DNA from: Nitrososphaerales archaeon
GTDB lineage: Archaea; Thermoproteota; Nitrososphaeria; Conexivisphaerales; UBA164
Assembly (NCBI GenBank): GCA_023256355.1
Contig: JAGDXJ010000007.1
Span: 1 to 42,670 of the forward strand
Reading direction: 5' to 3'
Length of the DNA: 42,670 nucleotides
Part shown: one piece after another, positions 1 through 42,670 of the stretch
Numbering within the stretch: the stretch's first letter is position 1
Layout: every line of letters starts with the position of its first letter
The notes under the pieces: generated by a model
Database searches by the model: none
What the model was told of the DNA's origin: nothing
Seen by the model: only the letters and a program-made list of their open reading frames with translations
Translations under genes and position numbers: made by a program

Positions 1-113
1 ATTTGATGAAATGCCTTGTCTGCTTCAATGTGCCTGGCCACCATAAAGCCCACAAAAAAGCTGAAGATCATACCAAGAATTACAATATAGATAATTTTGA
101 GAATCATATTCAT
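1..113 (-). CDS. Small membrane protein, N-terminal part
   Basis: This gene runs off the left edge of the window, so only about 37 residues are visible. They form one hydrophobic segment (residues about 5-28, rich in I, V, F, G and M) followed by a charged stretch with ARHIEADKAF, as in a protein with an N-terminal membrane anchor. The first ATG overlaps the stop of the preceding HTH/zinc-ribbon gene in an ATGA arrangement. A second ATG two codons later sits six bases from a GGAG motif and may be the true start. Function is unknown. It belongs to the integrated element cassette. Confidence 0.5.
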   Translation of the reverse strand, partial: MNMILKIIYIVILGMIFSFFVGFMVARHIEADKAFHQ

Positions 114-769
114 CTCCAGCTCCTCCTTATTATCTCCTTGACCTTTCTTGCTATCGCCCTGTATGCATTCCTGCTGTTGAACAGCTCGGGGTAGTTCTTC
201 TGGAGATAATAGTATTGCTGATCGAAGATGCGCGAAACGTATTCGGTGAACTTATCAGCGTCCTCAATATACAGCGCGGTCTCCATGATCTCATTCAGCA
301 GCTGTGCCTTCATCTTTTCATACCGGCGCGTGTCAGCATGGGCGTTCTCGATTATATGTTTCAGATAGAGCGGGCTGTTCTGCAGGTGCAGGTCTTTCGC
401 GAGCTGGTCGTAATTTATTTCAGTCCCCAGCCCATGGTTCGGGAGTATGCTGTGCACACGTTCGTGATGATCATCCTCTTTTATTTCGTAGTCGAAGTTA
501 TCGCTGTATTCAAACCCGCAGTTGTGGCAGACCTTGCCGTCGAAGTTTTCTGTAAAGCAGATTGGACAGAGCTTCTTGATGTTGTGGGTTTCTTTCAGCC
601 GCTTCCACCGCATTTTGGCGCCCGAATATGATAGTCCAAGCATTTTTGCGATGTCCGCTAGAGAATATTCCGGATGGAAGAATCGTATATAGAAAAGCTC
701 GTGCAGCGCGTTTTGGTATGTGACCATGTGACCATGCCGTTTTGTCATCTTATTGGTCTGCATTTTCAT
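110..769 (-). CDS. HTH and zinc-ribbon DNA-binding protein, TFB-like
   Basis: The 219-residue protein has a helix-turn-helix-like segment at about residues 36-58 (SLADIAKMLGLSYSGAKMRW). A zinc ribbon with Cys68, Cys71, Cys81 and Cys84 follows (CPICF...CHNCGF). After the ribbon comes a stretch containing HGLGTEINYDQLA, which resembles the linker after the zinc ribbon of archaeal TFB. The rest is helical and charged, ending in a basic tail. I do not see two clear cyclin folds, so it is not a full TFB. It may be a transcription or replication regulator of the integrated element. Its start overlaps the end of the 62-residue upstream gene, and its stop overlaps the next gene, so translation is probably coupled. 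Function is inferred only. Confidence 0.6.
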   Translation of the reverse strand: MKMQTNKMTKRHGHMVTYQNALHELFYIRFFHPEYSLADIAKMLGLSYSGAKMRWKRLKETHNIKKLCPICFTENFDGKVCHNCGFEYSDNFDYEIKEDDHHERVHSILPNHGLGTEINYDQLAKDLHLQNSPLYLKHIIENAHADTRRYEKMKAQLLNEIMETALYIEDADKFTEYVSRIFDQQYYYLQKNYPELFNSRNAYRAIARKVKEIIRRSWR

Positions 770-938
770 TTATCACCTTATTATCTAAAAGCGTCAGCAT
801 TTGCAGGATTTTGGACAGCTCCTGCTCGCCCACGCTTCTGCTGTAGATCGTCCTTCCCTGCCTCGCGCCCTTATCTAAGGACGACCAGCCGTACTCGACT
901 ATGCGTATTAAATACCGCTTGTGCCTGAACTCTCTCAT
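750..938 (-). CDS. Small basic protein of unknown function
   Basis: A 62-residue product that I do not recognise. The N-terminal half is basic and aromatic (MREFRHKRYLIRIVEYGW). The C-terminal half looks helical (ELSKILQMLTLLDNKVINEN). Its ATG overlaps the TGA of the upstream nuclease gene in an ATGA arrangement, and its end overlaps the start of the HTH/zinc-ribbon gene by 20 bases. This packing between two convincing genes on the same strand is the main support that it is real. It could be a DNA-binding accessory protein, but nothing in the sequence proves this. Confidence 0.55.
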   Translation of the reverse strand: MREFRHKRYLIRIVEYGWSSLDKGARQGRTIYSRSVGEQELSKILQMLTLLDNKVINENADQ

Positions 939-1234
939 TTTCTCTCCTCCAGCCTCGCCAGGTATTCGGCGTCGACCATAGCTATGTATTTGTTCGAGCC
1001 CTTAGGGTGCAGGATCAGCACCGGCACTTTGCCCTCCTGCTTTGCCTTCTCTACCGTCTCGAGCCAGACCCTGTAGAAGGGGATCCTGGCCCGGTGTTTG
1101 ACCTCGATGAAGAGCTTGTCATGAATTACGTCTGCTTGTGTGTGTCTGCTGTTCCTTCCTGATAGTGGGTTCCTTTGGGCGTTGAACATGCGCGCTACTC
1201 TCCTTTCTACCGCTTTCCAGGTCTTGTCAGGCAT
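935..1234 (-). CDS. PD-(D/E)xK nuclease, Holliday-junction-resolvase-like
   Basis: The 99-residue product carries a compact nuclease core. An N-terminal helix (TWKAVERRVARMF) is followed by GRNSRHTQADVI and LFIEVKHRARIPF, giving Asp35, Glu44 and Lys46 as the D...ExK metal-binding set. The size and layout match small archaeal Holliday-junction resolvases and related phage nucleases, though I cannot choose between resolvase and restriction-like nuclease. The start is the ATG that overlaps the stop of the small coiled-coil gene upstream (ATGCCTGA). A longer reading with 14 more residues exists, but those residues duplicate the coiled-coil gene in another frame. In the element it probably processes replication or recombination intermediates. 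Confidence 0.65.
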   Translation of the reverse strand: MPDKTWKAVERRVARMFNAQRNPLSGRNSRHTQADVIHDKLFIEVKHRARIPFYRVWLETVEKAKQEGKVPVLILHPKGSNKYIAMVDAEYLARLEERK

Positions 1235-1367
1235 TTTTCTCATCCTCCAGCAGCTCTTCCAGGAGGAGGGCCACAAACTCCTCCAGCTCGGAAATCCTGT
1301 GCTGCGTCTCGATCAGCTCGTCCTGAATTCTCTGCAGCTCAGAAATGATAGTTTCCCTGTCACGCAT
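1227..1367 (-). CDS. 46-residue coiled-coil protein
   Basis: This short gene reads MRDRETIISELQRIQDELIE and continues with regularly spaced Leu/Ile and many Glu, ending in LLEDEKNA. The heptad-like spacing predicts one long coiled-coil helix. It overlaps the upstream gene by eight bases and the nuclease start by eight bases, so it fits the coupled cassette exactly. It could be an oligomerising partner or regulator of the adjacent nuclease, by position only. No family can be assigned at this size. Confidence 0.5.
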   Translation of the reverse strand: MRDRETIISELQRIQDELIETQHRISELEEFVALLLEELLEDEKNA

Positions 1368-1809
1368 GTTCTTCACCACCTTTGCATGTCGTTCTGGCAT
1401 TCAACCCCTTAATTTCGCCATCCTTCAGCAACATGTATAATTCCTTGAGCGCTTTCTTCCAGTTGCTTCTTAACATCGTCATGGACTCTACAAAATCCCT
1501 GGGCGTTCTGCTTTCATTGTTAAGCTCTGAAAAGCGTGCTATAAGTGTTTCATACACGTAATCGATGCTTATGCCTTTTTCGTCAGCAAGCTTCAGCAAA
1601 TCCGTGAACAGTATTTCGCTGTCGATCTGCTCTGAATAGAGCTCGAGGGCACGGTTGTAGTTATCATCCAGTTGTTTTTTCGCTTCTGCTTTATCGTCAG
1701 AGAACTTCGTGAAATTATTTATTGCCACGAAGATGTGCATGAACTCCTTCCAGATGTCAGGCCACGTTTTGATTGTTTGTGCCTTTTGGGCTATGTCAAA
1801 GAGCTCCAT
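1360..1809 (-). CDS. Hypothetical helical protein of the integrated element
   Basis: A 149-residue soluble, acidic and probably all-helical protein with no motif that I recognise. It is rich in Lys/Glu/Asp and aromatic residues, with segments such as TWPDIWKEFMHIFVAINN and MTMLRSNWKKALKELYMLL. No cysteine cluster or membrane segment is present except one Cys near the end. Its ATG sits directly at the stop of the upstream zinc-finger gene (one shared base), and its end overlaps the coiled-coil gene. It is therefore likely translated as part of the same message. No function is proposed. Confidence 0.55.
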   Translation of the reverse strand: MELFDIAQKAQTIKTWPDIWKEFMHIFVAINNFTKFSDDKAEAKKQLDDNYNRALELYSEQIDSEILFTDLLKLADEKGISIDYVYETLIARFSELNNESRTPRDFVESMTMLRSNWKKALKELYMLLKDGEIKGLNARTTCKGGEEHA

Positions 1810-2024
1810 TATGATCGCCCCTGTTCAAGCTCCTCGTGAGCTAAAGCATCGTTTATACTGATAAAAACACAGTTGCATACCATGCATTTGTATATTTTGT
1901 ATGACTTTTGTGTGATCTTGCTGTACATCACTGTAATTTTGAAATGATGCAACTGCTGTTCTTTGACAGATTCGGCATCTTTCGCAAAATATGATTCTAC
2001 GAGATACTTGTTAAGCGCACTCAT
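1809..2024 (-). CDS. Small single zinc-finger protein
   Basis: A 71-residue protein whose C-terminal half has a zinc-finger signature, YKCMVCNCVF followed by NDALAHEEL (Cys47, Cys50, His63, with no obvious fourth ligand). The N-terminal half is mixed and basic. Small zinc-finger regulators of this kind are frequent in archaeal plasmids and viruses. It overlaps the end of the upstream repeat/zinc-finger gene by 14 bases, and both end in a similar CxxC...H module, so the two may be related by duplication or may bind similar DNA. DNA binding is inferred. Confidence 0.55.
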   Translation of the reverse strand: MSALNKYLVESYFAKDAESVKEQQLHHFKITVMYSKITQKSYKIYKCMVCNCVFISINDALAHEELEQGRS

Positions 2025-2685
2025 GTTGCTTCGCCTCCTCTTTCGACGTAAACCTCATACCGCATTTCCTGCACACATACTCGGTCTTAGTGTAGGATCC
2101 ATCAGGGTTTGTGGTTACAATTGTGCTGAATCTGTGGCGAAAATCTTCGTCCCCATCGCTAAACACTTCTTGAATATTAGGCTTGACGTCTGGCTTTGAC
2201 GTTTGGTCTGGTGCTGTGCTAGGCTTTTGGTCGTTTTGGAACTTTTGGAATTTTTGGAACTCTTCTCCGGGGGTATATCTAGGTTCTGGGCAGTTCTGAC
2301 AGTCATTTCCGGAAGCCATTTTTTGGAACTTTTGGTCGTTTTGGAACTTTTGGAACAGGTTTCCGGAGGCACTTTCCCCATTGCCGGTCTGGTCTGAGTC
2401 CTGACTATGCTCCCGGAAAGTTGTTCCAAAAGTTCCAAAAGTTCCAAAAGTACCAAAAGACTCCAGATTTGCGAGCTTACCGTCAGGCTGTGGCAGTACT
2501 TTATTCAAATTTAAGAAAACAACAGAACGTCTATCTCTGGTTATTTCTATGCCGAACACCGTCTTGATCTGATTGAGTTTTTCCTGCGATGGATTGCGGG
2601 TTCTTAAAATTTTAGTAACCTCGCTGAAATAGCTAAAGCCAAGCCCCTCCCAGTGGATCAGATCCAAAGGGATCATGAACGGCAT
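2011..2685 (-). CDS. Low-complexity-linker protein with C-terminal zinc finger
   Basis: The 224-residue product has three parts. Residues about 1-65 look folded, possibly a winged helix (SYFSEVTKILRTRNPSQEKL, then RRSVVFLNLNKVL). Residues about 75-165 are low-complexity linker with FGT repeated four times and two K-F-Q/N-D-Q stretches, encoded by the 9-bp DNA repeats described separately. The C-terminus is a finger, YVCRKCGMRF...KQHEC, with Cys205, Cys208, His221 and Cys223 as ligands. Repetitive linkers of this type occur in replication proteins of archaeal elements, so a replication or regulatory role is plausible but unproven. It overlaps the 3' end of the integrase-like gene by about 50 bases in another frame. 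Confidence 0.55.
   Translation of the reverse strand: MPFMIPLDLIHWEGLGFSYFSEVTKILRTRNPSQEKLNQIKTVFGIEITRDRRSVVFLNLNKVLPQPDGKLANLESFGTFGTFGTFGTTFREHSQDSDQTGNGESASGNLFQKFQNDQKFQKMASGNDCQNCPEPRYTPGEEFQKFQKFQNDQKPSTAPDQTSKPDVKPNIQEVFSDGDEDFRHRFSTIVTTNPDGSYTKTEYVCRKCGMRFTSKEEAKQHECA
2225..2458. repeat. Three four-unit arrays of a 9-bp repeat, one inverted
   Basis: Array 1 (2225-2260) and array 2 (2321-2356) each hold four tandem 9-bp units on the plus strand: TTTTGGAAC, or variants TTTTGGTCG and TTTTGGAAT. Array 3 (2423-2458) holds four units in the opposite orientation (three GTTCCAAAA and one GTACCAAAA). All units keep the same phase within an array. They lie inside a minus-strand gene and encode its FGT and KFQ repeats. 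Unit length, number and inverted layout resemble iterons of a replication origin, but protein-level repeat expansion could also explain them. Confidence 0.8.
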
Positions 2686-3367
2686 CGATATCGATGAATG
2701 TGTAGTAGCGAAACTCCCTCTTTGGCCTTATGACGTCGATCCTTATTGGACATTTCGATAGGTCCCACTTCGCAGGATCTTCCCCCAGAGCCCTGACAAG
2801 TTGTGGATACCCGTAAAAGTTGAAGCTCAGGGCCAGCGTTGAAGCGTCCATGCCGCTCTGGAGCATGGTGAGGATAATCGCCCTGCTTCTCAGGTCTAGC
2901 TCTGCTTTGCTGAGCACCTGGGTTACGAACGAAAGGAAATCCTTTGCCGTAACTTTTGTTTCGAGGCTGTTCGACCCCGCCTTTATGCTCAACCTTTCGT
3001 TTGGAAGCTGGATGTGGTTGTGCGAATAGAAAGACCTGATCCTTTCATACTGCTTGTGAACGGTCTTTCTTTTCCCTGGATACTGGTTCACATACTCCAG
3101 GGCTTCATTAAGGTGCTTTATCAGAGTCCGATTTGTTCCGTCAAGGCATTCCTCTACGATCTTATCGGGATCTGATTCCAGCCCTTTCTGCTTTCTCCAT
3201 CGAAGGTATCTGGCGAAAGAATAGAGGCTGCCCAGCTGACTGTCGCCAGGGGCCAGCTTTGAAAGCCACTGCCTGATGCTCTCTTTCTGCTTCAGCTCTT
3301 CAACGTCGGCGTAGACCTTTGGCCGTCCCGTCATACGTCTATTAAAAGCGGAATTCCTTAAGTTCAT
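2633..3367 (-). CDS. Tyrosine-recombinase-like integrase, truncated
   Basis: The 244-residue product resembles the N-terminal core-binding domain and first part of the catalytic domain of archaeal tyrosine integrases. Visible parts are a SAM-like helical segment (DSQLGSLYSFARYLRW), then RAIILTMLQSGMDASTLALS, and the strand pair PIRIDVIRPKREFRYYTF. The position usually held by the first catalytic Arg (SGxRxS/T) is Asp-Ala here. The protein ends before the HxR box and the Tyr nucleophile, so it cannot be an active recombinase alone. The chosen ATG lies five bases beyond the tRNA-Trp 3' end; an internal ATG at 3334 is an alternative. It may be a degraded integrase or one half of a gene split by integration. 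Confidence 0.6.
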   Translation of the reverse strand: MNLRNSAFNRRMTGRPKVYADVEELKQKESIRQWLSKLAPGDSQLGSLYSFARYLRWRKQKGLESDPDKIVEECLDGTNRTLIKHLNEALEYVNQYPGKRKTVHKQYERIRSFYSHNHIQLPNERLSIKAGSNSLETKVTAKDFLSFVTQVLSKAELDLRSRAIILTMLQSGMDASTLALSFNFYGYPQLVRALGEDPAKWDLSKCPIRIDVIRPKREFRYYTFIDIDAVHDPFGSDPLGGAWL

Positions 3368-3371
3368 AAAG

Positions 3372-3535
3372 TGGGGACGGTGGGACTTGAACCCACAACC
3401 AGCAGGTTTCTCCACGCTCCAGAATTTAATGTTAAACACGTAGCCGCATTTTATGCGGCTCAAACTAATTTGGGCTTGCCCCTACGGGCTTTTGATTCTG
3501 GAGCCTGCCGTCCTGCCCTTTTAGACGACGTCCCC
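3372..3535 (-). tRNA. trnW: tRNA-Trp (CCA) with a 90-nt intron
   Basis: The exons are 3498-3535 and 3372-3407 and give a 74-nt mature tRNA. It has acceptor stem GGGGACG/CGUCCCC, D-stem GUCU/GGAC, anticodon stem GCAGG/CCUGC, loop CUCCAGA (anticodon CCA), T-loop UUCAAGU and discriminator A; CCA is not encoded. The intron (3408-3497) follows position 37, the usual archaeal site. A bulge-helix-bulge is visible: helix CUCC/GGAG, bulge AGA on one side and AAA on the other, cut as AG^A and AA^A by the splicing endonuclease. The intron contains a GCCC/GGGC hairpin and an 8-bp AGCCGCAU/AUGCGGCU hairpin. A TATA box lies about 26 bases upstream. Confidence 0.95.
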
Positions 3536-3561
3536 ACTATTTGGGCAATAAGACCGTTTTG

Positions 3562-3576
3562 CTTAAAAATCTTTCG
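3562..3576 (-). promoter_or_regulatory. BRE/TATA promoter of tRNA-Trp
   Basis: Read on the minus strand this is CGAAAG followed by a TTTTTAAG box. The box ends 26 bases before the first base of the mature tRNA, the normal archaeal TATA-to-start distance, so transcription probably starts at or next to the tRNA 5' end. No separate promoter is visible between the tRNA and the integrase-like gene, so readthrough from here could express that gene. Confidence 0.6.
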
Positions 3577-3600
3577 TGTTTTTATCCTGACAGCTTTGAA

Positions 3601-4461
3601 TCATATGCCTTTCAGCTCTGCGACAAGATCCTTCAAACCCTGCTTATAATTTCTTTTGTCTGTCATGACTGTTGCAAAAATATGCTTAGAACCATCGGAA
3701 AAGTATCCTTTTAGTAAAACGTTTTCCCCGTTAATTTCAGTATACATACCAGCGGGAAAATGACATCCGCCCTGCATGAGTTCGTTAAACTCGGCTTCTA
3801 TGTTTGCCCTCAAATTAGTTCTTTCGTTATACAAAAATTCTTCTAGCTCTTTTATTTTATCGTTTTCTTTATTGTACTCAACTGCTATTATTCCCTGTCC
3901 GGGTGCCGGTAAAAAATACCTCGGATCAAGCCTTTTAATTTTATATGTTTCTAAACCTAGCCTGTTCATCGCTGCACAGCTCAGCGTTAAGGCGTCAAAT
4001 TTTCCTTCTTCCAATCGTTTTAGCCTAGTATCTACGTTGCCCCTTAAGTCTATAACCTTTAGATCAGGTCTGTAAAGAGATATCAGCGCTTTTCTTCTTA
4101 AGCTGCTGGTCCCGATTTTACTTCCCTCCGGCAATTCAAAAAGATCCAGCTTTTCTTTTGCTATAAGACAATCAGCTGGATCATCTTCAACAGGATATAG
4201 TATGCCTAACCTTTTGTCCCTTTCGCTGGGCAGATCCTTCATGCTGTGCACAGCCAGGTCAGCTTTTCCAGCAATCAACGCGTTTTCAAGCCTCTGCGTA
4301 AAAGCGCTCTTCCTGTTTATGTCATATTTTCCTTCATCACCTTCTGTGACAATCTTTAAAATTTCAGACTGAAAGCCACAATTCTCTAATTTTTTTGCTA
4401 TTATTTCAGCCTGTATTAGCGCAAGCCTGCTAGGCCTTGTGGCTATCACTATCTTTTTCAT
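3601..4461 (-). CDS. hemC: Hydroxymethylbilane synthase
   Basis: HemC (porphobilinogen deaminase) joins four porphobilinogens head to tail into hydroxymethylbilane in the cytoplasm. The 286-residue protein shows the family landmarks: ATRPSRLA at the N-terminus, HSMKDLP (72-78, catalytic Asp76), RGNVDTR (140-146) and GGCHFPAG, where Cys233 carries the dipyrromethane cofactor. I chose the ATG at 4461 because a GGTG ribosome site lies seven bases upstream and family members start with this KKIVIATRPSR-like strand; an ATG four codons earlier is possible. The gene begins inside the end of hemA (32-base overlap) and is last in the grpE-dnaK-dnaJ-hemA-hemC unit. Confidence 0.96.
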   Translation of the reverse strand: MKKIVIATRPSRLALIQAEIIAKKLENCGFQSEILKIVTEGDEGKYDINRKSAFTQRLENALIAGKADLAVHSMKDLPSERDKRLGILYPVEDDPADCLIAKEKLDLFELPEGSKIGTSSLRRKALISLYRPDLKVIDLRGNVDTRLKRLEEGKFDALTLSCAAMNRLGLETYKIKRLDPRYFLPAPGQGIIAVEYNKENDKIKELEEFLYNERTNLRANIEAEFNELMQGGCHFPAGMYTEINGENVLLKGYFSDGSKHIFATVMTDKRNYKQGLKDLVAELKGI

Positions 4462-5650
4462 GTTTAACACCAAGAGCTTCTAAAGCCTTTATTTTTGATT
4501 CGAGATCGTCTTCATTTTTAGGATTACTAAGAATATGATCCAAAAGTTTTTTTACCGTTCTCTCTGCCATCTTTTTTAAAACGTAATCCGTATTATGCTC
4601 GTTATCTTCCAGATGTTTTTCAGCTATGAGAGCTTCTTCGTTTATTATATAATAAGCCCTTTTCATGACGTTTTTTATTTCTGGTCTGATCTTTTTATAA
4701 TAAGCCGCTAAGTAAATGGAATCCGATTCCTGCCTTAACATAGAGTCAAGGTATTCTGGAACCGTGTTATCCTTTTTTGTAATCCTGTAGGTTTCTTCCA
4801 TATCCCAGTAAGTAACGCCGAGGTTTCTGACGTTCGGATTTATGTTTCTGGGCACTCCAAGATCGACCACAAGCTTGGGCTTGTTTAGCAGACCCTTTAT
4901 AAAATCTTCATCGATGATATAATTTTTAGGATCGGTGGTGGTTGCAGAAAATATTATATCAGAACCTTCGATGGCCTGCCTGAGTTCTTGATAAGAATAA
5001 ACCCTGGCGCCCTGAAACTCAGCGTTATACAGCTTTCTTGAAGTTACTATAGATGTTAATTTGCTGTATCCTTTTAAATACTCGTATATCGTTTTTGCCG
5101 TTCTCCCAGAACCTATTATAACTGCATTAAAACGTTGCTGGTTTAAATAATCAACTGCCTTTTTAGCTATTTCTGAAGCTATCTCTTTCTTCGATGTTAT
5201 TAACCCGGCCTTTCTTAATTTTTTGCTTACGCTTAACGTTCTGTTTATTATGCACCTTAGAGAAGATTTAACTTCACCTTTTTTTAAAGATTTTACAAAG
5301 CTGTTCTTTATCTGATAATAGATGCTCTCTTCACCAGGAAGAAAAGAATCGAGCCCCAGGCTCACTAATAAAAGGTGTTTTACGACATCCTTTCCTTTCA
5401 TCGTATAATATTTGCTATCTTTAGCGTACTTTTCCATGATGTTTGATACGTTTTCTGATATAAAGTAAACTTCAATCCTGTTACATGTAATGAGCACAAA
5501 TTTTTCGCTGCATCCTTCAAAATCGCTTGCAAAATCATCAAAATTTTCTATGAGCGATTCTCTGAATTCTATACTGCTGAACTTATATGATGTACCAACA
5601 AGGCCTAGCTCAGAACTTTTCTTCTGATTATCAAAGTTTGATTCTATCAT
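4430..5650 (-). CDS. hemA: Glutamyl-tRNA reductase
   Basis: HemA reduces glutamyl-tRNA(Glu) with NADPH to glutamate-1-semialdehyde, the first committed step of the C5 tetrapyrrole route. The 406-residue protein has the catalytic motif TCNRIEVY with Cys56, the FLPGEESIYYQIK segment (103-115), a Rossmann site VIIGSGRTAKT near 177-187, the DLGVPRNINP motif and a C-terminal helical dimerisation domain. The length is normal for the family. It starts seven bases after the dnaJ stop and overlaps hemC, so it is almost certainly transcribed with the chaperone genes. HemA is commonly the controlled step of heme synthesis, so this placement could tie heme supply to stress regulation (inference). Confidence 0.97.
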   Translation of the reverse strand: MIESNFDNQKKSSELGLVGTSYKFSSIEFRESLIENFDDFASDFEGCSEKFVLITCNRIEVYFISENVSNIMEKYAKDSKYYTMKGKDVVKHLLLVSLGLDSFLPGEESIYYQIKNSFVKSLKKGEVKSSLRCIINRTLSVSKKLRKAGLITSKKEIASEIAKKAVDYLNQQRFNAVIIGSGRTAKTIYEYLKGYSKLTSIVTSRKLYNAEFQGARVYSYQELRQAIEGSDIIFSATTTDPKNYIIDEDFIKGLLNKPKLVVDLGVPRNINPNVRNLGVTYWDMEETYRITKKDNTVPEYLDSMLRQESDSIYLAAYYKKIRPEIKNVMKRAYYIINEEALIAEKHLEDNEHNTDYVLKKMAERTVKKLLDHILSNPKNEDDLESKIKALEALGVKHEKDSDSHKA

Positions 5651-5657
5651 GTTTATT

Positions 5658-6746
5658 TCATCCGTTCTGCAAACGCTGTCTGTTTACTTCACGAAGCTTT
5701 TCGAGCAAATTCTTTTCCTCTTCGCTGAGCTTTGATGGCAGTCTGACCTTAACCTTTAATATTAGATCCCCCCTTCCAAAGTAAGGTTTAGGAAAACCCT
5801 TTCCCTTTATTCTTATAGTGTCCCCGTTCTGGGTTAATCTTGGGATTTCAACCTTTATTTCTTCACCATCTATGTTGATAAACTTTGTTGAAGCCCCCAG
5901 TATCGCGTCCAGATAATCTATTTCGAGCTCTGAATAAAGGTCATAACCATCCTTTTTAAACCGTAGATCTGGTATTAAATGAACGTTCAGGTAGAGGTCA
6001 CCTTTCTGACCGTTGAGGTAATGACCATGCCCTTTTAACCTGAGCCTTTCGCCATCCTGGATATCAACCGGTATGTTTACTTCAATTTTGGATGTGTTAA
6101 AAATTCTGCCTGTGCCATTGCATACCTTGCAGATTTTTTCAGGTATTTTGCCAGCCCCCATACACCTCGGACACGTTGTAACTGTTACCATTGTGCCAAA
6201 AGGAGTTCTTTTATAAGACCTTATCTGTCCGTTACCTTTGCATTCAGGACATGTTATCCATCTGCTCCCTTTCTCAACGCCGGTACCATTACATGCTTTA
6301 CAGGGCTCATACCTGCTTACTGTAATCTGCTTCTTTCCGCCCACGTAAAGATCCTGAAGCGAAACATCAATGTCCTGTTCTACATCAAGTGAATAACCGC
6401 CTGAAAAGTTACCGAAGAACTGTCTGAAAAGGTCGGAGAAATCAAACCCAAAATCCTTGAAAAGGTCTTCAAAATTAACCCCTCTGAATATGTCTTCCTG
6501 CGTATACTGGGAATAAATGCCTTCTTCGCCGTACATATCATACTGTCTTCTTTTTTCTGGATCAGATAATACAGCATAAGCTTCAGTAATCTCTTTGAAC
6601 TTTTCTTCTGCTTCTTTAGATTTGTTAACATCAGGATGGTATTTTAACGCGAGCTTTCTGTAAGCTTCCTTTATTTCTTCCTGAGTTGCATTTCTAGACA
6701 CACCAAGAATTTCATAGTAATCCTTCTTTTTTCTTTCAGCGCTCAT
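5658..6746 (-). CDS. dnaJ: Chaperone protein DnaJ (Hsp40)
   Basis: DnaJ delivers unfolded proteins to DnaK and stimulates its ATPase. The 362-residue protein has an N-terminal J-domain with HPD at 37-39, a Phe-rich and Gly-poor version of the G/F linker (about 80-125), four CxxCxGxG zinc motifs between residues 149 and 213 ([32 protein letters not shown]), and two C-terminal substrate-binding beta domains. All parts of a type I (class A) DnaJ are present. It begins six bases after the dnaK stop. The linker has far fewer glycines than bacterial DnaJ, so the disordered link is unusual, but the rest looks functional. Confidence 0.97.
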
Positions 6747-6752
6747 TTACTT

Positions 6753-8570
6753 TTAACTACCTGAACCAGAAACGTCCCTGTAATTCTGTTGCCCTGACGA
6801 AGAGCCTCCTGACGAAGAATAAAACTTTGCGCCTATTGATCCGAGGACTTCTTTTAAAGCGTTAGTTTTTTCTTTTATAAGGTTAATATCGTTCTTTTTA
6901 AGAGCTTCCTGTAGTTCGTTTTCTGCTTTTGAAATTTTATCGAGGTCTTCGTTTACTAGCTTATCCTTGAACTGTTCCTTAAACTTCTTTGAATTGTAAA
7001 GAGTGCTGTCAGCTTCATTCCTTGCCAGCGCTTCCTCTAATTTCTTTTTATCCTGTTCTGCATACATCTCGGCCTCCTTTATCATCTTCTGTTTTTCTTC
7101 GTCAGAAAGTTTGACCCTTGAAGTAATTGTGATCTTATTTTCTTTGCCTGTTGCAAGATCTTTAGCGCTTACATGCAGTATGCCGTTAGCGTCTATGTCA
7201 AAGGTAACTTCAATCTTTGGCACGCCTCTTGGCGCAGGCGGTATTCCTTCAAGCGTAAACATGCCGAGCGAAACATTATCCGCGGCCATTGGCCTTTCCC
7301 CTTGGAGAACATGTATAGTTACTGCTGTCTGATAATCCTCGGCTGTCGTAAATATCTGAGATCTCTTTGTAGGTATTGTAGTGTTCTTTTCTATAATTTT
7401 GGTGAATATGCCTCCGTACGTTTCAACACCCAGAGAAACTGGTGTTACGTCAAGAAGAACTATGTTTTTCATTTCTCCAGCCAGAACAGCGCCCTGTATG
7501 GCCGCTCCTATGGCAACGGCTTCCATCGGGTCTACACCTCTTTCAGCAGGCTTCCCCATTATTTCTTCTACGAACTTTCTAACGAGCGGCATCCTGGTCA
7601 TTCCCCCTATAAGGATCACCTTGTCAACCTTTTCTGGCGTGATCTTGGCATCCTCCAGCACCTGTCTTATTGTGGGTTCTACCCTTCTTACGATCGGCAT
7701 AGCTATTTCTTCAAGTTTAGCTCGAGTAAGGGTATAATGAAGGTGTTTTGGCTGACCGTTAACGTTTGCTATAAATGGCAGGTCGATATCAGTAGTAAGA
7801 AGGTTGGTCAGCTCTATTTTCGCCTTTTCTGCTGCTTCTTTTAATCTTACCATTGCGATAGGGTCTGAAGAAAGATCCACACCTGTTTCTTTTTTAAACT
7901 CTTCTATTAACAGGTTTACTATAGCCCTGTCGACGTCGCTACCTCCAGTTTCGTTATCACCGCTTGTTGCGAGAACCTGGAAGACACCCCCTCCAAACTC
8001 CATCAAAGTTGCATCGTGTGTGCCTCCTCCAAAGCTAAACACAAGAATACGCATCTCTTTATCCGCTTTATCAATACCATAAGCCAGGCATGCAGCGGTT
8101 GGTTCGTTTATTATTCTCACCACTTCTAAGCCAGCTATTTCAGCTGCATCCTTTGTCGCCTGTCTTTGATTATCGTTAAAGTGTGCTGGCACCGTTATAA
8201 CAGCCTTTTTTACAGGATAACCGAGGAAGTTTTCCGCATCTTTTTTGATCTTTTGTAGCAAGAAGGCAGAAAGCTGCTGCGGTGTGTACTCCTTTCCATA
8301 AATTCTGTACCTGTAATCAGTTCCCATCTTTCTTTTAAATTCAAATATAGTACCTTCAGGGTTCATTGCGGCCTGCCTTTTTGCAGGTTCCCCAACAAGA
8401 AGCTGTCCATCCTTTGTAAAAGCCACAACTGATGGGAACATTTTTCCTGCAACGGTAGGTCCTTCTGCGCTGGGTATTATGACCGGTTTTCCACCTTCAA
8501 CTACGGCTGCTGCTGAATTTGTTGTGCCCAAGTCGATACCTATTATTTTTTCCTTCTGAGTTTCGCTCAT
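6753..8570 (-). CDS. dnaK: Chaperone protein DnaK (Hsp70)
   Basis: The 605-residue Hsp70 has the ATPase N-terminus ([10 protein letters not shown] at 11-20), the adenosine-region motif [11 protein letters not shown], the hydrophobic interdomain linker NIVLLDVTP and a substrate-binding domain followed by a helical lid. It ends in a Gly/Ser-rich tail. The roughly 24-residue insertion found in the N-terminal lobe of proteobacterial DnaK appears absent, as in Gram-positive and other archaeal DnaK proteins. One oddity is [10 protein letters not shown] where most Hsp70s have VxDLGGGTFD. Residue 179 is Ser in place of the conserved Asp that binds metal/potassium near the ATP phosphates. The gene lies between grpE (12 bases) and dnaJ (6 bases). 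Confidence 0.97.
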
Positions 8571-8582
8571 TTTTTACCACCA

Positions 8583-9083
8583 TTAAACTCCAACAACAAC
8601 AATCGCTGGTTTAATAACTTTCCCGTTCTGCATATATCCTTTACTTAAAACTTTTAATACTTTACCCTTTAATGCCTCGTCTTCAACTTTCTGAGTATAG
8701 GCTATATGATGATATTTTGGATCGAACGCCTGATTTAAAGGGTCTATTAATGAAAAACCTGAATCAAAAAGCGACTTTAACAGTTTTTCCATTATTATCA
8801 TGAAACCTTTGGCAAGCTCGCTATCGTTGCCCAGATTCTTCAAGATTTCGTCCCTAAAATAAAACAGCTCGTTTAGGGGTTCTGAAAGCTTTATTACAAC
8901 TTCTGCTTTTCCTTCATTCCTGCATTCTCTGAACTCAACTTCTGACCTTTTTTTAAAATTTTCGAAATCGGCAAGAAGGTAAATGTAATCTCTGCGCGCC
9001 TGTTCGTTTTCTTTTGCCTTTTCGTTTAAAGCTTTTTTTAATCTTAAAATTACTTCATTAGCTCTGGCTATGTCTTCGATCAT
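8583..9083 (-). CDS. grpE: Nucleotide exchange factor GrpE
   Basis: GrpE releases ADP from DnaK and so resets the chaperone cycle. The 166-residue protein has the usual long N-terminal coiled coil (residues about 5-60, ANEVILRLKKALNEKAKENE) with the DFENFKKR signature. The C-terminal beta domain follows, with DPKYHHIAY and the final GYMQNGKVIKPAIVVV strand motif, where bacterial proteins have GYxLxxRvlRPAmVxV. It is the first gene of the chaperone-heme operon. A TATA-like box about 26 bases before its ATG suggests a leaderless message, and a perfect palindrome covers the start codon. The ATG is well placed, as no upstream alternative is close. Confidence 0.95.
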   Translation of the reverse strand: MIEDIARANEVILRLKKALNEKAKENEQARRDYIYLLADFENFKKRSEVEFRECRNEGKAEVVIKLSEPLNELFYFRDEILKNLGNDSELAKGFMIIMEKLLKSLFDSGFSLIDPLNQAFDPKYHHIAYTQKVEDEALKGKVLKVLSKGYMQNGKVIKPAIVVVGV

Positions 9084-9098
9084 CTAATTTATGATCGA
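9076..9098. promoter_or_regulatory. Perfect palindrome over the grpE start, candidate operator
   Basis: The arms are TCGATCAT (9076-9083) and ATGATCGA (9091-9098), separated by seven AT-rich bases. The left arm contains the grpE start codon on the minus strand, and the predicted start of a leaderless transcript falls within the site. A repressor bound here would block transcription of grpE-dnaK-dnaJ-hemA-hemC directly. The same site lies about 100 bases upstream of divergent hemD. The symmetry is seen in the sequence; the regulatory role is inferred. Confidence 0.5.
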
Positions 9099-9106
9099 GA
9101 ATTTGA

Positions 9107-9120
9107 TTAAAAACCTTTAT
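9107..9120 (-). promoter_or_regulatory. BRE/TATA-like promoter of the grpE operon
   Basis: On the minus strand the sequence reads ATAAAGG followed by TTTTTAA. The centre of this box lies 26-27 bases upstream of the grpE ATG, which fits an archaeal TATA box driving a leaderless transcript. The spacer also contains TATAAAA at 9134-9140 on the plus strand, which could drive hemD with a leader of about 40 bases. Confidence 0.45.
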
Positions 9121-9204
9121 CCATAATACACAGTATAAAACAACCTTTTCAAACAGTTTAACGGTTTCAGAAAAAGGTAAAAAGATACAAAATATATGTG
9201 TTAT

Positions 9205-9918
9205 ATGCCTGATGCGGTATATTTTGCTGTTTCTGAAAGCTCAAAAAATAAAATTTTAACGCTCTCAAAAAGGTTTGGAATAAAAGTAAGGGTGCTGCAG
9301 ATAGTAAAGCAGGTAGAGCTTCCGTTTGATGTTAAAAAATATCTCAATAATCATTTTGACTGGATCGTTTTTACTTCTTCTTTTGGGGCCAAAATCTTTT
9401 CTAAAAAGGTAATGGAAAAGGGCGCTTTTCATCATCTTGTCGATACAAAGTTTGCGGCTGTAGGTCCAGAGACGGCGAAAACGCTTGTGGAAAATGGGTT
9501 AGGCGTTGATTTTGTACCGCAACATTATACTACTTCAGACCTTGCCAGAGAAATAATCGTCTCTAAAGGTGCAAAAGTTCTTACCGTAAGATCTAAAGAG
9601 GGGGATAATTTGCTTGAAAAAAATTTAAGCGAAAGATCCTGCTACGTTACGAGGCTAAACGCATATGAAGAGATCGTTCGCAGGAGAGCTGTATCATTAA
9701 AAAAAGGTGATGTCGTAGTCTTCGGAAGCAGCTATATTCTTGAATCTTTAACAAAACTTCTTAAGAATGTCAAACCCGAAGATCTGTTTGCGCTTGCTAT
9801 CGGTCCTAAAACATTGTCAAAAGCAAAAGGGCTCGGTTACAGGATAAAAGGAAATGTAAAGACTTATACATACGAAGGTGTATTCGAAAGTTTGAGGGAA
9901 ATGATAAATGAATTATGA
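9205..9918 (+). CDS. hemD: Uroporphyrinogen-III synthase
   Basis: HemD closes hydroxymethylbilane into uroporphyrinogen III with inversion of ring D. The family is poorly conserved in sequence. Support here is the two-domain alternating fold pattern (WIVFTSSFGAKIF, FAAVGPETAKTL, VLTVRSKEG, VVVFGSSYILESL, FALAIGPKTLSKA), the length of about 237 residues, and the position directly before hemB. FTSSxGA and AxGPxTAxAL are typical family signatures. Two ATGs are three codons apart; the second (9205) is chosen, though neither has a clear ribosome site. The gene overlaps hemB by 11 bases and leads the plus-strand heme operon. Confidence 0.88.
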   Translation: MPDAVYFAVSESSKNKILTLSKRFGIKVRVLQIVKQVELPFDVKKYLNNHFDWIVFTSSFGAKIFSKKVMEKGAFHHLVDTKFAAVGPETAKTLVENGLGVDFVPQHYTTSDLAREIIVSKGAKVLTVRSKEGDNLLEKNLSERSCYVTRLNAYEEIVRRRAVSLKKGDVVVFGSSYILESLTKLLKNVKPEDLFALAIGPKTLSKAKGLGYRIKGNVKTYTYEGVFESLREMINEL

Positions 9919-10888
9919 TATATTTCCCAGGGTCAGGGAAAGAAGGCTGCGAAAGAGCCAAAAAATCAGAGATCTTGTAGCAGAAGTAAGCTTAAACAAA
10001 AACAACCTTGTGCAGCCGATCTTTGTTTACCCGGGCGAAAACTCAACAGAAAGGATAGAAAGCATGCCAGAAGTTTACAGGATGACCGTAGACAGGGCCG
10101 TAAAATTCGTAGGCGAAGGGCTGGCTTCTGGCATTAACGCTTACCTACTTTTTGGCATACCTTCGCGTAAGGATGATATAGGAAGTGAAGCTTATGACGA
10201 GGAGGGCATAATACCCAACGCTTTAAGATCGATAAAAAAAGAATATCCTGATGCCATTCTGATAACCGATGTTTGCATGTGTGAATATACTTCTCATGGG
10301 CACTGTGGCATAGTTGTTAACGGAAAAGTTGACAATGACACCACTTTAAAGTATCTGGCAAAAACGGCTTTAGCGTACGCTAAATCTGGAGCTGACGTTG
10401 TGGCTCCCAGTTCTATGATGGATGGACAGGTTAAAGCTATAAGGGACGTTCTTGATGAAAATGGCTTTACAGATACTATAATAATGTCTTATTCATCCAA
10501 ATTTGCTTCTGCGCTTTACGGTCCGTTCAGGGAGGCTGCAGATTCAAGGCCACAGTTTGGGGATCGTAAGACGTACCAGATGGATTACAGGAGCGCAAGA
10601 ACAGCGCTAAGAGAAATAGAACTTGATATAAAGGAGGGGGCCGATATAGTTATGGTCAAGCCAGCTATGTTTTATATGGATATAATAGCAAAAGCCAAAG
10701 AGAAATTTTTAGTGCCTTTGGCTGTTTACAGCGTAAGCGGAGAATACAGCATGATAAAAGCAGCTTCTGAAAACGGATGGATTGACGAAGATCAGGTCCT
10801 TTTAGAATATATGTATTCATTAAAAAGAGCTGGTGCTGACATAATAATAACCTATTATGCTAAGCGTTTGGCTGAATCTATAAGGTGA
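9908..10888 (+). CDS. hemB: Delta-aminolevulinic acid dehydratase (porphobilinogen synthase)
   Basis: HemB condenses two aminolevulinates into porphobilinogen. The 326-residue protein has both active-site lysines: Lys198 in MSYSSKFASALYGPFREA and Lys251 in MVKPAMFYMD, the Schiff-base residue. DVCMCEYTSHGHCG supplies Cys123, Cys125 and Cys133, so this is a zinc-dependent enzyme rather than the magnesium type that has Asp at these positions. Length and start match the family. Its ATG lies inside the last codons of hemD, and its TGA overlaps the region of the hemL start, so the heme genes are probably translationally coupled. Confidence 0.98.
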   Translation: MNYDIFPRVRERRLRKSQKIRDLVAEVSLNKNNLVQPIFVYPGENSTERIESMPEVYRMTVDRAVKFVGEGLASGINAYLLFGIPSRKDDIGSEAYDEEGIIPNALRSIKKEYPDAILITDVCMCEYTSHGHCGIVVNGKVDNDTTLKYLAKTALAYAKSGADVVAPSSMMDGQVKAIRDVLDENGFTDTIIMSYSSKFASALYGPFREAADSRPQFGDRKTYQMDYRSARTALREIELDIKEGADIVMVKPAMFYMDIIAKAKEKFLVPLAVYSVSGEYSMIKAASENGWIDEDQVLLEYMYSLKRAGADIIITYYAKRLAESIR

Positions 10889-10893
10889 TATGC

Positions 10894-12177
10894 TTGCAGA
10901 CGAAAAATTCGGAAACATTGTACGAAAGGGCTAAAAAAGTTTTGGTTGGTGGTGTTGACAGCCCTGTAAGAGCGTTTGGAAGCGTCGGCGGCAAACCAAT
11001 ATTTATAAAAAAAGCCAAAGGCTCAAAGATATTTGATGTGGATGACAACGAATACGTCGATTATGTATGTTCTTGGGGGGCTGTAATACTCGGACACGCG
11101 GATGAGGATGTTTTGGACGCGGTTTCTGAAGCTGTAAAAAACGGAACAAGCTTTGGCTTTACAAATCCCTATGAAGTAGAGCTGGCAGAAACCGTCAGCA
11201 AAAGGGTAAAAAGCGCAGAAATGGTCAGGTTCGTTAATTCCGGTACCGAAGCCGCAATGACTTCTCTAAGGTTGGCACGCGGATATACAGGTAAAAAGAA
11301 AGTTATAAAATTTATAGGAAATTATCACGGTCACTTTGACCCTTTTCTGGTTAAATCTGGTTCAGGTCTTGCCACATATTCCATCTCATCTTCTGACGGG
11401 ATTACCGAAGGGTGCATTTCTGACACCATTTTATCAGATTATAACGATGCAGAATCTGTAATCAATCTGTCAAAAATCTTCAAAGATGATCTGGCTGCCA
11501 TAATAGTTGAGCCTGTTGCTGGAAATATGGGAGTTATAAAGCCGGATTTAAGTTTCCTAAAAACTCTGAGAGAAGTATGCGACAGGCTGGGCTGCGTTTT
11601 GATCTTTGATGAGGTTATAACTGGTTTCAGGGTTTCCTATGGTGGAGCGCAGGAGCTATTTGGCGTGTTGCCCGATCTAACTTTGTTGGGAAAAATTGTT
11701 GGAGGCGGTTTTCCTCTTGCTGCAGTTGCCGGCAAAAAAGAAATAATGAAAAAACTAAGCCCGCTTGGATCAGTTTACCAGGCTGGAACTCTTGCTGGGA
11801 ACCCTGTTGCTACAGCCGCAGGCCTGGCTACTTTAAAAAAGCTCACAAGGGACCAGTACGATAAGCTCGAAGATTATGGAAAAAGGCTCGAAGAAGGAAT
11901 AAATAAAATACTTGATCAGTCAAAACTGGAGACTATCGTTAACAGAGTTGGATCCATGTTTTCGTTATTTTTTAACACATCGAAAGTAAAAAAGTACAGC
12001 GATATAAAAAGTTCTAAAACGTTTCCTAAATTCTTCTGGAAAATGATTGAAAATAAAATTTTCATTCCGCCTTCACAGTACGAAAGCCTTTTCTTTACGC
12101 TTTCGCATGATAAAGATGATCTGGAAAAGACCCTGGAAGCTTTTAAGTCAGCTGTAAACGTGTTAAATCATGAGTGA
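10894..12177 (+). CDS. hemL: Glutamate-1-semialdehyde 2,1-aminomutase
   Basis: HemL is a PLP enzyme that converts glutamate-1-semialdehyde to 5-aminolevulinate. Conserved parts are GGVDSPVRAF near the N-terminus, the NSGTEAAMTSLRLAR cofactor segment, FDEVITGFR with the PLP-binding Asp, and LLGKIVGGGFP, whose Lys (267 from this start) holds PLP. I chose TTG at 10894 because AAGGTGAT lies with good spacing before it; the frame also extends to a GTG at 10885 that overlaps the hemB stop but has no ribosome site. The product is 427 residues, normal for the family. Its end overlaps hemE by eight bases. Confidence 0.97.
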   Translation: MQTKNSETLYERAKKVLVGGVDSPVRAFGSVGGKPIFIKKAKGSKIFDVDDNEYVDYVCSWGAVILGHADEDVLDAVSEAVKNGTSFGFTNPYEVELAETVSKRVKSAEMVRFVNSGTEAAMTSLRLARGYTGKKKVIKFIGNYHGHFDPFLVKSGSGLATYSISSSDGITEGCISDTILSDYNDAESVINLSKIFKDDLAAIIVEPVAGNMGVIKPDLSFLKTLREVCDRLGCVLIFDEVITGFRVSYGGAQELFGVLPDLTLLGKIVGGGFPLAAVAGKKEIMKKLSPLGSVYQAGTLAGNPVATAAGLATLKKLTRDQYDKLEDYGKRLEEGINKILDQSKLETIVNRVGSMFSLFFNTSKVKKYSDIKSSKTFPKFFWKMIENKIFIPPSQYESLFFTLSHDKDDLEKTLEAFKSAVNVLNHE

Positions 12178-13159
12178 TGATATATCTTATACACTTACAA
12201 AGGGAAAAAGGATCCCTGTCTGGTTCATGAGACAGGCAGGTCGCCATATGCCAAAGTTTAAAGAATTAGTGAAAGATAGGTGGGTTACAGATGTAGCGGT
12301 AAATCCTGAACTTGCTGCCGAAATAGCAGCAGAACCTGTTTTTCTGCTTGGAGTAGATGCGTCGATAATATTTATGGACATTACAACTCCTCTGGAACTT
12401 TTAGGGTTTAAGTTCAAATACGCTAAAGGCAGAGGGCCAGTTTACGTCGACGAACTTGATAAACTTTACAGAGATGTTACACCTGACCTTGCTGAAAAAT
12501 GGGAACCGATCAAAGAGCAGATAAAGCTTTTGAAAAAAATTAAACTTAATGTTATAGGTTTTGGAGCAGGACCTTTTACTTTGATGACCTACCTCCTAAA
12601 CGACGAACATAAGGACAAACTGAAAACCAAGGAATTTCTTTACAGAACCGCAATAGAAAAATTATCTCCGCTTGCTGAATTGCTTACAGAACAGGCAAGG
12701 TTTCAGTTCGAAAACGGGATCGATGTTTTTCAAATCTTCGATAGCTGGGCTGGTAGCTTATCGGGAAATCTGCTTGAAAGCTACGTAAAGGTTTTAACAA
12801 AAGTATTTGATGGGCTTGAGAAATATTCAAAAAGAATAATATACTTTTGCAGAAACTGTAACATGTTGCTTGACAGTTTAGCTGCAACAAGCTTTAAAGG
12901 ATATTTAAGTGTAGATTGGAACTGCGATCTTAAGGTTATCCACAAAAGTTTCAATGGAAGAGTAGGGTTACAGGGAAATCTGGATCCTTTTTACGCTTAT
13001 GTAGGGGGAAAATCGATGCTCGATGAAGCCAATAAAATTCTGACTGAGGTTCCGGATTATAATCATTATATATTTAATTTAGGTCACGGCGTATTGCCGG
13101 GCACATCTGCGGAAAACCTAAAGCTTCTTGCTGACCACGTTAAAAACTGGCAAATATGA
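12170..13159 (+). CDS. hemE: Uroporphyrinogen decarboxylase
   Basis: HemE removes four carboxyl groups from uroporphyrinogen III to give coproporphyrinogen III. The 329-residue protein opens with IPVWFMRQAGRHMP (Arg21 and Arg25 bind substrate carboxylates), has FMDITTPLELLG with the catalytic Asp, FQIFDSWAG, and ends with the NLGHGVLPGT motif. All family landmarks are present at normal length. Because HemE commits carbon to the coproporphyrinogen branch, its presence argues against use of the siroheme-dependent archaeal heme route alone. It overlaps hemL by eight bases and the following gene by four (ATGA). Confidence 0.97.
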   Translation: MSDDISYTLTKGKRIPVWFMRQAGRHMPKFKELVKDRWVTDVAVNPELAAEIAAEPVFLLGVDASIIFMDITTPLELLGFKFKYAKGRGPVYVDELDKLYRDVTPDLAEKWEPIKEQIKLLKKIKLNVIGFGAGPFTLMTYLLNDEHKDKLKTKEFLYRTAIEKLSPLAELLTEQARFQFENGIDVFQIFDSWAGSLSGNLLESYVKVLTKVFDGLEKYSKRIIYFCRNCNMLLDSLAATSFKGYLSVDWNCDLKVIHKSFNGRVGLQGNLDPFYAYVGGKSMLDEANKILTEVPDYNHYIFNLGHGVLPGTSAENLKLLADHVKNWQI

Positions 13160-13875
13160 AGACCTGCTTTTTCGATTACGGTTATCCAAAAAACTTTAAC
13201 GAAGTTGAACTTATGCTTAAGAACATCAAGCATGGCTCACGAGAACAGGCTTTAAAAATGTACTCAAAAACTGGTTTTTTTGACATTCCTTCAATTTATG
13301 AAAGCGTTTTACATGAAGAAATAAAAAAAGGAAACGCAGAAATAGGATACCTTTATCTCCCGCCGTATATTCAGGACCTAAAAAACTGTAGAGCTTATGT
13401 CTCTTTGATACCATTTATCTCAAAAAGTACAGAGATGTATTTAAAAACCACAGGAATAGAGAAAGTTGAAGAGCTCGGACAAAGCGATAAATTCGTGCGC
13501 GTTTGGAGCGATAAAATAAACAAAAAATATCCTTTAGAGAATAAAATATTCCTTATTTTTCACAGCGCACCGATTACGGACCACAACTATAAAGACAAAA
13601 TAGATAAATTTAAAAAAAGATTGGAAGGTTTAACCAGCGTAAAATTACACGCATGTTATGTCAGCTACAGAGAAGGATGGCTCGGACCTTCTTTATCTGA
13701 GTGTTATTCGTACGCAAACATTTTTGCGATGATCGGATTTTTATTTGAAAACGCCGAATTACTTAATGAAACTCTCGGGATTAAAAAAGAAATTTTAAAG
13801 CTTGACATACATGAAGTAAAATCGTTATTGTATGAATATCTTCAAAAATCGCATTTTCTTACAAACTTTAAATAA
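13156..13875 (+). CDS. hemH: Divergent ferrochelatase-like protein
   Basis: This 239-residue protein is weakly similar to ferrochelatase. The clues are IFLIFHSAPI (131-140), matching the FSAHS(L/I)P active-site strand with His136 shifted by one or two positions, a following YKDKIDKFKKRLEGL helix, CYVSYREGWLGPSL (168-180), matching the WxSxxGxxxWLGP segment, and MIGFLFENAELLNE, matching the GFxxDHxExLxE motif with Glu201. It is shorter than typical ferrochelatases (about 300-320 residues), mostly at the N-terminus. The context (last gene of the heme operon, ATGA overlap with hemE) supports the assignment. It could instead insert another metal. Confidence is moderate because the key His is not in exact register. 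Confidence 0.68.
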   Translation: MKTCFFDYGYPKNFNEVELMLKNIKHGSREQALKMYSKTGFFDIPSIYESVLHEEIKKGNAEIGYLYLPPYIQDLKNCRAYVSLIPFISKSTEMYLKTTGIEKVEELGQSDKFVRVWSDKINKKYPLENKIFLIFHSAPITDHNYKDKIDKFKKRLEGLTSVKLHACYVSYREGWLGPSLSECYSYANIFAMIGFLFENAELLNETLGIKKEILKLDIHEVKSLLYEYLQKSHFLTNFK

Positions 13876-13978
13876 ACTATGAAGAAATGTTTCATAAAGC
13901 TCACAATATAATCAACAGGAAAATCGTTTATTGTGATCTTAAACGCTGTAAAAATGTATTGATCAGCAATTAAAAATT

Positions 13979-14464
13979 TTAATGTAAAAGATTTTCCCAG
14001 TTAGCCTTTTTCCTCTCGTATTCTTTTCTATCATAAACAGGCTTAGCAGGAACGCCTATAACAACAGTCTCTTCAGGTACATCCTTTGTAACAACGGCGC
14101 CCATACCTACAACAGCTCTCTTTCCGACTTTTACGCCTGCCTTTATGACGGCCCTGCCACCTATTACTGCCCCGTCATCTATCTTGACACCTATAAGCCT
14201 TTTACTGGGTGGATAAGGATCGTTGGTTATTACAGCTGCCGGACCTATGAATACATCATTACCTATTTCAGTTAAAGGGGCTATGTAGACCAGTCCTTCA
14301 ATTCTTACGTTGTTACCTATTTTTACGTTATAATCTACATGCGCAAGAGAACCTATCACGACGTTATCGCCTATTATCGTATTTTCTCCAACGTACGTAA
14401 AATTCCAGATCTTCACGTTTTTTCCTATTCTTACATTTTTACCTATGAAGTTTATAGTTTCCAT
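13979..14464 (-). CDS. Left-handed beta-helix acyltransferase
   Basis: The 161-residue protein is built from hexapeptide repeats ([LIV]-G-x4), e.g. FIGKNVRIGKNVKIW, TIIGDNVVIGSLAHV, AVVGMGAVVTKDVP, which form a left-handed parallel beta-helix. VIGVPAKPV near the end is typical of acetyl-CoA-dependent sugar N- or O-acetyltransferases. The ITNDPYPPSK loop resembles the WbpD/WlbB group, which acetylates UDP-amino-sugars for surface polysaccharides. The ATG at 14464 is chosen; a TTG six codons earlier is possible. It stands alone, diverging from ilvD, with a short AT-rich spacer between them. A gamma-carbonic-anhydrase identity is less likely because three zinc-binding His residues are not evident. 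Confidence 0.8.
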   Translation of the reverse strand: METINFIGKNVRIGKNVKIWNFTYVGENTIIGDNVVIGSLAHVDYNVKIGNNVRIEGLVYIAPLTEIGNDVFIGPAAVITNDPYPPSKRLIGVKIDDGAVIGGRAVIKAGVKVGKRAVVGMGAVVTKDVPEETVVIGVPAKPVYDRKEYERKKANWENLLH

Positions 14465-14518
14465 TGCATATGTTTTGCGCAAGTATGTTTTTATTTTTTA
14501 CCAATTAAAAAGAAAAAC

Positions 14519-14526
14519 TTAAAATA
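14519..14526 (+). promoter_or_regulatory. TATA box of ilvD-cimA, leaderless
   Basis: TTAAAATA, preceded by an A-rich stretch, is centred about 26 bases before the ilvD ATG at 14548. This spacing places the transcription start at the start codon, so the message is probably leaderless. No ribosome binding site is visible before the ATG, which agrees. Confidence 0.5.
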
Positions 14527-14547
14527 TACGTCCTTTTCTCATGCTTT

Positions 14548-16203
14548 ATGCCTAGTTCTTTTATTAAAGATGGTGTTGAAAGAGCCCCTCACAGAAGCTT
14601 ACTCAGAGCTGTAGGGGTAAAGGATGATGATTTTAAGAAGCCGTTTATAGGTATAGCTAACAGTTACAGCGAGATAGTACCCGGGCATGTGCACTTGAGA
14701 GAATTGGTCGAATATGTTAAGAAAGGTATTAAGGATGCAGGCGGTGTTCCGTTCGAATTTAACACAATAGCTCTTGATGACGGTATAGCCATGGGGCACC
14801 CCGGTATGAAGTATTCTTTACCTTCAAGAGAAGTAATTGCTGATTCTGTCGAAATAATGACGATGGGACATCAATTCGATGGCCTTGTTACCATAAGCAG
14901 CTGTGACAAGATTACTCCAGGGATGCTCATGGCCGTGGCAAGGCTTAATTTACCTTCGATAATGCTCACTGGAGGGGCAATGAAAGCTGGCTTTTATAAC
15001 GGAAAAAAGGTGGGCCTTATAGACGTTTTTGAAGCCGTCGGGTCTTATAAAGCGGGTAAAATCAGCGAAAATGAACTTTTAGAAATTGAAAGGGTTGCAT
15101 GTCCGGGAGCTGGATCATGCAGTGGTCTTTTCACAGCCAACTCCATGGCAATACTTGTGGAAAGCATGGGCCTGACGCTCCCGTATGTTGGTACCTCGTT
15201 AGCTGATAGTGAAGAAAAGAAAAAGCTTGCATACTCTACAGGGAAAAGAATAGTTGAATTAGTAAAGCAGAACATCAGAGCAAGGACGTTCCTGACAAAA
15301 AGTTCTTTTCTTAATGCTATTGCTGTAGATATGGCGCTTGGAGGCTCAACTAACACTATACTTCACCTGCTTGCGGCTGCTTCAGAAGCTAATGTCCAGC
15401 TAAGCCTTGATGATTTTGATATCATGAGTAAAAATGTACCTCACATAGCCCCTATTTACCCAGGGGGTCGTTATATGATAGAGGATCTTCACGAAGCCGG
15501 CGGCGTCCCGGCTTTGATAAAAGTATTAAAGGAGCACATTAATACAGAACTATTAACAGTCTCGGGGCTCTCTCTAAAAGAGATAATAGAAAACGCCAGC
15601 GTAAAAAACCATGAAGTAATAAGAACCCCTGAGAACCCGGTTCACAGAACAGGCGGGATAGCCATCCTTAAGGGCACTCTGGCACCCAACGGTAGCGTAA
15701 TAAAGACCGCAGCTATAGGCGACGATTACTATTTTAAGGGAAAGGCATCTCCGTTTGATTCAGAAGAAGAAGCGTTCGAGGCAGTAATAAAGGGTAAGGT
15801 AGGCGAGGGTAGGGTTATTGTAGTCAGGTATGAAGGGCCAAAAGGCGGTCCGGGCATGAGGGAAATGCTTGACATAACGAGCGCCGTTGTGGGAATGGGC
15901 ATCGACGATAAGGTTGCTCTTATTACCGATGGCAGGTTTTCAGGAGGTACCCGTGGACCTGCAGTTGGACACGTGTCTCCAGAAGCTTGGGATATGGGAC
16001 CCATAGCGTTGATCAGAGAAGATGATCCCATAGAGATAGATGTAAAGCAGAGAAAGCTTAACGTCCTGATAGATGAAAAAGAGCTGAAAAAAAGATCTCA
16101 GGAATGGAAAAAACCCAATCCTAAAACAGCATCAAGGTTTTTGCTCAGGTATTCTTCTCAAGTTACCTCAGCTGATAGAGGGTGTGTTCTCAAGGGATCC
16201 TGA
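14548..16203 (+). CDS. ilvD: Dihydroxy-acid dehydratase
   Basis: IlvD dehydrates 2,3-dihydroxyisovalerate and 2,3-dihydroxy-3-methylvalerate to the 2-keto acids that lead to valine and isoleucine. The 551-residue protein has SSCDKITPGM (Cys119) and CPGAGSCSGLF (Cys185, Cys191) plus the C-terminal GRFSGGTRGPAVGHVSPEA motif. The N-terminal motif is NSYSEIVPGHVHL, with no Cys in the position used by [2Fe-2S] dehydratases, as in the oxygen-sensitive [4Fe-4S] E. coli enzyme. Cluster type is inferred from this motif. The gene is followed without any gap by cimA, and a TATA box 26 bases before the ATG suggests a leaderless transcript. Confidence 0.97.
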   Translation: MPSSFIKDGVERAPHRSLLRAVGVKDDDFKKPFIGIANSYSEIVPGHVHLRELVEYVKKGIKDAGGVPFEFNTIALDDGIAMGHPGMKYSLPSREVIADSVEIMTMGHQFDGLVTISSCDKITPGMLMAVARLNLPSIMLTGGAMKAGFYNGKKVGLIDVFEAVGSYKAGKISENELLEIERVACPGAGSCSGLFTANSMAILVESMGLTLPYVGTSLADSEEKKKLAYSTGKRIVELVKQNIRARTFLTKSSFLNAIAVDMALGGSTNTILHLLAAASEANVQLSLDDFDIMSKNVPHIAPIYPGGRYMIEDLHEAGGVPALIKVLKEHINTELLTVSGLSLKEIIENASVKNHEVIRTPENPVHRTGGIAILKGTLAPNGSVIKTAAIGDDYYFKGKASPFDSEEEAFEAVIKGKVGEGRVIVVRYEGPKGGPGMREMLDITSAVVGMGIDDKVALITDGRFSGGTRGPAVGHVSPEAWDMGPIALIREDDPIEIDVKQRKLNVLIDEKELKKRSQEWKKPNPKTASRFLLRYSSQVTSADRGCVLKGS

Positions 16204-17778
16204 TTGTCTGAAAAAGTAGAAATTCTGGACACAACTTTACGAGACGGATCGCAGATGGCCGGAGTTAGCTTTACCCTGGAGGATAAATTAGAGATAGCAA
16301 AAAAGCTTGATGAAATAGGAATAGACATAATAGAAGGAGGATGGCCTTCCTCAAATCCCAAGGATATGGAATTTTTTAAAGAGGTAAAAAAGCTAAACCT
16401 AGAGCACTCAAAAGTAGCAGCTTTTGGGTCTACAAAGAAGAAGGGTTCCGAAGTTGATAAAAATCTTGAAACCTTGTTGCAGGCTGATACAAAATATGTT
16501 GTAATATTCGGTAAAAGCTGGCTTCTGCATGTTAAAGAAGTGTTAAAAATAAGTCCTGAAGAAAACATATCGCTTATAGGCGAAAGTATAGATTACCTGA
16601 TTTCAAATGGCAGGGAAGTAATATACGATGCAGAACACTTTTTTGACGGTTATAAAGACGATCCGGAATACGCTGTTAAAACAATAAAGACTGCAGAAGA
16701 GGCAGGAGCCAGGGTTATAACTTTAGCCGATACAAACGGTGGCACTTTGCCGTTTGAAGTAGAAAAGATCGTTTCTGAAGTCAGGAAAAAGATAAGCGCT
16801 CCGTTAGGCATACATGCTCATAACGATTCAGGTAACGCCGTAGCAAACTCCCTCGTTGCTGTCAATGCGGGAGCAAGCCATGTACAGGGTACGATCAACG
16901 GGTTAGGTGAAAGGTGCGGTAACGCTGATCTTATACAGGTAATACCTTCTCTTGCCCTGAAGATGAACAAAAAAGTTCTAAAAAGCCCTTCGGAACTAAA
17001 AAAATTAAGAGGTGTTTCAGTTTACATTTATAGCATTCTCAACATGTCTCCAAACCCTTACCAGCCATACGTGGGCAAATATGCGTTCACCCATAAAGGA
17101 GGGGTTCATATAGACGCCATGATTAAAAATCCTAGGACCTATGAGCACATAAACCCAGAACATGTAGGAAATGAACGCAGCTTCCTGGTTTCAGAACAGT
17201 CCGGAAGGGCAAGCATCCTGAACTACGCGGAAGACCTCGGCCTAAAGCTATCTAAAGAGCATCCTGCTGTTATAACAACTTTAAACAAAGTGAAAGAAAT
17301 TGAAAAGTACGGAAGCATAGAAGGCGCTGACGCAACGGTAAAGCTGTGGTTATTAAAGAACCTCGGAATGTACTCAGATAAATTTAGCATACTCTACTGG
17401 ATGGCCAACACAAGAGAAGTTAACAGCAGGATAGAAGCCGAAGGAGAAATCATAGTTAGGGTTAAAGATGAAGTTTACTATGAAAGGGAAACAGGCGTCG
17501 GGCCTGTTCACGCTATAGATAAAGCGCTCAAGAAAGCTTTAACTAAAGTTTTTCCCCAGCTTTCAGATGTAATTCTGGAAAATTACAAAGTAACTGTAAC
17601 AGAGGGCGATAGAAAAGGTACGGCCTCTTACGTAAGGGTTTTTATACAGTTTTCTGATGGAAAATCAACGTGGGCAACAGCTCATGTGTCTGATAACGTT
17701 CTTGTAGCGTCGCTGCAGGCGTTGAGCGATGGTTACAGTTACAGGCTTGCTTTGAACGAATTGCGCAGCCTGCTGTAA
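16204..17778 (+). CDS. cimA: (R)-citramalate synthase
   Basis: CimA condenses pyruvate and acetyl-CoA to citramalate, the entry to threonine-independent isoleucine synthesis. The 524-residue protein has the DTTLRDGSQ metal motif (9-17), the IEGGWPSSNPKD segment typical of the long CimA subgroup, HAHNDSGNA (204-212) with two metal-binding His, GERCGNADL, and a C-terminal regulatory (LeuA dimer-type) domain. Length and GGWPSSNP favour citramalate over isopropylmalate synthase. The start is a TTG that follows the ilvD TGA directly, so the two are translated as a pair. The last 40 bases overlap the convergent aminopeptidase gene. Confidence 0.93.
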   Translation: MSEKVEILDTTLRDGSQMAGVSFTLEDKLEIAKKLDEIGIDIIEGGWPSSNPKDMEFFKEVKKLNLEHSKVAAFGSTKKKGSEVDKNLETLLQADTKYVVIFGKSWLLHVKEVLKISPEENISLIGESIDYLISNGREVIYDAEHFFDGYKDDPEYAVKTIKTAEEAGARVITLADTNGGTLPFEVEKIVSEVRKKISAPLGIHAHNDSGNAVANSLVAVNAGASHVQGTINGLGERCGNADLIQVIPSLALKMNKKVLKSPSELKKLRGVSVYIYSILNMSPNPYQPYVGKYAFTHKGGVHIDAMIKNPRTYEHINPEHVGNERSFLVSEQSGRASILNYAEDLGLKLSKEHPAVITTLNKVKEIEKYGSIEGADATVKLWLLKNLGMYSDKFSILYWMANTREVNSRIEAEGEIIVRVKDEVYYERETGVGPVHAIDKALKKALTKVFPQLSDVILENYKVTVTEGDRKGTASYVRVFIQFSDGKSTWATAHVSDNVLVASLQALSDGYSYRLALNELRSLL

Positions 17779-20069
17779 ACTTTAAGGAGCTCTAAACCGT
17801 TCCTGATACCCATGCTTGCTTCTTCAACCTTGTTTTTTTCGAAAAATTCCCTTACTTCCTGTTCCCTATCAAGACCGACATAAGGTATCAAAGCAAATAG
17901 TATTCTTGGCAATGCTCCAGATTTTGCAAAAACGCTTCTCAGGTATTCTACGTTATCCTTAAGCCATGCCCATAGCAGGTCATAATTTTGCGGGTTCGTT
18001 ATCGCGTTTGTTATATACCTTATATCCTGTTTTTTGACATCGCTCGTCTTGAACATCGAAAGAACTCTCTGAAAGTCATCTTGCTTCCTGATGTTCAACA
18101 TTCCTATTAGGACGTTTACCCTGTCTTCATCATAAGCTGCTTTTTTGTACAGTGAGTTTAGCTCCTCAAAAGGCTTTTCAGAAGAAACGGCTATCGAAAC
18201 CGTTACTGCCGCGCGCACATTAGGGTCTGAGGAAAAGTAATCAGCTACTGACATTTCTTTAGCAAATTTATCGTTTATCATGCTTAACCTCCTCGATAGA
18301 ATCCCGTTAAACATTTTTGCTTTAAAGTCGGTTCTGTTCTTCCAGGTCTCATAAAGGGAATTAAGATGCCTCTCGTATACCGGTTTTATTTTGTCTCCAA
18401 ATATTAAATAAAGCGTTGTCATCTGCGATAGCAAAGTAAGGGCTGGAAGGTATGAATCTTCTCCCAGGAATTTTTCTGTCAAAGAAATGTATTCATTAAG
18501 GCTTATGAGGTTGGCCAGCATGCTTGAATAAGAATCCGCTAACAGGTTCCATTTATCAAAAGCGCCTTTGCTCCCAGCCAGAGGTTTATCCCAGCTGCTG
18601 TATAGAGCTCTGTAAAAACCTTTCCCTTCTACGTTTATTTTTGAAAAATCTTCAATCTCTCCAGAAACGCCCTCTAAGAGAGCAGTAACTTTTTTCCCAT
18701 CCTTATAATACGTAAGAGGCAAGGGCCAGACGTCATCCTCTAAAGATAGATACCTGAACCTTTTTTGCTCTATCTTTGCTTTTGTATCGCTAAAATAAAC
18801 CCTTACCATTGGATGCCCTGCCTTTGTAACCCAGGCATTCATGATCTTTTGTACCGGCAAACTTGAAGCCTCTTCCAGGCTAGCCCATAAGTCGCTCATC
18901 GTTGCGTTTGAATAAGCGTTGGCTTTTAAGTAAGATTTTATGCCGTCTTCAAAAACGTTTTCTCCCATATAATCTTCAAGCATTCTTAACACGCTTGCTC
19001 CTTTACCGTAGCTTATATCGTCAAATATCTGCTCTATCTCTTCTGGCTTGTTTACAGGAACGTGTATAGGGTGTGTCGTGCTTAGTGAATCTGTATGCAT
19101 TGCTGGTTCAGTTTCAGTTAGCACAAAGTCTTCCCAGTGATCCCACTCTGGAAATACGGAATTTATGGCTTTATAGCTCATAAACGTTGCAAAGCTTTCA
19201 TTCAACCATAGATCATCCCACCATTTCATTGTAACAAGATCGCCAAACCATTGATGAGCTATTTCATGCGCTACAACAGTTGCCACGTTTCTTCTTACAG
19301 ATTCCGAACTTTTTTCGTCAGCAAGCAAAGCTATTTCTCTGAATGTTATGGCCCCCCAGTTTTCCATCGCGCCAACGGCAAACTCAGGAACTGCTATAAG
19401 GTGTAATTTTGGCAACGGGTATTCTATGTCGAAATATCCTTCATAAAATCCAATAACCTTTTTTGCTACATCTAAAGCAAATCGCCCTCTAGAAGATTTT
19501 CCACCATAAGCCGCTACGTAAACCATCTTATCTCCCATCTTATCTTCTATTTCGTCAAAATCGCCAACTCCAAGGTATAATAGGTAGGTTGACATGGGTA
19601 AAGTTTCTGGGAAATAGTAAGTTACTTCATTGTTGCTTCTTTCTATTTTTGAAGGAGGCATGTTAGATATTGCCTTTGTATCCCTGTTTACATGAACGGT
19701 AAGCCTGAACCTTGCTTTGTAATCTGGCCTGTCTATACACGGTATAAACAGGCGCGCGCCGTTTGGCTCAAACTGAGTTGTATAAAATTTGGCGTCTTTA
19801 AATCTTGCAACATAAAACCCCATCAAACTTTCTGAAGCTTTTCCTTTAAACCTGATTTGCAGTTTTTCAGTTATGTTTGCCTCAACCTTAAAACCTTTAT
19901 CTCCTTCTACCGGTTCTACCTTTTTACCATCAGCCAGTACGCTTTCAATTTTTAATCCTTCAGCATCTATCCACGGGTTTATTGCAGACATATAAATTGT
20001 TTCTTCCCCGGTATAAGTTCCTGTTTCGAAATCCAGATCCAGCTTAATATCGTATTCTGTTATTCTCAT
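17739..20069 (-). CDS. M1 family aminopeptidase, tricorn F2/F3 type
   Basis: This zinc aminopeptidase trims N-terminal residues from peptides made by the proteasome or tricorn protease. The 776-residue protein matches tricorn interacting factors F2/F3 in length and layout: an N-terminal beta domain, the exopeptidase motif GAMENWG (233-239), the zinc site HEIAH (268-272) with Glu291 in WLNESFATF, and a helical C-terminal domain. All catalytic residues are intact. The ATG at 20069 starts the typical ITEYDIKLDLDF strand. The 3' end overlaps convergent cimA by 40 bases. Sulfolobales also carry such enzymes without tricorn, so the partner protease is unknown. Confidence 0.93.
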   Translation of the reverse strand: MRITEYDIKLDLDFETGTYTGEETIYMSAINPWIDAEGLKIESVLADGKKVEPVEGDKGFKVEANITEKLQIRFKGKASESLMGFYVARFKDAKFYTTQFEPNGARLFIPCIDRPDYKARFRLTVHVNRDTKAISNMPPSKIERSNNEVTYYFPETLPMSTYLLYLGVGDFDEIEDKMGDKMVYVAAYGGKSSRGRFALDVAKKVIGFYEGYFDIEYPLPKLHLIAVPEFAVGAMENWGAITFREIALLADEKSSESVRRNVATVVAHEIAHQWFGDLVTMKWWDDLWLNESFATFMSYKAINSVFPEWDHWEDFVLTETEPAMHTDSLSTTHPIHVPVNKPEEIEQIFDDISYGKGASVLRMLEDYMGENVFEDGIKSYLKANAYSNATMSDLWASLEEASSLPVQKIMNAWVTKAGHPMVRVYFSDTKAKIEQKRFRYLSLEDDVWPLPLTYYKDGKKVTALLEGVSGEIEDFSKINVEGKGFYRALYSSWDKPLAGSKGAFDKWNLLADSYSSMLANLISLNEYISLTEKFLGEDSYLPALTLLSQMTTLYLIFGDKIKPVYERHLNSLYETWKNRTDFKAKMFNGILSRRLSMINDKFAKEMSVADYFSSDPNVRAAVTVSIAVSSEKPFEELNSLYKKAAYDEDRVNVLIGMLNIRKQDDFQRVLSMFKTSDVKKQDIRYITNAITNPQNYDLLWAWLKDNVEYLRSVFAKSGALPRILFALIPYVGLDREQEVREFFEKNKVEEASMGIRNGLELLKVYSRLRNSFKASL

Positions 20070-20110
20070 GATAAATATTAATAATGCGCGTATTTATAAT
20101 CTTTAGCGCC

Positions 20111-20590
20111 ATGAAAATCAAATATAAAAGGGTATTCCTTTACATTACTGGAGCCTTTTTTGCTTTATACGTTGTTCTGCTTATTCTTAACTATTTGCAT
20201 TTTGCATTCCCTGTGGAAGGAGTCAGCATGCAACCTGTGCTTTGGACGGGTTATCTTGCTTTTGTCCAACCAGCAACTATCTCGCAGCTTGCACCAAATT
20301 CCAGCATAATCGTATACCACAATCCGTTCTATAAAGAGCTTGTAATTCATATGGTGATTAAAAAGATAGATAATTATGCGGTGATAGTAAAAGGAGTTAA
20401 TAGCGTCACAAACCCTCTTCCTGATTTAAACTATTCGTCGGGAATGCCGCTACTTGTTACCCAAAACATGATTATAGGTAAGGTGCTTTTCTGGATACCA
20501 TATCTTGGATATATTCTGCTCTATCCGTATGATTACATTGTAGTCATACTCTTTATAATTTCAATAATAATTAATTCCTTTGGCGAATAA
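20111..20590 (+). CDS. Type I signal peptidase, archaeal/Sec11 type
   Basis: The enzyme removes signal peptides from exported proteins at the cytoplasmic membrane. The 159-residue protein has an N-terminal membrane helix (residues about 6-30), the nucleophile motif EGVSMQPVL with Ser39, and the LVIHMVIKK box, where His80 takes the place of the bacterial Lys, as in eukaryotic and archaeal Sec11. The expected downstream region VKGVNSVTNPLPD and a C-terminal hydrophobic segment follow. I chose the ATG at 20111; an ATG nine codons earlier would add a short hydrophobic extension. It diverges from the aminopeptidase gene with only about 40 bases between the starts. Confidence 0.88.
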   Translation: MKIKYKRVFLYITGAFFALYVVLLILNYLHFAFPVEGVSMQPVLWTGYLAFVQPATISQLAPNSSIIVYHNPFYKELVIHMVIKKIDNYAVIVKGVNSVTNPLPDLNYSSGMPLLVTQNMIIGKVLFWIPYLGYILLYPYDYIVVILFIISIIINSFGE

Positions 20591-20620
20591 ACCTAACTCT
20601 TAAAAATAATAAGATTTATA

Positions 20621-21094
20621 CTAAGGCATAGTCTTTAATGCCTTGCCTATAATTGTATTTGTAAAAAACGATGTTAATATATACCATGTAACAAAGTTCA
20701 TCCCCCATGCAACGCCAGCAGGTTTATCTGCCGCAAAATAAAAGATAGAAAACTTAAAGGGGGAAAGAGCTACAATAGAATTTCCAAAATAAAAAGTTAA
20801 GACATAAAACAGTATCAAGAATGGTATCAAAAGGTAAAGCGATACTTTCATCCTGTCCATCTGGCTTTTCATTACCATATCTTGCAACTGTTTTTGCTTT
20901 TTCTCTAGCTTTGCCTGTTTTTCTTTATCGCCCTCAGATATTGCCTGTCTGTACTCTTTTACGAACTCGTTGTAGGCTTTCATAACTTCGTTGCTGGCCT
21001 GCAGGTCAACCTTTTTCATTATCAGTATGTTAGATGCCAACGCTGACACTAAGGAGACTGCAAATATTATCAAAGCAGATTCGACTATTGGCAT
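20621..21094 (-). CDS. DUF106 membrane protein, Oxa1/EMC3 superfamily
   Basis: The 157-residue protein has three predicted membrane segments: residues about 5-25, then two after residue 85 (LYLLIPFLILFYVLTFYFG and a C-terminal WGMNFVTWYILTSFF). A charged cytoplasmic coiled coil of about residues 30-85 (EFVKEYRQAISEGDKEKQ...MKSQMDRMK) lies between. This is the archaeal DUF106 layout, related to YidC/Oxa1/Get1/EMC3 insertases that help insert membrane proteins. It sits 11 bases after adk at the end of the secY-adk tail of the ribosomal operon, the usual archaeal location. A T-rich stretch follows the stop on the minus strand. Confidence 0.9.
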   Translation of the reverse strand: MPIVESALIIFAVSLVSALASNILIMKKVDLQASNEVMKAYNEFVKEYRQAISEGDKEKQAKLEKKQKQLQDMVMKSQMDRMKVSLYLLIPFLILFYVLTFYFGNSIVALSPFKFSIFYFAADKPAGVAWGMNFVTWYILTSFFTNTIIGKALKTMP

Positions 21095-21105
21095 ATTCCT
21101 TCTCT

Positions 21106-21678
21106 CTATAGCTCAAGCCTTTTTATAAGTTCTTCTGCAGTTGCTTCAGGCTTTCCTTCTTCGTTCACAACTTCAGACGCAAGGGCCCCTGTTATGTTTG
21201 ATACAGATATCATGTACATCCTTGAATACTCAATCTCCTCTTCAACCTTTTCCAGAGGTATTATCTCCCTCTTCCTTGTAGGGTCGTTCATCCTCCTCTT
21301 TATTATCAGTTCTGCAGGTGCTGTTATCAGGAAAAGGTGAGTTGGTTTCAGTATCCTTGCAACGTGCATCGGTATGCCCGGCAGGTAGCCAAAAGGCGTT
21401 GGTATCTGAAAGTGAGTGTCGACAACTTTAAGGTAAGATTTTGAAGAAGCTATCCTCTTTGCGGCTGACTTCTGAAGCTCAACCTGCTTTTCATAAGGCA
21501 GATTCCTCATCTGGTCCCTGTCCTTTATTCCGGCTTTTTCAGCCTCATTGAGCATTACAGTCCCGTAAACAAAGGTTTCAAAGTCAACGTTCTTTGCCTT
21601 TAGCTTTTCGTAAAAAACGTTCAGGACTGTGGTCTTCCCGACTCCAGCTATTCCGCCGATGATAGCGAGCTTACTCAA
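21106..21678 (-). CDS. adkA: Archaeal adenylate kinase (AdkA)
   Basis: AdkA interconverts ATP, AMP and ADP. The 190-residue protein starts with a P-loop, IIGGIAGVGKTT, and has TVMLNEAEKAG, RDQMRNLP and VDTHFQIPTPFGYLPG, which are specific to the archaeal AdkA family rather than the bacterial Adk type. A later RRMNDPTRKRE segment resembles its lid arginines. The start is TTG at 21678, because GGTG stands six bases upstream and archaeal homologues begin with this Lys-Leu-Ala-Ile strand; longer readings from GTG or TTG inside secY are less likely. It overlaps the secY stop by eight bases. Confidence 0.92.
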   Translation of the reverse strand: MSKLAIIGGIAGVGKTTVLNVFYEKLKAKNVDFETFVYGTVMLNEAEKAGIKDRDQMRNLPYEKQVELQKSAAKRIASSKSYLKVVDTHFQIPTPFGYLPGIPMHVARILKPTHLFLITAPAELIIKRRMNDPTRKREIIPLEKVEEEIEYSRMYMISVSNITGALASEVVNEEGKPEATAEELIKRLEL

Positions 21679-23053
21679 ACAGCCCACCAAGTCCTGGCAC
21701 TGTTGAGATAAGTTGCTCCTGAGCCAGCATCTGGTAATAGCTGATAGATATGTCTATAACTAGCAACAATCCTATCCCTGTACCGTAAACGTTCAAGAGC
21801 GTGCTCGCAGCTGCTATTATGCCTATAAGCAGACCGCTGAACAGAGTTACTACAGGAATATATCTGTTAAGAAGGCTGCCTATCGTAGTCCTTGTAGTCC
21901 TGAATCCCGGTATCTGAAGGTCAGAAGAAATTATTGTTTCAGCTGCTTTTTCTGCAGACATGCCGCTTACATCAACCCATAGCTTTGCAAAAACCACGCT
22001 CAGAATAATTACAAAAAGCGAGTAAGTTATTACCTGAACCGGGTGGTGGAAAGCGAGGGGAACCGGTGGTGGGGTGCTTACATAATAAAGCAAACCTCCG
22101 GTAAAAGTTCCGTTTTGAACTGTTCCAAGCCATGTTATGTGGTTGTATATGGCTGGATTTTTTGCAAGCATTGCAAAGAAGAACTGGAAATCTGCAATGA
22201 GCGCAGCAACGAGGATAACGGGTATGTTAGAAACGTAAAGCAGCTTAATCGGGTATGTAGCAGAAAAGCCCTTAAATTTTGAAGACGATATAGGTATCTC
22301 AATCCTTACGCCTTCAAGATAGAGGATAAGCAGAGCGAAAAGAATCGTGCTTATCAAACCTATCAGATCAGGAAAATTCGCCGGCCTGTTAACTATGTTC
22401 ATGTAAGCCCTGTGTATGGTTTCGTTTATTGCGTATGGTATATAACCAAAGTACTGACCGTCAACCGGTATAGGGCTAAACAGGTCAAGCATTATCTGCA
22501 ACGATATGCCGGCAAGTATAAACAGGCTTATACCGCTCCCTATCCCCCATCCTTTTTGAAGCATCTGATCCAGCAGGAAAACTATCGAAGTAGCTATTAT
22601 GAGCTGAAATATCACTATTACTGTTGCATAGGGGCTTAAAGTTGTCCCTACAACACCGCTCAATACATAAAAAACGCTTTCAGCAATGATAAACACGAAA
22701 GTAAGTATCTTTGTTATAGACGCAAAAAACTTCTGATCTTCTGGATTTGTCAGATCCAGATGAATCAGATCAGAGCCCATAAGAACTTGTGCAATGAGCC
22801 CAGCGGTAACTATCGGACCTATGCCGAGCGTCATCAAAGTTCCTATGTTGGCCGCAAAAATTATCTGGTAGAAAAAGAGAAGCGAACTTGAGGATTTTAA
22901 TACTCCATAAAGCGGAATCTGGGCCATAAGCAGATAGAGTACGACAGCAAGAAGCGTCCAGATTAACCTTTCAGTTAAGCTAGGTTTCTGTTTAGGCTTC
23001 GGCACCTCGGGTAAAACCGATGAAATTTTAAAGAATGCATCTCTTATACTCAT
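21671..23053 (-). CDS. secY: Preprotein translocase subunit SecY
   Basis: SecY is the pore of the Sec protein-export channel. The 460-residue protein shows about ten membrane helices, the cytosolic N-terminal amphipathic region with KQKPSLTERLIWT, a plug-region segment around YGVLKSSSSLLFFYQIIFAANIG, and the conserved helix-5/7 parts YLEGVRIEIPISS and FRTTRTTIGSLLNRYIP. This is the archaeal/Sec61alpha type, with an extended extracellular loop near residues 310-335. It follows L15 after two bases and overlaps adk by eight, as in many archaea. Confidence 0.97.
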   Translation of the reverse strand: MSIRDAFFKISSVLPEVPKPKQKPSLTERLIWTLLAVVLYLLMAQIPLYGVLKSSSSLLFFYQIIFAANIGTLMTLGIGPIVTAGLIAQVLMGSDLIHLDLTNPEDQKFFASITKILTFVFIIAESVFYVLSGVVGTTLSPYATVIVIFQLIIATSIVFLLDQMLQKGWGIGSGISLFILAGISLQIMLDLFSPIPVDGQYFGYIPYAINETIHRAYMNIVNRPANFPDLIGLISTILFALLILYLEGVRIEIPISSSKFKGFSATYPIKLLYVSNIPVILVAALIADFQFFFAMLAKNPAIYNHITWLGTVQNGTFTGGLLYYVSTPPPVPLAFHHPVQVITYSLFVIILSVVFAKLWVDVSGMSAEKAAETIISSDLQIPGFRTTRTTIGSLLNRYIPVVTLFSGLLIGIIAAASTLLNVYGTGIGLLLVIDISISYYQMLAQEQLISTVPGLGGLFE

Positions 23054-23055
23054 TT

Positions 23056-23481
23056 TTAATTAACTGAGATTTTTCCGCCGGCCTTAACTATAGACTCTTC
23101 AGCTTTTTTTGTCCAGCTTTCAGCTATCACATATACAGGTTTTATCAGGTTACCTTTTCCTAAAACCTTCTGTATTTTTAATTCCTTTAAATTGATGACG
23201 GGTAAACCATCTTTTGTAACTCCAGGCTGGTATTTTTCGAGCAAGTAGTTTATTTCTTCCACGTTAATCCATTTTTTGATCTTCTCGCCGGTGGGATTGT
23301 GGAAGCCATTTTTTCCAAAATGATCCGGATCGTGGACAAGTATCCAGCTCCATTTATGCTTGTGAAGCCCAGCACCTCCTGTCCCTCCATGTCCTCCGGA
23401 CTTCCTGTGCTGTCCTATCTGTCCCCAACCCACGGTTCTTGAACCTCTGAGCTTTCTTATTTTTCTTTTCCTAGTTGCCAT
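23056..23481 (-). CDS. rpl15: 50S ribosomal protein L15 (uL15)
   Basis: The 141-residue protein is the archaeal/eukaryotic L27a type of uL15. It has the basic N-terminus KRKIRKLRGSRTVGWG, the Gly-rich GGHGGTGGAGLHKHKWSW loop that threads into 23S rRNA, and a C-terminal domain ending in VKAGGKISV. It overlaps the end of L30 by 11 bases and is followed by secY, the standard gene order. Confidence 0.96.
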   Translation of the reverse strand: MATRKRKIRKLRGSRTVGWGQIGQHRKSGGHGGTGGAGLHKHKWSWILVHDPDHFGKNGFHNPTGEKIKKWINVEEINYLLEKYQPGVTKDGLPVINLKELKIQKVLGKGNLIKPVYVIAESWTKKAEESIVKAGGKISVN

Positions 23482-23905
23482 TTTGTATCATCCTCTCTAA
23501 TAGGTCAAGGGCTGTATATTTGTTTCTCGGTATTCCTTTCTTTGGAGGCGGAAGGCCAAAATAAGGCTTTATACCAATAAGCTTTAGCTTTATTTTACCT
23601 TCATCATAGAGTTTGACCAGAGTCTCAAAATCGTTTATGCCCTTTGAATTTAGATATTCTAAAGTAAGGGGACGCTGGTCGTTTACCTTTCCTCTTTTCT
23701 GGAAGAGTTCGACTGCCTTTTCAAAAGGCAGTTCCTGCCAGATCACATAATCTTTGGCTTTTTGGAGCATTCCTCTGACTACTGGAGAATCCCTAAGTAC
23801 TGTTGCGTTGAACCTCCTTTTTAGATGCAGCATCTCCAAAGTTTTTTTAACGTCTTTTCTTACGTTTATCGTACCTTTTGTCCTTATAGCTATTAAAAGG
23901 CTCAT
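23471..23905 (-). CDS. rpl30: 50S ribosomal protein L30 (uL30)
   Basis: At 144 residues this is the long archaeal/eukaryotic L7-type uL30. The N-terminal ferredoxin-like core (LIAIRTKGTINVRKDVKKTL, LHLKRRFNATVL) is followed by the archaeal extension with YFGLPPPKKGIPRNKY. Bacterial L30 would be only about 60 residues. Its ATG overlaps the S5 stop by four bases, which indicates coupled translation. Confidence 0.96.
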   Translation of the reverse strand: MSLLIAIRTKGTINVRKDVKKTLEMLHLKRRFNATVLRDSPVVRGMLQKAKDYVIWQELPFEKAVELFQKRGKVNDQRPLTLEYLNSKGINDFETLVKLYDEGKIKLKLIGIKPYFGLPPPKKGIPRNKYTALDLLERMIQNGN

Positions 23906-24537
23906 ACAGTTATCACCTTTGAAGCGTTTTTAAATGCATCATAAATTGCAAAAGCCATTGACATGTCAGTTGAAGTCATTCCAAATGTTTTTGTCCAAGC
24001 ATCCTTGATTCCTGCCAAGCTTATTATGTTTTTTATGTGAGGTGCCGCGACTATGCCCAAGCCTCTAGGAGCGGGATATATTATAATCTTGACGCTTCCT
24101 GTTTTGCCTTCTAATACATAAGGGACAGAATGAGGCTGGCCACATCTGCATTCCCAGCTTCCGCATCCTAGCGGTACCGGTATTATGCTAAGAAGAGCAT
24201 TTCTGATGGCTTTATCCATTGCGGTCCTTGTATTCATGGATTTAGCATGCCCAACTCCAAACCATCCACTCTGATCCCCCAGCGCCACTAATGCCCTGAA
24301 CCTTGTCTTTTCTCCTGCGTCCGTCTGTTTCTGAACAACTCTTACGCCAACCAGCAAGGTTTTTAAATTAGGAAGCAGCGTCTGCACTATTTCTGGTTCT
24401 TTTATTTTATACCCAAGCTCAAAGATTTCCTTTAAATTCGTTATCTTCCCATCTTTAACTAGCTGTCCTAGAGTTGTTTTCGGTACCCACTCTCTTACTT
24501 GTTCTTGATTTTCTGACGATTGAGCTTGTTCGCTCAT
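23902..24537 (-). CDS. rps5: 30S ribosomal protein S5 (uS5)
   Basis: The 211-residue protein is the archaeal/eukaryotic S2 type of uS5. It has the double-stranded-RNA-binding-like N-terminal domain with RVVQKQTDAGEKTRFRALVA and GVGHAKSMNTRTAM, and the C-terminal PAPRGLGIVAAPHIKNIISLAGI segment involved in translational accuracy. An internal CGSWECRCGQPHSVP segment typical of archaeal S5 is present. It overlaps L18 and L30 by four bases each. Confidence 0.97.
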   Translation of the reverse strand: MSEQAQSSENQEQVREWVPKTTLGQLVKDGKITNLKEIFELGYKIKEPEIVQTLLPNLKTLLVGVRVVQKQTDAGEKTRFRALVALGDQSGWFGVGHAKSMNTRTAMDKAIRNALLSIIPVPLGCGSWECRCGQPHSVPYVLEGKTGSVKIIIYPAPRGLGIVAAPHIKNIISLAGIKDAWTKTFGMTSTDMSMAFAIYDAFKNASKVITV

Positions 24538-25088
24538 TTAATTTCTCCCTCCATTATTTTTTTCTTTATGCTTTCAAAAACCTCAGAAAGATTTTCTATC
24601 TCTTTCATAACTCTTGCGAACTGAGGGCCTGAATACCCGCTTTCCAAAAGTTTTTTTGCATAACCAACAATCTGTTCGCCTTTTATTATACCTTCATCTG
24701 GAAAGATTTCCTCATCTACCCTTACTTTTAAACCAGCGTCAGTTACACCCTTGAGAAAAGCTGTTGCTTTCGATTTTGCTATAAAATTTCTAACCCCCGA
24801 ATAATATATAGCTTCTTCTATGCCGTTTGCAACAGCCCTTTTTCCCAGCAAAAGGCCAACCAGGTATGCTGCAGGATAATTTTTTCTGCTAAATTTCCAG
24901 CCTAATTTTTCAAGCTCTTTGGAATTAGCCTGAACGACGGTTATATCTCCTTTTTTTGTCGGTCTGATTATATGCGCCCAGATATTCTTGTTGGATTTAA
25001 ACATATAAACCAGAGGTAACCTGGAAACTAGGGCCTTCTTTCTCTTCTTATAATCAGTTTTAAACTGTAATCTTCTTTTAAACGTCAT
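24534..25088 (-). CDS. rpl18: 50S ribosomal protein L18 (uL18)
   Basis: The 184-residue protein binds 5S rRNA. It starts with the basic FKRRLQFKTDYKKRKKAL region typical of archaeal L18/L5e and contains AYLVGLLLGKRAVANGIEEA in the core. A C-terminal helical extension (FARVMKEIENLSEVFESIKK) is longer than in bacteria. Four-base overlaps link it to L19e and S5. Confidence 0.95.
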   Translation of the reverse strand: MTFKRRLQFKTDYKKRKKALVSRLPLVYMFKSNKNIWAHIIRPTKKGDITVVQANSKELEKLGWKFSRKNYPAAYLVGLLLGKRAVANGIEEAIYYSGVRNFIAKSKATAFLKGVTDAGLKVRVDEEIFPDEGIIKGEQIVGYAKKLLESGYSGPQFARVMKEIENLSEVFESIKKKIMEGEIK

Positions 25089-25489
25089 TGTTTACCACCC
25101 AAATACTCCTTAAGCCTCGCAATAGTTCTGATTTCTCCCCCTTTAATCTTTCTGTAAGCTTCCCAATATTTATCATTCGTTATCTGCCCTTTAACCGCTC
25201 TCAAATAGTTCCTTAAAGCCCTAACTTGTCTTACCCATCTCTCTTTTTTACCCATCCTGGCTGTCTTTTTACCTTTCCTGCTTCCGTACCCTCTTCGTTT
25301 TACTTCCTTTTTTGTTGTCTGCCCTTTAACCGATAAAATTGATATTGCTCCATCTTTTATCAGGGATCTGAGTTCCTGCTTTGTTACTGCGTCTTCAATG
25401 TCTGTAATCCTTTCATGGTTAAACCTAACCCTGCCTTTTCCAACTCCAAGCATCTTTGCAATTATTTCTTTTTTCTTTTCAAGGTTCAT
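25085..25489 (-). CDS. rpl19e: 50S ribosomal protein L19e (eL19)
   Basis: The 134-residue protein has no bacterial homologue. It carries the N-terminal helical domain (KEIIAKMLGVGKGRVRFNHE), a basic middle part with RRGYGSRKGKKTARMGKKER that penetrates rRNA, and a C-terminal helical part with YWEAYRKIKGGEI. Its presence between L32e and L18 is diagnostic of an archaeal ribosomal operon. Confidence 0.96.
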   Translation of the reverse strand: MNLEKKKEIIAKMLGVGKGRVRFNHERITDIEDAVTKQELRSLIKDGAISILSVKGQTTKKEVKRRGYGSRKGKKTARMGKKERWVRQVRALRNYLRAVKGQITNDKYWEAYRKIKGGEIRTIARLKEYLGGKQ

Positions 25490-25490
25490 T

Positions 25491-25853
25491 TTAAGGCTTC
25501 ACCTCTGATGGTGCGTTAAGCACTCTTAACCCTCTTTTTCTGGCTTCCTTTAGTATTTCAAGCTTTTTCTTTAACCCCAATTTTCCTGAAATTCTTACTG
25601 CATGTTTGGATGGGTTTAACGGCTCCAGATCTTTTACACTACAAACCAAGATCTCGACCAAACCTGATGGATGTAAACCCCTGACTTTTTTAGATTTCCT
25701 GTAACCTATCTTAACTATGGGGGGCCATCCCTTAAACTGTAGCCTCATCTTGTTATCTATGCCTTTTGGCTTCCTCCAGTTTTGCCTTATTCTCTTATAT
25801 CTCCAGCTCTCTTCTCTCTTAAATTCTGGTATCTTTTTGTCAGGATCTTTCAT
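25491..25853 (-). CDS. rpl32e: 50S ribosomal protein L32e (eL32)
   Basis: The 120-residue protein shows the eL32 hallmarks SWRYKRIRQNWRKPKGIDNK and GYRKSKKVRGLHPSGL, with a C-terminal Rossmann-like half. I chose the ATG at 25853: GGGGTG stands about eight bases upstream, whereas the ATG five codons earlier gives an unusual MGCIF extension. It overlaps the L6 end by 14 bases and is one base from L19e. Confidence 0.95.
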   Translation of the reverse strand: MKDPDKKIPEFKREESWRYKRIRQNWRKPKGIDNKMRLQFKGWPPIVKIGYRKSKKVRGLHPSGLVEILVCSVKDLEPLNPSKHAVRISGKLGLKKKLEILKEARKRGLRVLNAPSEVKP

Positions 25854-26391
25854 AAATATACACCCCATCTAAAAAGACCCTCGGGTCTTTATACTTTATT
25901 TTTGTCGCGTTCTCTATGTTTCCGGCCGTTTGTCCAACAGCTTCTTTACATGGCCCTTCGACTATTATGTCATCTCCTTCAACAGAAACTTTTGTATTAG
26001 AACCAACTATCTTTGCAAAACGCGGGAACCTTTCTCCTATAAAATTATCAATCCTTACTCTGTCTTTTTCAACTTTTACCTGAATCGGAAAGTGAGAATA
26101 AACTATTTTTAGCCTGTATACATAGTTTTTCTGAACGCCTTCGATTAAATTTTTGATGTGTTTTACGACTGACCTTGCTACCGCGTAATAATCTTTTCTC
26201 TTTTTCACGCTTGAAACTATGATTTTATCTGCATTTACCTCGATGTTAACCTTCATCTTCGAAAAATCTTTTTCGCATTCTCCTTTCGGTCCCTTTACTT
26301 TTAACGTTTTGTTTTCTAATTTTACACTGACCCCTTTTGGGATCTGAATTTCTTCTGAATATAAAACCTGTTTAACAGTTTCAGTAGACAT
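25840..26391 (-). CDS. rpl6: 50S ribosomal protein L6 (uL6)
   Basis: The 183-residue protein has two tandem L6 domains that bind 23S rRNA near the sarcin-ricin loop. Visible are the opening IQIPKGVSVKLENKTLKVKG strand pair and the second-domain VRIDNFIGERFPRFAKI, then the archaeal end KDPRVFLDGVYIYER. Its ATG lies 11 bases inside the S8 gene. Confidence 0.96.
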   Translation of the reverse strand: MSTETVKQVLYSEEIQIPKGVSVKLENKTLKVKGPKGECEKDFSKMKVNIEVNADKIIVSSVKKRKDYYAVARSVVKHIKNLIEGVQKNYVYRLKIVYSHFPIQVKVEKDRVRIDNFIGERFPRFAKIVGSNTKVSVEGDDIIVEGPCKEAVGQTAGNIENATKIKYKDPRVFLDGVYIYERS

Positions 26392-26773
26392 ATCCCAACA
26401 ACCTACCTCCTATCTTCTTTTCTTGGGCTTCAATATGGCTCATTATGCCCTGGTTTGTTGACACTATCAGTATTCCCACACCAACTGCTGGCAAATACTT
26501 TCTTTCCCAATTTCCGATCTGGTCCCACGTTACAGGGTACCTTGGCTTAACCGCTCCGCAGCTGTTAATTCTTCCCAGAAGCTGAACCTTAAGCTTGGGC
26601 ATTATCCTGTCGTCTATGAGCTCGAATTCTCCTATATAACCATACCTTTGCATGACTTTCAGCGTATTCATCAGAAGCTTTGAAGCCGGCATAACATAAC
26701 ATTCTCTTTTGTTTCTTTTCTCGTTCTCAAGTATCGTGTTAAAAAGGTTTGCGACAAGGTCTTTTGCTGGCAA
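26381..26773 (-). CDS. rps8: 30S ribosomal protein S8 (uS8)
   Basis: The 130-residue protein is the archaeal/eukaryotic S15a type. It binds the central domain of 16S rRNA through its N-terminal (LVANLFNTILENEKR, PASKLLMNTLKVMQRYGYIG) and C-terminal (GILIVSTNQGIMSHIEAQEK) parts. The STNQGIMSH motif is the family signature (STSxGIMxH). It starts ten bases after the S14 stop. Confidence 0.96.
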   Translation of the reverse strand: MPAKDLVANLFNTILENEKRNKRECYVMPASKLLMNTLKVMQRYGYIGEFELIDDRIMPKLKVQLLGRINSCGAVKPRYPVTWDQIGNWERKYLPAVGVGILIVSTNQGIMSHIEAQEKKIGGRLLGYVY

Positions 26774-26783
26774 TTTTTCTCAC

Positions 26784-26963
26784 CTAATTATACTTTTTAA
26801 ACCCTAACTGAGGCGCGACCTCTCTAAAACACTGCCTGCATAACATCAGACCATATTTCTGAATTACTGGTCCATACTGGCCGCACCTAACACAAGCTCT
26901 AGACCCTTTACCGTACTTTCTGGGTTTTCCGCTTCTGATTTTTCCAAAAGTATACTTGCCCAT
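26784..26963 (-). CDS. rps14: 30S ribosomal protein S14, zinc type (uS14)
   Basis: This 59-residue gene fills the gap between L5 and S8, exactly where archaea encode S14. The product has the zinc-binding pairs CVRCG and CRQCF, with [15 protein letters not shown] between and after them, and ends in a basic LGFKKYN. Its N-terminus ([20 protein letters not shown]) and overall length resemble crenarchaeal/TACK S14 more than the shorter Thermoplasma form. Its ATG shares one base with the L5 stop (TAATG). Confidence 0.95.
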
Positions 26964-27487
26964 TATACCAAATTCACCCCTATACTCCTATAAAACTCTA
27001 TTGCTTCTTCTTTTGTTATCCTGTGTTCCTTGCCTACGCTTGATTTGCACCTTTTTCGTCTTTGAACTCTATAACCGGGCCTTGCTAGGCTTACTATTAC
27101 GTCTAATCCAAATATACCAATTTCAGGGTTATATTTTATGCCTGGAATGTCTATGTGTTCTTTTATTCCGAATGCCAGGTTACCCGATTCATCAACTGAA
27201 GATACAGGCACAGCGTTGCCCCTTGCAGCAAGAACCTTCTGCAAAATTTCCAAAGCCTTTTTCTTCCTAAGCGTTACCATAACCGCTATTTTTTCACCCC
27301 TGTGTATTCCAAAATCTCTTATAGTTCTTTTTGCTTTTCTTTCAGAAGGTTCCTGTTCAGCTATTTCTTGCAGTATTCTTTTTGCTTTTTCTAACTTTTC
27401 TCCAGCCTGCCCTACTCCAATGTGGAGTATCACTTTATCTATGTATATCCTCTTCATCACGTTAGGTTCTTTAGACTGTTCCATCAT
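26963..27487 (-). CDS. rpl5: 50S ribosomal protein L5 (uL5)
   Basis: The 174-residue protein contacts 5S rRNA and the P-site tRNA. Family segments are [40 protein letters not shown] and the end region [20 protein letters not shown] followed by basic RRRKR. The end overlaps S14 by one base and the start overlaps S4e by four. A start ten codons downstream (MKRIYIDK) is also possible, as the first residues look non-conserved. Confidence 0.95.
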
Positions 27488-28212
27488 GATTCAACACCCA
27501 GCTTTATGGCCGGCTTCTCTTTGCCAACCACAACAATGTAATCTTTCGTAACTGTAACGGCTTCATCCCCTTTAATCAACCTTACAGTAGCTATTCTGCT
27601 GTATGTGCTCGGGATAACCTCATCTATTTTTCCGATTATTCCAACCCTTCTACCTCTGTAAACCAGACCAATGTTTCCTTTTTCTAACTTAAACACGTCA
27701 ATTACCTTATTTTCTGCAAGGTTTACCAGCAGCGAGTCGCCGGTTTTTATGCTTTCATCGTCAAGGAGGTAGCTGCTTGAATCATGCCCCACGTACTGCA
27801 CTTTTCCACTTTTTACTTTAATCTTCTTTACGACCTTTACTATTTTCAGGTCTTTTTCCTGTTTATCAATCTGTACGGGATAAAGCTCTTTACCGTTTGA
27901 TGGAACAAGCCTGTAATAAATTTCCGTATCCTTTATGTTTATTACATCAAAAAGGCCTATCGGAAACTGATGATCCTTAACGGTCTTGTTGTTTACTCTT
28001 AACATTCCCATCCTCAAGCCTTTTTTCGCTTCCCATGCAGTTCTGGCGAAGCCAAGCACATCCCTTAACAAAGTTACCGGGTCGTAAGCAAGTAATTTTG
28101 GATGCGGACCCGGCCCGGCGTTTGTCGCGAAAACGTACTCTTTCTTAGGAGCCTCATAAAACGGAGGTAAAACCTCCCTTTTTCTAACGGTTGAACCGCC
28201 TTTCTTAGCCAA
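27484..28212 (-). CDS. rps4e: 30S ribosomal protein S4e (eS4)
   Basis: The 242-residue protein is restricted to archaea and eukaryotes. It has an S4-like RNA-binding domain near residues 40-100 (PVTLLRDVLGFARTAWEAKK, VNNKTVKDHQFPIGLFDVI), a central beta domain, and a C-terminal KOW-like GLVYRGRRVGIIGKIDEVI part. Overlaps with L24 (8 bases) and L5 (4 bases) fit the operon. Confidence 0.96.
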   Translation of the reverse strand: MAKKGGSTVRKREVLPPFYEAPKKEYVFATNAGPGPHPKLLAYDPVTLLRDVLGFARTAWEAKKGLRMGMLRVNNKTVKDHQFPIGLFDVINIKDTEIYYRLVPSNGKELYPVQIDKQEKDLKIVKVVKKIKVKSGKVQYVGHDSSSYLLDDESIKTGDSLLVNLAENKVIDVFKLEKGNIGLVYRGRRVGIIGKIDEVIPSTYSRIATVRLIKGDEAVTVTKDYIVVVGKEKPAIKLGVES

Positions 28213-28567
28213 CTTGATTCACCTGATTTTCAGCTTTTCCCTCAATTTCTTCCTTTCTTTTCTTATCTTCAAGGTTAAGCTCAACGATCATCACTTTTGA
28301 CGGATGAACTTTTACGGGTACTTCTTGCCCGTTAACCTTCTTCCTCATCAACCCTTCCACTGCAATCCTTCCCAAATCAGGAAATACGTCTGTCACTTTA
28401 CCCTGTACACCTTTATAATCTCCCCTCATTACTTTTACTGTATCTCCAACCCTTACCCTAATTGACCTAAATCCGTACTTTTTTCTTAACTCTTCTGACA
28501 GGTTTGCCCTGAGCACTTTATTCTTGTCAAGCCAGTCAGCGTTTTTTAAAATATCTTTAATCTTCAT
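28205..28567 (-). CDS. rpl24: 50S ribosomal protein L24 (uL24)
   Basis: The 120-residue protein carries a KOW motif (VRVGDTVKVMRGDYKGVQGK) and the archaeal/eukaryotic L26-type N-terminal extension with RANLSEELRKKYGFRSIRVR. It helps nucleate assembly of the large subunit and lies near the exit tunnel. The C-terminal tail is acidic and Glu/Lys-rich. It starts seven bases after L14. Confidence 0.95.
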   Translation of the reverse strand: MKIKDILKNADWLDKNKVLRANLSEELRKKYGFRSIRVRVGDTVKVMRGDYKGVQGKVTDVFPDLGRIAVEGLMRKKVNGQEVPVKVHPSKVMIVELNLEDKKRKEEIEGKAENQVNQVG

Positions 28568-28574
28568 TTTAACA

Positions 28575-29009
28575 TCACACTATTGAGTACGCTATGTTCG
28601 CTATTCTTGGCCATTTTTCAGCAGCCTCCATAGCAACTGGACCTCTTATTTCTGTTCCCTTTAGCTCTCCCTCTGGAGTTATAAGTACAGCTGCGTTATC
28701 TTCAAAACTGATCCTGTCTCCGCTCAACCTTTTTACTGGATATTTCTGCCTGACTATTACGGCATGAAATATCTGTTTTCTGACCTCAGGCGTGCCTACT
28801 CTGACGACCACAACAACCTCATCGCCTACAGAAGCAGACGGTATTCTTTTCAATCTGCCTTTATAACCTATTACCTGTATAAGTTTTAGCTTTTTTGCGC
28901 CCGTGTTATCTGCACAGTTAATAACTGCAGGTACAGGTATTGACTTTGTTATATGCGGTTTGTATTCTTCTACCCCTTTTGCTGAAACCGCTCTAGTCTT
29001 TTCAGGCAC
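28575..29009 (-). CDS. rpl14: 50S ribosomal protein L14 (uL14)
   Basis: The 144-residue protein forms part of the subunit interface. Signatures are VINCADNTGAKKLKLIQV, VIVRQKYPVKRLSGDRISFE and the ending GPVAMEAAEKWPRIANIA. The extended N-terminus and VRVGTPEVRKQIFHAVIVRQ wording resemble crenarchaeal/TACK L14. It overlaps S17 by eight bases. Confidence 0.96.
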   Translation of the reverse strand: MPEKTRAVSAKGVEEYKPHITKSIPVPAVINCADNTGAKKLKLIQVIGYKGRLKRIPSASVGDEVVVVVRVGTPEVRKQIFHAVIVRQKYPVKRLSGDRISFEDNAAVLITPEGELKGTEIRGPVAMEAAEKWPRIANIAYSIV

Positions 29010-29355
29010 CTGTTTTCACCTCACCAAGAACAACATGCGCTATGTTTTTTCCAAGAGGTCTTGTTTCTGCTATCGCAACGGTGCTTCCTTCTTTAATTTC
29101 AACACAAGGTGGAACGCGCGCGTGTATCTTTCCTCTTCTTCTTTCATACCTCATGTACTTAGGCACATAAAAGAAATATTCTATCTCTACAACTGCAGCT
29201 TTTTTCATTTTATAGCTTACAACTTTACCTACCCGTACTTTACCCCTTATCTTAAGGTTGCCATGATAAGGACACAGCGGATCATGACACTTTGATGCTG
29301 GCTGTGCTATCTTTAAATTTATACCCTGCATCATTTTGGATCTAACCTCTCCCAT
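29002..29355 (-). CDS. rps17: 30S ribosomal protein S17 (uS17)
   Basis: The 117-residue protein is the archaeal/eukaryotic S11 type, longer than bacterial S17. It has CHDPLCPYHGNLKIRGKVR near the N-terminus, then KYMRYERRRGKIHARVPPC in the OB fold, and IAETRPLGKNIAHVVL near the end. The start lies 25 bases inside the preceding RNase P gene. Confidence 0.95.
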   Translation of the reverse strand: MGEVRSKMMQGINLKIAQPASKCHDPLCPYHGNLKIRGKVRVGKVVSYKMKKAAVVEIEYFFYVPKYMRYERRRGKIHARVPPCVEIKEGSTVAIAETRPLGKNIAHVVLGEVKTGA

Positions 29356-29537
29356 ATTCTACCCAACAAATCCTCCCCAACGTAAATTTTTTTATTGCTT
29401 ATAAAGTAATTCCCCTTTTTGGGAACTATCTTAATTGTATCTTTTGTTTTAATGTAAAACGTGTTTCTTGTCTCGTACACAACGTAACCTTTTATTTTCT
29501 TACCCTTTACCACCAGAACGTCCCCTATGTTTATCAT
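29331..29537 (-). CDS. rnp1: RNase P protein component 1 (Rpp29/Pop4)
   Basis: This 68-residue protein is the archaeal Rpp29 subunit of RNase P, which matures tRNA 5' ends. It is a small Sm-like barrel: VLVVKGKKIKGYVVYETRNT, FYIKTKDTIKIVPKKGNYFI and a C-terminal GRIWERLDP helix start, all typical. It is shorter than many homologues (about 90-130 residues) because the flexible N-terminal tail is missing. Location between L29 and S17 is the standard archaeal order. It overlaps L29 by four bases. Confidence 0.9.
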   Translation of the reverse strand: MINIGDVLVVKGKKIKGYVVYETRNTFYIKTKDTIKIVPKKGNYFISNKKIYVGEDLLGRIWERLDPK

Positions 29538-29731
29538 TTCTTCTGTTGCCTCCTTTTCATTTCGGTCAAAATTCTTGCTATGTTTCTTTTAACTGACTTT
29601 ATGCTCCCTGATTCTTTTCCTAGCATTCTCATCTTCTTTAGGTTGTTTAACCTGAGAATTTCCTTCTGCGCTTCGGACAGCGTTTTCCTTAACTCTTCAT
29701 CACTGAGTTTGCTGACCTTTATTTTCTTCAT
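29534..29731 (-). CDS. rpl29: 50S ribosomal protein L29 (uL29)
   Basis: The 65-residue helical-hairpin protein sits near the tunnel exit and helps dock SRP. It has the family pattern LSDEELRKTLSEAQKEILRL and KSVKRNIARILTEMKRRQ. The ATG at 29731 is chosen because GGTGAT lies directly upstream; another ATG three codons earlier lacks this spacing. It begins inside the 3' end of S3 (32-base overlap). Confidence 0.94.
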   Translation of the reverse strand: MKKIKVSKLSDEELRKTLSEAQKEILRLNNLKKMRMLGKESGSIKSVKRNIARILTEMKRRQQKK

Positions 29732-30326
29732 TTTTATCACCTTTTAACTTAAAATCTTCTAATACTGGAGATTTATAAGCTACTGTTACCTTTATGCCGT
29801 AAAGCCCCATCTTAAGCAGCACGTGCTCCACGGCTGTCCTTGTAGCAGCTTCCCTCGGGTAACCGCTTTTTGGAAGTATTCCAGCCCTAAATTTCTGGAA
29901 CGATGCTCTTTCGCTTCTTATCTTGCCCTGCAGCTTGATTTCAATCCCAAGCGCACCAGCAGCTATGGCTTCATTCATTGCTATAGTTGCAGCCCTTCTG
30001 AAGTTAACCCCTTTTTGATATGCGTTTGAAAGCCTTAAAGCTATAGCCTTAGGGTCTAAAGCTGGACTCTGGACTTCTGCCGCGTTTATTGAGACTTCCT
30101 TTAGCCCTATTTCTTTTGATATATCTTCCATAAGGTTACGAACGTTGTTTCCATGCAACCCTATTACCAGTCCTGGCCTGAGAGCCAGTATGTTTAGCCT
30201 TGTTCCCAGTGGGCTGCTTTCAAGGTTCATGTCTACAAAACCTGCCTGTTTTAACTTTTTGTCAAGATACTCTCTTAGCATCATGCTCTGCTTTTTTGAT
30301 TCTAAAATATTCTTATAGTAAACCAT
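29700..30326 (-). CDS. rps3: 30S ribosomal protein S3 (uS3)
   Basis: The 208-residue protein has an N-terminal KH domain with the RNA-binding loop GLVIGLHGNNVRNL near residues 54-67, followed by the S3 C-terminal domain (RRAATIAMNEAIAAGALGIE, KLQGKIRSERASFQKF). It lines the mRNA entry channel. It starts two bases after the L22 stop. The Lys/Glu/Gln tail is poorly conserved and overlaps L29. Confidence 0.97.
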   Translation of the reverse strand: MVYYKNILESKKQSMMLREYLDKKLKQAGFVDMNLESSPLGTRLNILALRPGLVIGLHGNNVRNLMEDISKEIGLKEVSINAAEVQSPALDPKAIALRLSNAYQKGVNFRRAATIAMNEAIAAGALGIEIKLQGKIRSERASFQKFRAGILPKSGYPREAATRTAVEHVLLKMGLYGIKVTVAYKSPVLEDFKLKGDKNEENKGQQTQ

Positions 30327-30328
30327 TT

Positions 30329-30787
30329 TTATACAACCCTCGCAATAGCTTCAATATGAACATAAACGTGCATCTTGGGCGACCTTCTACCGAACGCACG
30401 GGGAATAAACCTTTCGAGCTTTCTTCCTGGATACGCTGAAGCGTGAATTATTATAAGCCTGCTAACGTCCAAGCCTTTATAAAGAGCGTTTGATTCTAAA
30501 TTTTCTAAAAGCTTTAAGAAATATTTAGCGGCTTTAACAGGATACCTTCCCGCATAAAATCCTTCTACGTTGTGATGACCAACCTTGCTGTGGTATCTTT
30601 TGAAAGGAACTATCCTTCTTTTTTCGATTACTTCCTGCAAAACCTGTTTAGCTCTGTCCAAGCTCATCCCTTTTATATAATTAGCTACTTCTCTAGCTTC
30701 CTTAGGGCTAACATCAACTTCCCTAAGGCTTCCCCTAACGTCCGAAACCTCATTATATTGAATAAACGAATATCCGAACTCTGGCAT
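30329..30787 (-). CDS. rpl22: 50S ribosomal protein L22 (uL22)
   Basis: The 152-residue protein has the L22 fold with a beta-hairpin that reaches into the exit tunnel. Visible are VSPKEAREVANYIKGMSLDR, IVPFKRYHSKVGHH and IPRAFGRRSPKMHVYVHIEA. It is the first gene of this operon segment. In most archaea uS19 and L2 lie directly upstream, but no such gene is present here. GGAAGG stands just before the ATG, and possible TATA boxes lie 40-50 bases upstream. Confidence 0.96.
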   Translation of the reverse strand: MPEFGYSFIQYNEVSDVRGSLREVDVSPKEAREVANYIKGMSLDRAKQVLQEVIEKRRIVPFKRYHSKVGHHNVEGFYAGRYPVKAAKYFLKLLENLESNALYKGLDVSRLIIIHASAYPGRKLERFIPRAFGRRSPKMHVYVHIEAIARVV

Positions 30788-30828
30788 TTGCCTTCCATGT
30801 ATTTACGTAATTAATTTAAAAACTTTCC

Positions 30829-30838
30829 CTTATAACTT
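30829..30838 (-). promoter_or_regulatory. TATA box for the ribosomal operon
   Basis: On the minus strand the sequence is AAGTTATAAG, about 45-50 bases before the L22 ATG. That would put the transcript start about 25 bases before the ATG and leave the GGAAGG ribosome site in the leader. A second candidate, TTTTTAAA, lies closer to the gene but would give almost no leader. This implies that L22 and downstream genes have their own promoter. Confidence 0.4.
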
Positions 30839-30984
30839 TACGCGCATACAACCAAGCAAGGGCTGTATTTTTTAACACGCTTTTTACAGATAAATCTAAA
30901 TAATAATTTTTAAAATTTTATGTTCAAATAATAAAGTATAATTTAGTTACCGTAGTATTAATAAAGTGTTTGGCTTTGGCCATT

Positions 30985-31215
30985 ATGAAAGTGGAGTTCA
31001 CCAGGACAAGCCTGTCGTTCTACCTCACTTTTTCAAGGAACCTCCTTCTGACCTCCCACTGAGGGAGGAGCTTCAACCTAGCCTTAGTGCTGCTCCAAGG
31101 TTGGAAGGGACAGCGGAGATGTGAGCCTTGTGCAGTTGAGCTCGAAGGAGTCCCATGACTCACCTATTGTTAAGCTTGGTATGCGGGCGAGGACTAAGCC
31201 CTACGCTCTATCATG
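30985..31215 (+). other. GC-rich structured island, possible TnpB/omega-RNA relic
   Basis: Within 800 bases of AT-rich DNA upstream of L22, this stretch is clearly richer in G+C and can fold. CCTCCC/GGGAGG at 31053-31069 makes a 6-bp hairpin, and CAACCT/AGGTTG arms follow. No long open frame is present, but short plus-strand segments resemble the tail of IS200/IS605-type TnpB proteins: FNLALVLLQGWKGQRRCEPC then AVELEGVP before a stop, and in another frame IVKLGMRARTKPYALS. I therefore favour the decayed 3' end of a TnpB gene, where an omega RNA would lie. An independent structural RNA remains possible. The 10-mer ACCTCACTTT occurs at 31022 and again at 31370. Confidence 0.35.
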
Positions 31216-31608
31216 ATTAAAGATAAGATGATTGAAATTAAAGTTAGGGCAAACAGTATGCTTCACTATATAGATAAGATGTCACTTCGCTATCAAAATA
31301 CAAAGCTAGAAGATAATGGGTTGATATGATTCTCTTAGGCTAGCTTACTGAGGATGATAGCTGTAGCCGACCTCACTTTCTGATAAATAGGAGTCCTAAA
31401 AGATCATCTTTATTCCAAAAATTGATTGCCGAAACTTAATTATTTTATAAAATCAAATTTCTGAATCTTTAATATTTAGTTAAAAGCTATATAGTATAAT
31501 TTGTCTATAATTTTATTAAGTATGAGAATATAAAAATTTAAGGTTCCACAAAGGAACTCGGTTCCGGTATCGAACTGTAAAACTATTCGACCTTAAACCC
31601 AGAACAAA
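31216..31608. other. AT-rich spacer with no clear gene
   Basis: No convincing open frame or RNA gene is visible on either strand. The stretch contains a short hairpin (GTTCC/GGAAC around 31543-31556) followed by another GGTTCC, and the second copy of ACCTCACTTT at 31370. Composition falls back to strongly AT-rich, unlike the island on its left. Confidence 0.5.
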
Positions 31609-31668
31609 TTGTTATTGAAAATAAATTTATACTTGCATTATTTATTATATTTAGTGAAGGGGAAACAT

Positions 31669-32061
31669 TTGACCCATTTTGATGAATATAAAACTCTTAT
31701 CGAAAGATCAAAAAGATTTTATGAAACTGCTCTAATTCAAATAGATAGAGAATATTATGATTTGGCAGCATTTAGCTTAGAGCAAAGCTTACAGCTTTTT
31801 TTAAAAGCAGCACTCCTTAAACAAGGGCTGGAATATCCTAGAATTCATAGTATTAGAAGACTTTTAGAACTTATATATGAAGTTACAGGAAAGGAAGAAG
31901 TAAAGAATGTTTTGCAAAAGTTTTTAATAGAGCTCGCGCTTCTAGAGGATGTATACATAACTTCTAGATATATTGCTAGGGAATATAGAAAAGAAGAGGT
32001 ATTTAAAATTAAGGAAGCGGTTGATGAGGTGTTTATGGTTGTCAGAAAGGTTATTAATTGA
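31669..32061 (+). CDS. HEPN-domain protein, toxin of an MNT/HEPN pair
   Basis: The 130-residue all-helical protein matches HEPN partners of minimal nucleotidyltransferases: YETALIQIDREYYDLAAFSL, EQSLQLFLKAALLKQGLEYP and a following HSIRRLLELI stretch. HEPN proteins of this class act as RNases or bind nucleotides and are neutralised by the adjacent MNT enzyme. The start is TTG at 31669, because GAAGGGG stands just upstream; an ATG 20 codons earlier would add a non-conserved hydrophobic extension. The next gene begins inside this one, so the two are coupled. Confidence 0.75.
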   Translation: MTHFDEYKTLIERSKRFYETALIQIDREYYDLAAFSLEQSLQLFLKAALLKQGLEYPRIHSIRRLLELIYEVTGKEEVKNVLQKFLIELALLEDVYITSRYIAREYRKEEVFKIKEAVDEVFMVVRKVIN

Positions 32062-32374
32062 AGAGGCTAAAAGAAGGGCTGAAATATATGAAAATTTGTT
32101 ATCGTATCTGAAAACAGCATATTATGTAGTTAAAGGTTTAGATAAAAATGCAGAAATCTACATTTTTGGAAGTGTTGCCGATAAAAGGAATCTAATTTCA
32201 AGTGATATAGATCTACTTGTTGTAACCGATCTTCCTCCTGAAATTGTAATTGCAAAGCTTTGGGAAAATGGAATAACCGATCCATTTGAAATACACGTTG
32301 TAAAAAGTGAAACGCTGAACCTTTATAAACAAAGAACAAAACTAGAAAAAGTAGAATTTCCTGTTAGAACATAA
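32039..32374 (+). CDS. Minimal nucleotidyltransferase (MNT), antitoxin
   Basis: The 111-residue protein has the polymerase-beta-type motif IFGSVADKRNLISSDIDLLV: GS followed by the DxD metal pair that is needed for nucleotidyl transfer. MNT proteins of the type VII system AMPylate or otherwise block their HEPN toxins. The start is probably TTG at 32039 with GAGGTG seven bases upstream; ATG at 32024 is an alternative. It overlaps the HEPN gene by 23 bases. The order HEPN then MNT and the coupling support a toxin-antitoxin pair. Activity is inferred from family. Confidence 0.75.
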   Translation: MSERLLIEEAKRRAEIYENLLSYLKTAYYVVKGLDKNAEIYIFGSVADKRNLISSDIDLLVVTDLPPEIVIAKLWENGITDPFEIHVVKSETLNLYKQRTKLEKVEFPVRT

Positions 32375-33070
32375 AGATTTTTAGTTATTTGTTTAATAAC
32401 AAATTATAATAACATGCATCAAAAATTATTTAAATTTTTATTGCTAAAATTGATTATTTATTATTATAATGGTTTTGCATCTTCCTCAATAAGAAGATCT
32501 AAGAAATTATTATTTATTAATAATGGGATGAGCCTTAAAGTATATAGAATATCTTGAAGGGCACTTTCGCTTATTTTTTCTTCAGATCTTCCATTTTAAC
32601 TTTTAACTATACTCTGATCCTTTGTTCCATAGGCTAATAATTTCATAACGTTCCTATATTTTCCCCTACTTACTCTATACTTTAAAAAATCCTTTATTTC
32701 CCGTTTTGCTAGATTTACTGCATCCTTCAAAATGCTTTCCAGATCTCTGTCATGTTTGATCTTAGAAGATACATAACAAGTTAGCCATCCTATTATTTCG
32801 TTTAATTTACCTTTTTCAATTTTATCATCTTCTATTTTCTTAACTTCGCCAAATCTTTTTTCAAGTAGTCTATAAATTTTTCCTTATTTAACGTTTTTGT
32901 TTTAACTCTTAGATAAGCTTTGCCATATAATGAGGTTTTTGTTTAACCAAAGAAATGATGTAATACATTTATTTCAGATCCAGATATTATGAAAGATAAA
33001 TTTTCCAAATGACCGTATGCATATATTATATATGATGTAAGTAAATTAATTCATTCTGTATTTTAAAAGG
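32375..33070. other. AT-rich region around the decayed gene
   Basis: Apart from the disrupted minus-strand frames at 32596-32945, I see no gene here. The left part (32375-32595) is very AT-rich with several minus-strand stop codons. The right part (32946-33070) runs into the vapB promoter. Confidence 0.5.
32596..32945 (-). pseudogene. Frame-disrupted gene of unknown family
   Basis: Two adjacent minus-strand frames join into one plausible protein if a frameshift is assumed near 32860. The first part reads SLYGKAYLRVKTKTLNKEKF with IDYLK, and the second KRFGEVKKIEDDKIEKGKLN onward to KLLAYGTKDQSIVKS and a stop at 32596. Neither part has a normal start codon, and stops interrupt the upstream side. 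The long second part is rich in Lys/Glu and looks protein-like, so this is probably a decayed gene rather than chance. I do not recognise the family. It lies between the two toxin-antitoxin pairs, a typical place for debris from gene turnover. Confidence 0.4.
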
Positions 33071-33078
33071 TTTATAAA
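33064..33078 (+). promoter_or_regulatory. BRE/TATA promoter of vapBC
   Basis: TAAAAGG followed by TTTATAAA gives a clear BRE and TATA box about 40 bases upstream of the vapB ATG. The predicted transcript start near 33098-33102 keeps a GGTG ribosome site (33104) in the short leader. Confidence 0.6.
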
Positions 33079-33113
33079 CTTTGTATAGCTCTAAGTTTTA
33101 CTAGGTGTAACAT

Positions 33114-33368
33114 ATGGTTAAACTAAAATTAAAAATTGGTCCAAAAGGGCAAGTAATAATACCCAAGAAACTTAGAGAGGCATATAAAATAAAAGAGAAT
33201 GGTTATGTAATAGTTGAAGCCACTGATGATGGATTGATTATAAAGGGCCAACCAGATCTTAAAGAAGTTTTCTCGTGGGTAAGAGAAAGACAGAAAAAAC
33301 TATCAGGTCCAATAGCCAATCTAGGAGATTTAGCTAATGTATATCTTGAAGAGGAGTTTGAGGATTAA
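33114..33368 (+). CDS. vapB: AbrB/VapB-type antitoxin
   Basis: The 84-residue protein has an N-terminal SpoVT/AbrB swapped-hairpin DNA-binding domain: KIGPKGQVIIPKKLREAYKI followed by GYVIVEATDDGLIIKG. The C-terminal part (PDLKEVFSWVRERQKKLSGP) would wrap around the toxin. VapB proteins bind both the toxin and their own promoter. The ATG has GGTG six bases upstream, and a strong TATA box lies before it. The toxin frame begins at the stop of this gene in the -1 frame, which matters for how the toxin is started. Confidence 0.85.
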   Translation: MVKLKLKIGPKGQVIIPKKLREAYKIKENGYVIVEATDDGLIIKGQPDLKEVFSWVRERQKKLSGPIANLGDLANVYLEEEFED

Positions 33369-33769
33369 AATCTTTTATTGATTCTAGTTTTTTCATTTAT
33401 CTTAATGTTAAAGCAACTAATGAGATTATAGATAAAATCGAAAAATTCTTTTCTCATTTAAATAAAAACTACTATCTTTATACAAATGTATTAGTTTTAG
33501 ATGAAGTTCTTTACATATCTAAGAAAAAGTACAAAGTAGAATATAAAGATACCATGGAATTTATTGATAAGTTCATCATTCCTTATGTTACAATTCTTGG
33601 ACTTAGCCAAAACGAATATGAGTTATCAAAAGTATATATGTTAAGTTATGGGCTTAAACCTTCTGATGCGTTTCATTTAGCTACGATGAAAAATCATAAT
33701 ATAGAGATTATAGTAAGCGAAGATAAAGATTTTGATAAAATAAATGAAATTAAAAGGATATGGCTTTAA
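33365..33769 (+). CDS. vapC: PIN-domain VapC-type toxin lacking a canonical start
   Basis: The about 134-residue frame encodes a PIN RNase. The acidic set is complete: Asp in FIDSSFFIYL, Glu in VLVLDEVLY, Asp in GLKPSDAFHLATM, and Asp in IVSEDKDFDKI. Yet between the in-frame TGA at 33359-33361 and the first catalytic Asp there is no ATG, GTG or TTG. The first ATG (33554) would remove half the domain. The frame is -1 relative to vapB and opens at the vapB stop. Options are a -1 ribosomal frameshift at GAT-TAA-AAT that fuses toxin to antitoxin, a non-standard start, or a recent start mutation. The catalytic part looks intact. Confidence 0.65.
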   Translation, partial: LKSFIDSSFFIYLNVKATNEIIDKIEKFFSHLNKNYYLYTNVLVLDEVLYISKKKYKVEYKDTMEFIDKFIIPYVTILGLSQNEYELSKVYMLSYGLKPSDAFHLATMKNHNIEIIVSEDKDFDKINEIKRIWL

Positions 33770-33772
33770 GTC

Positions 33773-35200
33773 TTATTTTATTTTCTTAATCTTTATAGCA
33801 ATATCATATGGATAATACTGATTATTCTCTATTAAGCTTTTCCCGTCTGTTCCTTTAGGAATAGGTAGTCCTAGAGAAGATAAAATAGTAGGAGTAATAT
33901 CATAATTTGTTAAAGGCTCTTTTAATGTGATTTTCCTATTATAGATTTTTTCTCCATACGCTATAAATACTCCGTATATGTGGTGGTTTGTCCTCAAATC
34001 AAATCTTAGCCTTGAGAATGATAAAGGCTGTAAAGAAAAATCTAAATAAATTCTATCAATAAACTTAGGCATTATAATAGCAGAAGGAAATTCTGGATAA
34101 AATGAACCCTTAAATAAATCCTCTGTCTTTACAATTTTAATATACTTAGAGATTTCATCTTTATCTATTAATTTCATGTATAGAGCTCTTTGCTTGTCAT
34201 TTAAAAAATACGAAACCCATACATCAGCTGGATCATGCATATCATACGTTATGCTAAGTTTATCCATTTCTGTTTCATAACCCTTCCAGGCCTCTTCTTG
34301 GCTTAGTTTATACAGTTCATTTCTTTCCCTTAAGACATTGAAATACCTTCTAATTATAGTTTTCTTTATAATAACTCTCATAGGTATTTTAAAAAATAAT
34401 GATAGCTTATCATTTATGGTATAAAAAGAAGTAAATAAATCATAATTTCTCTTTTTTTCTATCAGTGGTATTAAAGGATTTGCATAGTATCTATATGAGC
34501 CTAGGCCATGATCTGAAACTATGAAAATATTTTTGCTCTTTTTAATTATTTCTCCCAATAGAGAATCTATCATATTCCATATTTCTCTTGATTTTTTCTT
34601 AACATTTAATACTTCATGGGAATCTTTATGAAAAGTCTGATCCGGGAAAGGCAATACAATGGAAACAAAATCATAGTCTTTTTCATTCAGGATATTCTCT
34701 AAGCCTTTTATATAAGATTTTGTTTTATCATAAGGATTTAAAGATGGATTAAAGTAATTCAAGTATTTTCTGAGAAAATCAGAATTTGTTTCTACCTTTG
34801 GTGCAATTAATGTGTCTGTAATTAAATCTAAATTTTTTGTATACCAGTTACCATTAATCGGCCATGTTAATGGATAATTTATCGATAAAGTACTCAAACC
34901 CTTAAATGCTGTTATTTCAAAAACTCTAGGATATTTAACGTCAAAGCTTTGATAATATCTCCACATAGGTTTTCCATTATTGTTGTAAATTTTTGTAAAA
35001 CCCCAAATTCCATGTTTTGCGGGATTAACGCCAGTAGCTATGCTTGTCCATTCTATTGGTGTAACAGGAGGTATTGATATTAAACCGTGTAATTGTCCAT
35101 TCTCAATAATTTTTCTTAAATTTCTTAACTCCAACTTTTTTAATGCATTACTAAGTATTTGAGGTGATAGGCCGTCAAGGCCTAGCATTATTGATTTCAT
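33773..35200 (-). CDS. Alkaline-phosphatase-superfamily phosphodiesterase
   Basis: The 475-residue protein belongs to the type I phosphodiesterase/nucleotide pyrophosphatase group. Metal ligands and nucleophile are visible: Asp9 in LGLDGL, the nucleophile Thr52 in PIEWTSIATGVNPAKHGIWG, LPFPDQTFHKDSH with Asp and His, FIVSDHGLG with Asp-His, and NHHIYGVFIAYG with the last His. It ends with DITPTILSSLGLP, typical of the family. Substrate (nucleotide sugar, phospholipid or other phosphodiester) cannot be told from sequence. No signal peptide is seen, so it is likely cytoplasmic. It stands alone, convergent with vapC. Confidence 0.85.
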   Translation of the reverse strand: MKSIMLGLDGLSPQILSNALKKLELRNLRKIIENGQLHGLISIPPVTPIEWTSIATGVNPAKHGIWGFTKIYNNNGKPMWRYYQSFDVKYPRVFEITAFKGLSTLSINYPLTWPINGNWYTKNLDLITDTLIAPKVETNSDFLRKYLNYFNPSLNPYDKTKSYIKGLENILNEKDYDFVSIVLPFPDQTFHKDSHEVLNVKKKSREIWNMIDSLLGEIIKKSKNIFIVSDHGLGSYRYYANPLIPLIEKKRNYDLFTSFYTINDKLSLFFKIPMRVIIKKTIIRRYFNVLRERNELYKLSQEEAWKGYETEMDKLSITYDMHDPADVWVSYFLNDKQRALYMKLIDKDEISKYIKIVKTEDLFKGSFYPEFPSAIIMPKFIDRIYLDFSLQPLSFSRLRFDLRTNHHIYGVFIAYGEKIYNRKITLKEPLTNYDITPTILSSLGLPIPKGTDGKSLIENNQYYPYDIAIKIKKIK

Positions 35201-35344
35201 TTCTTAATTCCCTTTTATTTTTAACTTTATCCCTTTAAATTTTAATGTTAAATAGATCACCTCTTTCATATACTAAATGATGAGGTTTTCATAATTTTTA
35301 AAATATTTATAATATGAATGGTATAGTGTGAAAGAAGTGGAAAA

Positions 35345-35352
35345 GTATTTAA
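35345..35352 (+). promoter_or_regulatory. TATA box of the substrate-binding protein gene
   Basis: GTATTTAA, preceded by GAAAA, lies about 45 bases upstream of the ATG at 35394. The expected transcript start near 35373 leaves a short leader that includes AAAGGTGAG, a strong ribosome site four bases from the ATG. The gene was therefore well expressed before its disruption. Confidence 0.5.
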
Positions 35353-35393
35353 GTGGGCATAAATTCTGATATTAGCAAAAGAAAGGTGAGCGT

Positions 35394-36641
35394 ATGAAAG
35401 GTGTTTCGAAAGGAATAATTGCAGTAATAGTTGTTGTAATAATAGTTATTGTAGGAGGGGTAGCTGCTTATTATGCAACTAAAAAACCCTCTGTAACCAC
35501 TTCTACAACATCTACTTCTACAACCACAACATCTTCTGTTCCGCCTGTAACATCTACCTCTACAACAACATCTGTTTCTTCCTTATCTCCAGTTGCAGTC
35601 TCAACATATGCAACGGTAGCAGGAACACCAATTAATTTCGTATTATCTTCATTTACTCCATCAAGTAATAAATACGCACTGTTTTATCCAGGTAATGGTA
35701 AAGTAATAAACACAACATCACAATACGTTAACGTAACATATAATTACCCAGGTCATTACTTAGTTTACTATAACGTATATCAAAATGGAGTCTTAACAGG
35801 TTCATCATTATCAAACCTAATAGAAATAACAGTTGCACCAAGCATACCTGAAAGCTTAGCTCCATTAGTTACAGTCCCAACAATTACTTTTAACATAACA
35901 AGAAACCCAACAGCACCTGTTTTCACAACAGGTGAAACGGTTTATCTATCAGGAGGTTTCTTACAGCCACCATCAGGTCAAAACATGACAATATATGAGT
36001 ATGTATGGAATTTTGGTAATGGACAAACACAAACAGTTATGGCAAACCAAACAACTTTCTTACCAGAAACAAATCCTGTTAACGTAACATATAGTTCACC
36101 TGGTCTATATGCAGTATCATTAACAGTTGTTACTAAAAACGTATCATCAGGAAAAACATATAATTATACAACATATCAAACAGTTGCAGTATCAGGAAAT
36201 AGTATAACGTTTTCACTCTTTAAATTTTCAAGTAATGTACCTAGTCCAGGAGTTATACAAGTAGCAGAAAACCAACCTGGTGGACCATATTCTTTGGACC
36301 CTGATATAGACTATGAAGTAGTAGGGTTTGAAGTCATAGCCAATGTTTACCAAACATTATTGCTATATAATGGGTCAAACACTACATCATTTATTCCATA
36401 TGCAGCATCTGAAGTGCCATCAGTTCAAAACGGCTTAATAAAGAATAATTATACAGAATATATATTCCCTATAAGATCAGGTTTATACTTCTCAAACGGA
36501 GATCCCGTAACAGCATATGATGTTTGGTATTCAATAATAAGGGCTTTGTTATTTGTTGGAGGTTTGCCCGGGACTCCAGATTGGATAATAGCTCAATATT
36601 TAGTACCAAATGTAACAGCCGTCGTCAACAGTTTCCGATAA
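35394..36641 (+). pseudogene. N-terminal part of substrate-binding protein, split by IS607
   Basis: The first 409 codons of a solute-binding protein are intact, then the frame enters the insertion element at about 36621 and stops at 36641. The product has an N-terminal membrane anchor (GIIAVIVVVIIVIVGGVAAY), a Thr/Ser-rich stalk (about residues 35-65, likely glycosylated), two PKD-like beta domains (YNYPGHYLVYYNV and YVWNFGNGQTQT...YSSPGLYAVSLTV), and the start of an SBP_bac_5 peptide-type binding domain (YFSNGDPVTAYDVWYSIIRA). The remainder resumes at 38553. Such anchored binding proteins feed ABC importers in Sulfolobales-like archaea. The fragment lacks most of the binding domain and cannot work alone. 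Confidence 0.88.
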
Positions 36642-36691
36642 ACCGTGAAGTTTATATACTTTGTATGTGAATTTAATTATGGTGCTGAACG

Positions 36692-37276
36692 ATGCTGAGG
36701 CCTAAGGAAGTATGCCAACGCTTAGGAATATCATACCGTACGTTACAGAGCTATGTTAAGAAAGGGTACATAAAACCAGTAATATTAGAAAGTGGAAAGT
36801 GGAGGTTCAAGGAAGAAGATGTTGAAAAGTTAATGGGAATAGTAAGGAAGAGGAAAGTAATACTATACGCTAGGGTGTCATCAAACACACAAAAAGATGA
36901 CTTGGTAAACCAAGTAAAATACCTTGAGGAGCAAGTTAAGGATTACGACCAAGTAATAACAGACGTTGGATCTGGGTTAAACATGAAGAGGAAGGGATTC
37001 CTCAAGCTGTTGAGGATGATACTGAATAACGAGGTATTAAAAGTTGTTGTTGCTTACCCAGACAGGCTAGTTAGGTTCAATTTCGAGATAATTGAGGAAG
37101 TATGCAAAGCACACAACTGTGAAATAGTAGTGTTAGACAATGAGGACAAAACACCAGAACAAGAGTTAATAGAGGACTTAATTTCCATACTGGTATCGTT
37201 CAGTGGAAAACTCTACGGTATGAGGAGTCATAAATACGAAAATGTGAAGAAGTGTGTTGAGGAACTTAAGAATTAG
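36692..37276 (+). CDS. tnpA: IS607 TnpA serine recombinase
   Basis: The 194-residue transposase has the IS607 layout. A MerR-like helix-turn-helix is N-terminal (RPKEVCQRLGISYRTLQSYV, then KWRFKEEDVEKL), followed by a serine-recombinase catalytic domain. The nucleophile is Ser63 in LYARVSSNTQKDDL, and the conserved arginines appear in YPDRLVRF. A C-terminal helical part ends the protein. It acts by excision to a circle and integration at short target sites without duplications. GGTG stands seven bases before the ATG. Length and motifs look complete, so it is likely functional. Confidence 0.94.
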   Translation: MLRPKEVCQRLGISYRTLQSYVKKGYIKPVILESGKWRFKEEDVEKLMGIVRKRKVILYARVSSNTQKDDLVNQVKYLEEQVKDYDQVITDVGSGLNMKRKGFLKLLRMILNNEVLKVVVAYPDRLVRFNFEIIEEVCKAHNCEIVVLDNEDKTPEQELIEDLISILVSFSGKLYGMRSHKYENVKKCVEELKN

Positions 37277-38540
37277 AAGTTTTACCCCAGAGGAGGAGTA
37301 CGTTTACATAACGTACTCCATCAATAACGATAAAAAGGAGGAAAGCAAGATATTAATAGAGAACTACAGAGTCCTATTGCAGAAAGCTTTAGACTACTTG
37401 TGGGTGAAAGTTGAGAAAAAAGAAGTGAAGAAGGGTAAGAAAGTCATCACGAAGGTTAAAATAACCTTGCCTAAGAAAAAGGAAGTGTACAAGGTGTTAA
37501 GAAATGAGTTAGAGAAAATTAACGTTTTGGCTTCCCACTACGTTGACAAAGCAATAAACGATGCTTACTCGATCTTAAAGGCTTGGAGGAGGAGAGTTGA
37601 AAAGGGAAAAGCTTCAATGAGGAAACCAACACTGAGGAAGGTTTACGTTAGAATAAAGTCAACTCTTAGGAAAGTTGAGGGTGAGGGTGTAAGGATTACT
37701 GTAAGACCTTATCAGTATATTACCTTTTCTTGGTCTCACAAATGGTTCTCTAGACGGGTTAAGGGACTAGAACTGGGTGAACCTGTGATAAAGGAGGATA
37801 AGGTGTATTTACCATTCCGTTATAAATTAAAGTGGTCAACCCCCCTAGATTTTCTCTCTATTGACAGCAACTTATACACATTGGATGCCTATGATGGAGA
37901 GAAGTTCGTTACATTTTCAATCAAGGAGTTGTACAGTCTAAAATACGGTATGGAGTTAAAGAGGAGTAAAATACAATCTTTTGCTTCTAAACACGACAAG
38001 AAGGGGAAGGAATTGTTAAGAAAGTATTCTCACAGAGAGAGGAATAGAGTTAGGGATTATATTCACAAGTTCGTGAACAAACTATTGGAGATGTATCCCT
38101 TGACTACGTTTGCTGTTGAAAAACTGAATAAACAAGAGATGTTTAGAGATGCTAACGAAAATTTGTCTAAGAAGATTTCCAAAACTGTTTGGAAAACTGT
38201 TCACAGTGTTCTTAAATACAAGGCCCCACTTTATGGTTCCTTTGTTAAGGAGGTTAACCCTCATCTTACTTCCAAGTCCTGCCCCAGATGTGGATGGGTT
38301 TCCCGAAAGGTCGGCAGGACTTTTAGGTGTGAAAGGTGTGGGTTCACCTTAGATAGGCAATTAAATGCTTCCCTCAACATATTTCTCAAGATGTGCGGGT
38401 TTTCCCACATACGTGAAATACCGCGGGTGTGGGTTGGGGTTATCCCGCTAAAGGGGCGGAGGAGCGTGAACGGGTTATCCCGTGACCCTGGTGAAGCCCA
38501 AGGGCTGAGAATTAGATACAAATTCATGAAAATTCAATGA
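37254..38540 (+). CDS. tnpB: TnpB RNA-guided nuclease of the IS607 element
   Basis: TnpB is the ancestor-type relative of Cas12 that cuts DNA under guidance of an omega RNA and helps keep its element in place. The 428-residue protein has a RuvC-like fold with Asp204 (FLSIDSNLYTLDAYDG), Glu289 (TTFAVEKLNKQ) and Asp367 (LDRQLNASLNI), and a zinc finger between the last two (CPRCG...CERCG, Cys343, Cys346, Cys359, Cys362). All catalytic residues are present. It starts at GTG 37254 (or TTG 37257) within the tnpA end. The 3' part, rich in hairpins, overlaps the predicted omega RNA. Confidence 0.94.
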   Translation: MLRNLRIRSFTPEEEYVYITYSINNDKKEESKILIENYRVLLQKALDYLWVKVEKKEVKKGKKVITKVKITLPKKKEVYKVLRNELEKINVLASHYVDKAINDAYSILKAWRRRVEKGKASMRKPTLRKVYVRIKSTLRKVEGEGVRITVRPYQYITFSWSHKWFSRRVKGLELGEPVIKEDKVYLPFRYKLKWSTPLDFLSIDSNLYTLDAYDGEKFVTFSIKELYSLKYGMELKRSKIQSFASKHDKKGKELLRKYSHRERNRVRDYIHKFVNKLLEMYPLTTFAVEKLNKQEMFRDANENLSKKISKTVWKTVHSVLKYKAPLYGSFVKEVNPHLTSKSCPRCGWVSRKVGRTFRCERCGFTLDRQLNASLNIFLKMCGFSHIREIPRVWVGVIPLKGRRSVNGLSRDPGEAQGLRIRYKFMKIQ

Positions 38541-38553
38541 AGCCCAAACCCCG
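38390..38553 (+). ncRNA. Predicted omega RNA scaffold at the tnpB 3' end
   Basis: The last 160 bases of the element are GC-rich and form several hairpins: CGGG/CCCG with loop TTAT at 38471-38482 and AGCCC/GGGCT with loop AA at 38495-38506. TGAAGCCCAA occurs twice (38492 and 38538), so GGGCT at 38502 could also pair with the second copy to form a pseudoknot near the end. In TnpB elements the guide is the flanking sequence just beyond the right end, here starting at about 38554. Placement follows the family; the exact RNA ends are not known. Confidence 0.5.
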
Positions 38554-40040
38554 GTGTTCCCATAGTTTCTTCACCAAACGATACACAAGCATTTGAAGAA
38601 ATAATGAACTCAGTAACTTATAACAATCAAACAAATGAAGTAATATTCCACTTATATAGACCTACTGCGCCACAAGCATTATTTACAGCATTAGCAGATC
38701 CATTAAGCACAGGTATATTAGATGCTAAATGGTTAGAGCAAGTTGGTGCAGGTATTAATTTCACACCTGCAGGCTTTTATCAGTATGAACAACAAGCTAA
38801 CGTAGGTAATTATAACCAAGTCGTTGAATGGAGTCCAATGGGTTCAGGTCCATATATGGTAAAATCTTTAACACCAGGCCAAAGCATTGTATTAGCACCA
38901 AATCCATACTATAATGGTGTTCCAGGAGTACCTAAACCAAACGATACAGTTATAATATATTGGGTTAAAGATCCAAACACAGCGTATGAAATGTTTGCAT
39001 CAGGTCAAGCAGATATTTTAGAGGACATACCAACTCAATATATACCATTGGTAGAACAACTAGAAAGCCAAGGTCAAGCAAAAATTTATTCATTCCCAGC
39101 ATTAACAGAATTATTTTATGTTTTTAATGCGAATATAAGCCAGCCCAATTTAAAGGCTTTAGGAAGTCAATACAGTATACCTTCATATTACTTTGCAAAT
39201 CCATTAGTTAGGAAGGCATTTGCCTATGCATTTAATTATACAGAATATTTAAATGATATTCTAGGAAATGAGAAATATCATTTTAATTTTGGTAACTATT
39301 ATTGTGGAGTTATAATACCTGGATTACCTTATTATGTTCCTCCAAGTGAATTAACAGGCTGCCCAACATTTAATTTAACTTATGCAAAGCAATTAATGGA
39401 AGAATCAGGTTTTTACAACATAACAGTTAACTTCCCAATAGTTATATTTAGCGGAGATTTAACGGACTTTACTGGTGCCCAGATGTGGTCCCAATTATTA
39501 AATGAAATGGATCCCAATATACATGCAACTCCAATTTATATGCCTGGATCGACTATGATGAGCTATTGGGTTCCTGGATTAAATGGTCAGCCAATATTTA
39601 CAGGAGGATGGATAGCAGACTTTCCCCTGGCATCTGACTTTACAAACGCTATGTATTTACAAGGAGGATTCTTCCCAGCAGGTGCAGGTTGGAACGTATC
39701 ATATTTCGAAAATCTAAGTAAGTACTTCGCGTCAAAAGGAAACATGACTTTAGCAAACATATTTGCAAACGAGTCAAAAGAATATAATGAATTAAACACA
39801 TTAATAGAGGAAGCTAATAACGCTGCTTTATCAGGCAATAATAATTTAGCGGCTGTTTATTATAAAGAAGCTGAGCAAATAGCTGTTAACCTTTATTTAT
39901 ATGTTTATACTTATCAAGAAAACATGTATTGGATAATCAAACCTTATATGATACCATATAAGAATCAAATAAGCTACCAAGAAAATCCAATGATAGGTGG
40001 CGGAGGAGATTCATTATTCTATTGGTGGTTTAAAGGATAA
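38553..40040 (+). pseudogene. C-terminal part of substrate-binding protein, split by IS607
   Basis: The frame resumes at GGT 38553 with GVPIVSSPNDTQAF and continues for 495 codons to a TAA. It contains most of the SBP_bac_5 binding domain: SPMGSGPYMVKSLTPGQSIV, NPYYNGVPGVPKPNDTVIIY, FASGQADILEDIPTQYIP and NPLVRKAFAYAFNYTEYL, all typical of dipeptide/oligopeptide-binding proteins (DppA/OppA). Joined to the first part it would make about 904 residues. The first ATG in this fragment is at 38604, but no promoter or ribosome site precedes it, so it is probably silent. No ABC permease or ATPase gene is adjacent; a transporter elsewhere or loss of function is possible. Confidence 0.88.
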
Positions 40041-40075
40041 ATTAAATTTTTATTTATTTTTATTTATTTTTATGT
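40041..40075 (+). terminator. T-rich terminator after the binding-protein gene
   Basis: Directly after the TAA at 40040, the plus strand has repeated runs of five T separated by A (TTTTTATTTATTTTTATT and on). Archaeal RNA polymerase terminates on such oligo-T tracts without needing a hairpin. Confidence 0.5.
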
Positions 40076-40147
40076 GAAAGCTTATAATCTTCTAGATCTA
40101 TGTATCTATAGGAAATATAAATGGGATAAATATACTAGGTGAATAAT

Positions 40148-41818
40148 ATGGAATATAAATGGACAGTGCTCTCTAATACGACTTTAGGTATATTAATTGG
40201 CATGATGAATTCAACAGTTTTATTGATTGCGTTGCCAGCTATATTTAGGGGAATAAACATAAACCCCTTATCTCCATCGTCTTTTAGCTATTTGTTATGG
40301 TTATTAATGGGTTATGGAGTTACGACTTCAGCATTAGTTGTGTCTATAGGTAGGTTTTCAGATATTTATGGAAGGGTAAAGCTCTACAGATTAGGTTTTA
40401 TAATATTTACAATAGGTTCAATTTTGCTATCAATAACGCCTGGTAGCGGGGACTTTGCTGCAAGCGAGCTAATAGCTTTTAGAGTTGTTCAAGCTGTTGG
40501 CGGTTCACTATTAATGGCGAACAGTGTTGCATTAATTACTGATGCATTTCCATTAACTGAAAGAGGTAAAGCTTTAGGTTTAAATCAAATTTCAGGTTTA
40601 TTGGGAAGCATTTTGGGTTTAATAGTTGGAGGAATTTTGGCAACGGCTAACTGGAGGTTAGTATTTATAATTAGTGTTCCGTTTGGTATAGCCGGTACAA
40701 TATGGTCCTTTAAATCATTAAGGGAAATAAGCAAACCAAATAGAAATGAAAAAATTGACATTATGGGAAATATTGACTTTATCTTAGGAATAATTTTGTT
40801 GTTAGCTGGAGTTACTTATGCTCTAGAGCCTTATAAAAATAGTCCTATGGGTTGGGGAAATCCTGAAGTAATTGGTTTAATTTTATCAGGCTTTGCATTA
40901 TTAGCAGCATTTCCCTTTATAGAAATGAAAGTAAAATACCCTATGTTTAGATTAGAGCTTTTTAAATCAAGGCAATTTTCAGCAGGTATTTTTGCTGCTT
41001 TGCTATCAGGTTTAGCGTATGGAGGGTTAATGATAACATTAGTTGTTTTACTGCAAGGTATTTGGCTTCCATTACATGGCTATTCATTTGCAGTCACGCC
41101 TTTATGGGCTGGTATTTATATGATCCCATTAATGTTAGGGTTTGTAGCGTTTGGTCCATTAAGCGGAGCTTTATCTGATAAATACGGGGCTAGGGGCCTT
41201 GCAACTGGAGGAATGGTTTTAGTTTTCATATCGTTTTTATTAATGATGACTTTAAAGTATAATTTCCCATATGCAGAGTTCGCATTTTTCATATTTTTGG
41301 CAGGTGCAGGAAATGGCTTATTTGTTTCTCCTAATACTGCATCAATAATGAATTCAGTTCCCTCAAATCATAGAGGTGTTGCATCGGGTATGAGATCAGT
41401 TATGACAAATATTGCAAATACAACGAGCATAGCATTATATTTCTCATTATTGTTATCAGCATTTGAGGCCAAATTACCAGGCGCTTTATATGCTGGTTTA
41501 ATATCAGCAGGATTTCCAAATAATGTTGCTCAAATGATATCTAAAATGCCTCCAACGGCTGCTCTATTTGCTGCATTTTTAGGTTATAATCCAATGCAGG
41601 CTGTTTTAAGTAATATACCTAGTTTAGCATCTCAAATAAGCAATGCTGATCCAAATAGTTTAAACGTTGTTTTAAGCAATACATGGTTCCCTAAGGTAAT
41701 TGCACCAGCATTTATGTATGCTTTAAGATCAGTCTTAGTTGTTTCATCAATAATTGTTATAATAGCTGCGATAGCATCTGCTTTACGGGGTAAACATAAT
41801 TTAGATAATAATAAATGA
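40148..41818 (+). CDS. MFS transporter, DHA2 (14-helix) drug-efflux type
   Basis: The about 556-residue protein has roughly 14 hydrophobic helices. It carries motif A GRFSDIYGRVKLYR after helix 2, and RVVQAVGGSLLMANSVALIT plus NQISGLLGSILGLIVGGIL in the first half, which place it in the EmrB/QacA DHA2 group of proton-driven exporters. A second motif-A-like GALSDKYGARGLATGG marks the second half. Substrate cannot be predicted. ATG at 40148 is chosen because AGGTGA stands five bases upstream; a GTG three codons earlier is also in frame. It follows the split binding-protein gene by about 100 bases but is unlikely to be functionally linked. Confidence 0.9.
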   Translation: MEYKWTVLSNTTLGILIGMMNSTVLLIALPAIFRGININPLSPSSFSYLLWLLMGYGVTTSALVVSIGRFSDIYGRVKLYRLGFIIFTIGSILLSITPGSGDFAASELIAFRVVQAVGGSLLMANSVALITDAFPLTERGKALGLNQISGLLGSILGLIVGGILATANWRLVFIISVPFGIAGTIWSFKSLREISKPNRNEKIDIMGNIDFILGIILLLAGVTYALEPYKNSPMGWGNPEVIGLILSGFALLAAFPFIEMKVKYPMFRLELFKSRQFSAGIFAALLSGLAYGGLMITLVVLLQGIWLPLHGYSFAVTPLWAGIYMIPLMLGFVAFGPLSGALSDKYGARGLATGGMVLVFISFLLMMTLKYNFPYAEFAFFIFLAGAGNGLFVSPNTASIMNSVPSNHRGVASGMRSVMTNIANTTSIALYFSLLLSAFEAKLPGALYAGLISAGFPNNVAQMISKMPPTAALFAAFLGYNPMQAVLSNIPSLASQISNADPNSLNVVLSNTWFPKVIAPAFMYALRSVLVVSSIIVIIAAIASALRGKHNLDNNK

Positions 41819-41895
41819 TTTCTATATATATTGTTGTGATAATATTATAAATAACCAGATTTCAAATTTTATAATAGCTAATTTTATAACCTTCC

Positions 41896-41946
41896 TATTA
41901 TTTTTAAATTGGAAATAAAAAGAAATTTTATAATTTTGTTTTTTCA
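41896..41946 (+). terminator. T-rich termination region after the MFS gene
   Basis: Several plus-strand T runs (TATTATTTTT, then TTTTGTTTTTTC) lie in the AT-rich spacer between the transporter and the glycosyltransferase. They fit archaeal intrinsic termination. No promoter element could be placed with confidence in this 160-base gap. Confidence 0.35.
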
Positions 41947-41979
41947 ATGGATTTTAGGGTATTGGGGGCATAATTCCAT

Positions 41980-42670
41980 ATGTCTGCAAAGATATACAAA
42001 TATATGAGACAAAAAATCCTTGGAGAAAAGGGAACAGAAATAATAAGAAATATGACATCAACACTACTAACATCTTTGGGTATAGTAAATTCTGAAAGAG
42101 TTAACAAAAAGGATGGTATTAGTGCAATGGTAATTTCTTATAATGAATCTGATTGGATAGAGCTATCATTAAGAAGTATTGCTGATATAGTTGATGAGTT
42201 TGTTATTATTGATTCCTCTGATGATGAAACAGTTAAAATTATTCAAAATTTAAAAAAGGAATTACCAATAAATCTGATAAGACAGCCATTATTGGGTCCA
42301 AAGGTTGCTAGAGAAACAGGATTAAAAAACATAAACTATAAATATGTATTAATATGGGATCCAGATTTTATAGCAAAAAAGGAATTGATTGATAAGATTA
42401 ATTCTTTTATGAATACATCAAATAAAAAGTATTATCATCTAGTTTATTGGCCATGGATTTCTTTATGTGGAGATCTATCTCATAGATGCAGGGAAAAATA
42501 TCATGTAGAACATTGGCTATTTACTTATTCTAAAAAATTAAAATATTTATGGGATGGGAAAATGGAGTATCTATATGCACCAATTTATTATAAAAGAGTC
42601 AATTTAAGTGATGAGCCATTAGGATATCATATGCATCACGTAAAAAGACCGGAAAGAGTTGCTTTAAATT
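41980..42670 (+). CDS. Family 2 glycosyltransferase, N-terminal part
   Basis: The gene runs off the right edge; about 230 residues are visible. After a basic N-terminal region (MSAKIYKYMRQKILGEKGTE) comes a GT-A fold: ISAMVISYNESDWIELSLRS, then FVIIDSSDDETVKII for nucleotide binding, and YVLIWDPDFIAKKELI, where DPD takes the role of the metal-binding DxD. This is the GT2 pattern of enzymes that add sugars to glycans or lipids. Trp/His-rich segments (YWPWISLCGDLSHRCREKYH) follow. The acceptor is unknown. Archaeal GT2 genes often act in S-layer or lipid glycosylation. Confidence 0.85.
   Translation, partial: MSAKIYKYMRQKILGEKGTEIIRNMTSTLLTSLGIVNSERVNKKDGISAMVISYNESDWIELSLRSIADIVDEFVIIDSSDDETVKIIQNLKKELPINLIRQPLLGPKVARETGLKNINYKYVLIWDPDFIAKKELIDKINSFMNTSNKKYYHLVYWPWISLCGDLSHRCREKYHVEHWLFTYSKKLKYLWDGKMEYLYAPIYYKRVNLSDEPLGYHMHHVKRPERVALN

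Follow-up and report, generated by a model that had tools for sequence, protein, structure and literature searches.

In archaeal mobile elements, few replication origins have so far been located. Classical iteron plasmids carry direct iterons of ~17-22 bp beside a gene of the RepA/pi type. In the phage-inducible chromosomal islands (SaPI), two iteron sets lie 3' of rep, on either side of an AT-rich centre (PMC6092414), while the origin of phage lambda has four iterons within gene O (PMC4488673), and the D5-family helicase Cch2 of SCCmec binds short direct repeats directly 3' of its own gene (PMC7581432). In archaea, two reports on the Sulfolobus plasmid pRN1 describe a 100-bp stem-loop, 54 bp 3' of the P4-family rep gene, that is required for replication; loop deletions and structure-disturbing mutations abolish replication (PMC4234260; PMC3869888). 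The authors of the former detected no iterons at the origin, and gel shifts did not reveal Rep binding (PMC4234260).

Here we consider three arrays of 9-bp repeats in the 42.7-kb stretch of archaeal DNA that was analysed as a whole (hereafter, the window). On comparative sequence grounds, these arrays are likely to be the iterons of a replication origin belonging to a P4-like archaeal integrated element, captured in the C-terminal linker of a helicase, with the present copy probably a deletion derivative. The origin reading is the most likely one because the same repeat layout is seen again at the replication-helicase genes of many other archaeal elements, within or next to them.

Opposed arrays in a helicase-derived reading frame

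The earlier note on this DNA reported three four-unit arrays of 9-bp repeats, one of them inverted, inside a single gene. Its coordinates proved exact (Table 1), and 100 of the 108 bases in the 12 units agree with the consensus TTTTGGAAC, from which 10 of the 12 units differ by at most one mismatch. All three arrays fall within the open reading frame (ORF) at 2011-2685 on the reverse strand, where they encode the FGT and KFQ peptide repeats just as the earlier note had read them. A feature that it did not mention is the motif T[TC]TCCGG[AG][AG]G, found 3 nt beyond the last unit of every array; its four occurrences in the entire window all lie within 2264-2419. No AT-rich stretch was seen in the centre between the opposed arrays 2 and 3, nor beside any of the three arrays. 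A scan of periods 6-15 detected no comparable arrays elsewhere in the window, and an opposed period-9 pair arose in 0 of 100 dinucleotide shuffles of window positions 1-3400.

Table 1. Positions in the window of the repeat arrays, their associated motifs and the surrounding genes.
Feature	Position	Strand	Description
HTH/zinc-ribbon gene	110..769	-	34% identity to a gene beside the helicase and integrase of genome G010 (tblastn E=2e-36)
Holliday-junction-resolvase-like gene	935..1276	-	PHROG 2002, E=2.5e-9
Second small C2H2-like zinc-finger ORF	1809..2024	-	71 aa
ORF carrying the arrays	2011..2685	-	224 aa; N-terminal part homologous to residues 488-558 of the 723-aa helicase of genome G008; then array linker; then C2H2-like finger
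Array 1	2225..2260	+	Four 9-bp units TTTTGGTCG TTTTGGAAC TTTTGGAAT TTTTGGAAC; antisense to gene; encodes EFQKFQKFQNDQK
Motif copy	2264..2273	+	TCTCCGGGGG; 3 nt past array 1
Extra motif copy	2306..2315	+	TTTCCGGAAG; between arrays 1 and 2, upstream of array 2
Array 2	2321..2356	+	Four 9-bp units TTTTGGAAC TTTTGGTCG TTTTGGAAC TTTTGGAAC; encodes LFQKFQNDQKFQK
Centre between opposed arrays 2 and 3	2357..2422		66 bp, 56% G+C
Motif copy	2360..2369	+	TTTCCGGAGG; 3 nt past array 2
Motif copy	2410..2419	-	TTTCCGGGAG; 3 nt past array 3, in array 3 orientation
Array 3	2423..2458	-	Four 9-bp units, TTTTGGTAC and three copies of TTTTGGAAC; sense to gene; encodes FGTFGTFGTFGT
Integrase ORF	2633..3463	-	Start probably near 3334; homology to longer integrases ends at ~residue 263
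Intron-containing tRNA gene	3372..3535	-	Anticodon CCA (Trp, read from sequence); Rfam match; missed by ARAGORN

The similarity of the arrays is a property of the DNA and not of the encoded peptide. When the protein was kept constant and codons were redrawn according to local usage, 50,000 synonymous recodings gave a mean unit match of 81.1 (sd 2.7, maximum 94), and none reached the observed 100 of 108. Array 3 matches array 1 at 33 of 36 positions and array 2 at 32 of 36, against recoded means of ~20 and a maximum of 29 (0/20,000 as good). Phenylalanine is encoded by TTT in all four cases in the FGT array and by TTC in all six in the KFQ arrays (Fisher p=0.005), a split that matches the need for a single DNA unit to be read in both directions. 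The recoding excess alone is no proof of selection because recent duplication copies DNA too, and the argument for selection rests on the comparative evidence set out below; recent expansion of an array would also yield DNA identity, but not opposed arrays with a fixed layout.

The ORF itself is a C-terminal helicase fragment that lacks the ATPase domain. Where the earlier note saw a zinc-finger protein, a C2H2-like motif is indeed present at the C-terminus, but it falls below Pfam cut-offs (zf-C2H2 E=0.065), and a DUF7128 match also stays under its threshold (E=3.4e-5, 24.1 bits vs cut-off 25.7). No intact D5/SF3 helicase gene was found in the element, and neither a matching helicase nor a D5 match in its own, 82%-complete genome. 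Homology of the neighbouring integrase to longer integrases stops where the helicase fragment starts, and the window holds no complete integrase. Since integrase and helicase are truncated at one junction, the simplest cause is a deletion, which would make the window element a probable deletion derivative. The self-contained replication or copy-control module with a self-binding protein, envisaged in the earlier note, is therefore not supported: its gene is a helicase remnant abutting a truncated integrase, and no helicase to match it was found in the 82%-complete genome. 

The tRNA-Trp gene at 3372-3535 is likely to be the attachment site of the element, whose G+C content is 46.7% against 37.7% for the chromosome. 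The contig end falls inside the element, and the other end of the element was not found in its own genome. The HTH/zinc-ribbon gene is held in common with an element of genome G010 that has an integrase and a helicase with in-gene arrays, which suggests a common element backbone. A second integrase copy, 68% identical and with one stop codon, lies at the end of another contig of the same genome (C31:38897-39640), and nearby DNA on that contig also matches the att-side sequence of the window (79% over 64 bp).

Related arrays at archaeal replication-helicase loci

The closest relatives of the ORF are two helicases of genome G008 (L013 and L014). Their homologous linker holds four 9-bp units of another sequence (ATTTCGGTA type; FGNFGNFGNFGMF in L014), followed by TTTTCCGGA, with its TTTCCGG motif, at the same 3-nt spacing as in the window; L014 has an opposed array copy past the gene end. 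In genome G010, the 9-mer at L170 is GGTTCCGGC, which encodes GSGGSGGS and SSGGSGGS and has an opposed array ~30 bp before the gene, and L172 carries opposed AAACCAACA/TGTTGGTTC arrays that encode NKTNKTNK and VGSVGSVG. The amino-acid repeats of relatives include FGN, SGG, TNK/VGS, AEQ/APP and VTT. Across the sequences compared, 9-mers and peptides change, while spacing, opposition and place are constant. The earlier note had looked to relatives to decide between DNA and protein, and had taken lack of conservation of the 9-mer, or retention of the amino-acid repeats with other codons, as signs of a protein-only explanation. The 9-mer is not conserved, the amino-acid repeats are not kept either, and only the DNA layout persists. 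Likewise, the search of related archaeal elements that it recommended did not return the exact 9-mer (a single weak array, which did not match, came out of 300 genomes of the class), but did recover the opposed 9-bp architecture.

The replication proteins of G010 differ among themselves and have one MCM-like C-terminal winged helix, but other 9-mers. The replication proteins at L014, L170, L173, L172 and L171, from different elements, have similar C-terminal modules that look like the winged helix of chromosomal MCM, as if this end had been swapped between elements or acquired from the host helicase. A search with the common winged helix returned mainly chromosomal MCM genes, and these became the control set. 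In Pfam, no D5 match was obtained for the 723-aa G008 helicase, nor did it match viral contigs or plasmids/phages, and the L170 helicase has no match among viral contigs. Profile comparison of the N-terminal domain of the window ORF with D5 winged helices showed no homology, none could be demonstrated for the linker-proximal domain of the G008 helicase, and a structure prediction for the helicase was unusable (pLDDT 31).

Opposed tandem arrays with spacings of 6-16 were sought at 41 archaeal P4/D5-type helicase loci (TIGR01613) from class-level relatives, at 19 helicase loci from other families of the phylum, and at 27 chromosomal MCM loci as a control set. At the strict threshold, spacing 9 was found at 8 of the 41 loci, spacing 6 at two, and spacings 7, 8 and 10-16 at none; relaxing the threshold raised spacing 9 to 11 loci, with every other spacing at three or fewer. 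The 19 further loci gave strict spacing-9 arrays in six cases, spacing 6 in one and the remaining spacings in none. The number of independent events is smaller than these counts of positive loci because some come from the same genome (G007, G010, G126, G680), and around three quarters of D5 loci had no opposed arrays at the thresholds used. Opposed 9-bp arrays were present at 0 of the 27 MCM loci.

The arrays lie immediately 3' of the helicase gene, in intergenic DNA, at L122, L124, L134 and L135, and at the relaxed threshold also 3' of the gene at L123, L137 and L150. They are immediately 5' of it at L119 and L120, ~1.5 kb away at L126, and within the 3' part of the gene in the window ORF, in G008 and at L121, L172, L210-L213 and L215. 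At L121, L210-L213 and L215 they come after the winged-helix region (which ends GIKLK, GVGLK, GISVK etc.), often before a further C-terminal domain, and phage primase profiles from this family stop at residue 439 (L170) and residue 539 (L121), where the in-gene arrays start. The DNA symmetry of the in-gene opposed pairs exceeds all recodings at L121, L172 and L210-L213, and is matched by 4/10,000 recodings at L215; all of these pairs encode different peptides on their two sides. Relatives with a window-like layout do carry an intact D5/SF3 helicase gene, and in the intergenic relatives L124, L134 and L135 the region between the arrays is AT-rich. The suggestion in the earlier note that iterons are overlaid on a coding linker is well supported by two lines of evidence, namely DNA identity above every recoding and opposed 9-bp arrays at other archaeal replication-helicase genes. 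On the simplest account, the winged-helix code would be followed by the origin, through which the ORF would have become extended in several lineages. Opposed TGTCA-type arrays were also noted upstream of the helicase at L120:600-900 and L119:3497-3780; as the TGTCA core recurs in L124, L135, L137 and L150 of other genomes, the units may belong to a small number of recognisable classes.

Tandem TTTTGG arrays by themselves mean nothing and thus served as a negative control, the evidence being opposition and gene context. A scan of all genomes for three tandem copies of TTTTGGNAC returned 17 stretches. All but one of them were bacterial, and those whose context was checked lay in unrelated genes (kinase, penicillin-binding protein, transporter). 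At the strict threshold, none of 22 bacterial and viral TTTTGG-array loci had an opposed partner, and on relaxing it a single partner appeared; five viral contigs that carry comparable arrays were discarded, the opposed partner being absent at the strict threshold. One viral contig contains ~400 bp of 9-bp TTGCACAGA/TTGCACAAA repeats with five frames open (L038:2461-2857).

The arms of the origin stem-loops of the pRN1 family (pRN1, L180:5083-5184; pRN2, L181:59-159; pHEN7, L182, 3' of rep) also have a 9-bp period. In the plasmid record of pRN1 the arm contains TGTCCATAG TGTCCAACT, and the corresponding sequences are GGACCGATA GGACAGGAA in pRN2 and GTCACCACT GTCACAACT in pHEN7. Pooling pRN1, pRN2, pHEN7, pDL10 and one haloarchaeal plasmid gave z=6.9 for period 9 and at most 0.7 for all other periods from 6 to 12, a result that does not represent five independent cases because the four Sulfolobales plasmids are related. 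The available parts of the pRN1 reports make no mention of this periodicity (PMC4234260, PMC3869888).

Proposed mechanism and alternative explanations

In the origin that we propose, the opposed 9-bp sets of arrays 2 and 3 face each other across the 66-bp centre, with array 1 as a further set behind. The C-terminal DNA-binding domain of the element helicase would bind the opposed sets, two helicase rings, loaded head to head, would melt the centre, and copying of the DNA would fall to host enzymes. The in-gene form may have arisen by extension of a helicase ORF through the origin lying downstream and by addition of a second C-terminal domain, after which the origin would encode a flexible linker. 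Of such a gene the window retains no more than the 3' part, fused behind the truncated integrase, and this copy would replicate at most with a helicase from a relative.

The arrays might instead matter for the protein only, as a low-complexity linker grown by replication slippage and devoid of DNA function. The linker does sit between folded protein parts, and tandem arrays of TTTTGGNAC are present both within unrelated bacterial genes and between genes, outside any replication context. We nonetheless disfavour this explanation as very unlikely: opposed arrays are not a product of slippage, the two orientations encode unrelated peptides (FGT, KFQ) with a DNA match beyond every synonymous recoding, the arrays are intergenic in several relatives, and the 22 bacterial and viral control loci have no opposed partner at strict thresholds. 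Spacer-free tandem sites are typical of ribbon-helix-helix (RHH), AbrB-type and zinc-finger regulators and partition proteins, and the units could bind a small protein of this kind as an operator or a centromere-like partition site, serving autoregulation, copy control or segregation. Small DNA-binding ORFs adjoin the G008 helicases (AbrB/MazE-like at L014, RHH-like by eye at L013), and zinc-finger ORFs are present in the window. However, the arrays accompany the 3' end or the linker of the helicase gene, and not its promoter or a parA gene; moreover, the counterpart in pRN1 is required for replication itself (PMC4234260, PMC3869888), so that we judge such a role unlikely.

It is also conceivable that the opposed arrays act as stem-loop arms of a rolling-circle or cruciform origin rather than as iterons, as proposed in the pRN1 reports, whose authors read the same geometry as a stem-loop of 100 bp (PMC4234260; PMC3869888). 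The arms have a 9-bp period, for which a stem has no need, and the window has two arrays one way and one the other, which makes this reading highly improbable. A different possibility qualifies rather than opposes the origin reading, namely that the arrays are a dead remnant, an ancestral origin with no role in the truncated copy. The abutting truncations of integrase and helicase, and the lack of a helicase among the genes found in the genome, speak for this; the near-perfect arrays (100/108) and the open fused ORF with its own ATG speak against it, and the assembly may lack a helper helicase because the contig ends within the element and the genome is incomplete. We regard loss of function in this copy as possible, if somewhat doubtful.

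A broader proposition is finely balanced: archaeal P4-family replicons, from Sulfolobales and haloarchaeal plasmids to elements from the class of this archaeon, may have a common origin code of opposed arrays of element-specific 9-bp iterons where the winged-helix code of the helicase ends. In several lineages the ORF may have been extended repeatedly through the origin, which would then encode the linker to a second DNA-binding domain, and the pRN1 stem-loop may be a pair of opposed iteron sets. If true, opposed 9-bp arrays where a P4-type helicase gene ends would make the origins of many archaeal elements predictable and would assist the design of shuttle vectors, and the pRN1 "stem-loop" would receive a new, testable reading. 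In the in-gene form, one DNA stretch would hold two codes, a symmetric putative protein-binding site and a peptide linker dictated by the DNA.

Comparison with known origins

Of the origin types considered, the classical iteron plasmid was ruled out by the 9-bp units and by the absence of any RepA/pi-type Rep domain among the element ORFs in Pfam and PHROG profile searches. A SaPI-like origin, which likewise has two iteron sets about a centre, 3' of the rep gene, was rejected on its AT-rich centre: SaPI are bacterial and have an AT-rich, non-coding centre, whereas that of the window (2357-2422) is 56% G+C and coding. The three iterons of SCCmec Cch2 differ in being 5 nt long, intergenic and bacterial. 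Lambda resembles the window in placing iterons in the coding sequence of an initiator, although descent of the window ORF from an initiator rests on its homology to the G008 helicase. The lambda O protein is not a helicase, and the lambda iterons are 19 bp long and adjoin an AT-rich segment; no homology was seen. A lambda O-type origin, with which the window agrees in its in-gene placement, was set aside on the 9-bp units, the lack of an AT-rich flank and the absence of a PHROG O-family match for ORF 2011-2685.

The P4-related systems come closer. Phage P4 has a D5/P4-type primase-helicase, and its crr lies directly past the 3' end of alpha; within crr, the starts of annotated 8-bp type I repeats are spaced by 9 bp (4314/4323, 4494/4503), and there are opposed copies (4366/4384, 4546/4564). 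P4 lacks longer uninterrupted arrays and its crr is outside alpha, whereas the window has four-unit arrays within a coding sequence that is without the ATPase domain. Opposed 9-bp iteron sets and sites at the 3' end of a helicase gene are features that the window has in common with P4-type paired-iteron origins, although this copy is not classed as a complete P4-type replicon because an intact helicase was looked for and not found. The pRN1, pRN2 and pHEN7 plasmids share with the window an archaeal P4-family Rep, an origin directly 3' of the gene and opposed, 9-bp-periodic arms, ~57-58 bp apart; they differ in having two units per arm and an intergenic location, and in being described in the literature as stem-loops without iterons. 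Overall, the arrangement in the window looks like a P4/pRN1-type origin with a lambda-like in-gene placement.
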